From Cyclobacteriaceae bacterium (GTDB lineage Bacteria; Bacteroidota; Bacteroidia; Cytophagales; Cyclobacteriaceae): 64,000 nt of DNA. The stretch spans positions 1,550,001 through 1,614,000 of the forward strand of contig JABFRS010000001.1 in assembly GCA_013141055.1 (NCBI GenBank), read 5' to 3'. Positions 1-64,000 of this stretch are shown in pieces. Under the pieces are notes generated by a model. That model worked only from the letters and a program-made list of their open reading frames with translations. It ran no database searches and was not told where the DNA came from. The position numbers were made by a program, and so were the translations under genes. Numbering within the stretch: the stretch's first letter is position 1; each line of letters opens with the position of its first letter.

Positions 1-70
1 CCGCATTGATAATGCTTACGGAGATAGAAATCTTGTTTGCAGCTGTCTTCCGATTGAAGAATATCAGTAA
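1..70 (+). CDS. gcvP: Glycine dehydrogenase (P-protein), C-terminal end only
   Basis: Only the last 22 codons and the TAA stop at 68-70 lie in the window; the frame begins at base 2. The peptide contains YGDRNLVCSC followed by LPIEEYQ, which matches the conserved end of the P-protein of the glycine cleavage system. That enzyme is a PLP-dependent decarboxylase of glycine. The gene starts upstream of the window. A strong terminator follows directly. The call rests on a short but very characteristic tail. Confidence 0.8.
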   Translation, partial: RIDNAYGDRNLVCSCLPIEEYQ

Positions 71-92
71 ACTTTGAAAATGCCAAAAAATG

Positions 93-130
93 AAAATATC
101 CCTGCAGAGCAATTTGCAGGGATATTTTTT
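93..130 (+). terminator. Intrinsic terminator after gcvP
   Basis: A perfect 12-bp stem (AATATCCCTGCA at 95-106 and TGCAGGGATATT at 115-126) encloses an 8-nt loop and runs into a T tract at 125-130. Two flanking A-T pairs extend the stem. It lies 25 bases after the gcvP stop. Confidence 0.85.
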
Positions 131-144
131 TATAAATCACGTCA

Positions 145-171
145 TTCGGGTAAGTGTCCTTAAAACCCGAA
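145..171. promoter_or_regulatory. Inverted repeat upstream of the NTF2-like gene
   Basis: TTCGGGT at 145-151 and ACCCGAA at 165-171 are perfect 7-bp arms around a 13-nt spacer, 26 bases before the start codon at 198. There is no T tract, so it is more likely an operator or a 5' leader hairpin than a terminator. Function is unknown. Confidence 0.3.
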
Positions 172-197
172 GTTGTTCCTTTCGTTAAAGATCCATT

Positions 198-1073
198 ATG
201 AAAACACTCCTCATTGCTCTTCTCCTATTAAGCGTTTCCATCTGCCAGGGGCAGGGGAATCCTGATCTTCAGTCCATGATAAATACTGAACGTGCTTTCG
301 CTAAGATGGCAAAGGATCAAAATCAGCGAGATGCTTTTCTTTTTTATCTCACAGAAGATGCAGTGACTTCGGGCCCACAAGGACCTGTCATCGGTAAGGA
401 AAAAATCAGACAACAAAAAATTGGAAATGGTTGGCTGAAGTGGGATGTGGCATTTTCTGATATCGCTACATCCGGAGATTTTGGTTACAATACAGGACCG
501 TGGGAATTTCGCGCGAATAAAACGGATGAGAAGCCAGTTGCTTTTGGTGAATTCAATTCCATCTGGAAAAAACAAAAGGATGGTAGCTGGAAAAATGTTT
601 TAGATATTGGAATTGCTCATAAAAAAGGACCTTCTGTTGATTCGATCAAGCTTTCAACCTCAAAAATAATTACTGGTTTTCCCAGAGCGATAATAAGCGG
701 TAATCCTATGATGGTGGAAGAAAATAAATTTCTGACCGCTCAGTCAACTGGTGTCAAATCAGCGTATGAAAAATATCTTTCGAAAGAAGCACGTCTGAAC
801 CATTCGGGTCGACTTGCCCTTGTCAACACTGAGGAAAAGCAGAAATTTTTATCTGAAACGGAATTATTATCAAAGGTTGAACCTATGGGAAGTGATTTAT
901 CATCTTCAGGGGATCTTGGCTACGTTTATGGAAAGGCCGTCATTGAAATAAATTCCAATGGAAAAACTGAAAATAAAATCGCAACCTACTTCCGTGTCTG
1001 GAAGAGAGAAGGTGATTCAAATGTCAGACATTCCGGAGATTGGAAAATTGTGCTGGATGTACTGACGTACTAA
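198..1073 (+). CDS. Secreted protein with two NTF2-like (DUF4440/SnoaL-type) domains
   Basis: A protein of 291 residues. A signal peptide covers about residues 1-19 (MKTLLIALLLLSVSICQGQG). Two alpha+beta modules of the NTF2/SnoaL type follow, at about 22-140 and 170-291. Both have the pattern of an N-terminal helix, a strand with GDLGY or GDFGY, and a closing segment rich in tryptophan with DGSWK.VLD or GDWKIVLD. Such domains form cone-shaped pockets and are often ketosteroid-isomerase-like or purely ligand-binding. No catalytic residues can be assigned. The gene ends three bases before the converging M28 peptidase gene. Another secreted NTF2-like protein lies at 20143-20649. The fold call is fairly safe; the function is unknown. 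Confidence 0.6.
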   Translation: MKTLLIALLLLSVSICQGQGNPDLQSMINTERAFAKMAKDQNQRDAFLFYLTEDAVTSGPQGPVIGKEKIRQQKIGNGWLKWDVAFSDIATSGDFGYNTGPWEFRANKTDEKPVAFGEFNSIWKKQKDGSWKNVLDIGIAHKKGPSVDSIKLSTSKIITGFPRAIISGNPMMVEENKFLTAQSTGVKSAYEKYLSKEARLNHSGRLALVNTEEKQKFLSETELLSKVEPMGSDLSSSGDLGYVYGKAVIEINSNGKTENKIATYFRVWKREGDSNVRHSGDWKIVLDVLTY

Positions 1074-1076
1074 AGA

Positions 1077-2450
1077 CTATTTTAATCCGTAGACATCAAT
1101 CAGATATACCATCGCCGCCATTGACGCTGCGCCAAGCTCCAGCTCGCGCTTATCAATCTTATCAAACGTATCTTCCTTAGTGTGATGATAGCTGAAGTAG
1201 CGTTGTGAGTCAGGAAGTAATTCCATTACTGGCACTCCCTGTTTCGACAACGGGCCAATATCTGCGCCACCCCCTTCTTTGCCAAAATCGTAAAGTCCGT
1301 ATGGTTCGAGTAGAGGCCTCCAGCTTTGAATCTTTTTCCTTACAGCATCAGGAGCGGTCATCGTGAAACCTCTCGGTGTGAATCCGCCGCGATCTGATTC
1401 AATTGCAGCAATGTGCTTCTCATTATTCTTTTCTGCAAGCTCCGCATACTTCAATCCACCACGCAAACCGTTTTCCTCATTCATAAACATGACTGCACGA
1501 ATGGTCCGCTTGGGTTTATAGCCCATCGTCTTGAATATTCGCAACACCTCGATGGATTGAACTACACCACTTCCGTCATCGTGTGCTCCCTGGGCAAGAT
1601 CCCATGAATCAAGATGACCACCCACAACAATGATCTCATCTTTATATTCACCACCTCTGATCTCCCCTACCACATTAAAAGAAGGAGCATCCGGAAGAAT
1701 TTCACAATGTGATTCTATATAAAACTGAAGTGTCTTATCATCTTTTAAAGCTTTGCTCAAAAGATCTGCATGCTTTGTTGCCACAGCAATAGCAGGAATT
1801 TTTGCAACGGCAGGATTGTAACGCACACCACCTGTATGAGGATAATCTTCACTGTTGATACCCATGGAGCGAACAATAACAGCAATTGCACCATACTTCG
1901 ATGCTTCCGAGGCACCTCCTCCACGTTGATTCACCGCACCACTGTAAGCATCAAATGCATCTACCTGTTTTGGATCCATTGGCCTGTTGAAAAAAACTAT
2001 TTTCCCCTGAATATTCTTAATCCCAAGCTGCGCCAACTCTTCAAAGCTTTTTACTTCGATCACAGTACCTACAATTCCTGCAGGACCAGTACCAATAGAT
2101 CCCCCCAACGCACATACATTAAGTTCTACCGTCCCCATCTTTCTCGAATTGACGATTCTCCCAATTTCTTTTTGACCACGAACCCAATGCGGCACCATCA
2201 CAGGCTGTAGCCATACGGAATCAAATCCAAAATCTTCCATCACGTGTCTGCTCCACTCTACTCCTGCCGCCGCTCCTGGCGAACCACTAAGGCGTTGGCC
2301 GATCTTTGTTGTTAAATACTCAAGCATGGAATACGATTTTCCATCTTCCAGTGCTGCATTATAAATTTGACGAATAGAAGCTTCGTCATTTGTTTGAGCA
2401 AAGCCCGCTTGTAAAAGGACAACAAAGAGGAGAGTGATGAGGATTTTCAT
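1077..2450 (-). CDS. Secreted M28-family zinc aminopeptidase/carboxypeptidase with PA domain
   Basis: A protein of 457 residues with a signal peptide (about 1-18, ending AGFAQ). A PA-type insert lies at about 110-250 and the M28 catalytic domain at about 255-455. The co-catalytic zinc site is complete: H279 in GGHLDSWD, D291 in HDDGSG, the catalytic and ligand glutamates E325-E326 in NEENGLRG, D353 in ESDRGG and the histidine in YHHTKEDT near 425. The layout resembles plasma glutamate carboxypeptidase-like enzymes. It probably removes residues from peptides in the periplasm or outside the cell. It is transcribed alone and converges on the preceding gene. The family is certain; the substrate is not. 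Confidence 0.88.
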   Translation of the reverse strand: MKILITLLFVVLLQAGFAQTNDEASIRQIYNAALEDGKSYSMLEYLTTKIGQRLSGSPGAAAGVEWSRHVMEDFGFDSVWLQPVMVPHWVRGQKEIGRIVNSRKMGTVELNVCALGGSIGTGPAGIVGTVIEVKSFEELAQLGIKNIQGKIVFFNRPMDPKQVDAFDAYSGAVNQRGGGASEASKYGAIAVIVRSMGINSEDYPHTGGVRYNPAVAKIPAIAVATKHADLLSKALKDDKTLQFYIESHCEILPDAPSFNVVGEIRGGEYKDEIIVVGGHLDSWDLAQGAHDDGSGVVQSIEVLRIFKTMGYKPKRTIRAVMFMNEENGLRGGLKYAELAEKNNEKHIAAIESDRGGFTPRGFTMTAPDAVRKKIQSWRPLLEPYGLYDFGKEGGGADIGPLSKQGVPVMELLPDSQRYFSYHHTKEDTFDKIDKRELELGAASMAAMVYLIDVYGLK

Positions 2451-2526
2451 AATGATTTTAAAATGACAGAAATAGAATGTCCTAAATAATTAGGGACGAA
2501 TTCAAAAATAAAGAAATTTCAATAAG

Positions 2527-2544
2527 GTCAGATTAAAATCTGAC
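2527..2544. repeat. Perfect inverted repeat in the M28/sdaA divergent region
   Basis: GTCAGATT and AATCTGAC are perfect 8-bp arms with a 2-nt centre. It lies between the divergent starts of the M28 peptidase (2450) and serine dehydratase (2705). It may be an operator. Nothing else stands out in 2451-2704. Confidence 0.3.
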
Positions 2545-2704
2545 AAATGAATTGAATGCGTCAAATGCTGCATTTCGAGAAAGGGCGGAAAGGTAAAAAC
2601 TGATACTTGTTATATCACATTTCAAAATTGACTAAGCAGGCTCTCAAGAACTTTCCTTACGTCAAAATTGTAATACCTTTTCAAAGCATTAACTTCGTAC
2701 AGAT

Positions 2705-3610
2705 ATGGCTTTTTTGTTTGATTCTTTTGAGGGGTGGAAACAATACAGCGAGGAGAAAAAACTATCTCTCGTACAGGTTGTATTGGAATATGAGCAAACG
2801 CAGAAAGGAAGGACCGAAAATCAAATCTGGGAACAGCTCGGAACTGCATGGACCGTCATGAAAGATGCCGTTCGCACAGGATTGGAAGAGGAAATGATTT
2901 CGCGTTCCGGAATGATCAATAATGGAGCGAAGAAAGTTTACAGGTATCCTACCGCCGTTCTCTCAAAAGAATTTCAGAATTTAATTTCACGGGCTCTCGC
3001 TGCCAAGGAGGTAAATTCCTGCATGGGAAGAATTGTAGCAGCACCCACAGCCGGAGCCAGTGGCATCATGCCAGGAGTTCTGTACACTCTTCAGGAAATA
3101 CATCATGTATCTGATAAAAAAATTCTTGAAGCAATGTTGCTCGCTGCTGGTATTGCTTTGATCATGGAACAAAAGGCTTCTATCTCTGGAGCGGTTGGTG
3201 GTTGTCAGGCAGAAACAGGAACGGCCGCCGCCATGGGCTCAGGAGGCATAGTTTATTGTCTTGATGGTAATACAGATCAGATTTTCAATGCTGTTGCCAT
3301 TACCGTTCAGTGTATGCTGGGACTTGTTTGCGATCCGGTTGCTGGTTTAGTTGAAGTTCCTTGCGTGGTTCGCAATGCAAGCGCCGCCGCAATCGCCAAT
3401 AGCTCTGCTCAAATTGCCATTGCTGATGTTAGTAGTGTTATTCCTGTAGACGAAGTGATTGCTGCTATGGGTGAAATCGGCGCAAGCATGGAAACACGGT
3501 ATAAGGAAACAGCACTTGGTGGATTGGCTGCCACGCCTACCGCCCAACGTATTGCAAAGAAAGTTTTGATAAGGGATATTGAAATGCTGCCGGATGAAGG
3601 CGTGAACTAA
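2705..3610 (+). CDS. sdaAA: L-serine ammonia-lyase, iron-sulfur-dependent, alpha subunit
   Basis: A protein of 301 residues corresponding to the alpha chain of iron-sulfur L-serine dehydratase, which converts serine to pyruvate and ammonia. Conserved stretches are APTAGASGIMPGVL (about 113-126), GAVGGCQAETGTAAAMG, LVCDPVAGLVEVPCVVRN and the C-terminal ALGGLAATPTAQRIA. The three cysteines in GGCQ, VCDP and VPCV are the expected ligands of the [4Fe-4S] cluster. The start MAFLFDSFEGWKQY fits the family. The beta subunit is not next to it, so it must be encoded elsewhere. No Shine-Dalgarno sequence is visible, as is usual in this phylum. Confidence 0.88.
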   Translation: MAFLFDSFEGWKQYSEEKKLSLVQVVLEYEQTQKGRTENQIWEQLGTAWTVMKDAVRTGLEEEMISRSGMINNGAKKVYRYPTAVLSKEFQNLISRALAAKEVNSCMGRIVAAPTAGASGIMPGVLYTLQEIHHVSDKKILEAMLLAAGIALIMEQKASISGAVGGCQAETGTAAAMGSGGIVYCLDGNTDQIFNAVAITVQCMLGLVCDPVAGLVEVPCVVRNASAAAIANSSAQIAIADVSSVIPVDEVIAAMGEIGASMETRYKETALGGLAATPTAQRIAKKVLIRDIEMLPDEGVN

Positions 3611-3627
3611 AGACTTTTACTAGAGCC

Positions 3628-4164
3628 TCACGGTGTAATAAAATCAGGAATCACCTCCGCACCTACAAAATAAATGATGCTGCTAAAGATCAAAGCCCAG
3701 GACACTGCGCTGATCAGCATGTAAAATAAAATCTTTTCTTTCGTGTATCCGGAACTCAAAGCGAGAATCGTACCGCCAATCGGCGTTAGAAAAAGTGGAG
3801 TAAAAAAAGCAATACCCGTTAAGCCATACTTTTTCCAGAACTCCGAATAATCCTTGGCTTTTGCTTTTCGCTTTCGCTTAAAAATTTTACGATAGACATT
3901 TAACTTGAACCAGATGCCAATTTTTCGTAAGAAACTTTTAGCAGCCTTAACCCAGGACCATTTCTTCATTTTTTCGATAACCCTGGTTTTGATCCATTCA
4001 CCAAAATAAGTAACAGCCACAACGCTAGTCATCATTCCACCAATCGTCACGAGTACTGTGGTTATAATATGAAGCTTTGCACCAAACCCAGTGATGGGTC
4101 CAAAAATAAATTTGAGCATGCTCAGCAGGTATACCGGAACAGCTTTCAATAATTCTTCTCCCAT
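3628..4164 (-). CDS. Membrane protein of unknown function, possibly small-multidrug-export-like
   Basis: A protein of 178 residues with hydrophobic segments at about 8-25, 33-55, 112-135 and 143-170. A very basic cytoplasmic stretch (KIFKRKRKAKAK, about 93-104) lies between the second and third. The segment GIAFFTPLFLTPIGGTILALSSG resembles the re-entrant proline/glycine loops of the small multidrug export (COG2426) and VTT/DedA-like groups; this is only a resemblance. It lies 26 bases after the glycogen synthase gene on the same strand and is probably co-transcribed with it. I cannot assign a substrate. Confidence 0.5.
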   Translation of the reverse strand: MGEELLKAVPVYLLSMLKFIFGPITGFGAKLHIITTVLVTIGGMMTSVVAVTYFGEWIKTRVIEKMKKWSWVKAAKSFLRKIGIWFKLNVYRKIFKRKRKAKAKDYSEFWKKYGLTGIAFFTPLFLTPIGGTILALSSGYTKEKILFYMLISAVSWALIFSSIIYFVGAEVIPDFITP

Positions 4165-4190
4165 GAATCGCTAATGTCTCATTATTTGTA

Positions 4191-6014
4191 TCAAGACTTT
4201 GGCTGAACCGCCAACTCATAGGCCTGACGATAGTGCTTGATCAATGTCTTCCAATCAAATGCGGAAGAGTAGTTCTCTACGTTGTTTCGCTGCATAATCC
4301 TTTCACGTCTCGACTGCGTAATAAATTTATACAGGGAAGTAGCAAGGTGGCGCGCGCTCCAGTCAAATGTCCTTTTGCCTCGTTCCACCACAAACATTCC
4401 GTTCTTTTCATAGTCAGGAAAATTGTGCGTCAGATAATCACCAAATCCAGACAAGTCGCTCGTTACAGAAGGAACTCCGCTTGCCATACACTCCAGCGGA
4501 GTATATCCCCACGGTTCGTAGTAGCTGGGGAAAACTCCAAGGTGACAGCCTCTTACGAATTGTCCGTAATCCATTCCAAACAATGGATTAGTAGAAGTAA
4601 TGAAGTCAGGATGGTAAACGATTTTCACTTTATCCTCCGGTCTGTTCAACAGGTTCCTTCTTACCAGAAACTGTAATATCTCATCATTCTCTTCATTGAC
4701 AAGCTTGTGCGTTACCACTAATGGCAGCCTGTTGTTTTTCCAGCTTTGAATCGTTCGGCGATAGCGAAGTTTCCAATAGTCATTTACAAAATCATTAAGA
4801 TTCGGAAGTCGGTTATCCTGACGAGTGGTGGATGCGTAAAATAATCCCTTTCCGATCTCTTTCTCAATCGCCTCACACGTCTGACGGATTTCTTCCATAA
4901 TTGCGCGTGACTGCAATACCTCTGGTTTTATACTGTAAAATTCCCGTTTGGTGATAAAGAACATTACCACCGTGAGATCAACTTTCTCTGCTTTCAGTTT
5001 TTCATTAAGATGCCAGAGGGCTTCCAGAGTAAGATCAAATCCCTTGTTCTTGTATTCGTATCGACCTGAAGTAAAAAGATAAAGTGTTTTATCAAGATCA
5101 AAAGTGTAGGACTGAAAGAAATGCCCCATGATAAATTCATGTATCTCCTTCTTGTAATGAGCATGAAGATTTTGAAACTCGTGCAGCGCTTCAAACCTTT
5201 CAATATTCAATCCATTTGGAACAATTACTTCCGGCTTTCTTTTCAGAAGATGCTTACACTCACGGGCAGTTACATCACTGACTGTTGTGAATACATCACA
5301 GCTTTGGGCACAGGCATACTCGATTGATTCCTCAGTAGCTACTCCAAATTTTTTGGCTTCAGTTTCATGATTGAAGAACGGCAGGTGAGCATAAAATAGC
5401 GGTGAGTTGATTGCAAGATGACGCCCTAATTGAGTTGCATGAGTTGTAAAGACAGTCTTTACTGGCATTTTCTCCTTCTTGATATCCAGGATCGGCAATC
5501 CCGCCATCCATTCATGAAAATGAGCAATGATCGGCAAGGTGCCATCTGAAAGTTTTACCAATTCATCAAAGAATAATTTTGTGAGATGAGCGAAAGCAAC
5601 CACCTGATTGATCAATGGATTCTGCTCAGGAGTGCTGATCCCATAATTTTTCCACAACAAATACTTAATTACACCTAACGCTTTGTCTTCAATAACATTG
5701 GGATTGAGCAGGACAACACGAGGCTTACCGGTAATCAGCCATTCTGCATAGTGAACATCATAGCCACGCTTGCGCAAATTGGCGGCGGCCTGACCAAACA
5801 CATCCTCAACATCATCCAACGGCTCAAGCTCCGCCTGAATATTCTTTCCCATATAGGGCCCGATCATGCAAAATGATCCATTTACATTCTCCGCCATTGC
5901 AGGAGCCTTGGACCGAATAACAGTATAGATACCTCCTACCTGATTGCAAACTTCCCAAGCAACTTCAACAAGAAGTGATTTTGGAAATTCATTTGGTTTA
6001 GTTGCCTGAGCCAT
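4191..6014 (-). CDS. Glycogen synthase, GT3 (eukaryote-like) family
   Basis: A protein of 607 residues. It opens with LLVEVAWEVCNQVGGIYTVI (about 14-33), the signature of animal and fungal glycogen synthases (GT3). It ends with PSYYEPWGYTPLECMASGVPSVTSDLSGFGDY, which matches the donor-binding glutamate loop (E-P-W-G-Y-T-P-x-E) of that family rather than bacterial GlgA (GT5). The reaction is transfer of glucose from UDP-glucose (the donor usual for GT3) to growing alpha-1,4-glucan. GT3 enzymes occur in Bacteroidota. A GT35 phosphorylase-like gene 6.6 kb away (12640-14283) suggests a dispersed glycogen metabolism region. The start codon ATG at 6014 fits the family. It is divergent from clpB. 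Confidence 0.87.
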   Translation of the reverse strand: MAQATKPNEFPKSLLVEVAWEVCNQVGGIYTVIRSKAPAMAENVNGSFCMIGPYMGKNIQAELEPLDDVEDVFGQAAANLRKRGYDVHYAEWLITGKPRVVLLNPNVIEDKALGVIKYLLWKNYGISTPEQNPLINQVVAFAHLTKLFFDELVKLSDGTLPIIAHFHEWMAGLPILDIKKEKMPVKTVFTTHATQLGRHLAINSPLFYAHLPFFNHETEAKKFGVATEESIEYACAQSCDVFTTVSDVTARECKHLLKRKPEVIVPNGLNIERFEALHEFQNLHAHYKKEIHEFIMGHFFQSYTFDLDKTLYLFTSGRYEYKNKGFDLTLEALWHLNEKLKAEKVDLTVVMFFITKREFYSIKPEVLQSRAIMEEIRQTCEAIEKEIGKGLFYASTTRQDNRLPNLNDFVNDYWKLRYRRTIQSWKNNRLPLVVTHKLVNEENDEILQFLVRRNLLNRPEDKVKIVYHPDFITSTNPLFGMDYGQFVRGCHLGVFPSYYEPWGYTPLECMASGVPSVTSDLSGFGDYLTHNFPDYEKNGMFVVERGKRTFDWSARHLATSLYKFITQSRRERIMQRNNVENYSSAFDWKTLIKHYRQAYELAVQPKS

Positions 6015-6104
6015 GCTTTGAGATATACGATCAAATTATAAAAAACTGAGCCAACTATAGTGATGAAACTATGAAGCACTCTTTCAATTATTCTGATAAA
6101 GTAA

Positions 6105-6122
6105 GTCATTTTGGCGCAAATC
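6105..6122 (+). promoter_or_regulatory. Element shared with the grpE upstream region
   Basis: The 18-mer GTCATTTTGGCGCAAATC lies 100 bases before the clpB start. It matches 16 of 18 bases of the element at 47978-47995 before grpE. A looser version lies before dnaK (61944-61960). It may be a heat-shock operator or part of a promoter; this is inference. Confidence 0.4.
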
Positions 6123-6221
6123 AATCGTTTTCGAAAGAAAATCCGGACAAAATTTCTTTAAAAGTCATAAGATATGAATTGGCCATTATTTTGACTGAAA
6201 GGACGTGGAGGCTATATCAAT

Positions 6222-8840
6222 ATGAACATTGAAAAATTCACAATAAAATCACAAGAGGCTTTACAGAAGTCTGCTCAAATCGCGACGGAACGTCAGCAAC
6301 AAGCGATCGAACCAGCGCATATTCTGAGAGCGATTCTTGATACCGATGAGAATGTTGTCGATTATCTCATTAAAAAATTAAATGTCAATGGAACCATTCT
6401 GGAAAATAAGCTGGAAGAAATTCTCAAAAGCTATCCAAAACAAACAGGTGGATCTCAGCCTTATTTATCACCGACAGCCAATACCGTTTTAACGCAAGCT
6501 GAAAAAGAGTTAAGTCAATTTAAAGATGAATACATCTCCATCGAGCATTTGCTTCTGGCATTACTCGCAACAAAGGATAAAGTGTCTTCTCTTTTGAAAG
6601 ATACAGGCTTTGCCAAACAGGAATTAATAAAAGCAATCCAGGAACTTCGTGGTGGCTCAAGCGTAACGGATCAGAATGCAGAAGGAAAATACAAATCACT
6701 TGAACGTTACTCCAAAAACTTAAACGATCTCGCCAAGAAAGGAAAGATCGATCCCGTTATCGGGCGTGATGAAGAAATCAGAAGAGTACTTCAGATTCTT
6801 GCACGTCGTACGAAAAACAATCCAATACTTTTGGGAGAACCCGGTGTTGGTAAGACTGCCATTGTAGAAGGTATGGCTCAGCGTATCGTCAATGGCGATG
6901 TTCCCGAAAATCTGAAAGGAAAAATTCTTGTCTCCCTTGACATGGGATTACTTGTAGCTGGCGCGAAATACAAAGGAGAATTTGAAGAACGTCTTAAAGC
7001 TGTGATTAAAGAAGTTACCGATTCAGCGGGACAGATCATTCTCTTCATTGATGAAATTCATACACTGATTGGTGCGGGAGGTGGCGAAGGTGCCATGGAC
7101 GCTGCCAATTTATTAAAGCCAGCATTAGCCCGCGGCGAACTTCATGCTATTGGTGCAACTACCTTAAAAGAATATCAGAAATATATTGAAAAGGATAAGG
7201 CTCTTGAAAGAAGATTTCAGTCAGTCATTGTCGATGAGCCTTCAACGGACGATTCTATCTCCATTCTTCGCGGTATAAAAGACAAATATGAATTACATCA
7301 TGGAGTTCGAATCAAAGATGATGCGGTGATCGCCGCGGTAGAATTATCACATCGCTACATTTCCGATCGCTTTCTCCCTGACAAGGCTATCGACTTAATG
7401 GATGAAGCTGCTTCCAAGTTAAGGATTGAGATGGACTCTATGCCCGAAGAGCTTGATGAGCTCAATAGAAGGATCATGCAACTGGAAATTGAACGTGAAG
7501 CAATTCGCAGAGAAAAAAATCGCGATAAAGAAACGGTTCTCAGTAAAGACATCGCAGAGCTTTCTGAGAAAAGAAATGATCTGAAAGCAAAGTGGGAGAG
7601 CGAAAAAGAAGTTGTGCATGGAATTCAAAAAGAAAAAGAAGCCATTGATAAATTAAAGTTCGAGGCAGATCAAGCGGAGAAGGCAGGGGACTACGGTCGT
7701 GTTGCTGAGATTCGGTATGGAAAAATAACAGAAGCCGAGAAGCGATTACAAATCCTTCAGGATAAAGTAAAATCCATGCAAAGCGCAGGTACTTTATTAA
7801 AAGAAGAAGTTGATAGTGAAGACATCGCTGAAATTGTGGCGAAGTGGACTGGAATTCCTGTTTCAAAAATGCTGCAAAGCGAACGGGAAAAATTACTAAA
7901 CCTGGAAGAGGAGCTTGGAAAAAGAGTGGCAGGTCAGGAAGAAGCGATTCGCGCTTTATCTGATGCCGTCAGAAGAAGTCGTGCAGGATTGCAAGATCCA
8001 AAGCGCCCCATTGGCTCGTTTATATTCATGGGTACGACTGGCGTTGGTAAGACAGAGCTTTCAAAAGCATTGGCAGAATATCTCTTCAATGATGAAAATT
8101 CCATGGTTCGCATTGATATGAGTGAATATCAGGAACGTCATAGTGTTAGTCGCCTCGTGGGCGCACCTCCGGGATATGTTGGATATGACGAAGGAGGTCA
8201 ATTGACTGAGGCTGTAAGAAGAAAGCCGTATTCCGTCGTGCTGTTGGATGAGATTGAAAAGGCTCATTCGGATGTCTTTAATATACTTTTGCAGGTTCTG
8301 GATGAAGGCAGGCTGACAGACAACAAAGGTCGAGTGGCTAATTTCAAGAACACAATTATTATTATGACAACGAATACAGGCGCTCACCTGATTCAGGAGA
8401 ATTTCGAGAAAATCACGGATGAGAATTATTTTGATGTGATCGAGGAAACTAAAGAGCAGGTATTACAGTTATTGAGGCAGAACGTTCGCCCGGAGTTTAT
8501 CAATCGTGTCGATGAAATAGTGATGTTCCGACCGCTGGTAAAAAAGGATGTGAGGAAGATTGTGGGAATCCAGGTAGATATGATAAAAAAGAGGCTTGGA
8601 CAATCAGGAATTCAACTAGAGGTGTCAGAAGCAGCTTTGGATCGTCTCGCCAAATTGGGGTATGATCCTCAATACGGAGCAAGGCCTTTGAAGAGAGTTG
8701 TACAGAGGGAAATATTAAACGAGCTGTCGAAACAAATTCTGGCAGGAAAAATAAATAAAGACGCAGTGATTCACGTTGATATGAAGAACGATGTCGAGTT
8801 TGAGTTCATCAACACTGAATCTGAAGCGGCATTAAAATAG
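6222..8840 (+). CDS. clpB: ATP-dependent disaggregase ClpB (Hsp104 family)
   Basis: A full-length protein of 872 residues: two Clp N-repeats (about 1-145), first AAA+ module with Walker A GEPGVGKT (about 205-212) and Walker [11 protein letters not shown], the long coiled-coil middle domain (about 410-530, with [22 protein letters not shown]) that separates ClpB from ClpA/ClpC, and a second AAA+ module with Walker A GTTGVGKT (about 604-611) and [11 protein letters not shown]. With DnaK, DnaJ and GrpE, all encoded later in this window, it dissolves and refolds protein aggregates in the cytoplasm. The leader contains an element shared with grpE. Two terminators follow the gene. Confidence 0.97.
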
Positions 8841-8858
8841 TGAAGTTGGTTTGTGTTG

Positions 8859-8884
8859 CTCAGCCGCAGGGCTGAGAGTTTTTT
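8859..8884 (+). terminator. First terminator after clpB
   Basis: CTCAGCC (8859-8865), loop GCAG, GGCTGAG (8870-8876), followed by AG and TTTTTT at 8879-8884. It begins 18 bases after the clpB stop. Confidence 0.65.
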
Positions 8885-8921
8885 GGTCTGCGTTTGCATC
8901 ATGCAAAGTGGGCAAGGGGTT

Positions 8922-8955
8922 GGGCACAGCTGAGGAGCTGTGCCCTTTTCTTTTT
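8922..8955 (+). terminator. Second, stronger terminator after clpB
   Basis: GGGCACAGCT (8922-8931), loop GAGG, AGCTGTGCCC (8936-8945), then TTTTCTTTTT. The 10-bp perfect stem and T tract face the plus strand. It prevents read-through into the converging potassium channel gene, which ends at 8965. Confidence 0.85.
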
Positions 8956-8964
8956 AATATCAGT

Positions 8965-10020
8965 CTATACTCCTTCCTCAATATGGAATACTTTCTTGAG
9001 TCTATCCTGGCCTTTTCGATCCATCAGCATTAGCAAATAGTCACCACCATTGATAACCATATTGCCTTCCGGATTTTTATGCATGATTCGTTTGCCATTG
9101 GTAATTTTTACAATTCCAATAAGAACAACATTACATTGCTTTTTCAAATCAAAAAATGCTTTCTCGTAAGGCATGTTGATAAGTGGATTTGAACCCATGA
9201 TCAGGAATTCCTTCATATCGTACTCATGATCCTCATGCGCGAAAGCAATGATTTCTTCACTGAGTATAGCGACATCAGGTTCATAGATATAGCTGGCGAG
9301 AAGCTTGGAGGATATTTCATTCTTGGAAATCGCATAGGTGATGCCAGCATTCACGAAAGTGCTCTTAAGATTTCCATTATCAAGGGTTACCACATAATTC
9401 AGGTCACTGAAGTGCTTCTTTATGTTAATGATATAAACAAGCTTTTCAGTATCGTCATTCAGGTTGATGAAAACGACAGAAGCTTCCTTAAGATTTGATT
9501 TTTCAAGTAGTTCAAAATTATTGTAATCTGAGTACAGGATGTAAACTGTTTCCTGTTGATAGTATTCACGAATGATGTCAATGCTGGCGCGGTCTTTCGT
9601 AATAATCGCAACTTGCCGGCCGGCTGCCACCAAATGACTAATCACTGACTGGCCAAATTCATTCCATCCGATCATCACCACATGGTTTTTGAACTGCGTA
9701 CCATTGAGGCCGAGTTCTTTTTGTTCTTTCAATGTGCTCATAAAATTTGCGATCTGTCCAATAATAAAACCATATACACCCAAGCTTGACAACAGGAAAA
9801 CAAAGCCAATCATCCGGCCCCAGTAAGTTACCGGCAGAGCATCACCATATCCGACAGTAGTCAGTGTCTCCACCAGATACCACATTGCATCCTGAAGCGT
9901 ATTGATTTTGCTATCAGGCTCTCCTGATTCGAGATCTAATAATAATGTAATAAAAGAGCCGTAAACTACTACCAATAGAAGCACGGTAAGGATGGCCTTG
10001 CGATAATTCGGTTGCTTCAT
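8965..10020 (-). CDS. Two-transmembrane potassium channel with RCK (TrkA-N/TrkA-C) domains
   Basis: A protein of 351 residues. Transmembrane helices at about 8-29 and 68-92 flank a pore loop with the potassium selectivity filter TVGYGD (residues 55-60). A RCK/TrkA-N Rossmann domain follows from about 112, with the degenerate nucleotide loop IGWNEFGQSV. A TrkA-C domain occupies about 255-345. The protein is expected to conduct potassium across the inner membrane, gated by a nucleotide or ion bound to the RCK ring. It is transcribed alone, 51 bases downstream of the cytochrome gene's end on the same strand; the two need not form an operon. The family call is secure. Confidence 0.9.
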   Translation of the reverse strand: MKQPNYRKAILTVLLLVVVYGSFITLLLDLESGEPDSKINTLQDAMWYLVETLTTVGYGDALPVTYWGRMIGFVFLLSSLGVYGFIIGQIANFMSTLKEQKELGLNGTQFKNHVVMIGWNEFGQSVISHLVAAGRQVAIITKDRASIDIIREYYQQETVYILYSDYNNFELLEKSNLKEASVVFINLNDDTEKLVYIINIKKHFSDLNYVVTLDNGNLKSTFVNAGITYAISKNEISSKLLASYIYEPDVAILSEEIIAFAHEDHEYDMKEFLIMGSNPLINMPYEKAFFDLKKQCNVVLIGIVKITNGKRIMHKNPEGNMVINGGDYLLMLMDRKGQDRLKKVFHIEEGV

Positions 10021-10071
10021 AGGGGTTGCAAAGAATTCGAAAACTAAAGGAAAAGAGTTGAGAATACAAAA

Positions 10072-10488
10072 TTACTGAGCAGGACAGGCTTGAAGGGCGT
10101 TGGTAACTTGTTTTATTTCAATCATACCTTTTTCATGACCCCAGCTATTATAAATATATGTAGCGATTTCAGCTATTTCGAGTTCTGTTAACTCCGTAAC
10201 CCCAGGCATTGGTTGATGATAAGACTTGCCATTCACAATCATCTCTCCCGTTTTACCGTTCTTCATCATACATAGAACTTCATCGAAATTCTTATCCATA
10301 TAATCTGAAGGTGACAAAGGCGGATATACTAAACCAAGTCCTTTTCCATCCTTGTGATGACAATTGCTGCAGTTATTAAGATAGAGCTGCTCTCCCTCAA
10401 CAAAGTATTGTTTGAATTTAGAATCGGCATCGGAACACGAGGTGATAAACACTAAAAGCGTAAAGAAGAAAAGAATAGCAGATCTCAT
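10072..10488 (-). CDS. Monoheme cytochrome c lipoprotein
   Basis: A protein of 138 residues. A lipoprotein signal ends at ITSC (C18). The heme motif is C40-S-N-C-H44. M94 in HQPMPG is the likely second axial ligand. It overlaps the Sco1 gene by 4 bases (ATGA), so the two are translationally coupled. It resembles the cytochrome at 17696-18097: both share PPL.(K/P)SDYM and a VNGK.Y stretch. It probably carries electrons on the periplasmic side of the inner membrane. The paired Sco1-like protein suggests a copper-dependent oxidase as partner, but no oxidase subunit lies nearby. Confidence 0.85.
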   Translation of the reverse strand: MRSAILFFFTLLVFITSCSDADSKFKQYFVEGEQLYLNNCSNCHHKDGKGLGLVYPPLSPSDYMDKNFDEVLCMMKNGKTGEMIVNGKSYHQPMPGVTELTELEIAEIATYIYNSWGHEKGMIEIKQVTNALQACPAQ

Positions 10489-11099
10489 TCCTCGCGCAAT
10501 CTTTGAATGTCAACTACCAGGCGGTCAACATCATCTTCCTTTGTTCCATCATACTTTCCTCTGATCCTGCCCTTCTTGTCAATCAAAAGAAAAGCTCCGC
10601 TATGAATAAATCCATCCGGAACTGTCTTGTCTTCCATTGCTGTTGCGAAATAGCTGGTCTGGGCAACTTTATAAATTGAATCCTTAACACCTGTGACAAA
10701 ATGCCAGCGATTACTTTCCACTCCAAGTCTTCCCGCAAAGTCGCGTAGCAGCGCCACTGTATCGTATTCCGGATCAATGGTATGTGACAGAATTAAAACA
10801 TCCGGCATTTTCTCCGTTGCCTCATAAACCCTTAACATCTGCGTTTTCATGATCGGACAAATCGTGCGGCAGGTGGTGAAGAAAAAATCAGCAACGTATA
10901 TCTTATCCCTGAATGTGTCATTTGTGATCACATTGCTATCCTGATCAGTAAAACTAAACGGCGCAATTTTATGATACACGGTATCCGTTCCCTCCACTAT
11001 CCTTTCGCCAAAAATAGGAAGCGCTTCTTTTTTCTGACCACAAGCCAGAAGTAAAAAGCCAAACATCAAAAACTGGGCACTATTTAAAAATAATTTCAT
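10485..11099 (-). CDS. Sco1/SenC-family copper-binding/thioredoxin-like lipoprotein
   Basis: A protein of 204 residues. A lipobox LLLAC puts the lipidated cysteine at C20. The thioredoxin-like fold carries the copper motif C77-R-T-I-C81 and the third ligand H166 in GFIHSGAF, as in Sco1/SenC proteins that deliver copper to the CuA centre of cytochrome oxidase or guard against oxidative stress. It overlaps the upstream MOSC gene by 20 bases and the downstream cytochrome gene by 4 bases, so the three form one tight operon. All three copper ligands are present, so it should be functional. Confidence 0.9.
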   Translation of the reverse strand: MKLFLNSAQFLMFGFLLLACGQKKEALPIFGERIVEGTDTVYHKIAPFSFTDQDSNVITNDTFRDKIYVADFFFTTCRTICPIMKTQMLRVYEATEKMPDVLILSHTIDPEYDTVALLRDFAGRLGVESNRWHFVTGVKDSIYKVAQTSYFATAMEDKTVPDGFIHSGAFLLIDKKGRIRGKYDGTKEDDVDRLVVDIQRLREE

Positions 11100-11877
11100 C
11101 TCCCTCTTTTATTTCATTTTGATCAACCGGAACACTATTCAATCCAAAATATATTTTACTGTCTCTTTTGCGATAGTTGGAAAGTGTCAGCAAAGGTTCT
11201 CTCCCCTTCTCAGCAGTGTCCTGATTGATGGTTGTAAGAATGCATCTTGCGCATGGCTTGATTCCTACAAACCGATTACTACCTACTGTAAAATCTTTCC
11301 ATTGATCCTCTTCGAAAGCTTCTCCCCCGGTAAAGACCAGGTTGGGACGAAAACGATTCATCGGAACAGGGTCTTCCAAACGCTCATTGAGATCATTCAA
11401 TGAAGATTGCCCCACAACGAGCAGTGGATAAGCATCGGCAAGACTTACCTGCTCATTATTTACTCTGAACTTCTCATCAATAAGCCGCTGATTCTCCTCC
11501 GGAAAAAAAACCAATTTGCAATTCAGTCCCAGGCGCTCAGAAAACCATCGGCTTGATTCTTCACTCACTTCAAAAGCCTTCATCCGATCATCCCAAACCT
11601 GAACATCCAACGGGGTATCTATTACCTGATGATGGAGTGGCAGGATATGAGAATCTGTTTTGAATTGAATTTTAAATCCGTTCTCAACAAAAGACAACTT
11701 GAATAGTGCCATACTATGGCAAATTCTTTGTGTCATGAACATATTATTTTCATCCACAAGCATCCATCTTCGGTCATATCGAAGACCTTTTCCCATTACC
11801 TGAGAGGATTTCAACCTGATTCCACCCAGCGATTTCACGGGGTAAATCCATATTTCCGTAAGAATGCGTTTATTCAT
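11080..11877 (-). CDS. MOSC-domain protein (YcbX/mARC-like)
   Basis: A protein of 265 residues with an N-terminal MOSC beta-barrel domain (about 3-115, beginning LTEIWIYPVKSLGG) and a C-terminal MOSC domain (about 125-265). The segment GIKPCARCILTTINQDT contains the cysteine that ligates molybdenum in the YcbX and mARC proteins, which reduce N-hydroxylated compounds. No ferredoxin domain is attached, unlike E. coli YcbX, so electrons must come from a separate partner. It is the first gene of a three-gene operon with Sco1 and cytochrome c, divergent from a Crp-family regulator. A MocA-like protein and a molybdenum hydroxylase lie 3-9 kb downstream, which fits an active molybdenum cofactor pool. 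Confidence 0.85.
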   Translation of the reverse strand: MNKRILTEIWIYPVKSLGGIRLKSSQVMGKGLRYDRRWMLVDENNMFMTQRICHSMALFKLSFVENGFKIQFKTDSHILPLHHQVIDTPLDVQVWDDRMKAFEVSEESSRWFSERLGLNCKLVFFPEENQRLIDEKFRVNNEQVSLADAYPLLVVGQSSLNDLNERLEDPVPMNRFRPNLVFTGGEAFEEDQWKDFTVGSNRFVGIKPCARCILTTINQDTAEKGREPLLTLSNYRKRDSKIYFGLNSVPVDQNEIKEGDEIIFK

Positions 11878-11889
11878 GAAACAAAACCT

Positions 11890-11910
11890 GTTGTAAAGTC
11901 TTTATACAAC
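11890..11910. promoter_or_regulatory. Candidate operator between the MOSC operon and the Crp-family gene
   Basis: GTTGTA (11890-11895) and TACAAC (11905-11910) form an inverted repeat with a 9-nt spacer in the 74-base divergent region. It may be bound by the neighbouring Crp-family regulator; only the symmetry and the position support this. Confidence 0.35.
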
Positions 11911-11951
11911 AAAGATCAGAATTAACTTTAGAGAAAGAAAGAATTTAAGGA

Positions 11952-12632
11952 ATGGGTAAGGAATCAGCACTCTGGTATTTTGAAAGCGTCGACCTTTACG
12001 ACGTGCTGTGTCCGCATAAAGTGAAAGTGATGGGCGATAAGCACACTTTTCACTTCTTCAAGAAAGATGAATTCATCTATTTCCCTGATGAGGTGGCAAC
12101 ACACATCTATATGATCGCTGAGGGACGTGTGCGCATTGGACATTATCTTGAAGATGGGAAGGAAGTAATCAATGCCATTCTTTCTACGGGAGAGATCTTT
12201 GGCGAACTCGCATTGGCTGGCGAAGAAAGACGTCGCGACTTTGCCCAATCCATGGATGATAAAACTTCAGTTTGCCCATTGAGCATCGAAGATCTCAAAG
12301 CACTGATGTATGGAAATCAGGAACTAAGTTTCAAAATGCTGAAGCTTGTGGGGTTGAGATTGATCAAGCTTGAGCGAAAACTGGAATTACTTGTCTTTAA
12401 AGATGCACGCACGCGCATTATTGAATTCCTGAAAGACACCGCCTCCTGGAAAGGCAGGAAAGTCGGATTTGAAACATTGATTCCTACCCGGCTTACACAT
12501 AAAGATATCGCATCACTGACCGGAACTTCCCGTCAGACTGTAACCACAATTCTAAATGAGCTGAAAGATCAAAACCTGATCAACTTTGACAGAAGAAGGA
12601 TCTTAATACGCGACCTTGGATCTCTAAAATAG
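11952..12632 (+). CDS. Crp/Fnr-family transcriptional regulator
   Basis: A protein of 226 residues. A cyclic-nucleotide-binding-type beta roll (about 30-130, with GEIFGELALAGEERR) is followed by a dimerization helix and a winged helix-turn-helix (about 165-222, LTHKDIASLTGTSRQTVTTILNELKD). It lacks the N-terminal cysteine cluster of true FNR, so a [4Fe-4S] oxygen sensor is unlikely. The beta roll keeps the GE.FGELAL motif typical of nucleotide binding, but the arginine-serine signature of CRP is not clearly present. It is divergent from the MOSC/Sco1/cytochrome operon, which is the obvious target. An imperfect palindrome lies between them. Confidence 0.88.
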   Translation: MGKESALWYFESVDLYDVLCPHKVKVMGDKHTFHFFKKDEFIYFPDEVATHIYMIAEGRVRIGHYLEDGKEVINAILSTGEIFGELALAGEERRRDFAQSMDDKTSVCPLSIEDLKALMYGNQELSFKMLKLVGLRLIKLERKLELLVFKDARTRIIEFLKDTASWKGRKVGFETLIPTRLTHKDIASLTGTSRQTVTTILNELKDQNLINFDRRRILIRDLGSLK

Positions 12633-12639
12633 AGAGATC
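12619..12639. terminator. Weak hairpin between converging genes
   Basis: GATCTCT (12619-12625) and AGAGATC (12633-12639) are perfect 7-bp arms around AAAATAG. The hairpin spans the stop codon of the Crp-family gene and the 7-bp gap before the converging phosphorylase gene. There is no T tract, so termination is uncertain. Confidence 0.3.
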
Positions 12640-14283
12640 TTAATACATCTTCTCATAGTATTCCTCTGCCATGCGATTTGAATCAAACTCCGGAATAACT
12701 TCTTTCCAGCTTTGACGAAGAATCTTATACCATTTGTCAGGCTTATCGTAATACATTGGAATGATTTCATTTTCCAGAACATCATACATCCGCTCCGCCT
12801 CAATCACATCCTGTTGAATTTCCGGCAAGGCGCGATCGGCAGCATCAATAGAAAAGCAATTCTTTCCATGCTTGGCAAATTCCGGAACCCAACCATCAGG
12901 AATGGAAAAATTAATGCTTCCGTTCATAGCCGCTGTCATTCCTGAAGTGCCTGATGCTTCACGGTAAAGCTTCGGATTGTTCAACCATATATCAGAGCCT
13001 CTCTTTAATAATGCAGACAAGCCAAGTTCATACCCAGTTAATATTGTGCAGTTAGGAAGCGCCTTCGTTTTCCAGTAAATGTCATTGAATATTTCAATCG
13101 ATCCCGTATCACCCGGATAAGGTTTTCCTGCCCAGATGATCTGAACCGGTTGAGATGTGTTATTAACTATCTTGAGAAAGCGATCCAGGTCTTTCATTAA
13201 AAGGTTAGCTCTTTTATACCCAGCAAACCTTCTTGCCCATACAATCGTCAGAACATTTTCATCAAATCTTTTTCCGGATTGATTAGCCACTACTTCAAAC
13301 AAGCGACGCTTCATCTCCTTCTTACGCTTGGTTACTGCATCAATTGAATCTTTCTCTAATGCACCTTCAAGCTTCTTATCTTTCCAATAAGTATGATTCT
13401 GAGCATTCGTAACTGCTTTGATCTCGCAGATATTTGAAAAATCCTTCCACATATCGCGGGATACCTGTCCATGCAATTGCGATACACCATTGGCAACTTT
13501 CGCCATGCGAAGCGCCGCAAGTGTATAGTTAAGCACTTTACTCTCAGGCTCAATCAGTGTCATGTAATCCTCTTTCGAAACGCCATCAAAGAAACTCATG
13601 CCTTCCAAAACGGTAACCGCATGCTCTTCATTGCCGGCAACTTCGGGTGTGTGCGTCGTGAATACAACACGTTTCTTTACTTCGTTAATGTCTTTATACT
13701 TATTCCATAGATGAAAACATAATGGCAACGCATGTCCTTCATTCATGTGATAGATCTCTGTTTCACGACCCAGGATGTCCAGCAACTTTGCTCCACCGTA
13801 TCCCAAAAGATTAGATTGAGCAATACGCGAACTTTCATGAGGATCGTACAATCGTTCTGTAATGGTTTGAGCAAGGTGATCGTTTTCAGGTAAATCTGTT
13901 GTTAATAAAAACAGCGGTGCAGTATTGAATACCTCGGGTTTGAGCAACATGGCTTTTACATGAACAACGTGCTCATGTATAGTGATCGGAAATACAATGC
14001 CGGTATCAACTAAGAAAGAATAGTTCTTTTCAATGAAGCTTGCCTTCATAGTACCATCGCGATTTCTTTCCTGATCGTAGTATCCATACTTCCACAGGAT
14101 CCCGATGCCGATGAAATTTTGCTTCAGCTCAAATGCACTGCGCATGTGTGAGCCCGCAAGGAAGCCAAGTCCTCCACTATAGATTTTCAGTGACTGATCG
14201 ATGGCAAACTCCATCGAGAAATAGGCAACCGGTTTTGAGAATTTTTTATCAAACGCGTAAGGAAACAGTTCACTAAGATTCAT
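12640..14283 (-). CDS. Alpha-glucan phosphorylase-like protein (GT35, short form) lacking the PLP lysine
   Basis: A protein of 547 residues, much shorter than the 800-odd residues of classical glycogen phosphorylase and lacking its N-terminal regulatory region. Family features are clear: VAYFSMEFAI, YSGGLGFLAGSHMRSA, YHMNEGHA, WARRFAGYKRANLL, and REASGTSGM near the C-terminus. In GT35 enzymes the residue after GxxM is the lysine that forms the Schiff base with PLP (K680 in rabbit muscle enzyme). Here it is T450 (codon ACA, complement of 12934-12936). The protein may be a noncatalytic glucan-binding homologue, may use another lysine, or may belong to a subfamily with changed chemistry. It sits in the same region as a GT3 glycogen synthase. 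The family is certain; the activity is not. Confidence 0.8.
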   Translation of the reverse strand: MNLSELFPYAFDKKFSKPVAYFSMEFAIDQSLKIYSGGLGFLAGSHMRSAFELKQNFIGIGILWKYGYYDQERNRDGTMKASFIEKNYSFLVDTGIVFPITIHEHVVHVKAMLLKPEVFNTAPLFLLTTDLPENDHLAQTITERLYDPHESSRIAQSNLLGYGGAKLLDILGRETEIYHMNEGHALPLCFHLWNKYKDINEVKKRVVFTTHTPEVAGNEEHAVTVLEGMSFFDGVSKEDYMTLIEPESKVLNYTLAALRMAKVANGVSQLHGQVSRDMWKDFSNICEIKAVTNAQNHTYWKDKKLEGALEKDSIDAVTKRKKEMKRRLFEVVANQSGKRFDENVLTIVWARRFAGYKRANLLMKDLDRFLKIVNNTSQPVQIIWAGKPYPGDTGSIEIFNDIYWKTKALPNCTILTGYELGLSALLKRGSDIWLNNPKLYREASGTSGMTAAMNGSINFSIPDGWVPEFAKHGKNCFSIDAADRALPEIQQDVIEAERMYDVLENEIIPMYYDKPDKWYKILRQSWKEVIPEFDSNRMAEEYYEKMY

Positions 14284-14400
14284 GGGGTATTTTAAAAGGC
14301 TGCCAAACTAGTAAAACCACAGTAAAGTAGGCGACTCAATTATTATACGAATTTAAAAAGTAGAAATGCAATCGTTTGAAATATGATGAATGGTATTTTT

Positions 14401-14814
14401 TTACAAGTATTTCATTGTGATTATGACCGTTTTTTTCAATGGCATCACCACTTTTGCTTTTTCAAAAGATGGTGGCCCGAACTTTCCCATCGCATCATTG
14501 GAAAATCCAAAACCCTCTTTCGGAATTCCAATAAGATTGGCATTAAGCTTTCCATCACCGTTTTCATCATGAAAAACAGAAACCGCATAGTCTCCGGCAG
14601 GAATATTTTTAAAGACAACTTTCATATTGCCCTCTGCCGCCTTTGGGGTATTTCCCTTCCATATCTCCTTTGTAAAAGTCTTTTCGCTGTTGAATAATCC
14701 TACCATCAATACACCTTTCGAATTTTTAACATTCTTAATCTCAACTTCCAAATCCTGCGCAAACATCAAATGTATATTTAGAAAGAGTCCAAAGAGTACA
14801 AGGATATGGTTCAT
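14401..14814 (-). CDS. Secreted DUF2141-family protein
   Basis: A protein of 137 residues, taking ATG at 14814; an in-frame TTG at 14823 would add three residues. A signal peptide ends near AQ (residue 19). The rest is one beta-sandwich-type domain with the DUF2141 pattern: KGVLMVGLFNSEKTF, FKNIPAGDYAVSVFHDENGDGKLN and GFGFSNDAMGKFGPPSFE. The DENGDGKLN stretch looks like an EF-hand-like calcium loop. Function of the family is unknown. It stands alone between the phosphorylase-like gene and the molybdenum hydroxylase operon, on the opposite strand to the latter. Confidence 0.8.
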   Translation of the reverse strand: MNHILVLFGLFLNIHLMFAQDLEVEIKNVKNSKGVLMVGLFNSEKTFTKEIWKGNTPKAAEGNMKVVFKNIPAGDYAVSVFHDENGDGKLNANLIGIPKEGFGFSNDAMGKFGPPSFEKAKVVMPLKKTVIITMKYL

Positions 14815-14965
14815 TTGTTCCAATTTATGGTGTCTGGGAGGTTTTGATACAACAGGGTTAATACATTTATTATGCCATCCATGTCAAGTGATCAGTTAAC
14901 AAGCCATTAACAAGTTTTTTGGCGCCTGATTGATTATTTTTAGTATCCTTTTTTAACTATTTAAC

Positions 14966-15445
14966 ATGGCTTCTTTAAATCTAAAAATCAACAACAAAGC
15001 TTACACAATTGATGCCGATCCCAAGATGCCTTTGCTCTGGGCGATCCGCGATGTTGTAGGACTTACCGGCACCAAGTACGGATGTGGCATTGCTCAATGT
15101 GGCGCCTGCACCGTTCATCTTGAGGGGAAACCAATTCGATCCTGTTCAATTCCCGTTTCTGTCGCAGCAAATAAAAACATTACAACTATTGAAGGCATAT
15201 CGGAAGACAATTCACATCCGGTTCAGGTGGCCTGGATTCAGGAGCAGGTTCCTCAATGTGGTTATTGTCAAAGCGGTCAGATCATGGCTGCTTCTGCTTT
15301 GTTAAAAGGCAACGCCAATCCAACTGACAAAGACATTGATACAGCCATGCAAGGTCATATCTGCAGATGCGGAACATATCCGCGCATTCGTAAAGCCATT
15401 AAAACTGCTTCTGTTCTGATGTCACAAAAAGCCTCCGCTAAATAA
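14966..15445 (+). CDS. [2Fe-2S] subunit of a molybdenum hydroxylase (isoquinoline 1-oxidoreductase alpha-like)
   Basis: A protein of 159 residues. An N-terminal plant-ferredoxin-type domain holds one [2Fe-2S] cluster with C40, C45, C48 and C60. The C-terminal four-helix domain holds a second with C98, C101, C133 and C135 (CGYC and CRC). This is the small subunit of the xanthine dehydrogenase/IorAB superfamily. It passes electrons from the molybdenum site to an acceptor. There is no signal peptide; it is expected to cross the membrane as a passenger of the Tat-targeted large subunit, whose gene starts 11 bases later. No FAD subunit is encoded nearby, so a cytochrome is the likely electron acceptor. 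Confidence 0.92.
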
Positions 15446-15456
15446 AGAGATTCATT

Positions 15457-17625
15457 ATGGAAACCATTAATAAAAATTTATCGCGCAGAAATTTCATCAA
15501 GCTCGGAGGTCTTTCTGGTGCGGCGTTGACGCTGGGACTTTATTTCCCTGCTTCAGGAAAAGATACTGTTGGAATTATTACCCCTGAATCTGAGGAAAAT
15601 CTGGGAATCGATCTTAATGCATGGATAAGCATTGATACAACGGGTAAAGTTACAATCACCAACCATCGTGCGGAGATGGGACAAGGATCTTTTCAATCGG
15701 TACCACAGATCATTGCAGAAGAACTGGAAGTGGATCTGAACAAAGTTCATATCATTTTTGCCCAGGGTAATAACAAGAAATATGGAAGCCAGGTCACTGG
15801 AGGTAGCTCAACGATTCGTGGCAACTATCAAAAACTATTAAGGCTCAGTGCTACGGCACGTGAGATGCTGATCGAAGCTGCTTCCAAAAAGTGGGGTGTA
15901 GCAAAATCAGAATGTTATGCCGAGAACGGATTTGTCATTCATAAACCAAGCGGCAAAAAATTCGGATATGGCGAACTGGTAGAAGAAGCTTCAAAGCTTG
16001 AACCGCCAAAAGAGATAGCATTAAAGGATCCAAAGAATTATAAAATATTGAGGAAGTCCATGCCGCGTCAGGATACTCCTCTCAAAACCAATGGCACCGC
16101 CATTTTCGGACTGGATAAAAAACTACCGGGTATGCTGTATGCTATGGTAGAGCGTAATCCGCGCTTCGTTGGGAAGGTGAAAAGTTTTGACGATACGGAA
16201 ACGAAAAAAGTCCCTGGTGTTAAACATGTTTTTAAAGTAACACGCGACACATTCGGAAATATGTTTGAAGGTGTGGCGGTAGTAGCGGATAATACATGGG
16301 CCGCGATGCAAGGACGTAAAGTGCTGAAGGTAGAATGGGATGATTCCGGATTCACCTATCACAGCACCGAGCAGCTTTACACAAAGATGAAAGAGCAGCT
16401 GAAGGGTGATGTCATCTCTTTCAAAACAAAGGGCAATTTCAATGCTGCTTTCACGAAAGCAGAAAAAAAACTGGAAGCTCTTTATGAAACACCGTACGAA
16501 TCGCACAGCTGTATGGAGCCGCTGAATTGCATTGCTAATGTAACAGCAGATGCATGCGAAATATGGGGACCAATCCAGGCACCCGATTGGGTTCAGGGAA
16601 ATCTGGCAGGTGCATTAAAATTACCGATGGATAAAGTTGTAGTTAATATGACTTTTCTTGGAGGTGGCTTTGGTCGCAAAGCTTTTACTGATTATCCATT
16701 TGAAGCAGCCATGATCTCAAAAGAGATCAAAGGACCAGTTCAGGTTATCTGGAGCCGTGAAGATGATACAACACTTGGACCTTTTCGTCCTGGAATGGTG
16801 TATCAATGCAAAGGAGCATTAAGCAAAGGTGGATCGATCGCAGCATTTGAGACGAAGATGGCCGGACAGAACATGAGTACACAAAATCCCAACGCTGATA
16901 AGTCCAATTACAACAACAGCACAACAGAAGGTTTGCTTGAGCCATACTTTGACTCAATTCCTCATTACAGTTTTGGAGATACTCCACTTGAATCGCCTAT
17001 ACCCGTTATGTGGTGGAGATCTGTTTACGCTTCAACAAATGCTTTTGCTTTGGAAAGTTTCCTGGATGAAATGGCATTGGCAGCCGGAAAAGATCCAATG
17101 GATTTCCGCAAGCAACATGCTGGCGAACCCCGTTATCAGGATCTGATCAAAAAGCTGGAAGAAGTAAGCGGTTGGAAAAAACGTGGAAAGAATGAAGGTT
17201 ATGGAGTAGCCATCACGGAGTGTTTTACCAGCATTGTAGGTGAGGTCGTTAAAGTTTCGAAAAAGGCTGACGGCAAAGTAAAGATTGATAAAGTCTGGGC
17301 GGTGATGGATTGCGGCTGGTATGTCAATCCCGATATCATCCGCGCGCAGGTGGAAGGAAGCATCGTCATGGCATTAGGTGCTGCCGTAAAACACGCTACG
17401 CACTTCGTTGACGGAAAAGCTGTTGAGAAAAATTTCAACACTTATCAGATGCCCCGCATCACTGACATTCCCGAAATTGAAGTTCATATAATGGACAATG
17501 ACGAGAAAGCAGGCGGTGTAGGTGAGCCAGGATTGCCACCTTTTACTCCCGCGCTCACAAATGCCATCTGTGACCTGACAGGAAAAAGAATCAGAGTGCT
17601 TCCTTTTAATCTGGAAGATATTTAA
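15457..17625 (+). CDS. Molybdopterin-binding large subunit of an IorB-like periplasmic hydroxylase
   Basis: A protein of 722 residues. The N-terminus carries a Tat signal (SRRNFIKLGGLSGAALTLG, about 9-27). The fold is that of aldehyde oxidase/xanthine dehydrogenase large chains in the IorB arrangement. Visible features are GQGSFQSVPQIIAEEL, the cofactor-binding GGGFGRKAF, and the C-terminal GVGEPGLPPFTPA, where E690 is the expected catalytic glutamate. The enzyme would hydroxylate a heteroaromatic or aldehyde substrate with water-derived oxygen in the periplasm. IorB-type enzymes often use molybdopterin cytosine dinucleotide, which fits the MocA-like gene at 20646-21221. A 12-bp hairpin separates this gene from the cytochrome gene. 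The exact substrate is unknown. Confidence 0.9.
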   Translation: METINKNLSRRNFIKLGGLSGAALTLGLYFPASGKDTVGIITPESEENLGIDLNAWISIDTTGKVTITNHRAEMGQGSFQSVPQIIAEELEVDLNKVHIIFAQGNNKKYGSQVTGGSSTIRGNYQKLLRLSATAREMLIEAASKKWGVAKSECYAENGFVIHKPSGKKFGYGELVEEASKLEPPKEIALKDPKNYKILRKSMPRQDTPLKTNGTAIFGLDKKLPGMLYAMVERNPRFVGKVKSFDDTETKKVPGVKHVFKVTRDTFGNMFEGVAVVADNTWAAMQGRKVLKVEWDDSGFTYHSTEQLYTKMKEQLKGDVISFKTKGNFNAAFTKAEKKLEALYETPYESHSCMEPLNCIANVTADACEIWGPIQAPDWVQGNLAGALKLPMDKVVVNMTFLGGGFGRKAFTDYPFEAAMISKEIKGPVQVIWSREDDTTLGPFRPGMVYQCKGALSKGGSIAAFETKMAGQNMSTQNPNADKSNYNNSTTEGLLEPYFDSIPHYSFGDTPLESPIPVMWWRSVYASTNAFALESFLDEMALAAGKDPMDFRKQHAGEPRYQDLIKKLEEVSGWKKRGKNEGYGVAITECFTSIVGEVVKVSKKADGKVKIDKVWAVMDCGWYVNPDIIRAQVEGSIVMALGAAVKHATHFVDGKAVEKNFNTYQMPRITDIPEIEVHIMDNDEKAGGVGEPGLPPFTPALTNAICDLTGKRIRVLPFNLEDI

Positions 17626-17638
17626 GTTTAGGAAGTCC

Positions 17639-17678
17639 AGTGTTGAAGTGCCACCTGAAGGTTAAGCACTTCAACACT
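17639..17678 (+). repeat. Long-arm hairpin between hydroxylase and cytochrome genes
   Basis: AGTGTTGAAGTG (17639-17650) and CACTTCAACACT (17667-17678) are perfect 12-bp arms with a 16-nt loop. No T tract follows, so it is probably an mRNA-stabilizing or processing hairpin inside the operon rather than a terminator. Confidence 0.55.
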
Positions 17679-17695
17679 AACTTATTCCCTTTCTC

Positions 17696-18097
17696 ATGAA
17701 AAAGATCATCCCTGCAGTTCTTGTTGCCCTTGTTATTGGAAGTTTTTTCTCCTTTCAAAAACCATTTGACTTAAAGTCCAGCATTGCCAGAGGTAAGGAA
17801 GTTTATGGGAACAACTGCATTACCTGCCATATGGAGAAAGGTGAAGGAATGGAAGATGTCTTCCCTCCTCTTGCAAAATCTGATTACCTGATGGCCAATA
17901 AGAAAAGGTCGATTCAACAGATCATAAAAGGCGTATCAGGAGAGATTAAAGTAAATGGTAAAATCTATAATTCAGACATGATTGCAATTGATCTGACAGA
18001 TCAACAGGTAAGCGATGTTTTAAACTACGTAAGAAATTCGTTTGGTAATAAGGGAGAAGCAGTCACAGTCGAACAGGTGAAAGCAGAACGCAAATAA
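17696..18097 (+). CDS. Periplasmic monoheme cytochrome c
   Basis: A protein of 133 residues with a signal peptide or N-terminal anchor (about 1-20). The heme motif is C41-I-T-C-H45. M95 in YNSDM is a candidate axial ligand. It follows the two molybdenum hydroxylase genes and is the natural electron acceptor for the [2Fe-2S] subunit, passing electrons on to the respiratory chain. It is similar along its length to the lipoprotein cytochrome at 10072-10488, so the two are probably paralogues. Family is secure; the partner assignment is inferred from gene order. Confidence 0.88.
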   Translation: MKKIIPAVLVALVIGSFFSFQKPFDLKSSIARGKEVYGNNCITCHMEKGEGMEDVFPPLAKSDYLMANKKRSIQQIIKGVSGEIKVNGKIYNSDMIAIDLTDQQVSDVLNYVRNSFGNKGEAVTVEQVKAERK

Positions 18098-18107
18098 TCT
18101 AATCGCG

Positions 18108-18488
18108 ATGGAGAAAATCAAATCGGCACTGCCTTTAATATTATTTGCTGCTTTGGCGGCCATTGCCATTTTTTTCGCCAATGATATCCTGAATTCAAAA
18201 CCCTCTCATATGCAGGGGGTAATTGTCGAAAAATTATTCGTAGCCAAAAAGGGAACAAATGTTGCCGGGCCTTATGGCGGAACAATACGAACAAACTACT
18301 TCATCCAGACTCAAAAGGAAGAGCAGTGGATTGCCCGCGTTGTAATGGAGACTGGTGACACTCTGATCGTACATTGTTTGCCAAGTCACTACAGCACCAA
18401 GCAAATTGGCGATATCATGCATTTCAAAAGATATGAAGGAGAGCATCTTCATATTCAATTCTTTGCACACAACGAAGAGGAAGAATAA
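18108..18488 (+). CDS. Membrane-anchored protein of unknown function
   Basis: A protein of 126 residues. A single hydrophobic segment (about 7-25) precedes a domain of about 100 residues predicted to face the periplasm. It contains GTNVAGPYGGTIRTNYFIQTQKEEQW and ends in an acidic tail EEEE. I recognise no family. It starts 10 bases after the cytochrome gene and so belongs to the molybdenum hydroxylase operon by position. It may be an accessory or assembly factor, but nothing in the sequence shows this. Confidence 0.55.
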   Translation: MEKIKSALPLILFAALAAIAIFFANDILNSKPSHMQGVIVEKLFVAKKGTNVAGPYGGTIRTNYFIQTQKEEQWIARVVMETGDTLIVHCLPSHYSTKQIGDIMHFKRYEGEHLHIQFFAHNEEEE

Positions 18489-18528
18489 CGACTTCGTTTC
18501 CGTATTTTAGATCCACTAACACTATGCT

Positions 18529-20097
18529 ATGAAAATTCATGTAGGCTACGCCTTTGCTATCAGCTGCGCATTATTCAGCTGCACAAATTCCAAAACAGAT
18601 CAGCCTGCCTCTAAAGTCTCTTTCACAGACACTTATCTTGCTCCCACCTTTACGGATACAGATCGAATCGAAAAAATGAAGGCAGCATTTCCCGCCATCG
18701 ACAAGATCTTTCATGATTACTTTGAAAAGAATCATTTCCCGGGGATAGCCTTCGGCATTGTAGCAGATGGACAGTTAATTTATTCCAATGCATTCGGAGT
18801 TTCTGATGTCAAAATGATGACCCAGACCACTTCAAAAACAAACTTCAGGATTGCTTCCATGACGAAAAGCTTTACAGCTGTTGCCATTCTTCGTCTTCGA
18901 GATGAGGGAAAGCTGAGTCTGACGGATCCTGTTTCAAAATATATCCCCGAAGTAAGCAAGGTTAGTTACCTCACTCAGGATTCACAGCCCATGACAATTG
19001 AACATCTGTTGACGATGTCAGCAGGATTCCCGGAAGACAATCCTTGGGGAGATCGTCAACTGGCAGATAAAAACGAAGATCTGATTGCTTTGCTTAATGA
19101 AGGAATCTCTTTCTCCAATGCTCCGGGGCTTACATACGAATACAGCAATCTCGGATTCGGAATGCTCGGACTCATTGTAAATAAAGTCTCTGGTCAGCCA
19201 TATCAGCAGTATATCAATGATAACATTTTGAAACCATTACAGATGAATGATACCCGTTGGGAGTTTACGGAAGTTCCCAAAGAGCAATTGGCACTTGGGT
19301 ATCGCTGGGAAGACAATACATTCAAAGAAGAACCCATATTACATGATGGCATCTTCGGCGCAATGGGAGGTTTAATTTGTTCCATTGAAGACTTCAGCAA
19401 GTATGTGCAATTCCATTTGTCGGCATGGCCTCCCCGCAACGAAGATGAGTCTCCTGTTCTAAAGAGAAGTTCCTTACGGGAAATGCATCAGCTTCAAAGA
19501 TTTGGTGCACTGCTTTCAAATTTCAAAACCCGAAGTGGAAATTTATGTCCGACAATCGGAGGTTATGGATATGGGTTAGGATATAGAAAAGATTGTAATG
19601 GAACAGTATCCATTCGTCATGGAGGCGGCTTACCCGGATATGGAAGTGAGTGGAGATTCTTTCCGGATTACGGAATTGGAATCGTGTCACTCAGTAATCT
19701 GACATACGGTGGATTGGGCTCTCAGAATGCAGCAGCGCTCGATACACTTGTATACATAGCCAAACTTCAACCAAGAGTGCTTCCTGTTTCTTCGATCCTG
19801 GAGCAACGACAAAAAGAAATCGTAGAAAGCATTCAAACATGGCCTGAAAATAAAATGAATTTATTTGCTGAGAACTTCTTTATGGATTTTTCTTTGGAAT
19901 CGCGAAAAGCAACGAGTGCTGAAATGTTGATGAAGGCGGGGAAGATAATAAGCGTTGGTAAGCTGATACCTGAGAATCAGCTTCGTGGAAAGTTTGTCAT
20001 CGAATGTGAGGAAAAGAATATCCTTGTATTCTTTACTCTGACACCTGAAAAAACTCCTTTGATTCAGCAGCTGGATCTGGAAGTTGCTGACAAATAA
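18529..20097 (+). CDS. Serine hydrolase of the class C beta-lactamase/DD-peptidase family, lipoprotein
   Basis: A protein of 522 residues. A lipobox-like ALFSC gives a lipidated cysteine near residue 18. The penicillin-binding-protein-like domain (about 55-410) has the catalytic S-M-T-K tetrad motif in RIASMTKSFTA, the YSN motif in YEYSNLGFG, and RHGGGLPGYGSEW in place of the KTG motif. An additional C-terminal domain of about 100 residues follows. Such proteins include esterases, D-aminopeptidases and beta-lactamases; the HGG third motif favours an esterase or peptidase over a beta-lactamase. It lies 40 bases after the preceding gene in the same run of plus-strand genes. Confidence 0.85.
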   Translation: MKIHVGYAFAISCALFSCTNSKTDQPASKVSFTDTYLAPTFTDTDRIEKMKAAFPAIDKIFHDYFEKNHFPGIAFGIVADGQLIYSNAFGVSDVKMMTQTTSKTNFRIASMTKSFTAVAILRLRDEGKLSLTDPVSKYIPEVSKVSYLTQDSQPMTIEHLLTMSAGFPEDNPWGDRQLADKNEDLIALLNEGISFSNAPGLTYEYSNLGFGMLGLIVNKVSGQPYQQYINDNILKPLQMNDTRWEFTEVPKEQLALGYRWEDNTFKEEPILHDGIFGAMGGLICSIEDFSKYVQFHLSAWPPRNEDESPVLKRSSLREMHQLQRFGALLSNFKTRSGNLCPTIGGYGYGLGYRKDCNGTVSIRHGGGLPGYGSEWRFFPDYGIGIVSLSNLTYGGLGSQNAAALDTLVYIAKLQPRVLPVSSILEQRQKEIVESIQTWPENKMNLFAENFFMDFSLESRKATSAEMLMKAGKIISVGKLIPENQLRGKFVIECEEKNILVFFTLTPEKTPLIQQLDLEVADK

Positions 20098-20142
20098 AAC
20101 CTTCAACAGGAAAATTCGTTTCGCATTTAAATAATCAGCGAT

Positions 20143-20649
20143 ATGAAAAAACTATTATTCTTTATCATCACTCTTTTCACTTTCACAGCACACGCTCAGG
20201 AAGTTCAGAAAGAAATTGACCAGCAGGTCTGGAAACCTTTCACTAAGGCCATCATGAGTCAGGATGTCACTTCGTTTCTAAGCGTTCACTCCAAAGATCT
20301 TGTTCGTGCCGAACGCAACAGCAAAAGAGTCCTTAACATTGAGGAATACAAAAAAGCAATGGAGATGAGCTGGCCTCGCTGGAAAGAATCCATTAAAAAA
20401 GATCAGATCACTTATACTTTTGAATTACGTTTCACAGAACGTATCAACAATGCAGATATGGCCTACGAAGTTGGTTATTTCAAAAATGAAGACGTTACCA
20501 AAGCCGGTGAGAAAAAAGTCTATTATGGAAAATTTCAGGTGGCCCTTCGCAAAGAGAATGGTGTCTGGAAAATTCTGGTCGATTCAGATTCCAACGATGA
20601 CGGAAAGATCACTGAAAAGGATTTTCTGGCAGCCAGGCCCATCGAATGA
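20143..20649 (+). CDS. Secreted NTF2-like/SnoaL-type protein
   Basis: A protein of 168 residues with a signal peptide (about 1-18, ending AHAQ). The remaining domain has the NTF2-like pattern: a first helix (WKPFTKAIMSQDVTSFLSVHSKDLVRAE), central strands and a closing FQVALRKENGVWKILVDSDSND. The end of the domain is followed by DDGKITEKDF, which resembles an EF-hand loop. It overlaps the next gene by 4 bases (ATGA), implying coupling with the MocA-like gene. The function is unknown. Confidence 0.6.
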   Translation: MKKLLFFIITLFTFTAHAQEVQKEIDQQVWKPFTKAIMSQDVTSFLSVHSKDLVRAERNSKRVLNIEEYKKAMEMSWPRWKESIKKDQITYTFELRFTERINNADMAYEVGYFKNEDVTKAGEKKVYYGKFQVALRKENGVWKILVDSDSNDDGKITEKDFLAARPIE

Positions 20650-21221
20650 AAGAACCGGTAATCCTGATTCTGGCAGCGGGCTCATCCTCCCGCATGGGAC
20701 AATCCAAACAGCTTTTGAAAATAAATGAACAATCTATGCTGCGCAATGCGTCAGTGGTTGCCCTTGAGTCTGGAATGCAGACGATCGTCGTGCTGGGTGC
20801 GAATGAAGGAGAAAATCGCAAAACGATAGAGGATCTTACTTTAAAAATTATCGTCAATCCCGATTGGGAAAATGGGATGGGCAATTCTCTTAAAAAAGGA
20901 ATCAGCAGTCTTCCAAAGAATACAGATGCTGCAATTGTTATGGTTTGCGATCAGCCGCTTCTCAACTCCGCTCACTTGAAAAGGATAAGAGAAAAGTATC
21001 AGTCTTCTGATAAAAGAATAATAGCATCCTATTATTCGGGCACGTTTGGTGTCCCAACTCTTTTTGATAGTTCGTTGTTTGAGGAAATTAAAAATCTTAC
21101 TGACGATCAGGGAGCCAAAAAAATCATACAACTCCATCAGAATGAAACCTTAAATATCGAATTCCAGGAAGGAGCAATTGATCTCGACACTCCGGACGAC
21201 TTCAGGAATTTTGTATCTTGA
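20646..21221 (+). CDS. mocA: MocA/MobA-like nucleotidyltransferase (molybdenum cofactor cytidylyltransferase)
   Basis: A protein of 191 residues with the nucleotidyltransferase signature LILAAGSSSRMGQSKQLL at about 7-24, a binding-loop MVCDQPLL near 99-106 and FGVPTLFD, as in MocA. MocA joins CMP to molybdopterin to give the cytosine dinucleotide cofactor that IorB-type hydroxylases and CO dehydrogenases use. Its position in the same plus-strand run as the IorAB-like genes supports MocA over MobA. The start ATG overlaps the stop of the preceding gene. Family secure; CTP preference is inferred. Confidence 0.85.
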   Translation: MKEPVILILAAGSSSRMGQSKQLLKINEQSMLRNASVVALESGMQTIVVLGANEGENRKTIEDLTLKIIVNPDWENGMGNSLKKGISSLPKNTDAAIVMVCDQPLLNSAHLKRIREKYQSSDKRIIASYYSGTFGVPTLFDSSLFEEIKNLTDDQGAKKIIQLHQNETLNIEFQEGAIDLDTPDDFRNFVS

Positions 21222-21243
21222 ACCAAAAGGATATTGGTTCAAA

Positions 21244-22863
21244 ATGCGATTCGGTAAGACCTCAATTATTTATCTCTTTCCTGTAATCATCCTCAGCATT
21301 ATTTCCTGCAATGCACCAACTCCTTTAGACCCTGCTCAAAAAAATCTTATCCCCAAACCTGTTTCAGTATCCAGCACAGGAAAATCATTTACTCTAAAGG
21401 CAGATACGAAGATCTATATAAATGGGAGCACCATGCTTAAATCAGTTGGTGACTATCTCTCTGAAAAATTTTCTACTGCTACAGGGTTTGATTTACTGGT
21501 CGAATCCGGAGATCAAGCTCCTGCTTCTGGAATTTATCTGATCGTTGACTCGACATCGAACAATCATAATCCGGAAGGTTATGAACTCTCAGTATCAGAA
21601 GACCTCATAAAAATATCTTCCCCTACTGAAGCAGGAATATTTTATGGCATTCAAACTCTGCGTCAACTTTTGCCACCGGAAATAGAAATGCCCGGACTTC
21701 AAAATACAGAATGGAAAATTCCTACCGGCACAATCGTAGACTATCCTGCCTATGCATGGAGGGGGACGATGCTGGACGTGGCCCGTCACTTCTTCAGCGT
21801 GGAAGATGTAAAGCGATACATTGACCTTGCCAGCTATTACAAAATAAACATCATGCACCTTCATCTCAGCGATGATCAGGGATGGAGAATTGAAATTAAA
21901 TCGTGGCCCAACCTCACTACTCACGGAGGCAGCACAGCAGTGGGTGGTGGCAAGGGCGGATTCTTCACTCAAGAACAATACATCAATATCATTGAATATG
22001 CCAAAACCAGATTCATTACGATCATTCCTGAGATTGATCTTCCTGGACATATTAACGCTGCATTAGCATCTTACGGCGAACTTAATGGAGGAACCATTGT
22101 ACCGGAAGAGGGGAAAGTAACACCTGTTGTGGCTCCCGACCTCGGCTCTAAGTCAAGGCCCACCAAATTATATACAGGCATTGCTGTTGGCTGGAGCACT
22201 TTACGGGTTGAGAAAGAAGTGTCATTCAGGTTCACCGAAGATGTCATTCGGGAAATCTCCGCAATAACTCCTGGTCCTTACTTTCATATTGGTGGTGATG
22301 AGGCCGCGGCCACAAAAAAAGAGGACTACATAACTTTCATTAACCGATTTAAAGGGATTGTAAAAAATAATAACAAGATCATGATTGGATGGGATGAGAT
22401 CGCACAGGCAGCAATAGATTCATCCATCATAACCCAGCACTGGAGTTCCGCAAAGCATGCTGAAATGGCTGTTGAGAAAGGAAGCAAACTGATCATGTCA
22501 CCCGCTAAGAAAGCATATCTTGACATGAGTTATGATTCGACATCAAAACTGGGATTGCACTGGGCAGCTTATATTGAAGTTGACAGTGCCTACAAATGGA
22601 ATCTTTCAACACATATAAAGAGCATTGATCGATTCAGTATCCTTGGAATAGAAGCACCCTTGTGGTCTGAAACCATTAGCAACATGGACGAGCTTGAGTA
22701 TCTGGCATTCCCTCGTCTGCCAGGTTATGCCGAAATCGGATGGTCACCGGAAACCGGCAGAGGTTGGGATGAATATAAAGTCCGATTGGGAAATCATGGG
22801 CAATATATGCGCGCAATGGGCATAGATTTTTACCGATCTAAGCTCGTGCCCTGGAGGGACTGA
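21244..22863 (+). CDS. Beta-N-acetylhexosaminidase, glycoside hydrolase family 20, lipoprotein
   Basis: A protein of 539 residues when started at ATG 21244; a TTG at 21178 in the same frame would place the start inside the previous gene and hide the lipobox. The lipobox is LSIISC. A GH20b-type N-terminal domain (about 35-160) is followed by the TIM barrel, beginning YAWRGTMLDVARHFF. The catalytic Asp-Glu pair lies in HIGGDEAAA. The enzyme removes terminal GlcNAc or GalNAc from chitin oligomers, peptidoglycan fragments or glycans by substrate-assisted catalysis, on the cell surface or in the periplasm. It starts 22 bases after the MocA-like gene. Confidence 0.93.
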   Translation: MRFGKTSIIYLFPVIILSIISCNAPTPLDPAQKNLIPKPVSVSSTGKSFTLKADTKIYINGSTMLKSVGDYLSEKFSTATGFDLLVESGDQAPASGIYLIVDSTSNNHNPEGYELSVSEDLIKISSPTEAGIFYGIQTLRQLLPPEIEMPGLQNTEWKIPTGTIVDYPAYAWRGTMLDVARHFFSVEDVKRYIDLASYYKINIMHLHLSDDQGWRIEIKSWPNLTTHGGSTAVGGGKGGFFTQEQYINIIEYAKTRFITIIPEIDLPGHINAALASYGELNGGTIVPEEGKVTPVVAPDLGSKSRPTKLYTGIAVGWSTLRVEKEVSFRFTEDVIREISAITPGPYFHIGGDEAAATKKEDYITFINRFKGIVKNNNKIMIGWDEIAQAAIDSSIITQHWSSAKHAEMAVEKGSKLIMSPAKKAYLDMSYDSTSKLGLHWAAYIEVDSAYKWNLSTHIKSIDRFSILGIEAPLWSETISNMDELEYLAFPRLPGYAEIGWSPETGRGWDEYKVRLGNHGQYMRAMGIDFYRSKLVPWRD

Positions 22864-22932
22864 AATAAATCACCATATCCGTGTTATACCTTTAAAGTCT
22901 TCCTCGCTATACCTTAGCATCAAATCAATGCG

Positions 22933-23985
22933 ATGCGTAAGCTATTATTCGTACTGCTGTCTATTCTTTGCTTTAAAGTTCATGCTCAGCAAAATCATAA
23001 AATTGAGGAAAAATCCATTGGCGGATATAAAGTATCCATATACCTTCCTCCGAATTACGATCCTTCACGGAAATACAAGACGCTTTACTTTAATGATGGG
23101 CAAACCGTTTTCGGAAGTTCCGGACTCAACGTTGATGCATCCGCAGACGAGCTGATCAACAAAAAATTAATTGAGCCCCTGATCATTGTTGGTATTCACA
23201 GCGATTACAACCGTACCAGTCATTATGTTCCTTATAATGACCCAAGCATGATTCAGGACTTTGGAAACTATCAACCACAAGCAAAAGAATACTCTGAAGA
23301 CATAATAAAAAAAATAATTCCCTTTATTGAAAAAAGATACTCAACCTCTTCTGGCAGAGGGATTGCCGGATATTCTTTCGGCGGGCTTCATTCAACATGG
23401 ATTGCATTGAATTACCCCGAGTACTTTTCATTCTCAGGAAGTCTTTCCCCCTCCTATTGGGTTCAGGATTTTAAAATCTTTGAAGAAGGAAAAAAAGCTA
23501 AGGACACTCAGACCTATTACTTCGATATAGGAACAGGCGAATGGAACTACTACGTACCTATGCTGCTCCACACTAAACTGCCAATATTGAAATCAATATT
23601 CTATTATGAAATTTTCGGCTCTCATCACCAGATCAGTGATTGGAGAGGTGACAGAATTAAAAATATTCTCCTGCTTTTTTCAGGGAATACAGATCTGACA
23701 AAATATATGTGGGATATTCAGCTTGAGATCATTAAAAGTGAAAGCACCGGAAAGTTCTATCCGCGAATCAATCCGACCATCAGATATTCGAATGGACTTC
23801 AATGCTCTATTAGTTATGCCGCAACCTTCAAGCTATTAAATACCGAAGACGGGGTTGTCAACAAAGATGGAAGCTTCCGGTTCACCAATCCCAAAGATCT
23901 TACTGTAAAGATCACCTATGATGGCCAGGAGAAGAGCATCACTGTTAATTACAATGAGGTAGAAAAAATTAAAGCAGGACTTTAG
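22933..23985 (+). CDS. Secreted esterase of the enterochelin esterase/esterase D family
   Basis: A protein of 350 residues with a signal peptide (about 1-19, KVHAQ). The alpha/beta-hydrolase domain (about 25-260) starts with GGYKVSIYLPPNYDPSRKYKTLYFNDGQ. The nucleophile elbow is GYSFGGLHS. The histidine in SHHQISDW is a candidate for the catalytic triad. The last 80 residues form a separate, probably beta-sandwich, domain. Related proteins hydrolyse siderophores, carbohydrate esters or S-formylglutathione; the substrate is not evident. It ends the long plus-strand run beginning at 14966 and converges on a beta-propeller gene. Confidence 0.82.
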   Translation: MRKLLFVLLSILCFKVHAQQNHKIEEKSIGGYKVSIYLPPNYDPSRKYKTLYFNDGQTVFGSSGLNVDASADELINKKLIEPLIIVGIHSDYNRTSHYVPYNDPSMIQDFGNYQPQAKEYSEDIIKKIIPFIEKRYSTSSGRGIAGYSFGGLHSTWIALNYPEYFSFSGSLSPSYWVQDFKIFEEGKKAKDTQTYYFDIGTGEWNYYVPMLLHTKLPILKSIFYYEIFGSHHQISDWRGDRIKNILLLFSGNTDLTKYMWDIQLEIIKSESTGKFYPRINPTIRYSNGLQCSISYAATFKLLNTEDGVVNKDGSFRFTNPKDLTVKITYDGQEKSITVNYNEVEKIKAGL

Positions 23986-23994
23986 TAGTCTTCT

Positions 23995-25263
23995 CTACTT
24001 TAGTTTCTCAAGATTTGATTTAAGAATAATAATATCCTGTAGTTGTTCAGCCGGAAGGATTTTATGATCCTTATCATATCCCGGCCATTGACTATTTGCT
24101 ATATAATAGAGAGTACCCTTATCGATGGTGCCAAGGGTGGGCTCATTAAAAGCTGGATGATTTCTGTCAATTGTCTTAAAACCGGTCACAGTAGCGTTGC
24201 TTTTATCAAGATTCAACAACATAGCTCTCAGGGGAACTACTCCATTCTGTATGATGATCAATTTTCCATTATAAAAATTCAATCCGTCAATTCCTTTAAG
24301 AGAGACGTCGAGATCACAAATTAATTTCGACAACGTTTTTGATTTGATGTCGAGCTTAAATAAGCCTTTGACATAATCAGAGATGAATATGGTTGAATTG
24401 TCGTCCGAAAATACAATTCCCTGAATATTGACAAATTCCGGTGAATCGAAGTATCGCTCCAGCTTCCCGGTAGCTTCATTCAATTTCAGAATCAGGTTGT
24501 TTACACCGTCTGAAACAAAAACTTCATTCTTCTTTGAAAGGACCAGATCACCAAAAACAGAATTTTTTACATCGGAAGGCGCATCAAAGGATCCTGCCGG
24601 TTTACCGGTAGACAACTCATACTTAAATACTTTTGAAGGCATTGCCGCATCAAAATTCTCCATCTCTGCGATCGGGGACGAGCATGCCCAAAGGAATTTT
24701 TTCTGCGCGTCGATCTTCACTCCGAAAATTGCAGCCATATCAGGTGCGGTGGCAAAATCAGATACCTTACCTGCTGGGTCCACCTTCACAATTTTTCTTT
24801 TATGAATGCTTCCCAGATAAAAAGATCTGGAGTCAGGATTGTACGCAATACCCTCCACATGCAGCTGGCGATCCTTTATAACAAAAGCCGTGTCCGAAGC
24901 GGCAAATGGAGTCTTCATCTCCTCTTGTAGCTTAACAAGGTCCTGAAAATCCTTTCTGCTCTTTAAAGTAGCGAGGTCAGGATTATTTAAATCATATCGT
25001 GCATCAATCAATATGCTCTTCTTAAGAAATAATATTGCCTCCTCCGGCTTTGAGCTTAAAGCAGCCGCCACTCCTGAATAGAACAGAGCACCCTGATGAT
25101 AGGGATTCATCTTGGCAGCCTCCGCAATCTTCTCTATAAACAATGGATACTCCTTGTTCTTGTAATACTCACGTGCCTTCGTATAAGTTTCACCAAAGGT
25201 GGATTGCGATTGACAAAGATGTGTTACAAAAAAAAGAGAAAGAAGCAGAGTGGTATGACGCAT
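23995..25263 (-). CDS. Secreted TPR plus beta-propeller (SMP-30/NHL-like) protein
   Basis: A protein of 422 residues when started at the ATG at 25263, which exposes a signal peptide (MRHTTLLLSLFFVTHLCQSQ). An upstream in-frame start at 25317 would add 18 residues without a signal. An N-terminal helical TPR-like part (about 22-105, with YYKNKEYPLFIEKIAEAAKMNPYHQGALFY) precedes a beta-propeller (about 130-420) with repeats such as VEGIAYNPDSRSFYLGS, NIQGIVFSDDNSTIFISD and LKGIDGLNFYNGKLIII. The propeller resembles SMP-30/gluconolactonase or NHL proteins, but no metal-site residues are clear. It may be a sensor or binding protein. Confidence 0.7.
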   Translation of the reverse strand: MRHTTLLLSLFFVTHLCQSQSTFGETYTKAREYYKNKEYPLFIEKIAEAAKMNPYHQGALFYSGVAAALSSKPEEAILFLKKSILIDARYDLNNPDLATLKSRKDFQDLVKLQEEMKTPFAASDTAFVIKDRQLHVEGIAYNPDSRSFYLGSIHKRKIVKVDPAGKVSDFATAPDMAAIFGVKIDAQKKFLWACSSPIAEMENFDAAMPSKVFKYELSTGKPAGSFDAPSDVKNSVFGDLVLSKKNEVFVSDGVNNLILKLNEATGKLERYFDSPEFVNIQGIVFSDDNSTIFISDYVKGLFKLDIKSKTLSKLICDLDVSLKGIDGLNFYNGKLIIIQNGVVPLRAMLLNLDKSNATVTGFKTIDRNHPAFNEPTLGTIDKGTLYYIANSQWPGYDKDHKILPAEQLQDIIILKSNLEKLK

Positions 25264-25335
25264 GTGGGTGGTTTTATTAAAATCAAATCTACCCACGACC
25301 CTATTAAAATACATCACCCTTAATGCCGTAGACTG

Positions 25336-26007
25336 TTAAACTATATCAACTTCAAAAATGGAAATAATTGCATTATCTGATAGCGCCTCAAAGTCTATTT
25401 CCTTTGTATTCCACAATGCCAATCCATCCCTTGTCTGCAGCAAGCGATCCTGAACTTCAAATGCACCCTCCAGGATAAAGACAAATACTCCCTTGTCTTG
25501 CTGACTTAATTTATACGAGGAATCCTTTCTTCCTGAGAATTTGCCAATGAATGAGTTTATACCAATGATCTGAAGCTTATCTCTGTTGTTCTCAAGATCA
25601 AACTCTGATTTTCTGATCTTCCCGGAAGGCTGATCCTGCTTTTGCCATAGATGCAGAAAATTGATCAGGTCATTCTCATACGGATTTGAAATTTCAAGAA
25701 TTGTATTCTTCCGAAGAGAAAGAACGACTGACTGACCAACTTCAACTGTATCAGCTTTGCCTTCATTTGTTTTGTATTCAACAGATCCGACAATGGGAAT
25801 TAAAGTAATCTCTGTTGGTTCTTTTATTTCAAACGAAAGAGTACTACCGCCTTTTAAGGTATCATCATTGAAAGCAATCAGATTGCCGAATGACTTCTTG
25901 CTCTCTTTAAAGTAATCTCCAAAATTAAAAATATGAAAGCTTCTCAACCAATCAGATTGAGTACGCCCTCTCTGATCCGCCAGATAAATTGTTGCAGACG
26001 AAGCCAT
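25336..26007 (-). CDS. Pirin-like bicupin lacking the metal-binding histidines
   Basis: A protein of 223 residues. The N-terminus, YLADQRGRTQSDWLRSFHIFNFGDYF, matches the pirin/YhhW opening (where W..S.HTFSFG.Y is typical). The protein is two cupin-like barrels, with LEGAFEVQDRLLQTRDGLALWNTKEIDFEAL as the second. The HPHRGFET segment that provides metal ligands in pirins is absent; the equivalent region reads STLSFEIKEPTEI. The expected quercetinase-type iron or copper site therefore seems lost. It is followed 33 bases later by the dioxygenase-like gene on the same strand upstream side; co-transcription is possible but not shown. Confidence 0.65.
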   Translation of the reverse strand: MASSATIYLADQRGRTQSDWLRSFHIFNFGDYFKESKKSFGNLIAFNDDTLKGGSTLSFEIKEPTEITLIPIVGSVEYKTNEGKADTVEVGQSVVLSLRKNTILEISNPYENDLINFLHLWQKQDQPSGKIRKSEFDLENNRDKLQIIGINSFIGKFSGRKDSSYKLSQQDKGVFVFILEGAFEVQDRLLQTRDGLALWNTKEIDFEALSDNAIISIFEVDIV

Positions 26008-26040
26008 GATTGAATGTACACAAATTCAATACTTAATGCA

Positions 26041-26736
26041 TCAGACGTTGACTACAATTGTATGAGTAAGTTCAAATCCTGCTGCAACACTCCCCGTAAT
26101 GGAGGATAATTCACTGGTAACACCATCAGAAAATACATTGTCAGATGCATTGTTAGTATAGCCTGTCATGCCCTTTGTATAACCATTCACGGATGAGGCA
26201 TTCACAAGATTAACCGCACTTCCTGAACCTTCAGGAAAAGCAATTTGGGTGACTAGCAAGGAAGCTCCCGTGGCACTATAAATGTGAACGTGAATATGCG
26301 TTGCTCTTCCACTATACCAGCCAGGAAAAATTGAACTGAATCCAATCTGACCATTACTGTCGGTGGTTTGTCTGCCGCGCAGAAAATGATACTGCGATCC
26401 GGTATAATCAACGCTTTGCATACCCGTACCACCATACTCCGAATAATATCCATCTTTATCGCAATGCCAGATGTCAACAATAGCGCCAGTCAATGCAACA
26501 CAATTCTTATTCTGAATAGTAATTTTTATTGCGAGATCAACCCCTGTCCTGTCCGCGCGGATATCTGTAAGCACGAGTCCGGAAGGAGTTTTAGTTGGAA
26601 ATGGGCCAGCAGTTTCTGTATTGGTAACTGTACATGCACCCGATGCTGATGGATCATCACTTTTGCTGCACGCACCTATCAATGGCATCAGGAACGTAGT
26701 CATTCCCAATGTCTTTAAAAACTGGTCTCTTTTCAT
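26041..26736 (-). CDS. Intradiol ring-cleavage dioxygenase-like lipoprotein
   Basis: A protein of 231 residues from the ATG at 26736; an in-frame start at 26778 only adds 14 residues before the signal. The signal ends in LIGAC, a lipobox. The dioxygenase C domain has the expected features: TAGPF, IVDIWHCDKDGYYSEYG with a tyrosine ligand, and FPGWYSGRATHIHVHI with the second tyrosine and two histidines of the non-heme Fe(III) site. A typical catechol dioxygenase has an N-terminal helical dimerization domain; it is missing here, so this is the short exported type found in many Bacteroidota and actinobacteria. The substrate is unknown. Confidence 0.82.
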   Translation of the reverse strand: MKRDQFLKTLGMTTFLMPLIGACSKSDDPSASGACTVTNTETAGPFPTKTPSGLVLTDIRADRTGVDLAIKITIQNKNCVALTGAIVDIWHCDKDGYYSEYGGTGMQSVDYTGSQYHFLRGRQTTDSNGQIGFSSIFPGWYSGRATHIHVHIYSATGASLLVTQIAFPEGSGSAVNLVNASSVNGYTKGMTGYTNNASDNVFSDGVTSELSSITGSVAAGFELTHTIVVNV

Positions 26737-26857
26737 AGCGTTTTCATTTGATATGCAAAATAACGCAACGATGAGCACGGAGTTATAGAAATCAACCTCG
26801 ATAAAGACAAAGAATGTTATTGTGTAGATGAATAACTTTTAAAACAAAGAATAGTTG

Positions 26858-27472
26858 TTAAAATGGATTGCCAAGAAGTCCTTTTGTGAGACTTTCCCAT
26901 TGCATCCGGGAAGCGCCCATGATGGCAAAGGTGGCAATCGTGATATTCCTCACTTTGTCAACGACCTTATTTGAATCTGTGTTTGGCAGTTCATTCCTTC
27001 CATAAATTCCCGCTGTAATTCTTAGTCCTTTTCTAAGGATTTGAAAAGTACTGGTAGCGGAATCAGAAAAGAAGTGTGAAGTCCCTTCCTGCGGATGCTG
27101 AGGATTTCCTGCCGGACGAACCTGAAGAGATATGCTTTCCTCATTGTCAGAATTCTTGACATCAAGCTTTTCAACCTTCACCCAATCATAACCATTACCC
27201 GTTTTTGTAGTCGGACCCGGAACATTGATTCGGAAATAATCATTTTGATGAACTTCTCTTTCAACTGCTTTACCATTTTCATCTGTAAGTTGAAAAACAG
27301 AAATAGAAGGATGCGTTAACGTGTGCCAATGGTTTACATCCAGTAATTTCTGACTGGAATTTCTGAAAAAGTATTTGGCAGCCGCAACCGATGAAGAAAT
27401 AACCGAATGCTCTACATTCAACTCATTCCCTGTTACCTGTCGTGGTACCGTGTTTTTTCCTATCGAATCCAT
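26858..27472 (-). CDS. Conserved-looking hypothetical protein
   Basis: A protein of 204 residues from the ATG at 27472; an in-frame TTG at 27490 would add six residues. No signal peptide or membrane helix is evident. The middle part is rich in predicted strands (PSISVFQLTDENGKAVEREVHQNDYFRINVPGP and YDWVKVEKLDVKN), followed by RPAGNPQHPQEGTSHFFSDSATSTFQI. It ends in a helical part. I recognise no family. It is divergent from the mscS gene and co-oriented with the dioxygenase-like gene. Confidence 0.5.
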   Translation of the reverse strand: MDSIGKNTVPRQVTGNELNVEHSVISSSVAAAKYFFRNSSQKLLDVNHWHTLTHPSISVFQLTDENGKAVEREVHQNDYFRINVPGPTTKTGNGYDWVKVEKLDVKNSDNEESISLQVRPAGNPQHPQEGTSHFFSDSATSTFQILRKGLRITAGIYGRNELPNTDSNKVVDKVRNITIATFAIMGASRMQWESLTKGLLGNPF

Positions 27473-27621
27473 TTTAAAAATTTGTGGCAAAAAATCCCCA
27501 ATGAAAGAATGGGTGGGTTTTCACCAATCGCTCTTCACATCATCAACTATGAATTACGATGATATGAATATCGTGCCATGCCTCCTCCGATGGCTTCAAT
27601 TTTGCAATCAGATTCTCCATT

Positions 27622-28692
27622 ATGGAAAATATGACTTTAATAGAGGGAGAACTTTCTAAAGAATACTGGAATAATACCATCGAAGCCTATCTCATTGCAG
27701 GGGTCGCTATCATACTTGGATTACTGCTGATCCGCATATTCAAAAGACTTATTCTTAAAAGGGTGGAAAAATGGGTAGCCAAAAGCGAAACCCAGGTCGA
27801 TGACATGATTGTTAGTGGCGTGGAGCGTTTCGGTCTCCCGTTGATCAGCTTTATGGTTGTCTACTGGGGAATTTCTACCCTGACATTATCCCCCCAGGTT
27901 CAAAAGGTAGTTAACGTAGCCACTTCTGTTGTAACTGCATATTTCGTCATACGATTTATCCTTACTACAATTAAAATCATTCTCTCCTCATACATCAGTA
28001 AGCAAGAGAATGGTGCAGAGAAGGTCAAGCAGGTCGGCGGCCTCATGATCATCGTTAATATTGTAATATGGGTACTTGGCGGAATCTTCCTGTTTGATAA
28101 TCTTGGGTACAACGTCTCAACGTTATTAACAGGAGTAGGAATCGGAGGTATCGCCATCGCACTCGCAGCACAAAACATCGTTGGTGATCTTTTTAATTAC
28201 TTTGTAATCTTTTTTGATAAACCCTTTGAGGTTGGTGATTCCATCCTGGTGGACGATAAAAACGGTACTATCGAATATATTGGATTGAAGACCACCCGGC
28301 TGAGAAGCGTGTCAGGAGAACAGATCGTAATCTCCAACAGTGATCTTACCAAATCAAGAGTTCACAATTATAAGCGACAGGAAACGCGAAGGATCAAGTT
28401 TAATGTCAGCATTTCATTTCACACACCTCTTGAACAAGTCCGGGCCATTCCTGAAAAACTAAAATCAATCATTGAAGGTGTTCCCGATACTCGTTTTGAC
28501 AGGGCTCACTTTGCGAATTTTTCAGATTATGCGCTCGTTTTTGAAGTGATCTACTTCGTGACGGTTCCTGATTATGCAAAGTATATGGATGTCCAGCAAG
28601 AGATCAATCTCAAGGTCATGGAATTATTCAAACAGGAAAAAATCAAATTCCTCATCCGGGAAGACAAACCTGGTGAATGGGATAACACTTAA
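27622..28692 (+). CDS. Mechanosensitive ion channel of the MscS family
   Basis: A protein of 356 residues with an ordinary MscS layout: transmembrane helices at about 20-42, 68-92, 95-115 and 140-160, then the pore-lining helix with GVGIGGIAIALAAQNIVGDLFNYFVIFFDKPFEVGDSI, the MscS beta domain (DKNGTIEYIGLKTTRLRSVSGEQIVISNSDL) and an alpha/beta C-terminal domain. It opens under membrane tension to release osmolytes. The gene is transcribed alone and ends 16 bases before a converging hypothetical gene. Confidence 0.93.
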   Translation: MENMTLIEGELSKEYWNNTIEAYLIAGVAIILGLLLIRIFKRLILKRVEKWVAKSETQVDDMIVSGVERFGLPLISFMVVYWGISTLTLSPQVQKVVNVATSVVTAYFVIRFILTTIKIILSSYISKQENGAEKVKQVGGLMIIVNIVIWVLGGIFLFDNLGYNVSTLLTGVGIGGIAIALAAQNIVGDLFNYFVIFFDKPFEVGDSILVDDKNGTIEYIGLKTTRLRSVSGEQIVISNSDLTKSRVHNYKRQETRRIKFNVSISFHTPLEQVRAIPEKLKSIIEGVPDTRFDRAHFANFSDYALVFEVIYFVTVPDYAKYMDVQQEINLKVMELFKQEKIKFLIREDKPGEWDNT

Positions 28693-28708
28693 ACGAAACC
28701 GGCAAACT

Positions 28709-29110
28709 CTATGCGCTCACCAGTTTGAGTCGCATCAGAAGCTTGCCAAAAAAGTTGGTGGGTGATTTTGTCTCAGCCGAATTCTTTGGAACACTTCTTA
28801 CGTGGCGTATAAAACTTATCAGCTTTTCATTCGCATAGGATCCATATGCGTCAATAAGTGTCCCCTTCCGTCCATCAATAGTCTCCAATTGGTATAGAAC
28901 AGAATGATCTTTTGAATTGCTGCTTTGATCAAACCGGCACACATCCGAGATCATTACTTCCTCTGCGGTATATATCTTTTTCCCGTTCTGAGTGATAAGC
29001 CCCTGATCACTCACTCTGAAACTTTCGTAATAACCTCTCTCCACAGCCTTAACAAGGCAGTCATAAAGTGTCTGACTTTTCTCAACAGAGTGATCAACGG
29101 TGCTTTTCAT
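28709..29110 (-). CDS. Hypothetical cytoplasmic protein
   Basis: A protein of 133 residues from the ATG at 29110; a GTG at 29125 in frame would add five. It has no signal peptide or membrane helix. It contains SFRVSDQGLITQNGKKIYTAEEVMISDVCRFDQSSN and LYQLETIDGRKGTLIDAYGSYANEKLISFIRHV, which suggest a compact alpha/beta domain of a kind common as an uncharacterised protein in Bacteroidota. I recognise no named family. It converges on mscS. Confidence 0.5.
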   Translation of the reverse strand: MKSTVDHSVEKSQTLYDCLVKAVERGYYESFRVSDQGLITQNGKKIYTAEEVMISDVCRFDQSSNSKDHSVLYQLETIDGRKGTLIDAYGSYANEKLISFIRHVRSVPKNSAETKSPTNFFGKLLMRLKLVSA

Positions 29111-29324
29111 AGTGTCTGGTCTCACTACCCTTGATTAAAAAAGCTTGCCATGGCCTTAAAAGACTGGTGATGCACTCAAGGTTTTCCATTAGAACATAAG
29201 AATTTATCAGATGCTGAAATAAGGAGTAAAAACATCCACAATTGCTAACCTAAAAGACGTGACTTTGACTTGATCACTATTGCGCCCCGGATTTTTGGAT
29301 ATACATTCCATTAAAATAATCTTC

Positions 29325-30113
29325 ATGATCTCTGAAAAATCCCTCCCGATTATCCCAGCAGGCATCGCCAGAATTTTTTTTGCAGTCGCATTGGTCGGAT
29401 TCGGCTTTCAGCAATTCATCTTTAAAATAATAATCATAGGTCGTCCTCCGGCATGGCCAACTTGGCTCCCCGAGGAGACTATCTTCGCCTACATCACAGG
29501 ATTATTAATTGTCAGCAGTGGTCTTGCAATCATCATTAATCGCTGGGCAGTTCAGACATTAATGGCTACCGGCATCTTCGTACTGGCGTGGGCCGGGCTG
29601 CAAAATGTTTATCTGGTAGTTGCTCATCTGGACTTAGGTGCGAATCTTACCTTCATGGGCAAGTCGTTGACATTGGGATTCGGTGCACTACTGACTGCAA
29701 CCACTTTTCGCCATGATGAAAATTATAATGCATCAATTTTTAATAGTCCGATTCTAAAACTCGCCTCCTGGTGCAGGTATGGAACAGGCTTGTTTCTTTT
29801 CTTCAGCGGTGTCCAGCATTTCCTATATGCCGAATTCGTACAATCATTGGTTCCTTCATGGATCCCTGGTGGTTTATTCTGGACCTACTTTGCGGGAGCT
29901 GCGCTTGCCGCCGCAGGACTGGGATTGATAACAGGCATCAAAGCACATCTCGCTGCTACACTTGCAGGCTGGATGGTTCTTACCTGGTTAATTATTTTGC
30001 ATATCCCAAGAGCAATTGCGATGAGCAATCAAAATGAATGGACAGCTGTGTTCGAAGCGCTGGCAATAACAGGCGTCCTGTTTATGTTATCCGATAGCCT
30101 TAAGAAAAAATAG
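29325..30113 (+). CDS. DoxX-like integral membrane protein with internal duplication
   Basis: A protein of 262 residues from the ATG at 29325; an in-frame TTG at 29280 lacks support. About eight hydrophobic segments fall into two similar halves. Each begins with an R-containing helix followed by FxxGxQ(Q/H)F (GFGFQQFIF and FSGVQHFLY), then a proline-tryptophan loop (PPAWPTWLP and VPSWIPGG) and an A/G-rich helix. This resembles the DoxX/quinol oxidase-subunit-like superfamily in duplicate. No catalytic residues can be proposed. It stands alone. Confidence 0.6.
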   Translation: MISEKSLPIIPAGIARIFFAVALVGFGFQQFIFKIIIIGRPPAWPTWLPEETIFAYITGLLIVSSGLAIIINRWAVQTLMATGIFVLAWAGLQNVYLVVAHLDLGANLTFMGKSLTLGFGALLTATTFRHDENYNASIFNSPILKLASWCRYGTGLFLFFSGVQHFLYAEFVQSLVPSWIPGGLFWTYFAGAALAAAGLGLITGIKAHLAATLAGWMVLTWLIILHIPRAIAMSNQNEWTAVFEALAITGVLFMLSDSLKKK

Positions 30114-30514
30114 ATTCATCTGCTGAATCTGCGATGCCAAAGACCCTTATAGTGGGCTCGGGTAAATACTGCCTTTCTCCTTTTGAAACATAATTCAACT
30201 GATCGATAAAGTTACCTGTCAGAAAACTGACTGAAAGTAGCCAGTCAGGAGTTTAATTGAAACTTAAGCAGAACCTAATTCGAACCTAGTTGGAACCTAA
30301 GTAGAACCTAAGTAGAACCTAGTTAGAACCTAATTAGAACCTAATTAAACCCTAATTAAAGTCCGATAAAGCTCTGAAAATCAACCGAATGGACAATTGT
30401 GATCCGAGGGTTGATGGATCAAATCCTCGTTTTCAGGGTGAAATGGCGTTCTATATTCCTAAGTTTAAATGGGATTGTAACCTTTCCACCCTCTCCCAGT
30501 AACTAACTCGAATT
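30114..30514. other. 401-bp intergenic region before the sigma factor gene
   Basis: No open frame of interest is present. The region holds a short perfect hairpin directly after the DoxX-like stop (AGATTCA 30112-30118 and TGAATCT 30124-30130, without a T tract), the 11-bp tandem repeat at 30271-30358, and about 155 bases before the sigma gene. No convincing TTG/TAnnTTTG promoter is seen there; TAAGTTTA near 30461 is only a partial match. Confidence 0.6.
30271..30358 (+). repeat. Tandem repeat: eight copies of an 11-bp unit
   Basis: Eight consecutive 11-mers without gaps follow the consensus GAACCTAATTA. The first seven all start with GAACCTA and vary only in the last four positions (ATTC, GTTG, AGTA, AGTA, GTTA, ATTA, ATTA); the eighth is AACCCTAATTA. 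A partly matching unit, GAAACTTAAGCA, precedes the array. The period is close to one helical turn of DNA, so every unit presents the same face. It lies 156 bases upstream of the sigma factor gene. Confidence 0.9.
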
Positions 30515-31075
30515 TTGATAAAATCAAGCGACTTGATAGCAGACGAGCAGATAATGGATGCCGTGAAAAACGGCGATCTTCAGCAGGCCACTGTGCTGTT
30601 TGAACGATATCACAAGCGGATTTTCAACTTTCTCGCCCGCATGACGATGGACCGGGCGCTGGCAGAAGACCTGACACAGAATGTGTTTCTGAGAATGATC
30701 AAATACCGGAACAGCTACCGGGAAGGAAACAAATTCCAGTCGTGGATCTACCAGGTGGCCAGAAATGTTTTCTCGGATCATTACCAGGTTAACAAAAACA
30801 GAAGATCAGATTTTATAGACGTTGAAAAAATGAGCGACATCATCATCGATCCGGACGAAGGAGCAGCACAGAATGAAAGGGAGAATATCCTTCACCGTTC
30901 CATGGCCATGCTCAATGATGAACAACGTGAATTACTGGTGCTGACACGATTTCAGCAAATGAAATATGAAGAGGTTGCAGTGATCATGGAAACAACAGTA
31001 GCAAACATTAAAGTGAAGATCCATCGTGCGATAGCAAAGTTGAGAGAACATTATTTCGAATTGGAAAAGATCTGA
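30515..31075 (+). CDS. ECF-type RNA polymerase sigma factor
   Basis: A protein of 186 residues. Region 2 (about 20-90) contains LFERYHKRIFNFLARM and DLTQNVFLRMIKYRNSY followed by FQSWIYQVARNVFSDHYQ. Region 4 (about 125-180) contains LLVLTRFQQMKYEEVAVIMETTVANIKVKIHRAIAKLREH. There is no region 1 or 3, so this is an extracytoplasmic-function sigma factor. No ATG precedes residue 14; translation probably starts at the TTG at 30515, because DEQIM just before the ATG at 30554 fits the family's usual start. It is followed three bases later by its putative anti-sigma factor. Confidence 0.9.
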   Translation: MIKSSDLIADEQIMDAVKNGDLQQATVLFERYHKRIFNFLARMTMDRALAEDLTQNVFLRMIKYRNSYREGNKFQSWIYQVARNVFSDHYQVNKNRRSDFIDVEKMSDIIIDPDEGAAQNERENILHRSMAMLNDEQRELLVLTRFQQMKYEEVAVIMETTVANIKVKIHRAIAKLREHYFELEKI

Positions 31076-31078
31076 GTT

Positions 31079-31852
31079 ATGGAAAAGGAAAAAATAGAAT
31101 CAATGCTGATCGATTATATCGATGGTACACTGAACGACACAGAGCGTTCGATCATCGAAGCAGAGATCGCAAAAAGTGAAGAAGTCCGCAAACTCTATAA
31201 TCAGTTGCGTAAAGTCCTCGGTGCAATTGATCTCTCAGGAAAACTTGAACCAGGGTTGCGCTTGCGTAATTCATTCGAGAAGGCTCTTGAGGAAGAGATT
31301 GCCAAAGAGAAACCCACCAAGACAATCTTTTTCCAGCCAACATTTTATCGTGCGGCAGCTGCAGTAGTATTGATCTTGTCAGGAGTTGCCATTGGCGTAG
31401 TAGTGAGCAATAACCTGCAGCGCGAAAATGAAATGGCTGTGCTTAGAAAGCAGATTGAAGACAACAAGCAAATGATGCTTGGAATGATGGACAATCAGCA
31501 ATCTGCCAGCCAGCGCATCCAGGGAGTGAACGTTGCATTGAAGATTGATCGGGCGGATAATGATGTTGTTCGTGCACTTGCAAAGCGAATGAATGAAGAT
31601 CCAAATACGAATGTGAGAATGGCAGCACTGGATGCACTCAGCAAATTTCATCAGGAACCTTTGGTAAGGAAGATTCTGATTGAATCTCTGGGACAACAAA
31701 AGGATCCGGTCGTACAGATTGCACTCATTCAGCTCATGGTACGCATGAAGGAAAAGGGTGCCGTAAAAGATCTGGAAAAGATCATCGATGATAACAAGTC
31801 GATGGAAGCAGTGAAAGATGAGGCGTACACAGGAATTTTAAAACTTTCCTAA
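31079..31852 (+). CDS. Membrane anti-sigma factor with C-terminal HEAT-like repeats
   Basis: A protein of 257 residues. The cytoplasmic N-terminus (about 1-85) has the ML.DYIDGTLNDTERS.IEAEI pattern of Bacteroidota anti-sigma factors but no HxxxCxxC zinc motif. One transmembrane helix lies at about 92-110. A short coiled coil (113-130) and a periplasmic helical part (about 155-257) follow, with ALAKRMNEDPNTNVRMAALDALSKFHQEPLVRKILIESLGQQKDPVVQIALIQLMVRMKEK reading as HEAT repeats. It probably holds the sigma factor at the membrane until a periplasmic signal is bound by the HEAT part. It is three bases from the sigma gene and 24 bases from the first solenoid gene. Confidence 0.8.
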   Translation: MEKEKIESMLIDYIDGTLNDTERSIIEAEIAKSEEVRKLYNQLRKVLGAIDLSGKLEPGLRLRNSFEKALEEEIAKEKPTKTIFFQPTFYRAAAAVVLILSGVAIGVVVSNNLQRENEMAVLRKQIEDNKQMMLGMMDNQQSASQRIQGVNVALKIDRADNDVVRALAKRMNEDPNTNVRMAALDALSKFHQEPLVRKILIESLGQQKDPVVQIALIQLMVRMKEKGAVKDLEKIIDDNKSMEAVKDEAYTGILKLS

Positions 31853-31876
31853 CGAGGAAACCAAGACACACACAAA

Positions 31877-32641
31877 ATGAAAAATCGAATCAAAATATTA
31901 TTTATACTGATCATGATAACTTTTTCTTCTGCCTTCGCGCAGGAGTTCAAGCTCGCCAAAAGCACCGGACGCCTGGAGATTAACATTGGAAGGGCAACGA
32001 TACAGGGATATGATGGAAACGAAATCATCTTCACTTCTGCAGATTATGAGAAGGACAAGGACGAAAGAGCGAAAGGTCTCAAGGAGATCAACAGCCTCGG
32101 ACTTGATGATAATACTGGTCTTGGCATTAATGTGACAAGCACAGGAGAGGTTGTAACAGTTCGTCAGTTGAAAAAAACGAACTCACCAAAAATAAAGATC
32201 CAGGTTCCGAAAGGAATGATCATCTCATACTCACACGAATCCCAGTATGGAGGGGAGGTAAGCTTCAGAAATCTGGAAAATGAAATCGAGGTATCCGTAC
32301 AATATAATAGTGTCGAACTCGAAAATTGCAACGGACCAGTAACGATCAAAACAATTTATGGACACGTGGAAGGAGTTTTTGAACCCACCACGAAAGGCCC
32401 CATCTCAATCGTCTCGGTTTATGGATACGTGGATGTTTCAATTCCAACCGCCACAAAAGCGAATCTGAAACTAAGCACTTCCCATGGACAGATATATGTT
32501 GCTCCCGATTTCAAGATTGATATCAACAAGCAGGGAGACATGGTTCGCTACAGCGATAACCTTAATGGAAAGATCAACGGAGGAGGAATGAATGTAGATC
32601 TGAATTGCAGCTACGGTAAAGTCTATCTCAGAAAAAAGTAA
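31877..32641 (+). CDS. Secreted DUF4097-like beta-solenoid protein, type A copy 1
   Basis: A protein of 254 residues with a signal peptide (about 1-21, SAFAQ). The mature part is a ladder of short strands with turns marked by an aromatic residue followed by G or N: Y124 (SQYGG), Y143 (VQYNS), Y161 (IYGHV), Y182 (VYGYV), H203 (SHGQI) and Y246 (SYGKV). The spacing is 18-21 residues between the first five. This is the DUF4097 / putative adhesin type of beta-solenoid. It is the first of a four-gene set following the sigma and anti-sigma genes. It shares EFKLAKSTGRLEI and the full domain plan with the protein at 33454-34221. Its location in the periplasm or on the cell surface follows from the signal peptide. 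Confidence 0.75.
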   Translation: MKNRIKILFILIMITFSSAFAQEFKLAKSTGRLEINIGRATIQGYDGNEIIFTSADYEKDKDERAKGLKEINSLGLDDNTGLGINVTSTGEVVTVRQLKKTNSPKIKIQVPKGMIISYSHESQYGGEVSFRNLENEIEVSVQYNSVELENCNGPVTIKTIYGHVEGVFEPTTKGPISIVSVYGYVDVSIPTATKANLKLSTSHGQIYVAPDFKIDINKQGDMVRYSDNLNGKINGGGMNVDLNCSYGKVYLRKK

Positions 32642-32645
32642 AAAA

Positions 32646-33383
32646 ATGAAATTACTATCAATCATGCTGGTGCTGCTGACAGTTGGCGCACTACAAGCTC
32701 AAACCACAGTCAACAAGACAGTACCCGTACAGAGTGGACAAAAGATCAAACTCATGTTTGATTACCCCTCCATCAAAGTAAGTACCTGGGACAAGAACGA
32801 AATCTCAATTCAGGGGAAAGTAAGCATCAATGGCGGTGAGAATGATGATGCCTTTGTCATACAGTCTAAAACAAGCGGGAACACTCTAGTTATCTCAAGC
32901 GACATCAATGGTTTTAAGAATCTTCCGCAGCGCATCACAATCCGGGAAAGTAAGGGTTCACAGAAAATGGTTTTCAGAAATAAAGCTGAATGGAAAAAGT
33001 ATGCAGATGAACATGGCAGAACCTATTTCATGATGAATGAAGGTGTGGACATCGACATTACTCTGGAAATAAAAGTACCACGCAACATGGAGACACTGGT
33101 TGATTGTGTGTATGGAATGGTAGAGGTCAAGGATTTTGTTGGTCCCCTTACGGTGAAAGCAACGTATGGAGGTGTGGATGCCGCACTTATTGAAGAAACC
33201 ACTGGTGAATTGGTTGCTGAAACAAATTACGGACACATTTATTCTGATCTGAATTTTTCAACACAAAAGAAAAATGTGCAGGAAGAAGATTTTCACACCT
33301 ATGTTTCTGCCAAGCCAGGTTCAGGTCCGAAGTACAGTTTTGAATCTCAATACGGAAATGTATATCTGAGAAAGATAAATTGA
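32646..33383 (+). CDS. Secreted DUF4097-like beta-solenoid protein, type B copy 1
   Basis: A protein of 245 residues with a signal peptide (about 1-19, ALQAQ). The first half carries KTVPVQSGQKIKLMFDYPSIKVSTWDKNEISIQGKVSIN, which is shared with the type B copy at 34283-35032. The second half is a solenoid with turn tyrosines at Y156, Y174, Y195 and Y236 (VYGMV, TYGGV, NYGHI, QYGNV). It ends in YGNVYLRK, the tail found on all four proteins of this set. It starts four bases after type A copy 1, so translation is probably coupled. It may form a complex with the type A protein; only gene pairing supports this. Confidence 0.72.
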   Translation: MKLLSIMLVLLTVGALQAQTTVNKTVPVQSGQKIKLMFDYPSIKVSTWDKNEISIQGKVSINGGENDDAFVIQSKTSGNTLVISSDINGFKNLPQRITIRESKGSQKMVFRNKAEWKKYADEHGRTYFMMNEGVDIDITLEIKVPRNMETLVDCVYGMVEVKDFVGPLTVKATYGGVDAALIEETTGELVAETNYGHIYSDLNFSTQKKNVQEEDFHTYVSAKPGSGPKYSFESQYGNVYLRKIN

Positions 33384-33395
33384 AGTTAAAATCGA

Positions 33396-33413
33396 AAAAA
33401 ATTGCAATTTTTT
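33396..33413. repeat. Perfect 18-bp palindrome between the two A-B pairs
   Basis: AAAAAATTGCAATTTTTT is its own reverse complement. It lies 12 bases after the first type B gene and 40 bases before the second type A gene. The run of T residues after the dyad could make it a weak attenuator, though the stem has only one G-C pair on each side. It could instead be an operator for the second pair. Confidence 0.4.
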
Positions 33414-33453
33414 AACAATAGATAGTCAGTCATTAATTACTAAAAAGAAAAAA

Positions 33454-34221
33454 ATGAAAAAAAATATAATAACACTCGCATTTGCTATGGCCATCACTAC
33501 GATACTAAGTGCTCAGGAGTATAAGTTGGCTAAAAGCACCGGACGTCTGGAGATCAAAGAAGTCAATAACGTAACGATCGAAGGATACAATGGAAATGAG
33601 ATCATCTTTACTTCTGCTGATAGAAGTCGCGATGGCGATGATCGTGCAAAAGGTTTACGCGCTGTGAGCAGCATGGGTCTTGAAGACAATACCGGCATTG
33701 GCATCTCAGTAGTTGATAAAGGCACCGTTATTCAGGTTGCTCAATTGAAAAAAATGGATGGGCCGAAAGTCAGAATACAGGTACCGAAAGGAGTGACGGT
33801 TTTTTTCAGCCACACTTCTCCCCATGGAAGCACGGTGAGGTTTAAAAATGTTGAAGGAGAAATTGAGGTGTCCACAGTTCACAACAATGTTGAACTTGAA
33901 AATGTAACAGGACCAATGGATATTAAAACGGTTCATGGAAACATTGAGGCGGATCTTAATACAAATCTGAAGGGCCCTGTATCCATCAAATCGGTACACG
34001 GTCATGTTGATGTGACGATACCACTGGCTACAAAAGCAGCCATGAATTTGAGCACAACCTGGGGTGAAATTTTTATAGACCCTGCTATCAAGCTTGACAT
34101 CGAACCGAAAAGTGATTATGTGAAGTATGGTTCAAACAATGTGAATGGCAAGACCAATGGTGGAGGAATAGAATTCACACTCTCCTCAACACATGACAAC
34201 ATCTACCTGAGAAAGAAATAA
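33454..34221 (+). CDS. Secreted DUF4097-like beta-solenoid protein, type A copy 2 with histidine ladder
   Basis: A protein of 255 residues with a signal peptide (about 1-20, LSAQ), and a clear paralogue of the protein at 31877-32641 (EYKLAKSTGRLEI, AKGL.....GL.DNTG.GI). The turn residues occupy the same positions but are now histidines: H124 (SPHGS), H143 (VHNNV), H161 (VHGNI), H182 (VHGHV, with H184), W203 (TTWGE) and H247 (THDNI). H120 is also present in both copies. If the protein folds as a solenoid, these histidines would stack in a line along one edge and could bind metal or heme, or sense pH. This last point is inference. It ends in the shared IYLRKK tail. Confidence 0.75.
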   Translation: MKKNIITLAFAMAITTILSAQEYKLAKSTGRLEIKEVNNVTIEGYNGNEIIFTSADRSRDGDDRAKGLRAVSSMGLEDNTGIGISVVDKGTVIQVAQLKKMDGPKVRIQVPKGVTVFFSHTSPHGSTVRFKNVEGEIEVSTVHNNVELENVTGPMDIKTVHGNIEADLNTNLKGPVSIKSVHGHVDVTIPLATKAAMNLSTTWGEIFIDPAIKLDIEPKSDYVKYGSNNVNGKTNGGGIEFTLSSTHDNIYLRKK

Positions 34222-34282
34222 ATTATTGTAAGTGGTTGGTCAATCGCACCAGCCACTTACAGTCATTATAAACTATTCAAAT

Positions 34283-35032
34283 ATGAAAAAGATACTATTA
34301 CTGGTTCTTACCTGTGTTTCCATTCTCTCTCATGCTCAAACTAATTTTGAAAAGACAGTTCAGATCAAGGCTGGTCAAAAATTGTCAATCAACTTTGATG
34401 ATCCGGATATCAGGATCCAGACATGGGATAAAAATGAAATTCTGATCAAAGGCACTGTCAGTATCAATCGTGGAGAAAACGATGCGGCTTTTGGTCTTGA
34501 TGTTAATGTCACCACTCCTGAAGTAACCATCACCTCTACCCTTAAAGACAAAGAATCTCTCCCAAAGAGAATCACTATCAAAAAAGGTGAAACAGAATAC
34601 TATTTCAAGACAGACAATTTCAATGATCCTGAAATTCAAAAGTTTATTGAACAAAATGGGAAAGATTACTCCTACTCTTCAGTGGGAATTATCAAGGATA
34701 TCAAGCTTGAGATCTTCGTTCCAAAAAATACAGAGACTAAGATCATTGCAAAACATGGATTAGTTGAAGTAAAGAATTTCTCTGCCCCTTTGACAATCCA
34801 ATCTCAATATGGTGGAGTGGATGCAACGGTTACTTCTCAAAATGCAGGAGAGCTTTTGGCGCGCTCTCGTTATGGAGAGATCCTCACCAATCTCGATATC
34901 AAATTCGATCAAACGAAACCAGTTGATAAGAGTGATAAGTGGACGGAGATATCAGCAAAGATTGGAAGCGGGCCCAAGTATAATTTCGAATCGAAGTACG
35001 GCAATGTTTATTTGAGGAAGCCTAAGCCATAA
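34283..35032 (+). CDS. Secreted DUF4097-like beta-solenoid protein, type B copy 2
   Basis: A protein of 249 residues from the ATG at 34283; the longer in-frame start at 34232 would hide the signal peptide (MKKILLLVLTCVSILSHAQ). It is the paralogue of the protein at 32646-33383, sharing KTVQIKAGQKLSINFDDPDIRIQTWDKNEILIKGTVSINRGEND. The turn residues are H158 (KHGLV), Y176 (QYGGV), Y197 (RYGEI) and Y239 (KYGNV). The first tyrosine is changed to histidine here, and only that one. It ends GNVYLRKPKP. The gap of 61 bases from type A copy 2 is longer than the four bases in the first pair, so coupling may differ. It converges on the glycosylase gene one base away. Confidence 0.72.
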   Translation: MKKILLLVLTCVSILSHAQTNFEKTVQIKAGQKLSINFDDPDIRIQTWDKNEILIKGTVSINRGENDAAFGLDVNVTTPEVTITSTLKDKESLPKRITIKKGETEYYFKTDNFNDPEIQKFIEQNGKDYSYSSVGIIKDIKLEIFVPKNTETKIIAKHGLVEVKNFSAPLTIQSQYGGVDATVTSQNAGELLARSRYGEILTNLDIKFDQTKPVDKSDKWTEISAKIGSGPKYNFESKYGNVYLRKPKP

Positions 35033-35033
35033 A

Positions 35034-35918
35034 CTAGACAAGGCTTTTCCACAGATAAAGCGTTGCATACGCTTCCCAGCCTTTATATTTTTTAAAGATT
35101 CTTCTTACGCGATCAAGATTGGGTTTTGATCTAAGGCCCAATTGATTTTTAATCGCATTGTGAACGCCGGCATCCTCCAGCGGAAATGCATCAGGATGCC
35201 GGAATGTTTTCATTAAGGCATAATTCGCTGTCCAGTTGCCAATGCCCTTTATCTTCATCAATTCTTCTTTTGCTTCATGGAGAGACAATCCCGTCATCTT
35301 CGCTCGTGAAACTCTGCCTTCAGCAAAGGCCTGTGCAATTCCCACAACATAATTTGCCTTCTGTCTGGAAAACTGAAGAGGAAGCAATTCAACAGGTGAT
35401 AGTTCTGCAATCCTGGCGGCTGAAGGAAATATATAATAGTTCTGACCTCCAAATTCCAGATGCTCTCCATAAGTCTCGACAAATCTTTGCTTCAATGTAT
35501 AAGCAAATGACAGATTGATCTGTTGGCCCAGTACTGCCCAGATTAAAGATTCAAATAAATCGGGTTGCCCTACTATTCTATAACCGTAATGTTTCTTTAC
35601 AATACTCTTTAATAAGTCATCTTTCTTTGCCAGGAGGTAAAACGGCCTAAGGTCTGTTGCGAGATCGAACCATTCATGAACATAAGTCTTCACTACTGAC
35701 CTGGCCTTTGCCGATGGGGAAGCATTAAGAAAATCTATAATGAGCGTTCCACGACCTTCTCTTACTGAGAAGAGCAACAACTCCTTATCGACCTGCAGAA
35801 GTTTTACAACATAGTTTTCCTCAACCCGGTGCAGAACCTCTTTAGGGGAACGGCGCAAAAACTGGAAATTACTTTCAAAGCTGAATTCCTCAGGAAGACG
35901 AAGGATGATCTTACTCAT
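35034..35918 (-). CDS. alkA: DNA-3-methyladenine glycosylase II (AlkA-type HhH-GPD protein)
   Basis: A protein of 294 residues from the ATG at 35918 (MSKIILRLPEEFSF); an in-frame start at 35954 would overlap the divergent gene region. The HhH-GPD domain (about 110-290) contains the helix-hairpin-helix LMKIKGIGNWTANYAL and the catalytic aspartate D249 in FPLEDAGVHNAI. The enzyme removes alkylated purines from DNA. It sits head to head with a 2OG oxygenase gene, 101 bases apart, in a cluster of alkylation repair genes up to 38819. The AlkA-type call is secure at superfamily level. Confidence 0.88.
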   Translation of the reverse strand: MSKIILRLPEEFSFESNFQFLRRSPKEVLHRVEENYVVKLLQVDKELLLFSVREGRGTLIIDFLNASPSAKARSVVKTYVHEWFDLATDLRPFYLLAKKDDLLKSIVKKHYGYRIVGQPDLFESLIWAVLGQQINLSFAYTLKQRFVETYGEHLEFGGQNYYIFPSAARIAELSPVELLPLQFSRQKANYVVGIAQAFAEGRVSRAKMTGLSLHEAKEELMKIKGIGNWTANYALMKTFRHPDAFPLEDAGVHNAIKNQLGLRSKPNLDRVRRIFKKYKGWEAYATLYLWKSLV

Positions 35919-36019
35919 ATCAATTGCAATATATGCTTGCGAACGAAAAGTCAATGCAGATAATTCAAGTCAGCAAGAATCAGGTTGAAAATCCTTGCGA
36001 AACAGAATCATTTTGTAAC

Positions 36020-36718
36020 ATGAAAAAAATTGACGCTTTAGCCTGGAAAGAAACACTGCACTCTCTCAACGAAAAAGGATATGCCATCATTCCAACCTTA
36101 TTTTCAAACGATGATTGCGAAAAATTATCCGATTTATATTTCAGAGATAATTTGTATCGCAGCACCATCAACATGCAGCGTTATCGCTTTGGGAAAGGTG
36201 AGTATAAGTATTTCAGCTATCCCCTGCCAGAAGTCATACAATGCATAAGAGAAACTTTATATCCCCCACTGGCAAACCTTGCAAATGAGTGGATGCGTCA
36301 TTTGGGGATTGAGGAAAATTTTCCATTGGATCACAAAACATTGATAGAGCTTTGCCAAAGCAAGAGTCAGCTAAGGCCCACACCATTAATACTGAGATAT
36401 GAGACTGGCGGATTCAATACTCTTCACCAGGATTTGTATGGAGATGTTTACTTTCCTTTTCAGGTAGTATTTGCATTGAGTCAATCCGGTAAGGATTTTG
36501 AAGGAGGTGAATTTGTACTGGTGGAGCAATTACCCCGTGCGCAGTCAAAAGCTCAGGTTATCAATCTTCAGAAGGGTGATGCCATGATCTTTACAACTAA
36601 TTTCAGACCTGTGATGGGAACAAGAGGTTATTACAGGGCAAAAATAAAACACGGGATCAGTCAATTGACATCCGGAGTAAGATTTGCGCTTGGGATTATT
36701 TTTCATGATGCCAGATGA
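36020..36718 (+). CDS. 2-oxoglutarate/Fe(II) oxygenase linked to DNA alkylation repair (PF09859-like)
   Basis: A protein of 232 residues from the ATG at 36020; an in-frame start at 35924 would add 32 residues with no sign of conservation. The double-stranded beta-helix carries iron ligands H136, D138 (TLHQDLYGD) and H211 (KHGIS), and R221 (GVRFALGIIFHD) as the expected 2-oxoglutarate anchor. The sequence looks like the Oxygenase-NA group (DUF2086), which is proposed to repair alkylated DNA oxidatively, rather than AlkB itself. It is divergent from alkA and overlaps the Ada metal-binding domain gene by 4 bases, so all three are likely under one control. Confidence 0.82.
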   Translation: MKKIDALAWKETLHSLNEKGYAIIPTLFSNDDCEKLSDLYFRDNLYRSTINMQRYRFGKGEYKYFSYPLPEVIQCIRETLYPPLANLANEWMRHLGIEENFPLDHKTLIELCQSKSQLRPTPLILRYETGGFNTLHQDLYGDVYFPFQVVFALSQSGKDFEGGEFVLVEQLPRAQSKAQVINLQKGDAMIFTTNFRPVMGTRGYYRAKIKHGISQLTSGVRFALGIIFHDAR

Positions 36719-36927
36719 TAACGCATAAAGATCTTCAAGACAAGGAGCTTGCACTCTTAATAAAGAGAGGTGAAATAACTTTAGCCGGGAATCGTAAACT
36801 AAAGATCTATGGAAAGTTCAGCTGTAGTTCCGGCAAACGGATGAAGAAAGAGAATCGGGTATTCTTTAAAGATGAAAAAGAATCAATTGCCAATGGTTTT
36901 CGGCCTTGTAAAAATTGCATGAAGTAA
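36715..36927 (+). CDS. Stand-alone Ada metal-binding-domain protein
   Basis: A protein of 70 residues that aligns with the N-terminal zinc domain of Ada: IYGKFSCSSGKRMKKENRVFF, then GFRPCKNCM. C37 corresponds to the methyl-accepting C38 of E. coli Ada, and C65 and C68 to C69 and C72. The position of C42 is K41, so one zinc ligand is missing. It is coupled to the oxygenase gene by an ATGA overlap. Because a separate AraC-MGMT protein is encoded at 37965-38819, this looks like an Ada split into two polypeptides. It may accept methyl groups from DNA phosphotriesters, or act only as a metal- or DNA-binding unit. Confidence 0.8.
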   Translation: MITHKDLQDKELALLIKRGEITLAGNRKLKIYGKFSCSSGKRMKKENRVFFKDEKESIANGFRPCKNCMK

Positions 36928-36935
36928 TCTTCAAA

Positions 36936-37850
36936 CTATTTTTTGCCCCTTACCGGCAGCTCACCTTTCAACTGCTCTGCTACGAGCAAAACAAAATCCT
37001 TACCCTTTACAAAACCCTTCCCCAATTCCGCTTCATACTTATCTGTTATACCTAACGCAGGAATGTCTTCTACTTTTTTACCCTTTTTCAAAGCAGCAAG
37101 CACCTGATCGCGAATGTCTACAAGCTTGTCGCGAAAAATCTTCACATCGGATTTTGTACCCAGGTCACCATGACCGGGAATAACTTTCGAATTATCATCC
37201 ATCATAGCAAGTGCTTTCTCAAGAGTACTGATATAGCCTGAAAAAGTTCCGCCACTTCCTGTATCAACGAAGGGATAGCCCGTGCGTGTAAACGCATCAC
37301 CAGTATGCCAGATGTTTGCCTTTTTGAAATGTACAAATATGTCGCCGTCGGTATGTCCATTATCAAAGTGAACGAGCTCAATGTCTTCATCATTCAAATG
37401 AAAATTCAATTGATTGGCAAACGTAATGGCAGGCCATGCATCTTTGTCACGCGGAGGGGTCGCGCGATTGGTCCTTACATTCATTTGTTCTTTCATCATC
37501 CTATCCCTGACAAGGTCATGCGCAACGATCGTTACTCCCATCCTTTTGAAATTCTCATTTCCACCGGAATGATCCCCATGAAGGTGAGTATTGACCAGAA
37601 ACCGTATCTCACCTGGATCAATCGTCTTAATTGCACCGTTGATCTTATTTGAAAGTGGAGCAAACTGATCATCAATCATCAAAGTCCCTTCCTTTCCAAT
37701 CAGCAATCCTATGTTGCCGCCTGCTCCCTTCAACAAGTAAATATTCTCTGTAATCTTTTGTGGACGGATTCTGAGAGTATCAAAATTCTGCTGGGCAGAT
37801 ATCTGGAATGAGCAAAGAATCAGAAGGCAGAAAAAACCTGTGTTTTTCAT
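36936..37850 (-). CDS. Secreted metallo-beta-lactamase-fold hydrolase
   Basis: A protein of 304 residues from the ATG at 37850, which gives a signal peptide (MKNTGFFCLLILCSFQISAQ). An in-frame start at 37928 would add 26 residues. The MBL fold has the zinc motif NTHLHGDHSGG (HxHxDH), the ligand-bearing WHTGDAF and the later VIPGHGDLG. Such sequences occur in a broad class of periplasmic hydrolases, among them B-type beta-lactamases and SoxH/quinoprotein-like hydrolases; the substrate is not evident. It lies inside the alkylation repair cluster on the opposite strand, probably by chance. Confidence 0.85.
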   Translation of the reverse strand: MKNTGFFCLLILCSFQISAQQNFDTLRIRPQKITENIYLLKGAGGNIGLLIGKEGTLMIDDQFAPLSNKINGAIKTIDPGEIRFLVNTHLHGDHSGGNENFKRMGVTIVAHDLVRDRMMKEQMNVRTNRATPPRDKDAWPAITFANQLNFHLNDEDIELVHFDNGHTDGDIFVHFKKANIWHTGDAFTRTGYPFVDTGSGGTFSGYISTLEKALAMMDDNSKVIPGHGDLGTKSDVKIFRDKLVDIRDQVLAALKKGKKVEDIPALGITDKYEAELGKGFVKGKDFVLLVAEQLKGELPVRGKK

Positions 37851-37964
37851 AAGGAGGAGATTTGAGTCCAATAAAGTAACAGGAAGTTGTATCAATCCGC
37901 AAGAAACAGGTTGAGAAAGAGTACGCACCAGAAGAACTTTGATCCATCAAAAAACAATAGCTTT

Positions 37965-38819
37965 ATGATCGTGTCAACCGAAACAAACATCAATTATCAG
38001 CGCATTGAAGAGGCCATCCGATATCTGGAGCAAAATTTCCAGCGTCAGCCGGAACTCGACGAAGTGGCAGAAAAAGTACACCTGAGCTCATTCCATTTTC
38101 AAAGAATTTTTACAGAATGGGCAGGCATTAGTCCCAAGAAATTTCTGCAATACTTAACCGTAGACTTTCTTAAAACCAGAATACAAAGTTCAAAGAACAT
38201 TGTTGAAGCTGCAGAATCTGCCGGACTATCAAGTCAGTCGAGGGTATATGACCTCTTTACAACACTGGAAGCCGTCACTCCTCAGGAGTATAAATTGCAT
38301 GGTTCAGGAATAAGTATTCAATATGGTTTTCATGAAACACCTTTTGGAACAAGCCTTATTGGAACAACAGACAGAGGTGTCTGCTGGCTATCCTTTGTTA
38401 ATATAGGCGATGATCCAAAAATTGAGCTTGACAAAATGAAAGATCACTGGAATCAATCTGTGTTTCATCAGGATCAGGCATTAACATCTAAGTTTACAGA
38501 TCAGATCTTTGGAAGCGAACGATCTGCTTCTCAAAATAAAATTCATGTCTTTGTAAAGGGGACGAATTTTCAGATCAAGGTATGGGAAGCCTTGCTGCGA
38601 TTACCGATGGGAAGTGTTACCACATATCAAAACATTGCAGAGAAAATAAAAAATCCCAAAGCAATGCAAGCGGTGGGCTCCGCGGTAGGATCTAATCATA
38701 TTGCCTATCTGATCCCATGTCACCGTGTGATTCGCAAGGATGGTATACTTGGAGAATACCGATGGAGCGCTCCAAGGAAGAAAAGCATCATCGGTTGGGA
38801 GATGGCGAAAGCTTCTTAG
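37965..38819 (+). CDS. AraC-type DNA-binding domain fused to O6-methylguanine-DNA methyltransferase (Ada C-terminal part)
   Basis: A protein of 284 residues from the ATG at 37965. An AraC-type helix-turn-helix pair spans about 12-110 (LDEVAEKVHLSSFHFQRIFTEWAGISPKKFLQYL). The MGMT part follows at about 125-284, with LRLPMGSVTTYQNIAEKI, the methyl acceptor C252 in IPCHRVIRKDG and the arginine-bearing GEYRWSAPRKK. This equals E. coli Ada without its N-terminal zinc domain. The stand-alone zinc domain at 36715-36927 could supply the missing part in trans. It repairs O6-methylguanine and may activate alkylation-response genes. A signal to switch on is not evident in this polypeptide alone. Confidence 0.9.
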   Translation: MIVSTETNINYQRIEEAIRYLEQNFQRQPELDEVAEKVHLSSFHFQRIFTEWAGISPKKFLQYLTVDFLKTRIQSSKNIVEAAESAGLSSQSRVYDLFTTLEAVTPQEYKLHGSGISIQYGFHETPFGTSLIGTTDRGVCWLSFVNIGDDPKIELDKMKDHWNQSVFHQDQALTSKFTDQIFGSERSASQNKIHVFVKGTNFQIKVWEALLRLPMGSVTTYQNIAEKIKNPKAMQAVGSAVGSNHIAYLIPCHRVIRKDGILGEYRWSAPRKKSIIGWEMAKAS

Positions 38820-38905
38820 AAGATCAGAGATATGGGCAAAGATTAAAAGTTGATCCTGATTTAATCTTTAATCTTTTAAGTAGTTTCGTTGATACAATCA
38901 TCAAA

Positions 38906-39817
38906 ATGAAACTTCTCCAACAACTCTGTTCTATTCCCGGAACCTCCGGACACGAAGCAGCAATAAAAGATTTTTTACTCCGCTATATTCAAAAAGAAAA
39001 AAAATCCTGGAAATTAAAGCCTGAGATTTTTCATGGAGATGGATTCCAGGATTGTATTGTTCTAAAGTTCGGAAAACCCAAGACCGCCATCTTCGCACAT
39101 ATGGATACAGTTGGATTCACCGTGCGCTACTTTAACCAACTGGTTTCAGTGGGGAGCCCTGATGCTGATAAAGGAGCAATATTGGTGGGGCATGATCGGC
39201 AGGGTCCTGTAGAGTGCGAGCTGGAGATTGATAAAGATCAGCATGCGCTGTACAAGTTCGGACGTGTCATTGAACGCGGCACTCCTCTCTCCTACAAAAT
39301 TGATTTCAGGGAATCAAAGGATTATATCCAGACAGCATATCTCGATGACCGTCTGGGGATCTATGTTGCACTGAAAGTTGCAGAAACATTAAAAGATGGT
39401 GTGATCGTATTCAGCTGCTGGGAAGAACATGGTGGAGGAACAGTGCCTTTCCTCGCCAAATTTATTTATGAAAAGTGGGGCGTTAAACAAGCGCTCATCT
39501 CCGATATCACATGGGTTACAGATGGCGTAGCTCATGGAAAGGGAGTTGCTATTTCCCTGCGTGACAGAAATATTCCCCGACGTGAATTCATCGACCGTGT
39601 TATTAAGGTCGCGGAGAAAAATAAAATTCCTTATCAATTGGAAGTAGAAGGTGGTGGTTCCAGTGATGGAGGTGAACTTCAACGTACACCTTATCCTTTT
39701 GACTGGTGTTTTGTCGGAGCTCCGGAAAAAGATCCACATACTCCGAATGAAAAAGTTCACAAAAAGGACATAGAGTCAATGATCAAATTGTATGAGAAGG
39801 CAATGAAAGAACTTTGA
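38906..39817 (+). CDS. M42/M20-family metallopeptidase
   Basis: A protein of 303 residues from the ATG at 38906; a longer frame opens inside the previous gene but lacks conservation. The N-terminus LLQQLCSIPGTSGHE is typical for this clan. Zinc-site features are HMDTVGFTVRY, YLDDRLGIYVAL (DDR/L), CWEEHGGGTVP and DWCFVGAPEKDPHTPNEKVHKKDIESM. The M42 group includes tetrahedral aminopeptidases and deblocking aminopeptidases; M20 carboxypeptidases are alternatives. No signal peptide, so it is cytoplasmic. It is 86 bases from the MGMT gene; co-transcription is not evident. Confidence 0.82.
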   Translation: MKLLQQLCSIPGTSGHEAAIKDFLLRYIQKEKKSWKLKPEIFHGDGFQDCIVLKFGKPKTAIFAHMDTVGFTVRYFNQLVSVGSPDADKGAILVGHDRQGPVECELEIDKDQHALYKFGRVIERGTPLSYKIDFRESKDYIQTAYLDDRLGIYVALKVAETLKDGVIVFSCWEEHGGGTVPFLAKFIYEKWGVKQALISDITWVTDGVAHGKGVAISLRDRNIPRREFIDRVIKVAEKNKIPYQLEVEGGGSSDGGELQRTPYPFDWCFVGAPEKDPHTPNEKVHKKDIESMIKLYEKAMKEL

Positions 39818-39920
39818 GCGTCGGAAGATGATGGTGATAAGCTCAATACAAATCTGATATATATGATGGAGTGGCGGGCTTAAGTTAGCGCCACAACAAT
39901 CTGCTTCTTACTAAATACCT

Positions 39921-39928
39921 TATCTTTG
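39921..39928 (+). promoter_or_regulatory. Putative -7 element of hpt promoter
   Basis: TATCTTTG matches the Bacteroidota -7 consensus TAnnTTTG exactly and lies 19 bases before the hpt start. The expected TTG element about 20 bases upstream is not clear, so the promoter call is moderate. Confidence 0.4.
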
Positions 39929-39947
39929 TGCCGTCGTAATACCGCGC

Positions 39948-40484
39948 ATGAAGATCAAAGACCTGGAATTCAAGAAGTTTATCTCCTCTGACAAAATAGA
40001 AAAGAAGGTGGCCAGCCTTGCTCGCCAGATAAATAAGGACTACAAAGACAGATCTCCTGTCTTTCTGCCGGTTCTTAACGGATCATTCATGTTCACCTCA
40101 GATCTGATGAAAGAAATCACTCTTTCCTGCAGAATCTCTTTTGTAAAGATTTCTTCCTACGCAGGCACCAACAGCACAGGACAATTAAAAACTCTTATCG
40201 GTCATGATGAAAGTCTCTTTGGTTTAGACATTCTTATCATTGAGGATATTGTTGATACCGGATTGACGCTTCAGAAAATAATGGAGGATTTGAAAGAGCG
40301 GGGTGCCAAATCTGTTGAGGCAATTTCATTGTTCCGTAAGAAAAGTGCCCGTGATAAAAATATTGAAGTCAAGTACGTCGGCTTCGAGCTCGAAGAAGAG
40401 TTTATCCTTGGGTACGGCCTCGATTATGACGGACTAGGTCGCAACTATCAAGACATTTATCAGGCCATCATAGAAGTAAAATAG
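39948..40484 (+). CDS. hpt: Hypoxanthine phosphoribosyltransferase
   Basis: A protein of 178 residues. The phosphoribosyltransferase PRPP-binding motif is LIIEDIVDTGLTL (about 95-107), with the two acidic residues preceding DTG. PVLNGSFMFTSDL and the C-terminal YVGFELEEEFILGYGLDYDGLGRN are typical for hypoxanthine-guanine phosphoribosyltransferases. The enzyme salvages hypoxanthine or guanine to IMP or GMP. It is followed by adk 91 bases later. Length is normal for the family. Confidence 0.92.
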   Translation: MKIKDLEFKKFISSDKIEKKVASLARQINKDYKDRSPVFLPVLNGSFMFTSDLMKEITLSCRISFVKISSYAGTNSTGQLKTLIGHDESLFGLDILIIEDIVDTGLTLQKIMEDLKERGAKSVEAISLFRKKSARDKNIEVKYVGFELEEEFILGYGLDYDGLGRNYQDIYQAIIEVK

Positions 40485-40511
40485 TCCGGAGAAACCCCTC
40501 TTGCATCATTA

Positions 40512-40543
40512 TTTGGAGCGGGACAGGTCAGGAAGTATCTTCG
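40512..40543 (+). promoter_or_regulatory. Putative Bacteroidota-type promoter before adk
   Basis: TTTG at 40512-40515, 20 bases, then TATCTTCG at 40536-40543, one mismatch from TAnnTTTG. It lies 33 bases before the adk start codon. Seen in sequence; activity is inferred. Confidence 0.45.
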
Positions 40544-40575
40544 CAATCTTTACTTTTAGTTTTTAAAAGACTGCC

Positions 40576-41142
40576 ATGATCAACATCGTCCTCTTTGGTC
40601 CTCCCGGTGCCGGCAAAGGCACACAAAGTGACAAGCTTATACAGAAGTACGGTTTCATTCACATCTCTACCGGTGATCTTTTTCGCTGGCACATGAAAAA
40701 TGATTCAACGCTTGGGAAAAAAGTAAAAGAGATCATCAACAATGGACTTCTTGTGCCGGATGAGATCACGATTGCAATGCTGAAAGAGGAACTTGATAAA
40801 AATCCAAACTCAAAAGGCTTCTTGTTTGATGGTTTCCCAAGAACAGTTCCTCAGGCAGAGGTTCTTGATAAATTCATGAAGGAAAATGGTACTGCCATCC
40901 ATCATGTTATTGCTCTTGAAGTAACAGAAGCAGAGGTTCGTGGACGCATTGCCAAGAGAAGAGACACTGAGCATCGCGCAGACGACGAAGAGGATAAACT
41001 CAATAAGCGCATCAGTGAATATTTTGGAAAGACAATTCATGTACTTCCATTCTATAAAGGACTGGGTCGCCTGAATTCCGTGAATGGAATTGGAAACATT
41101 GACGATATCTTCAAGAGCATCTGCAAAATAATTGACGCTTAG
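40576..41142 (+). CDS. adk: Adenylate kinase
   Basis: A protein of 188 residues, of the short type. The P-loop is GPPGAGKGTQ (about 7-16). FDGFPRTVPQAEVL contains the AMP-binding arginine. The lid is short: RRDTEHRADDEEDKLNKRI replaces the larger zinc-binding lid of long-type enzymes. The enzyme interconverts ATP, AMP and ADP in the cytoplasm. It is 52 bases upstream of obgE on the same strand. Confidence 0.95.
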   Translation: MINIVLFGPPGAGKGTQSDKLIQKYGFIHISTGDLFRWHMKNDSTLGKKVKEIINNGLLVPDEITIAMLKEELDKNPNSKGFLFDGFPRTVPQAEVLDKFMKENGTAIHHVIALEVTEAEVRGRIAKRRDTEHRADDEEDKLNKRISEYFGKTIHVLPFYKGLGRLNSVNGIGNIDDIFKSICKIIDA

Positions 41143-41194
41143 ATTTTAAAACAGTTTCCGGATAACGGCAACAACTTGACCAGCACCCAGAAAC

Positions 41195-42184
41195 ATGTCT
41201 AACCCGAATTTCATCGACTATGTAAAATTCCGTTCCAAATCAGGGAATGGTGGCGCCGGCTGTCTGCATTTTCATCGTGAAAAATTTATTGATAAAGGCG
41301 GACCTGACGGTGGCGACGGCGGTCATGGTGGTCATGTTATATTAAGAGGCAGTTCCAATCTCTGGACACTTCTTCATTTAAAATTCAGAAAGCATGTTAA
41401 CGCTGAGAATGGCGCTGCAGGTGAAGGACGTGATTCTACCGGCAAAGACGGCAAGGATGAAATCATTGAAGTTCCATTAGGTACTATTGCCCGCCGGGCG
41501 GATGACAACGAGTTTCTGTGTGAAATTAATGCCGATGGACAGGAAGTAATTCTCACTCCTGGTGGTCGCGGTGGAAAAGGAAATGCATGGTTTAAAACTT
41601 CAACGCAACAAGCTCCTCAGTATGCTCAGCCTGGAGAAGCAGGCAAAGAAGAATGGGTTATTCTCGAACTTAAGTTACTGGCAGATGTTGGATTGGTTGG
41701 ATTCCCAAATGCTGGCAAGTCAACATTACTCTCTGTTGTCTCTGCAGCAAAACCAAAGATTGCCGATTATGCTTTCACCACTTTAACTCCTAATCTGGGT
41801 GTAGTCTCCTACCGTGAAGGATTGTCATTCGTAATGGCTGATATTCCGGGATTAATTGAGGGAGCTTCGGAAGGTCGAGGACTTGGTATAAGATTCCTGA
41901 GGCACGTGGAGCGAAATTCTCTTCTCTTATTTTTAGTAGCGGCCGATTCAGCTGATATTAAAAAAGAGTATGATATTCTTCTGAATGAATTGAAGCAATA
42001 CAATCCTGAATTGCTTGATAAGAAAAGGCTTCTTGCTGTTTCGAAATCTGATTTGCTCGATGATGAATTGAAAGCAGCCATCCGAAAAGAAATGCCGAAG
42101 GATCTTCCATTCACCTTTATCTCTTCCATAACCAATCAGGGCATTACAGAGTTGAAGAACCTGATCTGGAAAGAATTGCACTAA
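41195..42184 (+). CDS. obgE: Obg-family GTPase (ribosome assembly, stress control)
   Basis: A protein of 329 residues. The Obg fold (about 1-158) has the glycine-rich motif [15 protein letters not shown] and [19 protein letters not shown]. The GTPase domain (about 160-329) contains G1 [34 protein letters not shown] (G3), and SKSDLL (G4). It lacks the C-terminal OCT domain that many Obg proteins carry, which is common in this phylum. It acts in large ribosomal subunit assembly and stringent-response control. It is followed by the regulatory palindrome and the PadR gene. Confidence 0.94.
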
Positions 42185-42229
42185 AAATTAAGGAAAGTCC
42201 TCCCTTTATCCGCTCTCATTTCTATGCCC

Positions 42230-42253
42230 ACATTGTACGGATTCGTACAATGT
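42230..42253. promoter_or_regulatory. Perfect 10-bp-arm palindrome upstream of padR
   Basis: ACATTGTACG (42230-42239) and CGTACAATGT (42244-42253) flank a GATT centre. It lies 93 bases before the PadR-family start. PadR proteins bind palindromes of this general type (ATGT-N8-ACAT), so this is a likely autoregulatory operator. No T tract follows, so it is not a terminator for obgE. Confidence 0.55.
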
Positions 42254-42345
42254 AGTTACCACAAAACTTTATTTCTTTACGGATTTCCCAATATTTCAAT
42301 CTGGCATCATTATTAATACTACGAATAGGAATTAATTATCCGCCT

Positions 42346-42687
42346 ATGAAAAAGTATCAGTTGGGAGAATTTGAAGAGATCGTCATGCTCACGGTGGGCA
42401 TACTCCATCTTGAGGCTTATGGAGTTTCCATCAAAAAGGAAATTGAAACACGTCTTTCACGCAAAGTCAGTGTTGGTGCACTTCAATCTGCACTTATCCG
42501 TCTTGAAGACAAGGGCTATCTCAAATCCCGTGAAGGAGATGCAACAGAGGAACGTGCCGGAAGGCCGAAAAAATATTTTCAAATCACTGCGCTCGGAAAA
42601 AAAGCAATGGAGTACTCTAAAAGTACCCGTAATGAACTTTGGGATGCAATTCCTAAAATGGCATTGAGTCTTAAAATCGCCGGTTGA
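42346..42687 (+). CDS. PadR-family transcriptional regulator
   Basis: A protein of 113 residues. The PadR winged helix is visible in YQLGEFEEIVMLTVGILHLEAYGVSIKKEIETRL and SVGALQSALIRLEDKGYLKSREGDATEERAGRPKKYFQITALGKKAM. The compact size puts it in the group of short PadR repressors that sit next to transport genes. It is four bases from the first permease and so co-transcribed with it. It probably represses the permease genes in the absence of a small ligand or stress signal. The palindrome at 42230-42253 is its likely operator. Confidence 0.88.
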   Translation: MKKYQLGEFEEIVMLTVGILHLEAYGVSIKKEIETRLSRKVSVGALQSALIRLEDKGYLKSREGDATEERAGRPKKYFQITALGKKAMEYSKSTRNELWDAIPKMALSLKIAG

Positions 42688-42691
42688 TCAC

Positions 42692-45271
42692 ATGAAAAAT
42701 TCCCCTCCTGAAAATTTCCTCCTCTTCTTTCGATGGTTCTGCCATCCGAAGTTGAAGGATTCTATTGAGGGAGATCTTATAGAGCTGTATAATGAAAAAA
42801 TCAAAATAAACGGAAAATTAAAAGCCGACTGGAAATTCAGGATGGATGTTCTGCTTCTCTTCCGTCCGGGCATTATAAAATCAACAACTGAAAGCACTCA
42901 TTCAAACCATTTCGATATGATCAAAAGTTATTTTAAAATGACATTGAGAAGCCTGATGAAAAACAAAGGCTACTCGTTCATCAATATCATCGGACTCTCA
43001 ACCGGAATTGCGGTGGCGATTCTGGTAGGACTATGGATGAAAGATGAGCTTTCGTTCGATTCTTATTTCAGTAATCATGAGAGCATCGCAGAAGTCATGG
43101 TTGTCCAGTCAAATGAAGGTCAATCGTCTACAGGAACTACAATTTCCTCCATGATTGCTGATCCACTGCAAACAAAGTACGGAAGTGATTTTCAATCTAT
43201 GTCACTCGCTTCTTATGAAAGTGAATACTTCATGTCTGTTGAAGACAGGATGTTATCGAGCACCGGAATGTCAGTCCAGAAAAGCTTTCCTGAAATGTTC
43301 ACACTCAATATGATTCAGGGAACCCGTGGAGCGCTCAGTGATCCTTCCACCATGCTCATCAGTATGTCTTTGTCAAAATCATTGTTTGGCGAAGCAAATC
43401 CGATCAATAAGACAATTCGTCTCAATAATAAATTTGACATGACCATTGGAGGAGTATTTGAAGATTTTCCCAACAACACAACTTTCAGTAACACAAAGTT
43501 TCTTCTGCCCTGGGAACACCCGGACAATTACAACAACTCTATAACGGAGTGGAGAAATCACCACTGCCTCATGTTTGTCCAACTGGAAGATCCTGCCAAC
43601 ATCAACGAAGTAATTGAAAAGATCAAGGGACTTCCGATGCCTTATATCACCGGCTGGAAAGAAGAGCTCACCTTACAGCCATTGGATCGCCTTCACCTTT
43701 ACAATGAGTTCAAGGAAGGAAAATCCGTTAATGGAAGAATTGAGTTGGTTTGGATGCTGGGAATCATTGGCGGATTCATTTTACTTCTCGCCTGTATCAA
43801 CTTTATGAATCTTTCAACAGCACGAAGTGAAAAGCGCGCTAAAGAAGTTGGTATTCGCAAAACAATCGGTTCGGTACGCAGTCAACTGATCAGTCAATTT
43901 CTGGTTGAGTCAATCGTGGTGGCAATGATTTCATTAATGGTAGCGATGATGCTCGTTCAGCTCTCCCTTCCTTTTTTCAATTCAATCGCAAATAAAAAGA
44001 TGACGATTCTTTGGAGTGAGCCTTTCTTCTGGTTTTTGATTCTGGGGTTTGCGCTCTTTGCGGGAATTCTATCCGGAAGCTATCCGGCTTTTTATCTGTC
44101 ATCATTCAAGCCGATCAAAGTACTTAAAGGAACTTTCAAATCCGGAAGTATGGCAGCACTTCCCAGAAAAATCCTGGTGGTTTTACAGTTTACCGTATCT
44201 GTAACACTCATCATTGGGACTACCATAATTTTCAAACAAATAGAATATGCAAAAGACAGACCGGTTGGATATTCAAGGGAAGGGTTAATAACAGTGCGGG
44301 TTAATACAGATGAACTACGTGATCATTATGATGTGGTACGTCATGAGATTTTGCAGACAGGAGTTATAGAAAACGTTGCCTCTTCCTCACAATCACCGGC
44401 ACATTTCAGAAATAACAACTCCATCGACTGGCAGGGAAAAGATCCAGCGCTAACGATCTTCTTCCGCAATGTGAATGTTAGTTCCGATTTCGGGAAAACG
44501 ATTGGATGGAAGATCATCGAGGGCCGCGATTTTTCAGGAGAAATACTCAGTGATTCATCAGCGGTAATCTTCAACAAAAGTGCGATTGATGCCATGCATC
44601 TGGAAGCTCCTTTAGGTCAGGTGATCAAGTTCCGCGATAAGGAATACACCATCGTAGGTATTACCGATGATATGCTAACACAATCACCTTATGATCCTCT
44701 GGAACCGTCTTTCTTTATCATGAAAAAAAGCAAGAGTGTTATCGTTCTCAGAATTCGTCAGGATATTTCCCCACAGGAAGCCTTTGCTACCATTGAGCCT
44801 ATATTTAAAAAGCATAATCCCAGCGCACCTTTCGTCTACAATTTTGTTGATCTGGAGTACGGTAAAAAATTCGCGGACGAGCAGCGTGTCGCCAATCTTG
44901 CAACTGCGTTCGCACTCCTGGCAATCTTTATTTCATGCCTTGGGCTATCAGGACTTGCATCATTCGTGGCGGAGCAACGCACAAAGGAAATAGGAATCAG
45001 AAAAGTAATGGGCGCTTCCGTAACCAACTTATGGAAATTGTTGTCCAAGGACTTTGTAATCCTTGTTATTGTTTCGTGCGCGATCTCTGTTCCTATTGCT
45101 TCACATTATCTCGAAAAATGGCTGATGAAGTATAAGTATCACACAGACATTTCATGGTGGGTGCTTTTCTCGACATGTTTGGGAGCATTGATCATTACTT
45201 TGCTGACGGTGAGCTACCAATCTCTTAAAGCAGCGATTGCAAATCCTGTAAAGAGTTTAAGATCAGAATGA
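42692..45271 (+). CDS. FtsX-like/MacB-type permease with N-terminal prefix domain, copy 1
   Basis: A protein of 859 residues. An N-terminal soluble prefix (about 1-70) contains FRWFCHPKLKDSIEGDLIELYNE and ADWKFRMDVLLLFRPGI, shared with the next gene. A first membrane helix at about 95-120 is followed by a MacB-like periplasmic domain, an FtsX-type membrane region (about 350-480, with RSEKRAKEVGIRKTIGSVRSQLISQFLVES), another periplasmic domain and a second FtsX region at the C-terminus. This is the duplicated orphan permease type found next to PadR genes. No ABC ATPase gene lies nearby. It ends two bases before its paralogue. Confidence 0.88.
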   Translation: MKNSPPENFLLFFRWFCHPKLKDSIEGDLIELYNEKIKINGKLKADWKFRMDVLLLFRPGIIKSTTESTHSNHFDMIKSYFKMTLRSLMKNKGYSFINIIGLSTGIAVAILVGLWMKDELSFDSYFSNHESIAEVMVVQSNEGQSSTGTTISSMIADPLQTKYGSDFQSMSLASYESEYFMSVEDRMLSSTGMSVQKSFPEMFTLNMIQGTRGALSDPSTMLISMSLSKSLFGEANPINKTIRLNNKFDMTIGGVFEDFPNNTTFSNTKFLLPWEHPDNYNNSITEWRNHHCLMFVQLEDPANINEVIEKIKGLPMPYITGWKEELTLQPLDRLHLYNEFKEGKSVNGRIELVWMLGIIGGFILLLACINFMNLSTARSEKRAKEVGIRKTIGSVRSQLISQFLVESIVVAMISLMVAMMLVQLSLPFFNSIANKKMTILWSEPFFWFLILGFALFAGILSGSYPAFYLSSFKPIKVLKGTFKSGSMAALPRKILVVLQFTVSVTLIIGTTIIFKQIEYAKDRPVGYSREGLITVRVNTDELRDHYDVVRHEILQTGVIENVASSSQSPAHFRNNNSIDWQGKDPALTIFFRNVNVSSDFGKTIGWKIIEGRDFSGEILSDSSAVIFNKSAIDAMHLEAPLGQVIKFRDKEYTIVGITDDMLTQSPYDPLEPSFFIMKKSKSVIVLRIRQDISPQEAFATIEPIFKKHNPSAPFVYNFVDLEYGKKFADEQRVANLATAFALLAIFISCLGLSGLASFVAEQRTKEIGIRKVMGASVTNLWKLLSKDFVILVIVSCAISVPIASHYLEKWLMKYKYHTDISWWVLFSTCLGALIITLLTVSYQSLKAAIANPVKSLRSE

Positions 45272-45272
45272 C

Positions 45273-47939
45273 ATGAAGGGTAAAAAAGATCCCCCTCAAC
45301 TTCTTCTGAAATTCTTTCGATGGTTTTGCCATCCAAAGCTAAGAAGTTCAATTGAGGGTGATCTTACAGAATTATACAATGAACGTCTCGAGGAAATTGG
45401 CAAGCGAAAAGCAGATTGGAAATTCTCAATCGATGTTTTGCTTCTCTTTAGACCAGGAATCATCAGGCCATCGGAAGGATATCAACAAATAAATCAGTAC
45501 GGCATGTTTAAAAATTACTTTAAAGTAGGAATCAGAAATATCCTTAAGTATAAGGTTTTTTCCTTCATCAATATTTTCGGATTGGCAGTAGCCATGTCCG
45601 TTTGCATGCTGATCATCTTAATGCTGGCTGATCAAAAAAGCTACGATCAGTTTCACGAAAAGAAAGATCGTATCTATCGTGTGCTGACAAAAATAAAAAC
45701 GTCTTTAAAGCCAAATGCTTCAAGTCCATTTCCATTAGCCCAGGCGATCAGGTCCGAATACCCTATCACTGAAAGTGCAACCCAACTAACTCCTGGTCCC
45801 GGTGGAGATGTTATGTACAAAGAAAAGAGCGTTGAGATGCGGGGATTCTTTGCTGATCAGGATTTCTTTAATGTATTCAGCTTTCCTCTAAAAGCAGGGA
45901 ATAAGAAGAATGCACTCGCTTCTCCCCACTCAATGATCATCACCAGTAACATGGCTGACAGGTTATTTAAAAATGAAGATCCCATTGGAAAAACGGTTGA
46001 TTTCACCAATCGAGGACTAAATCATTTAATGGGCGATGGCGAGTCATCAGCATCACCATGGGGAAGTTTTACCATCACAGGAGTCGTGGATGACGGTGCA
46101 TTTAAATCACATATAAAATTTGATCTGTTGATTTCAGCGTCCACTATGCCTGCGCTTTACACTGAAGAGAAGATTCTCAACAGGACCGATGACTGGCAAC
46201 AATATTCCTATACTTATACGTATGTGTTGCTGAATTCAAAAAGCAATGATAATGATCTTAAAGACGCATTGAACGATCTGGCTCAACGTAAATACAAAGA
46301 CTTTGAAAAACTCAAAGGACTTACGTTGATTGCTCAAAGCCTACCGGACATTACACCTGGAATTTTTGTCGGAAACCCCATCAGCTTCAGCTTACCAATC
46401 GAAGTCTATTATCTTCTTTCAGTTCTTGCTCTTGCCATCATGATCTCAGCGGGAGTTAATTATACTAATCTCTCAACCGCCAGAGCTCTTACACGTGCCA
46501 AAGAAATTGGTGTTCGCAAGATTACCGGAGCAAGACGAAGAGATCTGGTATATCAGTTCTTGAGTGAATCAGTAATGATATCATTTTTGGCGCTGATGCT
46601 GGCAATGGTGTTGATGAATTTCATCAAACCAGCCTTTAAAGGATTCTGGGTAAATCAGTTTTTACACTTTGAGTTGGATCAGAATCTTTATGTCTATTTG
46701 GCTTTTGCCGTGTTTGCGCTTTTGGTCGGGATATTTGCAGGAACTTACCCGGCATTCCTGTTATCAAAATATCAGCCATTACAGGTTATCCGCAAAAGAG
46801 AAAATGAAAAACCCAATAAGTGGGGAACTCAAAAGTTTCTAAGCACATCTCAATTTGTTATCTCTCTGTTCTTTATCACCACCTCCATCCTTCTATACAA
46901 TCAATTCCGACATCACCTTGCTATTGATTATGGTCTTGATTCAAAGCATGTTGTAAACATTAAACTCCAGGGAAATGATTATGATAAAGTTGCCAATGAA
47001 CTTGTCAAAACGCCAGGCGTAATAAATGTTTCTGCCAGCGACTATCTCCCGGCGACAGGAACTCAAAACGGAGCCTCATTAAAAATTGCCGGTAGTGAAA
47101 AAGATTTTATTCAGCACACCGTATTGCAGGCAAACAATTTGTTTACAGAAAATCTTGACATCAGGATCATTGCCGGAAAAAATTTACCATCAAGTCAAAA
47201 TTCCAAGTACATTCTAGTAAACCGCTCTGCGGCCAGGAGACTTGGCTTTGAAAATCCTTCCGATATTATTGGTCAGTTAATAGAACGAAGTGGCAGTTCT
47301 GAAAATCTGGAAGTAATCGGAGTGATGGAGAACTTCCGTTTTCGTATGCCCAGTGAGCAGGAGGAAATTGCTCCCTTGATGATTTCGGATAAACCTTCTG
47401 CTTATCGCTATGCCAATATCCGGTTTGTTGCAACAGACCGGGCTGAGTTTGTGTCACGTCTTGATGAAGCGTGGAAACAGATTGATACGTCTCATCCACT
47501 GAGTTATAAATTCTACGATGATCAGCTTGCAGAAAACAACCAGGGTTTTGTTGATATCGTTTCGATCATTGGATTCATTGCATTCCTTGCGATCACCATT
47601 GCTTGCCTTGGAATGTTAGGAATGGCAACATACTCTGTTGAAAGAAGAACTAAGGAAATCGGTGTTCGTAAAGTACTGGGAGCGGGAGACAATACAATTG
47701 CTCTTCTATTATCAAAAAGCTTTTTGAGAGTACTTACGGTGTCCGTTTTTATCGGCGCACCTCTGAGTTATTTTGTGAATAACCTTTGGCTTCAACGCTT
47801 TCCAAACCGTGTTGATTTTGGATGGGGTACCATCCTTACCGGAGCCTTCATTCTGCTCTCTCTTGGACTGATTACCATCGGCTCACAGGCTTTTCGTGCC
47901 TCACGCAACAATCCTGTAGACTCCCTGCGGATGGAATAA
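45273..47939 (+). CDS. FtsX-like/MacB-type permease with N-terminal prefix domain, copy 2
   Basis: A protein of 888 residues, paralogous to the preceding gene: the prefix FRWFCHPKLRSSIEGDLTELYNE is nearly identical, whereas the periplasmic domains have diverged. FtsX-type segments read RALTRAKEIGVRKITGARRRDLVYQFLSESV and SVERRTKEIGVRKVLGAGDNTIALLLSKSF. With copy 1 it could form a heterodimeric permease. The ATPase must be encoded elsewhere or be missing. The gene ends 106 bases before grpE. Confidence 0.88.
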   Translation: MKGKKDPPQLLLKFFRWFCHPKLRSSIEGDLTELYNERLEEIGKRKADWKFSIDVLLLFRPGIIRPSEGYQQINQYGMFKNYFKVGIRNILKYKVFSFINIFGLAVAMSVCMLIILMLADQKSYDQFHEKKDRIYRVLTKIKTSLKPNASSPFPLAQAIRSEYPITESATQLTPGPGGDVMYKEKSVEMRGFFADQDFFNVFSFPLKAGNKKNALASPHSMIITSNMADRLFKNEDPIGKTVDFTNRGLNHLMGDGESSASPWGSFTITGVVDDGAFKSHIKFDLLISASTMPALYTEEKILNRTDDWQQYSYTYTYVLLNSKSNDNDLKDALNDLAQRKYKDFEKLKGLTLIAQSLPDITPGIFVGNPISFSLPIEVYYLLSVLALAIMISAGVNYTNLSTARALTRAKEIGVRKITGARRRDLVYQFLSESVMISFLALMLAMVLMNFIKPAFKGFWVNQFLHFELDQNLYVYLAFAVFALLVGIFAGTYPAFLLSKYQPLQVIRKRENEKPNKWGTQKFLSTSQFVISLFFITTSILLYNQFRHHLAIDYGLDSKHVVNIKLQGNDYDKVANELVKTPGVINVSASDYLPATGTQNGASLKIAGSEKDFIQHTVLQANNLFTENLDIRIIAGKNLPSSQNSKYILVNRSAARRLGFENPSDIIGQLIERSGSSENLEVIGVMENFRFRMPSEQEEIAPLMISDKPSAYRYANIRFVATDRAEFVSRLDEAWKQIDTSHPLSYKFYDDQLAENNQGFVDIVSIIGFIAFLAITIACLGMLGMATYSVERRTKEIGVRKVLGAGDNTIALLLSKSFLRVLTVSVFIGAPLSYFVNNLWLQRFPNRVDFGWGTILTGAFILLSLGLITIGSQAFRASRNNPVDSLRME

Positions 47940-47977
47940 CATTGCTTAATTTCTGATTTCTCTTCCCTACTAATCAG

Positions 47978-47995
47978 GTCAGTTTGGCGCAATTC
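47978..47995 (+). promoter_or_regulatory. Element shared with the clpB upstream region
   Basis: GTCAGTTTGGCGCAATTC, 51 bases before the end of the leader (grpE start at 48046), matches the 18-mer before clpB at 6105-6122 in 16 of 18 positions. A shorter related sequence, GTCATTTTG, occurs again at about 48015-48023. It may serve heat-shock control of the grpE-dnaJ pair. Confidence 0.4.
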
Positions 47996-48045
47996 GGCCT
48001 TTGGCAAAATTCTTGTCATTTTGCGGGTTATTCATCATAAAAAGA

Positions 48046-48606
48046 ATGGGAAACTCAATGGAACAGGGAACAGGATCAGATAAAACTGAGAATTTGATGG
48101 CAGAAACGCCGATCGAACCCTCTCAGGACGCAGGAACAAAGACAGAGGGTAATGCCGGGGCCGATCCTTTAAAGAAGTTGCAGGACGAATTGGCAGAATC
48201 CAAAGACAAATATGTGCGGCTATACGCTGAATTCGAAAATCATCGTCGTCGCACAGCAAAAGAAAAGCTGGAGATGATACAGGGGGCTAATGAGCAATTA
48301 CTCAAAGCACTTCTCCCAATCGTCGATGATTTCGAACGCGGAGAAAAAGCATTCAAAGACAAAAACGATAAAGAGTCGGAAGGATTTTTTCTGATCCAGA
48401 ATAAATTCAGAAAGACACTTGATCAATATGGTGTCAAGCTGATGGAAGTTGGAAAGGGATCTGAATTCAATCCGGACTTACATGAAGCCATCACTTCTGT
48501 ACAGGCTGAAGAAAAATTAAAAGGCAAAGTCGTTGATGTTGTTGAGAAAGGATATCTGCTGAATGAAAAGGTTATTCGCTTCGCTAAAGTGGTAACCGGA
48601 TCTTAA
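48046..48606 (+). CDS. grpE: Nucleotide exchange factor GrpE
   Basis: A protein of 186 residues from the ATG at 48046; another ATG at 48058 and an upstream TTG at 48001 are possible. The long N-terminal coiled coil (about 50-100, with DPLKKLQDELAESKDKYVRLYAEFENHRRRTAKEK) and the C-terminal beta domain (GSEFNPDLHEAITSV ... VVDVVEKGYLLNEKVIRFAKVVV-type end) are typical. It releases ADP from DnaK. The gene is 39 bases upstream of dnaJ on the same strand, and the two are probably one transcript. DnaK is encoded 13.4 kb further on. Confidence 0.93.
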   Translation: MGNSMEQGTGSDKTENLMAETPIEPSQDAGTKTEGNAGADPLKKLQDELAESKDKYVRLYAEFENHRRRTAKEKLEMIQGANEQLLKALLPIVDDFERGEKAFKDKNDKESEGFFLIQNKFRKTLDQYGVKLMEVGKGSEFNPDLHEAITSVQAEEKLKGKVVDVVEKGYLLNEKVIRFAKVVTGS

Positions 48607-48645
48607 TCTGAAATCCTCTAGTATCTAACAACATCAAAAAAAATC

Positions 48646-49782
48646 ATGGCCAAGAGAGATTATTACGAAATACTCGGAGTTAGCAAATCCGCAACACCAG
48701 AAGAAATCAAGAAAGCTTACCGCAAGGTGGCAATTCAATTTCATCCTGATAAAAATCCAGGCAATAAAGAGTCTGAAGAAAAATTCAAGGAAGCTGCGGA
48801 GGCCTATGAAATTTTAAGTAACACTGAAAAGAAAGCGCAATACGATCGCTTTGGTCATAACCGTCCTGGAATGGGTGGAGGCGGTAGCGGCAACATGAAC
48901 ATGGATGACATCTTCAGTCAGTTCGGAGATATCTTCGGTGGCGGAGGCGGTGGTGGAGGAAATCCATTTGAAAGTTTCTTTGGTGGTGGGGGTTCGCGCG
49001 GTGGTGCACAACGGAGAGGATCAAATCTTAGAATTAAACTCAAGCTCACATTGGAAGAAATCGCCAATGGAGTTGAGAAGAAAATAAAAGTTAACCGTCT
49101 GGTTAGAGCGGAAGGTGTTACATTTAAAACGTGTTCTACCTGTCAGGGGAATGGACAGGTTAGAAAAGTTGTGAACACGATGCTTGGACAAATGGTATCG
49201 GCTTCTACCTGTCCTACCTGTAATGGAACAGGACAAATCATTGACAAACGTCCTTCCGGTGTTGACAGCTCTGGACTTTCTTCCAAAGAAGATCTTCTCT
49301 CTATAAAAATTCCTGCTGGTGTTGCAGATGGCATGCAGTTGTCCATGGCTGGCAAGGGTAATGAATCTCCGGGAGGAGGTGCCGCTGGCGATCTTTTGAT
49401 CTTGATTGAAGAGCAGGAAGACAAAGATCTTAAGCGTGACAATAATAATCTTGTTTATGATCTTCATGTGAGCTTCATCGATGCAGCCTTAGGTACAAGT
49501 GTTGAAGTTCCTTCCATTGGCGGTAAGGTGAGGATCAAGATTGATCCGGGAACTCAAAGCGGAAAAATTCTTCGCCTTCGCGGCAAAGGCCTTAAGGATC
49601 TTAATGGATATGGAACCGGTGATCAACTCATTTATGTGAATGTCTGGACACCAAAAAAACTCAGCTCAGAGGAAAAGGCAATTCTGGAAAAGCTTCGTGC
49701 CTCTACAAACTTTCAACCGCATCCTGATAGCTCCGAAAAAGGGTTTTTTGAACGCATGAAGGAGTATTTCGGGCAGGAGTAG
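48646..49782 (+). CDS. dnaJ: Co-chaperone DnaJ with a reduced zinc-finger region
   Basis: A protein of 378 residues. The J domain (1-70) has HPD at 33-35. A G/F-rich linker (about 75-125) follows. The central region has only two CxxCxGxG motifs, C163-STC-QGNG and C189-PTC-NGTG, where E. coli DnaJ has four. The order and spacing suggest that motifs 2 and 3 (zinc site II) are kept and motifs 1 and 4 (zinc site I) are lost. C-terminal substrate-binding domains follow (about 210-340). It stimulates DnaK ATP hydrolysis and delivers substrates. It follows grpE directly. Confidence 0.94.
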
Positions 49783-49830
49783 AAATTATTCGTCATACCG
49801 ACCATTATTTTCCAACCTTTCCATGAATTG

Positions 49831-49852
49831 CCCGTATATGACCAATTACGGG
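49831..49852. repeat. Short inverted repeat after dnaJ
   Basis: CCCGTA (49831-49836) and TACGGG (49847-49852) flank a 10-nt centre, 49 bases after dnaJ and 73 bases before the next gene. It has no T tract. It could be part of the leader of the toast-rack-like gene. Confidence 0.25.
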
Positions 49853-49925
49853 TGATAATTAACGATTTCTTAACGTTTATTAACTCCGTTTTAACCTGGA
49901 CAGACGGAAGAATCGTACTAATACT

Positions 49926-50819
49926 ATGGTGAAGACCTTATCGTTGGCAATTGCAGGGTGGATGAGTGCGGGGGTGGTGGTAGGCCAAATGAAAAAGCAG
50001 ATGTCGGTTGATGACCAGCAAAACTGCAAGACGGTCGAGCTTTCTCTTACAGCCAAAACCGGAAACTGCTTTATCAGACCCGGCCAAACAAACGAATTAC
50101 TTTCTCTTTACAGCAATCACAATCCTGGTGAGTATTCTCATGTTTTCAGCAATGAGGTAAATAATGAAGTGGCTTATGTGAAATTGGCCCTGTCTCAGGA
50201 TGGTCAGCGTGGTGTCAGCAATAAAATCTCCTACCAGGTTTTTGGTGGCGAAGAAAATACAACTGACAAGCTTTGGAAAGTATATCTCACAGACGCGAAA
50301 CCTTATTCACTTAATTTAAGCTACGGGTTGGGCAATGCCAACATTGATCTGTCTGGCTTGTCAATTAAAAAATTGAAAATCAATACCGGCAGTGCGGATG
50401 TTAATGTCGCTTATACAATCGGTACTGAGAACAAAGTGGAGATGGACACTTTTTTCGTGAAGGTTGATCTCGGCTCACTCAATGCAAAACACATCAATCT
50501 TTCCAGGTCAAAATTTGTAATGGCTGAAGTTGGTTTTGGAAATATCTTCCTTGATTTCTCAGATAAACCTGAGGTAATGCCTGTTGTGAAAGGAAGTGTG
50601 GGGGCCGGTAATCTTGTTATTCTTTTACCAGAAGAATCTGTGCCTGTTATGGTCAAGATCAACGAATCGTGGTTGTGCAGTGTGAACCTTTGCAAGAACC
50701 TGAAAAAAATCAGCGAGAATAAATATGCTAATGCAGCATATACCCGTAACCCAAAAGATGCCCTGACGTTCGACCTGGATGTCTCAATGGGAAAGATCAT
50801 CTTCAAGGAAAAGAATTAA
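49926..50819 (+). CDS. Secreted toast-rack/DUF4097-like protein
   Basis: A protein of 297 residues with a possible signal peptide or anchor (about 1-20, GVVVGQ). The second half has strands with a repeating G-N-x-(I/L/V) pattern: LGNANIDLSG, TGSADVNVAY, LGSLNAKHINLS, FGNIFLDFSD, AGNLVILLPEE, MGKIIFKEKN. This resembles the C-terminal part of LiaF/toast-rack and DUF4097 beta-solenoids. It lies just upstream of a NatAB-like ABC exporter and a histidine kinase, as in some envelope-stress clusters. A separate TTG/TAnnTTTG promoter at 50851-50881 suggests it is not in the same transcript as the ABC genes. Confidence 0.55.
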   Translation: MVKTLSLAIAGWMSAGVVVGQMKKQMSVDDQQNCKTVELSLTAKTGNCFIRPGQTNELLSLYSNHNPGEYSHVFSNEVNNEVAYVKLALSQDGQRGVSNKISYQVFGGEENTTDKLWKVYLTDAKPYSLNLSYGLGNANIDLSGLSIKKLKINTGSADVNVAYTIGTENKVEMDTFFVKVDLGSLNAKHINLSRSKFVMAEVGFGNIFLDFSDKPEVMPVVKGSVGAGNLVILLPEESVPVMVKINESWLCSVNLCKNLKKISENKYANAAYTRNPKDALTFDLDVSMGKIIFKEKN

Positions 50820-50850
50820 TATTAATAAATCTCACTAGGCATTTTTTCTA

Positions 50851-50881
50851 TTGCCTTGCTGTAATTATCGTCTTATTTTTG
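50851..50881 (+). promoter_or_regulatory. Bacteroidota-type promoter before the ABC exporter
   Basis: TTG at 50851-50853, 20 bases, then TATTTTTG at 50874-50881, an exact match to TAnnTTTG. It lies 27 bases before the GTG start at 50909. Confidence 0.65.
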
Positions 50882-50908
50882 GTATTCACTCTTTAATCCC
50901 AAGTTATT

Positions 50909-51823
50909 GTGGAAGCACTTGTAGTTCGTGGAGTTACCAAGCAGTATGCTAATCACACTGCATTAGACAATGTAGATCTGACGGTACCTGAAAAATCAAT
51001 TTTTGGATTACTCGGACCCAATGGAGCTGGTAAGACCACTCTTATCCGGATCATTAATCAGATCATTAATGCCGATAGCGGAACCATCACTTTGTTTGGA
51101 CAGCCACTCAGTGGTGACCACGTTGGAGTGATCGGATATCTGCCGGAAGAGCGCGGTCTTTATAAGAAAATGAAAGTAGGGGAGCAGTTGATCTATTTTG
51201 CTCAGTTGAAAGGACTTTCCCGCAGCGAGGCCATTGCTAAAATCAAAGTCTGGGTAGAAAAGTTTGATATCAAAGATTGGCTTGACAAGAAAGTAGAAGA
51301 TCTTTCAAAAGGAATGGCCCAGAAGGTACAATTCATCAGCACCGTGATGCACGAGCCACGTCTGATCATTCTCGATGAGCCCTTTTCAGGATTTGATCCG
51401 GTGAACGCACAACTTATTACCAATGAAATTCTTGATCTGAAGAGGAAGGGATCCACCATCATTTTTTCCACTCACAGAATGGAAACGGTTGAAGATCTCT
51501 GTGATGATATCGCGCTCATCAATAAATCAAAGAAGATTCTGGAGGGGAGTAAGAGACAGGTAAAGGCCAAGTATAAGAGCAACACATTTACAGTAGAGCA
51601 CCGAGGAGCGTTTACTTTCAGTGGAGGACCTTATGATCTGATCTCCCAGAAGGCTGTTGAAGATGATATTCTGTCATCAACAATTAAAATGACAGGACAG
51701 GGAGGACCAAACGATTTGATTCGTCTTCTTACTCAATTGACAGAGGTGAGTAGTTTTCAGGAGAAAATACCCAACATGAGTGAAATATTTATAAGCCTAG
51801 TGAAAGGAGAATCCCATGAATAA
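50909..51823 (+). CDS. ABC transporter ATP-binding protein (NatA-like)
   Basis: A protein of 304 residues starting with GTG at 50909. Walker A is GPNGAGKTT (about 36-44), the signature is the unusual LSKGMAQKVQ (instead of LSGGQ), and Walker B is LIILDEPFSGFDP. The C-terminal extension (about 220-304) resembles the domain found on sodium-exporter NatA proteins and related exporters. It overlaps the permease gene by 8 bases. Together they probably form an ABC-2-type exporter; the substrate is not shown. Confidence 0.9.
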   Translation: MEALVVRGVTKQYANHTALDNVDLTVPEKSIFGLLGPNGAGKTTLIRIINQIINADSGTITLFGQPLSGDHVGVIGYLPEERGLYKKMKVGEQLIYFAQLKGLSRSEAIAKIKVWVEKFDIKDWLDKKVEDLSKGMAQKVQFISTVMHEPRLIILDEPFSGFDPVNAQLITNEILDLKRKGSTIIFSTHRMETVEDLCDDIALINKSKKILEGSKRQVKAKYKSNTFTVEHRGAFTFSGGPYDLISQKAVEDDILSSTIKMTGQGGPNDLIRLLTQLTEVSSFQEKIPNMSEIFISLVKGESHE

Positions 51824-53126
51824 GATCTGGTTAATCATTCAGCGTGAGTTTTTAAGCCGCGTGCAGAAGAAATCATTTTTGGTAGCAACCATTCTGATCC
51901 CGTTGATCTTTCCGGCGATCATCGGTATCCTCGTGTATGTTGCAAAGCAATCTGCAAAGGGAGCTAAGAGGGAAGTCATTCATTACGTTGATGAGAGCAA
52001 AATATTTATCCCCGACACAGCGAAGTATATTTTTAAGAAGTTCGATGGCCCTTTGAAAGAGGCTAAAACAGCTTTTGATAATTCAAAGGATTTTGGTCTT
52101 CTGTACATTCCAGCATTTGAACTATCAAAACCGGACGGAATCACGTTGTACACAAAATTAAATCCAAGTCTTGATGATGTGGGCAATGTCGAAAGATTAT
52201 TGGCCAATCAAATCAAAGAACTCAAGATGCTGAAGCTTAACATTGACAAGAAGCTTCTCGATAGCCTTAAAACTACCGTAAGCATCAAGACTGTAAAACT
52301 AAGTGAGGGCGGTCAGGAGAAATCCAGTAACTCAGGAGTTTTGTTTGGTATTGGAATGACGGGTGGAATTCTGATGTACATGTTCATCTTCATTTATGGC
52401 GCCCAGATCATGCAGGGGATCATTGAAGAAAAATCCAGCAAAGTCGTTGAGGTTATTGTGTCTTCCGTGAAACCGTTTCAATTAATGATGGGAAAAATCA
52501 TTGGACTTGCATCAGTGGGTCTTCTGCAATTTCTCATATGGGCCATTCTGATTAGCACACTGACATTTGGTGTACTGGGTTATTTCGGAGTTGACTCTCC
52601 ATCACAACAGGCAATGCAACAAATGGGAGATCAGGTCGCGGCACAACAGGCTGCTGCCAACTCACAGGTTATGAATATTATGGGAGAGATCATGAGTCTG
52701 CCATGGACCTATCTCATTTTCAACTTTATCTTCTATTTCTTAGGGGGATACCTGATCTATGGAGCTTTGTTTGCTGCTGTTGGTTCCGCAGTAGACAGTC
52801 CAGCAGAAGCTCAGCAATTTATGTTCCCGATCACAATACCCTTACTGATTTCATACATGAGCTTGTTTATGTTTATCGTGAAGGATCCTCATGGCACAGT
52901 GAGTGTATGGTTATCGATCATACCATTCACATCACCTATTGCAATGATGGGTAGAATCGGCTTTGAAGTACCATTATGGCAATTGTTGCTGTCGATGGGT
53001 TCTCTCATTGGCGGGTTCTTGTTGACCACCTGGGTTGCCGGAAGAATCTACCGTGTTGGAATCCTCATGCATGGAACCAAAGTAAGCTTCAAGGTGATGG
53101 CGAAGTGGTTTATGCAACGCGGATAA
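51816..53126 (+). CDS. ABC-2-type permease (NatB-like)
   Basis: A protein of 436 residues. The N-terminal helix (about 18-45) begins after FLSRVQKKSFLVATILIPLIFPAIIGILVY. A soluble extracytoplasmic domain covers about 50-170, followed by five or six helices. The segment EEKSSKVVEVIVSSVKPFQLMMGKIIGLASVGLLQF is characteristic of NatB/ABC-2 permeases. The gene overlaps the ATPase gene by 8 bases, and a strong terminator lies 35 bases after its end. It most likely exports an ion, lipid or small molecule. Confidence 0.9.
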   Translation: MNKIWLIIQREFLSRVQKKSFLVATILIPLIFPAIIGILVYVAKQSAKGAKREVIHYVDESKIFIPDTAKYIFKKFDGPLKEAKTAFDNSKDFGLLYIPAFELSKPDGITLYTKLNPSLDDVGNVERLLANQIKELKMLKLNIDKKLLDSLKTTVSIKTVKLSEGGQEKSSNSGVLFGIGMTGGILMYMFIFIYGAQIMQGIIEEKSSKVVEVIVSSVKPFQLMMGKIIGLASVGLLQFLIWAILISTLTFGVLGYFGVDSPSQQAMQQMGDQVAAQQAAANSQVMNIMGEIMSLPWTYLIFNFIFYFLGGYLIYGALFAAVGSAVDSPAEAQQFMFPITIPLLISYMSLFMFIVKDPHGTVSVWLSIIPFTSPIAMMGRIGFEVPLWQLLLSMGSLIGGFLLTTWVAGRIYRVGILMHGTKVSFKVMAKWFMQRG

Positions 53127-53160
53127 TCCAACGCCAGAGTATATTAATTTCAAATCTTTT

Positions 53161-53192
53161 AAAAGGCCGGGCTAATTGCCTGGCCTTTTTAT
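53161..53192 (+). terminator. Intrinsic terminator after the ABC exporter
   Basis: AAAAGGCCGGGC (53161-53172), loop TAATT, GCCTGGCCTTTT (53178-53189). Twelve pairs including one G-U. It ends in a T tract. Confidence 0.85.
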
Positions 53193-53256
53193 TTTCTACT
53201 ATCCTCTCCTACAATGAGAGACACCGCGAGCCAATAGCTTTTTGTTATCTTTCGAA

Positions 53257-54471
53257 ATGGCCAAAGCCGCTCGGATCGCATCCATGGACTTCTATCGGGA
53301 ACACACCAACCTGAAGTGGGTCATTCTTGCTGTTTCAGTCATCATCAGTGTTGGCACAATCTACTACACAAACATTCTTGTTGAGCAGTTAAAAGGACGG
53401 GAACGAAACCAGGTAAGTCTTTTTGCCAAAGCACTGGAGTACACTTCCAACGATACCGACAACAATATTCTTTTTATTACTGAGGAGATCATTTACAAGA
53501 ACAACTCCATCCCTACTATTTTACTGGATGACAAGGATAACATTGTCAATTTCAAAAATGTAGAGATCGATTCACTCTGGACTCCAAAGGAAAAGGAAAA
53601 GGAACTTCAGAAGCAGTTGAAAGAAATGAAACGAACTTATCCTCCGATCGAGATCGTTTCAAAAGATCCTGTGACATCGGAAGTATTCGGCAAGCAATAC
53701 GTTTATTACAAAAATTCATTTCTGCTAACACAATTGATTGCATATCCCTACATTCAGTTATCCGTCATCGCCATTTTTGGTTTCATCTCTTACTTGGCTT
53801 TTAATTATTCAAGAACAGCAGAGCAGAATCGTGTGTGGGTAGGACTTGCAAAAGAAACTGCTCACCAGCTTGGAACACCTTTGTCATCACTTATGGCATG
53901 GATAGAAGTGCTGAGAGATGATCCACAGATCCGTGGAAAGGGAATTGTTGAGGAGCTTGACAAGGACATTCGAAAACTAAGAGTTGTGACAGAGCGCTTT
54001 TCAAGCATTGGCTCCACTCCTACGTTAAAAGATGAAAACATCTATCAGCTTATTAATAATGTAGTGAGCTATCTGCAGCCACGGGTTTCATCAAAGATCA
54101 ATATTGAAGTATATACTCTTTCGGAAACGATCAGAGCGAAAGTTCATGCACCCCTTTTTGAATGGGTCATTGAGAACCTATGTAAAAATGCCGTGGATGC
54201 CATGGGAAGCACTGGTACGATTGCCATTAAAATCCTTAGGGGTAATGAGGGCAAAGTTTTCATTGACATTTCTGACACCGGAAAGGGCATGAACAAGTCC
54301 GTTATTTCAAGCGCCTTCAAACCTGGCTTTACTACCAAAAAGAGAGGCTGGGGCCTTGGACTTGCCCTGGCGAAGCGCATTATTGAATTATACCATCAGG
54401 GCAAAATTTTTGTCAAATCGTCGGAAGAAAATCAGGGTACAACCTTCCGGATTGAATTAAAAAGTGCTTAG
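53257..54471 (+). CDS. Sensor histidine kinase
   Basis: A protein of 404 residues from the ATG at 53257. Transmembrane helices lie at about 22-42 and 165-185, with an extracytoplasmic sensor domain between. The phosphoacceptor is H203 in AKETAHQLGTPLSSL, followed by HATPase features: N box WVIENLCKNAVDAM, G1 DISDTGKGM, and G2 TTKKRGWGLGLALAKRI. The H-Q-L-G-T-P-L-S variant of the H box is common in Bacteroidota. No response regulator gene lies next to it, so the partner is elsewhere. It follows the ABC exporter after a terminator. Confidence 0.92.
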   Translation: MAKAARIASMDFYREHTNLKWVILAVSVIISVGTIYYTNILVEQLKGRERNQVSLFAKALEYTSNDTDNNILFITEEIIYKNNSIPTILLDDKDNIVNFKNVEIDSLWTPKEKEKELQKQLKEMKRTYPPIEIVSKDPVTSEVFGKQYVYYKNSFLLTQLIAYPYIQLSVIAIFGFISYLAFNYSRTAEQNRVWVGLAKETAHQLGTPLSSLMAWIEVLRDDPQIRGKGIVEELDKDIRKLRVVTERFSSIGSTPTLKDENIYQLINNVVSYLQPRVSSKINIEVYTLSETIRAKVHAPLFEWVIENLCKNAVDAMGSTGTIAIKILRGNEGKVFIDISDTGKGMNKSVISSAFKPGFTTKKRGWGLGLALAKRIIELYHQGKIFVKSSEENQGTTFRIELKSA

Positions 54472-54535
54472 GCCTTGATGTTGATTTTCAGGCAGTTAGA
54501 AGGGTAAAAAATTCCTTTATTTTTAAGTTTGGCTC

Positions 54536-54566
54536 TTGGCGAAGCCCTTCGCGAAAGCTACTTTTG
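54536..54566 (+). promoter_or_regulatory. Bacteroidota-type promoter of atpD-atpC with a palindromic spacer
   Basis: TTGG at 54536-54539, 19 bases, then TACTTTTG at 54559-54566, an exact match to TAnnTTTG. Between them lies GCGAAG-CC-CTTCGC (54539-54552), a perfect inverted repeat that could be an operator. The promoter is 38 bases before the atpD start. Confidence 0.65.
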
Positions 54567-54583
54567 TGGCCGGATTTTAATGA

Positions 54584-56116
<1,533 letters not shown>

Positions 56117-56118
56117 AC

Positions 56119-56364
56119 ATGCATTTAGAAATCATCACTCCTGACAAGAAGATATTTGAAGGCGAAGTTTCGTTGGCCTCCTTTCCTGGCTCCGATGGAT
56201 CGTTTCAGGTATTGAACAACCACGCTCCTCTCATCAGCTTGTTGGCAGATGGAGTGGTGGAGTATAAGACGAAGGAATCACGTCAGCAGGTAAAAATTAC
56301 TGGCGGTGTTGTAGAAGTTTTGAAAAATAAAGTAATCGTCCTCGCGGACGGTGTGAAAGAATAA
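56119..56364 (+). CDS. atpC: ATP synthase F1 epsilon subunit, C-terminal domain absent
   Basis: A protein of 81 residues. It covers only the N-terminal beta-sandwich (LEIITPDKKIFEGEVSLASFPGSDGSFQVLNNHAPLISLLADGVV). The helical C-terminal domain that inhibits ATP hydrolysis in E. coli and Bacillus is missing. This short form is known in Bacteroidota. It starts two bases after atpD, so the genes are coupled. The protein links gamma to the c ring, and regulation by an extended epsilon tail is not possible here. Confidence 0.93.
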   Translation: MHLEIITPDKKIFEGEVSLASFPGSDGSFQVLNNHAPLISLLADGVVEYKTKESRQQVKITGGVVEVLKNKVIVLADGVKE

Positions 56365-56380
56365 TTACCATTGCTCAAAT

Positions 56381-56415
56381 AAAAAAAGCCTTCGAATAAT
56401 TCGAAGGCTTTTTTT
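56381..56415. terminator. Bidirectional terminator after atpC
   Basis: AAAAAAAGCCTTCGAA (56381-56396), loop TAAT overlap, TTCGAAGGCTTTTTTT (56400-56415). It is a near-perfect dyad with A and T tracts on both sides, serving atpD-atpC on the plus strand and the small lipoprotein gene on the minus strand. Confidence 0.9.
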
Positions 56416-56433
56416 ATGTCTGTTTTGTCAGGC

Positions 56434-56928
56434 TTACTGTCTGATGAGCCACTTCACAAAGAACACAACACCGATCAGCAAGGAAATCCCCCCGATAATA
56501 TTGAAGGCGCTTCCTCCTATAATCAATCCAACGAGACCTACTGCGCCAAAAATTGCGGCAAGCTTCAAATCATTATCCATTGCATTGCCCGCGTGCTGGG
56601 ATTTTTCTGAATCCTTTTTCGCCACGTAGGATTTAATCTCATTCCTTAAATGCGTTCGCAGAGCCTTCTTTTCTGACTTGCTCATTTGCATGTAGGTCTT
56701 CTTCAATGCAGTAACATCTGCTGCAGGATTAGAAGCCAGTACAACAGGCTGCTCAGATATACTCGCAACCAAAGATTCCTGATCAACGATCAATGGAGAA
56801 ACTTCAATCGCTTTTTGAGATTTCTTGCCTGCATAATAATCAGGTCGACCGAAATTGTAAGAATACTTCGGTGCAGAACATGACGCCAGCGCTACGATAG
56901 TCAACAAGACAAGGATTTTAATTTTCAT
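56434..56928 (-). CDS. Hypothetical lipoprotein with two C-terminal membrane helices
   Basis: A protein of 164 residues. Lipobox LASC (C17). A stretch of about 100 residues, rich in K and S, contains KKTYMQMSKSEKKALRTHLRNEIKSYVAKKD. Two hydrophobic helices lie at about 122-142 and 143-162 (GAVGLVGLIIGGSAFNIIGGISLLIGVVFFVKWL). Many Bacteroidota genomes encode small lipoproteins of this layout; none is characterised as far as I know. It lies three bases downstream of the next small membrane protein gene on the same strand. Confidence 0.6.
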   Translation of the reverse strand: MKIKILVLLTIVALASCSAPKYSYNFGRPDYYAGKKSQKAIEVSPLIVDQESLVASISEQPVVLASNPAADVTALKKTYMQMSKSEKKALRTHLRNEIKSYVAKKDSEKSQHAGNAMDNDLKLAAIFGAVGLVGLIIGGSAFNIIGGISLLIGVVFFVKWLIRQ

Positions 56929-56931
56929 GGT

Positions 56932-57243
56932 TTATGGATTAGTGGTTTTCTTTCTTTTAAAAATACGGCCGAAGAAGCGTTTCTCAAAGTCCCAAAAAAA
57001 CTGGAATTGGCCGAAAATGAAACCATAAAATAATAGAAACACATTGTACACAGGCAATATCAGAATGTAATAGATAATGCTTGCCCACAATGGCATAGGT
57101 GCATCATTGAACAGCCATGCAAACAGCGGGCGCTTTAAAAACAAAACAGTAAATCCAGTACAGGCAAATACAATCAGGATCATAATAACCTGTAATGCAC
57201 TTTTGACTTTCCAGCGGGCCTGAAGTTTATCAATCCAACTCAC
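56932..57243 (-). CDS. Small membrane protein (DUF6787-like)
   Basis: A protein of 103 residues starting with GTG at 57243. Two transmembrane helices lie at about 16-38 and 53-78. The sequence LWASIIYYILILPVYNVFLLFYGFIFGQFQFFWDFEKRFFGRIF is of a type common and conserved in Bacteroidota, sometimes annotated as DUF6787. It lies three bases upstream of the lipoprotein gene and 29 bases downstream of the pseudouridine synthase gene. Function unknown. Confidence 0.6.
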   Translation of the reverse strand: MSWIDKLQARWKVKSALQVIMILIVFACTGFTVLFLKRPLFAWLFNDAPMPLWASIIYYILILPVYNVFLLFYGFIFGQFQFFWDFEKRFFGRIFKRKKTTNP

Positions 57244-57272
57244 GGTATAATGTTAAGACCTTAAAATAATAA

Positions 57273-57956
57273 TTATTTCCCACCAAACTCATTCCACCAT
57301 TCCTTGTTTGGAACAGGAGCTTCAATCTTCATCAATTCTTTTTTTACAGGATGAATAAAGCTAAGGCTTCTGGCATGAAGTCCGATGCTACCATCACCGG
57401 TTGTGAGTTCAGAACCGTATTTTAAGTCACCCAGGATCGGACAACCTATACTTGAAAGCTGAACTCTGATCTGATGCGGCCTTCCTGTAATGGGCCGAAC
57501 TTCAATCAGACTGAGTTCCTTCTTCCTGGAAATCAACCGATAACTCAGTTCAGAATGCTGAGCATCTGTTGTCTCTTTCTTAAAGGCAGTCGTTTTATTT
57601 TTCTTCTCATCCTTTCTTAACCAATGCACAAGCGTATCCTCAATTTTTGAAGGTCGTTGATCTGTAATGGCCCAATATATTTTCTCAGTTTCCCGTGACC
57701 GGAAAAGCTCATTCATCCTTGCAAGTGCTTTTGAAGTACGTGCAAAGACAACCACTCCGCTTACGGGTCGATCCAGGCGATGCACGACACCCAGAAACAC
57801 TTCACCCGGCTTCCCATACTTTACTTTGATGTATTCCTTACCAATTTCGACCAGAGGCTTGTCACCGGTTTCATCACCCTGTACAAGCACACCTGAGGCC
57901 TTGTTGATGACAAGGAGATGGTTGTCTTCATAAAGAATGCTAAGAGGCTGGCTCAA
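57273..57956 (-). CDS. RluA-family pseudouridine synthase without S4 domain
   Basis: A protein of 227 residues, apparently starting with TTG at 57956; no ATG occurs upstream before the frame closes, and the peptide LSILYEDNHLLVINKASGVLVQGD is needed for the fold. The catalytic aspartate is in GVVHRLDRPVSGVVVFARTSKAL. RPITGRPHQIRVQLSSIGCPILGDLKYG is conserved. It isomerises uridine in rRNA or tRNA. The absence of the N-terminal S4 RNA-binding domain is like TruC/YqcB or RluA proper. Confidence 0.88.
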   Translation of the reverse strand: MSQPLSILYEDNHLLVINKASGVLVQGDETGDKPLVEIGKEYIKVKYGKPGEVFLGVVHRLDRPVSGVVVFARTSKALARMNELFRSRETEKIYWAITDQRPSKIEDTLVHWLRKDEKKNKTTAFKKETTDAQHSELSYRLISRKKELSLIEVRPITGRPHQIRVQLSSIGCPILGDLKYGSELTTGDGSIGLHARSLSFIHPVKKELMKIEAPVPNKEWWNEFGGK

Positions 57957-58042
57957 TGTGAGTGCAAAATTTTATTAAGCGAAGATAGTTAATCTAAGAT
58001 TGGACATACTGAGTTCTGAAATACCAAACCTTAACCAACAGG

Positions 58043-59626
58043 CTAATCCTTAAACTCAGACGTAAAATGAAACTTGATATCTGGAAAATTATCCTGAACC
58101 ATTTGAAGCCATGCTCTTGACTCGGCCATAAATACTACTTTACCATCCTTATCCCGGGCGATGTATCTCAGCTTTGAGTTTATAAATTCCTGGAGCTTGG
58201 TCTCACTGTCGCTGCTGATCCAGCAGGCTTTAAACATATTCTGTGATACAAATTCAACTGTTGCACTATACTCATGCTTTAAGCGGAATTGGATTACCTC
58301 AAACTGAAGTGCTCCAACGGTTCCAATTACTTTTCTGTTTCCAATATCAAACGTGAAAAGCTGAGCGACGCCTTCTTCCATTAGCTGAAGCAATCCTTTT
58401 TCAAGCTGCTTGCTTTTCATTGCATCCTTATTGATGACCTCTTTGAAGATCTCCGGAGAAAAACTTGGTATCCCGGTGTATTGATACTTCTCTCCCTCAG
58501 TAAGAGTGTCGCCGATCTTCAGATTTCCTGTATCATAGATCCCGACAATATCTCCCGGCCAGGCTTCATCAATTGTCTCCCGATCCTGCGCAAGGAATGC
58601 TGTTGCGTTGGAAAAACGGAAACTCTTTTCCTGCCTTACGTGATAGTAATTATTACCTCGCTCGAAAGTTCCTGAACAAACACGAACGAATGCGATCCGG
58701 TTTCTGTGCTTGGGATCCATGTTTGCGTGAATCTTAAAAACAAAACCGGAGAACTTTGCTTCTTCCGGAGGAATGACACGAACGGTCGTCTCACGGGGAC
58801 GTGGAGTCGGAGCAATGCGGATAAAAGTGTCCAGCAATTCTTTAACACCAAAGTTATTTACGGCACTTCCGAAAAAAACAGGGGCAACAATACCATCCTG
58901 ATACTTTTGAATATCAAAATCAGGATAAACACCCTCCACTAACTCAACATCCTGACGCAACTGTCTGGCATTATTCTCTCCAACAAGCTTGTCAATTTCT
59001 TCACTGTTGATATCATCTATCTGGATACCTTCCTGAACAACCGTCTTGCTGGGTGTAAACAGGTTCAGTGTTTTATCATAGAGATTATAAACTCCTTTAA
59101 AAGTCTTTCCCATGCTGATCGGCCAGCTAAGAGGCCGAACTTTGATACTCAGTTTTTCTTCGATCTCATCCAGCAGATCAAAAACATCCTGTCCTTCACG
59201 ATCAAGTTTATTGATGAAGCAAATTACTGGTGTATTTCTCATTCGGCACACCTCCATCAATTTTTCAGTCTGAGACTCGACACCCTTCACACAATCAATG
59301 ACCAGGATCACACTGTCCACAGCGGTAAGCGTACGGTATGTATCTTCGGCAAAGTCCTGGTGACCTGGAGTATCCAGTAAATTGATCTTAATATCCTGAT
59401 AATTAAATCCCATAACAGAGGTTGCCACAGAGATACCTCTCTGCTTTTCAATCTCCATCCAATCACTTCGGGCGTGATCCTTTATTTTGGATGACTTGAC
59501 GGCACCTGCTTTTTGTATGGCTCCCCCGAATAGCAAGAGCTTTTCAGTGAGGGTTGTTTTTCCTGCATCCGGGTGACTAATGATGCCAAACGTTCTTCGT
59601 TTAGCGATTTCCTGGCTAATATTCAT
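58043..59626 (-). CDS. prfC: Peptide chain release factor 3
   Basis: A protein of 527 residues. The GTPase domain has the P-loop [16 protein letters not shown]2/G3 [12 protein letters not shown] and [16 protein letters not shown], and NKLDREGQD (G4). Later regions contain [25 protein letters not shown], which is typical of RF3 rather than EF-G. It recycles RF1 and RF2 from the ribosome after termination. Length and sequence are normal. A promoter element is visible just upstream. Confidence 0.95.
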
Positions 59627-59639
59627 AAGTAAAGTGCCG

Positions 59640-59647
59640 CAAAGGTA
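59640..59647 (-). promoter_or_regulatory. Putative -7 element of prfC promoter
   Basis: On the minus strand this reads TACCTTTG, an exact match to TAnnTTTG, 13 bases before the prfC start. The -33 element is not clear. Confidence 0.4.
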
Positions 59648-59739
59648 TAGTCAAAAGGTGAAATCTGAACTTTGTTTTATAAAGTCTATGGAGTTATCTA
59701 ATGGCTACTCTATAAATTGCACTCAAACAAAAGACCATT

Positions 59740-60711
59740 ATGAATACAAGAAGATTCGGCCGAACGAACTGGAACATCAGTGAGATAGGATATGGCATGT
59801 GGGGACTTGCCGGATGGACTGGAAATGAAGAGGATGAAATAGAAAGAGCTCTTGAAAAATCGGTAGAGTTGGATTGCAATTTCTTTGACACAGCCTGGGG
59901 ATATGGAGCAGGAAAAAGTGAACAGATCCTTGGAAAATTGCTTCGCAGACATCCAAATAAAAAGCTATATGCTGCCACGAAAATTCCTCCGATGAATTTC
60001 AAATGGCCATCAAAGCCTGAATACCGGATAGAGGATTGCTTTCCCGCTTCACACATTATTGAATACACTGAGAAGAGTTTAAAGAATCTGAATGTTGAAA
60101 GCATCGATCTCCAGCAATTTCATGTATGGGATGATCAATGGTCTGTTTCAGATGAATGGAAAGAAGCTGTTGCCAAATTGAAAAAAGAAGGAAAGATCAA
60201 AAGTATTGGGATTAGCGTGAATCGATGGGAACCTGAAAACGTTCTCAATACATTAAGAACAGGATTAATAGATTCCGTTCAGGTGATCTATAATATTTTT
60301 GATCAGGCGCCAGAGGATCATCTCTTTCCTCTCTGCAAGAAATTAGACATCGGGGTGATTGCAAGAGTACCTTTTGATGAAGGTACGCTCACCGGAACGA
60401 TGACGAAAGACACTACTTTCCCAACAGATGATTGGCGATCAACTTATTTCGTTAAAGAGAATCTCATTTCAAGTGTGGAGCATGCTGATGCACTAAGACC
60501 ACACATCCCGGCAGGAATGACAATGCCTGAACTTGCTTTGAAATTTATTTTACTCAACGATGATGTCCATACCACCATACCCGGGATGAGAAAAGTAAAA
60601 AATGTTGAAGCAAACATGGCAGCGAGCTCAGGTAGTAAGCTTGAAAAATCCCTTGCCCTCAAGTTGAAAAGTCATCGGTGGGATCGTACCACAACCGAAT
60701 GGTCGCAATAG
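59740..60711 (+). CDS. Aldo/keto reductase
   Basis: A protein of 323 residues. The catalytic tetrad is visible: D and Y in FFDTAWGYGAGKSEQILG, K in YAATKIPP, and H in LQQFHVWDD. NADPH-binding features occur near the C-terminus (GMRKVKNVEAN). It probably reduces aldehydes or ketones in the cytoplasm; the substrate is unknown. It is transcribed alone and converges with the MreB-like gene one base away. Confidence 0.9.
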   Translation: MNTRRFGRTNWNISEIGYGMWGLAGWTGNEEDEIERALEKSVELDCNFFDTAWGYGAGKSEQILGKLLRRHPNKKLYAATKIPPMNFKWPSKPEYRIEDCFPASHIIEYTEKSLKNLNVESIDLQQFHVWDDQWSVSDEWKEAVAKLKKEGKIKSIGISVNRWEPENVLNTLRTGLIDSVQVIYNIFDQAPEDHLFPLCKKLDIGVIARVPFDEGTLTGTMTKDTTFPTDDWRSTYFVKENLISSVEHADALRPHIPAGMTMPELALKFILLNDDVHTTIPGMRKVKNVEANMAASSGSKLEKSLALKLKSHRWDRTTTEWSQ

Positions 60712-60712
60712 T

Positions 60713-61729
60713 TTAAACAAGTATTGATTTAAACTTAGAAGGATCGCTCAGCGTCTTTGATATTCCTTTCGTGACAGATAACAAAGGATGTTGATCAATA
60801 TGGGTTTTAAGTCCAATGGTTGTTTCAAGGCGTTCTTTCAAGCCTCTCAGCAATGCACCACCACCTGTAACATAAATTCCATTGGAATAAATATCGCCGG
60901 CCAGTTCCGGAGGACATGTTTCAAGTGTTTGAACAATACTCTCCTCTATTGATGTAATTGATTTGTTCAACACCTCTGCAATCTCCTTGTGGTCAGTCTG
61001 CCTGTTTACAGGAATCCCCTCAAGGATATCCTTTCCCCTCACCATCATGGGCGCTGGAGGATTGACAATATCATTCATCACGGCTCCCACCTGAATTTTG
61101 ATCTGCTCCGCAGTTCTTAAACCAATAGACATTCCATGATGTCTTCGAAAGAAATCCTGGATCTCTTCATTAAATATATCTCCGGCAACGCGACTGGATT
61201 GAAATACTGCTATCCCCGAAAGGGATATAACAACGATCTCAGTGATGCCGCCACCGATGTCTACGATCATTTTACCATCAGGCTCACGAATGTTAAGTCC
61301 CATGCCCATTGCCGCGGCAAGTGGCTCGAATAGAAGAAAGGATTTTCTTGCATTGAATTGGTCGAGTGTATCACGCAAAGCCCTGCGCTCTACTTCCGTA
61401 GTTGAATATGGAACTCCGGAAATGATCGTATCGAAACCTCTCAGACGGGTAGATCGTGCATAGATCTTCGATACCATCTCACGAATCATCCTGGAAGCAG
61501 ATTCATAGTCAGCGATCACTCCACGCACAAGTGGTTTAACTGTCTTTAAATTATAGTGACTTTTTTCAAAAATCGTATAAGCGTCGTTCCCTACTGCCTT
61601 CACTGAATTATTTTCCCTATCAAATACTATGTAGGATGCCTGCGACAAAAGAATATTCTCTTTATCAGTTAAAAGAGTATTGTCGTTTCCGAGATCAATG
61701 GCGAAGCTCTTGGTTTTAAATAGATTCAT
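60713..61729 (-). CDS. MreB-like rod-shape-determining protein, divergent paralogue
   Basis: A protein of 338 residues from the ATG at 61729; an in-frame start at 61816 adds 29 residues of unlikely sequence. The actin-like fold is clear: phosphate-1 FAIDLGNDNTLL, ADYESASRMIREM, phosphate-2 VDIGGGITEIVVISL, adenosine motif VTGGGALLRGLKERLE. Phosphate-1 differs from the DLGTANTLIY of canonical MreB. Bacteroidota often carry a second, divergent MreB. The gene is not next to mreC or mreD. It is divergent from dnaK. Confidence 0.88.
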   Translation of the reverse strand: MNLFKTKSFAIDLGNDNTLLTDKENILLSQASYIVFDRENNSVKAVGNDAYTIFEKSHYNLKTVKPLVRGVIADYESASRMIREMVSKIYARSTRLRGFDTIISGVPYSTTEVERRALRDTLDQFNARKSFLLFEPLAAAMGMGLNIREPDGKMIVDIGGGITEIVVISLSGIAVFQSSRVAGDIFNEEIQDFFRRHHGMSIGLRTAEQIKIQVGAVMNDIVNPPAPMMVRGKDILEGIPVNRQTDHKEIAEVLNKSITSIEESIVQTLETCPPELAGDIYSNGIYVTGGGALLRGLKERLETTIGLKTHIDQHPLLSVTKGISKTLSDPSKFKSILV

Positions 61730-62024
61730 AAAAATTGTATTGATGAATAAATGTAAAAGGAATAGCCGTGAGAGTACAGATTGCGCTATTATAAATTCAT
61801 TATTGTAAGAATTCATTAAAACGCTTCTGGACCATCCCTTTCCAACATCAGTTTATAGAGCATGACGGCTTATTTAATGCACCCGGCATTTTTCCTAAAA
61901 AGTCATCATTTTCATTATAAATCCAAGGTTTTCCTGCCATTGTGTCACTTTTGAGCCTAAAAAGCCTATTGGCATAACCATTGATTAAGGAGGAGAGACC
62001 AGACTAAAAACAACTAGAAATATC
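61730..62024. other. 295-bp divergent region between the MreB-like gene and dnaK
   Basis: It holds no gene. GTCACTTTTGAGCCTAA at 61944-61960 is a loose match to the element before clpB and grpE. AGGAGG at 61988-61993 lies 31 bases before the dnaK start, too far to serve as its Shine-Dalgarno sequence. No exact TAnnTTTG was found. Confidence 0.5.
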
Positions 62025-63950
62025 ATGGGAAAAATAATAGGAATAGACTTAGGAACGACCAACTCCTGCGTTGCCGTAATGGAAGGCAGCGAGCCGGTGG
62101 TCATTGCCAACAGCGAGGGAAGAAGGACAACACCTTCGATCGTCGCATTTTTAGATAACGGAAAAGGTGAACGCAAAGTGGGAGATCCTGCAAAGCGTCA
62201 GGCTATCACCAATCCAAAGAACACCGTTTCTTCCATCAAGCGTTTTATGGGGAAAAAATTCGCCGAAGTAAGTGGCGAAATGAAGATGGTAAGCTACGGA
62301 GTTGAAAGTGGAAGCAACGACACAGTGCGTGTTCGCATCGGTGATCGCTTATATACACCTCAGGAATTATCTGCAATGATCCTTCAGAAAATGAAGAGCA
62401 CAGCAGAAGATTATCTTGGAACAACTGTTACCGAGGCAATCGTTACAGTTCCAGCATACTTTAATGATGCTGAACGTCAGGCAACAAAAGAAGCCGGACA
62501 GATCGCAGGTCTTGATGTAAAACGTATTATCAACGAACCGACAGCAGCAGCACTTGCTTACGGTCTTGATAAGAAAAGCAAAGACATGAAGATCGCTGTG
62601 TATGACCTTGGTGGTGGTACATTCGACGTGTCAATCCTTGAATTGGGAGATGGTGTATTTGAAGTGAAGTCAACCAATGGTGATGTTCACCTTGGTGGTG
62701 ACGACTTTGATATGCGCATCATGAACTGGCTTGCTGATGAATTCAAGTCAGATAAGAATATTGATTTAAGAAAAGATCCAATGGCGCTTCAACGCCTGAA
62801 GGAAGCAGCAGAAAAAGCCAAGATTGAATTATCAAGCTCGCAGGAGACTGAAATCAATCTTCCTTACATCACTTCTGTGGATGGTGTACCTGAGCACTTG
62901 GTAAGAAAACTCAGCCGCGCAAAGTTTGAACAACTTTGTGATGACTTGATCAAGAGAACATTGGAGCCATGCCGCAAAGCGGTTGCTGACTCAGGTGTTT
63001 CTGTTGGACAAATTGATGAAGTGATCCTGGTAGGAGGTTCTACCCGTATCCCAAGAATTCAGGAAGAAGTAGAAAAATTCTTCGGCAAGAAACCATCCAA
63101 GGGAGTTAATCCTGATGAAGTGGTAGCAGTAGGTGCTGCGATCCAGGGTGGTGTATTGACAGGAGAAGTTAAGGATGTGTTATTGCTGGATGTTACTCCA
63201 CTTTCATTGGGTATCGAAACAATGGGTGGTGTATTCACGAAGCTCATTGAATCCAACACAACGATTCCTTCAAAGAAATCAGAAGTGTTTTCAACAGCAT
63301 CTGATAGTCAGCCATCTGTAGAAATACATGTATTGCAAGGCGAGCGCGAGATGGCGCAATACAATCGTACGATCGGAAGATTCCACCTGGATGGAATTCC
63401 TCCAGCACCGCGCGGTATGCCAAAGATTGAAGTAACATTTGATGTGGATGCGAATGGTATCCTTCATGTGTCTGCAAAAGATCAGGGTACTGGCAAAGAG
63501 CAGAAGATCAGAATTGAAGCTTCCAGCGGTTTAACCGATGCGGAAATTCAAAAGATGAAGCAGGAGGCACAAGCCAATGCAGAATCTGATAAGAAGGAAA
63601 AGGAAAAGATCGAAAAGATCAACGCGGCTGATTCACTCATCTTCCAGACTGAAAAACAGTTGAAAGAATTTGGTGATAAACTTTCAGAAGGAAACAAGAC
63701 CGCCATCAACGGTGGACTTGAAAAATTGAAGGAAGCACATAAGGGTCAGGACATCACAGCGATTGAAAGCGCTATGGAAGCTCTTAACGCTGCGTGGCAG
63801 GCTGCTTCTCAGGAAATCTATGCAGCATCTGGTGCAGGTGCAGCAGGTGGTCCTCAGGCAGGTGCTCCAACCGATGGCGGCAACACAGGTGGTGCAACTA
63901 CCGGAAGTGCTGATGCAACGGATGTAGAGTTTGAGGAAGTAAAGAAGTAA
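62025..63950 (+). CDS. dnaK: Chaperone DnaK (Hsp70)
   Basis: A protein of 641 residues. ATPase domain (1-380): [46 protein letters not shown]. The linker [19 protein letters not shown] and the substrate-binding domain follow. The C-terminus is a helical lid and a G/A/T-rich flexible tail ending EFEEVKK. Bacterial DnaK of normal size. It works with GrpE, DnaJ and ClpB, also in this window. Its own operon has no grpE or dnaJ. Confidence 0.98.
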
Positions 63951-63970
63951 TTCAGAATAGATTAAAGAAC

Positions 63971-64000
63971 AAAAGCGCTCCGGGAAACTGGAGCGCTTTT
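63971..64000 (+). terminator. Intrinsic terminator after dnaK, cut by the window end
   Basis: AAAAGCGCTCC (63971-63981), loop GGGAAACT, GGAGCGCTTTT (63990-64000). The T tract probably continues past the window. Confidence 0.85.

Follow-up and report, generated by a model that had tools for sequence, protein, structure and literature searches.

Organization of the locus

The window analyzed here is a stretch of 64,000 nucleotides from a Cyclobacteriaceae genome. Positions 30515 to 35032 of its forward strand carry an ECF sigma factor, an anti-sigma-like HEAT protein, and, after these, the four solenoid proteins A1, B1, A2, and B2 in turn:

30515..31075, + strand: ECF sigma factor, heading the conserved cluster (Sigma70_r2, 56 bits; Sigma70_r4_2, 48.5 bits)
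31079..31852, + strand: anti-sigma-like protein with C-terminal HEAT repeats (HEAT_2, 38.9 bits; cut-off, 27.7)
31877..32641, + strand: A1, Toastrack paralogue with a Tyr ladder (Y124, Y143, Y161, Y182, H203, Y246)
32646..33383, + strand: B1, member of a related solenoid family, with a Tyr ladder (Y156, Y174, Y195, Y236)
33454..34221, + strand: A2, Toastrack (DUF4097) protein with a His ladder and a signal-peptide-like start (judged by eye)
34283..35032, + strand: B2, B-family paralogue with H158 followed by three Tyr

The sigma factor scored 97.7 bits against the NCBIfam sigma70-ECF model (cut-off, 42.9), with regions 2 and 4 both matched. The anti-sigma-like protein has one predicted membrane span at approximately residues 92 to 110 (hydropathy, 2.5), after its N-terminal part, and scored 29.4 bits against the NCBIfam antisigma model, under the curated cut-off of 100. 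A1 and A2 are probably exported, as suggested by an N-terminal signal-like stretch judged by eye. The genes appear to form an A/B operon with the ECF sigma factor and the anti-sigma-like HEAT protein, a signaling logic that we read from the gene order.

A2 had matches at 1e-6 in 56 of the 96 genomes searched, its own included, and a scan of GTDB genomes supplied the loci for comparison, the best 80 of 202. The cluster was kept across these 80 loci, with the sigma factor present in 76, the HEAT gene in 78, and a B gene in 78, some loci ending at contig edges. Locus titles include Chryseolinea, Ohtaekwangia, Chryseosolibacter, and Cyclobacteriaceae, together with the more distant Sediminibacterium and Epilithonimonas. 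Among the window and the best 80 of 202 loci, 17 had both A types, 14 had A2 only, and 48 had A1 only, while L149 and L165 were divergent. Both types occur in the cluster of Chryseosolibacter histidini (L094), and the A2 type alone occurs in that of Chryseolinea serpens (L093). Gene order A1-B1-A2-B2 is common to the window and L038/L088 (one genome), and A1-B1-A2 was seen in L041/L098 and L046/L111; other loci with two A genes had A1-A2-B or lacked B at a contig end, and L149 held two divergent A-B pairs. Of the 31 loci with A2, 14 lack an A1-type gene nearby in the cluster, so insulation from A1 does not simply account for the switch of letter.

Fold and family membership

Profile and fold both place A2 among the Toastrack proteins, and A1 belongs there by fold and at the profile cut-off: against PF13349 (DUF4097, Toastrack; cut-off, 22.9), A2 scored 37 bits and A1 was borderline at 22.9 bits (23 with neighbors). 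B1 and B2 matched no Pfam family at 0.1 and resembled A2 weakly in a search of their own genome (E values of 0.0012 and 2.1e-5, respectively). The NCBIfam LiaG model was matched at 30.5 bits, compared with its cut-off of 285. Foldseek placed 4QRK and 4OPW among the best matches, with modest TM-scores for 4qrk (0.45 and 0.49) and a 4qrk match spanning model residues 1 to 235.

The initial annotation had made its argument conditional on a solenoid, and this premise is supported: the Toastrack fold is a right-handed beta-helix, and from rung to rung the ladder residues fall at an equivalent corner. The rungs are degenerate and 18 to 21 residues long, and the ladder residue sits at the strand break in successive rungs, usually followed by Gly or Asn. 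Adjacent rungs of a beta-sheet are spaced roughly 4.8 Å apart. A homotypic ladder, in the sense of one letter recurring at the corner as the rungs follow each other, is present in A1 and A2, with exceptions at rungs 124 and 203.

Ladder residues of A1 and A2

The turn residues that had been named for both paralogues were all present in the window translations, which read H120, Y124, Y143, Y161, Y182, Y184, H203, and Y246 in A1 and H120, H124, H143, H161, H182, H184, W203, and H247 in A2. The A2 rungs are encoded as follows:

33823..33825, + strand: H124 codon, CAT; edge rung, unconserved (His in 11 of 31 A2-type rows)
33880..33882, + strand: H143 codon, CAC; ladder rung at a strand break, His in 31/31
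33934..33936, + strand: H161 codon, CAT; ladder rung at a strand break, His in 31/31
33997..33999, + strand: H182 codon, CAC; ladder rung at a strand break, His in 31/31
34060..34062, + strand: W203 codon, TGG; aromatic rung off the ladder letter (Y12, W10, F6, and H3 of 31)
34192..34194, + strand: H247 codon, CAT; last ladder rung, at a strand break, His in 31/31

Ladder codons are TAT or TAC in A1 and CAT or CAC in A2, one transition apiece. In the pairwise alignment, all six histidines unique to A2 face tyrosines of A1, and the exchange affected five of five ladder tyrosines compared with one of seven other tyrosines (Y184; Fisher P = 0.0076). Two further histidines had been described as additions in A2. 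H120 is no addition, since A1 has it too, and it lies within a strand, off the corner; H184 is indeed present in A2, facing Y184 of A1, but is variable among A2-type rows. The observation that B2 carries the change at its first turn only proved correct, with H158 (numbered from the ATG at 34283; residue 175 in the longer open reading frame) and Tyr at the other three rungs.

Conservation and direction of change

We aligned 100 A-family rows, which showed the states YYYY in 59, HHHH in 31, and HYYY in 4 at positions 143, 161, 182, and 247, with YHHY, YYYF, FHHH, YHHH, NSSS, and HS-S in single rows. Four divergent rows (two each from L149 and L165) were left out of the counts, leaving 31 A2-type and 65 A1-type rows. 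The expectation that orthologues of A2 keep the histidines was borne out at the four rungs 143, 161, 182, and 247, each His in 31/31 at a mean identity of 61% among these rows, a contrast that is perfect partly by construction, because the A2-type group was defined by its state at these four columns. When a tree was built from the 100 rows without the ladder columns, the same 31 HHHH rows formed one group (SH-aLRT, 87). The expectation failed at position 124, which is Tyr in 20 of the 31 rows; as 203 also departs from His, the His row of A2 is interrupted at two rungs. Position 120 completes a set of five invariant histidines in A2-type rows and is also His in 41 of 65 A1-type rows, and position 184 is His in 20/31 A2-type rows versus 18/65 A1-type rows. 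The acids that stood out as specific to A2 were D209 (30/31 A2-type versus 3/65 A1-type rows) and an inserted E36 (30/31 A2-type rows; a gap in A1).

Strong separation of A2-type from A1-type rows (Jensen-Shannon divergence of >0.8) was found at 12 of 233 mature columns, and 9 of these 12 lay no more than two residues from a rung (30 such columns; P = 5e-7). With the four group-defining columns removed, five of eight were still near rungs (26 of 229 columns; P = 6e-4); the separating columns off the rungs were 38, 87, and 103. The difference between A1 and A2 therefore runs largely along the corner edge, and this clustering, together with the constancy of His in A2-type rows at their level of identity, suggests that the edge is under selection and that its letters are not freely exchanged.

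Rows outside the A1- and A2-type groups also carry His (FHHH at L149, YHHH at L165, and F-H-H-H at L077), which suggests that His could be ancestral and Tyr derived. Parsimony placed His-to-Tyr changes at three rungs on the branch leading to 71 rows, but the tree is midpoint rooted, and this direction, read from sequences, is a lead only.

The B family

Tyr occupied all four rungs in 64 of 81 B rows, and the window's B2 was HYYY; single rows read HHWH (L165) and NNWN and SSTS (both L149). All-Tyr B proteins were found at A2-only loci (11 of 17 rows by best hit, a set that holds all three of these odd rows), at loci with both A types (14 of 18), and at A1-only loci (39 of 46). Thus, all-Tyr B proteins are common whichever A type is present, and B does not follow A in its letter. 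At L149 (3977-7315), two A-B pairs stand in tandem, the A proteins reading FHHH and then NSSS and the B proteins NNWN and then SSTS.

One letter per protein

A PF13349 search covered 148 genomes of one phylum, the window's own included, of which 65 matched at 1e-8. A chain of four rungs was found in 100 of 120 DUF4097-like open reading frames, some of which look unrelated (e.g., L176_m2_0), and clustering at 50% identity left 67 proteins. Rungs were located by Gly at offset +1 and Ile, Leu, or Val at offset +3, which are thereby fixed. Ladder letters agreed in 58% of rung pairs within the 67 nonredundant proteins versus 36% between proteins; once proteins with Gly as their commonest letter were removed, the values for the 27 proteins left were 34% and 11%, and none of 500 shuffles reached either within-protein value. 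The letter present on at least half of the rungs was G in 37 proteins, S in 8, N in 8, H in 2, A in 2, T in 1, and D in 1, with 8 mixed, and the 522 rung letters of this set comprised G 310, S 46, N 40, A 33, H 19, and others. No charged ladder residue was found among the rung positions counted, 499 in the A family and 323 in the B family. Offsets -1 and +2 were partly homotypic too in the wide set; the corner motif is therefore repeated as a whole.

Among A-like rows (201 of 203 used, with 101 of 104 B-like rows, after those with a gap at a rung were dropped), 145 of 201 had identical letters at 143, 161, 182, and 247, compared with a maximum of 11 in 2,000 column shuffles, and when distinct states were counted once, 16 of 48 were identical (maximum of 3 in shuffles). 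Rung 203 lies outside these four. Column shuffles ignore relatedness, which a tree-based count on the 203 A-like rows takes in. On this midpoint-rooted tree, the branches with a change numbered 15 to 23 for each of the four rungs, and the fraction of such branches common to two rungs ranged from 0.14 to 0.57. The background of 1,154 pairs (49 columns with 10 to 35 changes, at least 3 apart) had a median of 0.057 and a maximum of 0.237. Ladder pairs exceeded this maximum in four of six cases; 143-182 (0.21) and 143-247 (0.14) fell below it, and 45 background pairs reached the lowest ladder value. The 51 letter-change events comprised 8 with the same change on three or four rungs, 5 on two, and 38 on one, and the dominant letter required 22 changes on the A-like tree, with mixed counted as a state. 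Comparison of sequences thus lends strong support to the view that most proteins repeat one corner letter and that the letters of different rungs co-evolve.

The initial annotation held that the parallel substitutions could not be drift alone, and the tree built without the ladder columns, the orthologue counts, the column shuffles, the tree-based co-change, and the paralogue contrast all place them beyond chance. Its notion of a special event leading from A1 to A2 was not supported, because repetition of a single letter within a protein is general among relatives and because the outgroup rows hint that Tyr may be derived. The general one-letter habit is of more interest than the A1/A2 case alone.

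Several further ladders were seen. In the window's own genome, a second sigma-HEAT-Toastrack-Toastrack cluster (contig 1, 784000-794000; L085) has Asn ladders in both Toastracks, a DUF4097 protein (contig 1, 2391093-2391827; L256) has Asp at most corners (DDG/DDA/DDS), and a DUF2807 protein (L267) has a Ser ladder. The letters in this one genome are therefore Tyr (A1, B1, and most of B2), His (A2), Asn, Asp, and Ser, the last three judged by eye. An Asp row such as that of L256 would be unusual and might bind cations. Longer DUF4097 proteins at L173, L174, and L176 have TSHGD/TTHGD rungs along much of their length and seem to stand apart from A2; by eye, those of L173 and L174 start with a hydrophobic, membrane-anchor-like stretch. 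The rung at A 203 or B 195 is often aromatic (W, Y, F, or H) where the remaining ladder is Asn or His, as in A2, in B proteins (NNWN and HHWH), and in A-like kin (NNNWH in 9 rows and NNNYH in 5, with identical C-terminal parts counted once, 314 of 392); in other kin, this rung is H, R, or K. In the sequences of the solved DUF2807 proteins 3pet and 3jx8, GVG and SG recur as corner motifs, and Val and Ser ladders may already be visible in public coordinates.

Discussion

The A2 ladder is a real and conserved feature that was correctly seen at first reading, and it resembles the known homotypic ladders of solenoids in repeating one corner residue. As a whole, the account that we favor, with an even chance of being right, is that the corners form a ladder edge of the Toastrack on which like letters stack and that this edge serves for docking and splits A1 from A2 by Tyr versus His. 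Equivalent residues of adjacent rungs would touch and stack; this contact would disfavor unlike neighbors, so that rungs would tend to switch together, and the letter would give one long solenoid edge its chemistry. Such an edge could dock on a partner, whether an envelope ligand, the HEAT domain, or a further Toastrack. The paralogues may have parted by giving this edge Tyr in A1 and His in A2, for which a docking edge for an envelope partner would be the simplest reading. Counting against this account, most letter-change events (38/51) touch a single rung, and rungs 124 and 203, often off the letter, count against a uniform ladder. Also weighing against it are the 45 background pairs that reach the lowest ladder value, the A2 loci that lack A1, the independence of A and B letters, the partly homotypic offsets -1 and +2, and the modest TM-scores to 4qrk. 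That the letter is a recognition code, with the corner edge docking to an edge of fitting chemistry and being rewritten on most rungs after duplication, we consider rather unlikely, and a special meaning of histidine in A2 is not supported yet.

Stacking could also be purely structural, the corner calling for a residue that is compatible with the bend and packs against its like in the next rung, and the A1/A2 difference having no function of its own. Y, H, N, S, G, and D would then all be workable provided that the rungs agree, as in asparagine ladders, and the variety of letters in the wide set, the lack of charged rung residues, and the repeated switching of the dominant letter fit this. It accounts poorly for the retention of exactly His in every A2-type row at their mean identity and for the clustering of A1/A2 differences at rungs, and we regard it as possible but doubtful. 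Mutational or recombinational homogenization, in which intragenic gene conversion, repeat duplication, or a T-to-C bias spread one letter over the rungs, would suit the single transition per Tyr-to-His codon and the partly homotypic offsets -1 and +2. However, the partial states among the 100 rows (HYYY, YHHY, YYYF, FHHH, and YHHH) indicate that change goes residue by residue, and plain mutational bias is disfavored by the six of seven nonladder tyrosines of A1 that are not His in A2; we consider homogenization highly improbable.

The initial annotation proposed that the histidines create a row of metal, heme, or proton-sensing sites, and by analogy with Crov588 the row might instead be a polyanion-binding strip. 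The five invariant histidines of A2-type rows would fit either role; in the Crov588 crystal, His patches of a His/Tyr ladder lie at 8 of 14 polyoxotungstate sites (PMC9525666), and a designed amyloid is proposed to build a zinc site from outward His together with an outer peptide layer (PMC10008563). One of the five, H120, is in a strand and is shared with many A1-type rows, the row is broken at rungs 124 and 203, and ligand nitrogens in zinc proteins are 3 to 3.5 Å apart (PMC10008563), closer than the rungs, although side chains may lean. Additionally, the window's A2 contains no Cys in the whole protein and therefore no c-type heme motif, and the A2-specific acids that stood out were D209 and E36. 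A sensor or binding strip is thus unlikely in our judgment, less so than homogenization.

Relatives of the ladder are known from other solenoids. The Tyr ladder of ice nucleation proteins resembles ours in its beta-helix and its Tyr-Gly corner motif (GYGS) in each rung; it is stacked in a model and was proposed as a dimer interface (PMC3196904). Those proteins differ in being built from numerous repeats of nearly regular form (one has 65, each of sixteen residues; PMC9418140) and in that the ladder is model based, and a paralogue switch is not among the features described in the pertinent part of PMC3196904. The same source mentions the Asn ladders of parallel beta-helices, where identical residues likewise stack at one place of successive rungs, but there the letter is fixed as Asn. 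Crov588, an FNIP leucine-rich repeat protein with a crystal structure in which His patches bind an anionic cluster, has His or Tyr at one repeat position and Thr or Ser there in its sisters; unlike A1 and A2, it is a leucine-rich repeat with a concave sheet surface and mixes His and Tyr in one protein (PMC9525666).

The Toastrack domain unifies DUF4097, DUF2154, and DUF2807, including LiaG and the C terminus of LiaF, and is described as a right-handed beta-helix (4QRK and 4OPW are named) with an N-terminal seven-stranded intertwined region, predicted to be intracellular and coupled to PspC or LiaI-LiaF-TM (PMC11237479). A1 and A2 share the fold, a PF13349 score over the cut-off (borderline in A1), and a probable link to envelope-stress-type regulation but differ in their signal-like start (by eye) and in standing next to genes for an ECF sigma factor and an anti-sigma-like protein with HEAT repeats; the passages on the domain there make no mention of a ladder. 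A search of literature by titles and starts of abstracts, with most subscription journals outside its scope, found no residue ladder in DUF4097 or Toastrack proteins. Overall, the ladder is a natural case of inter-repeat co-evolution in which the repeats themselves stay different, and it offers a small set of residues suited to swap experiments. We know of no exchange of Y, H, N, S, G, or D ladders between close paralogues of parallel beta-helices, nor of any measured molecular activity for Toastrack domains. In these domains, which are tied to envelope stress, a ladder that mostly keeps to one letter within a protein, varies from protein to protein, changes in step on several rungs, and marks a paralogue split points to a face that bears specificity.
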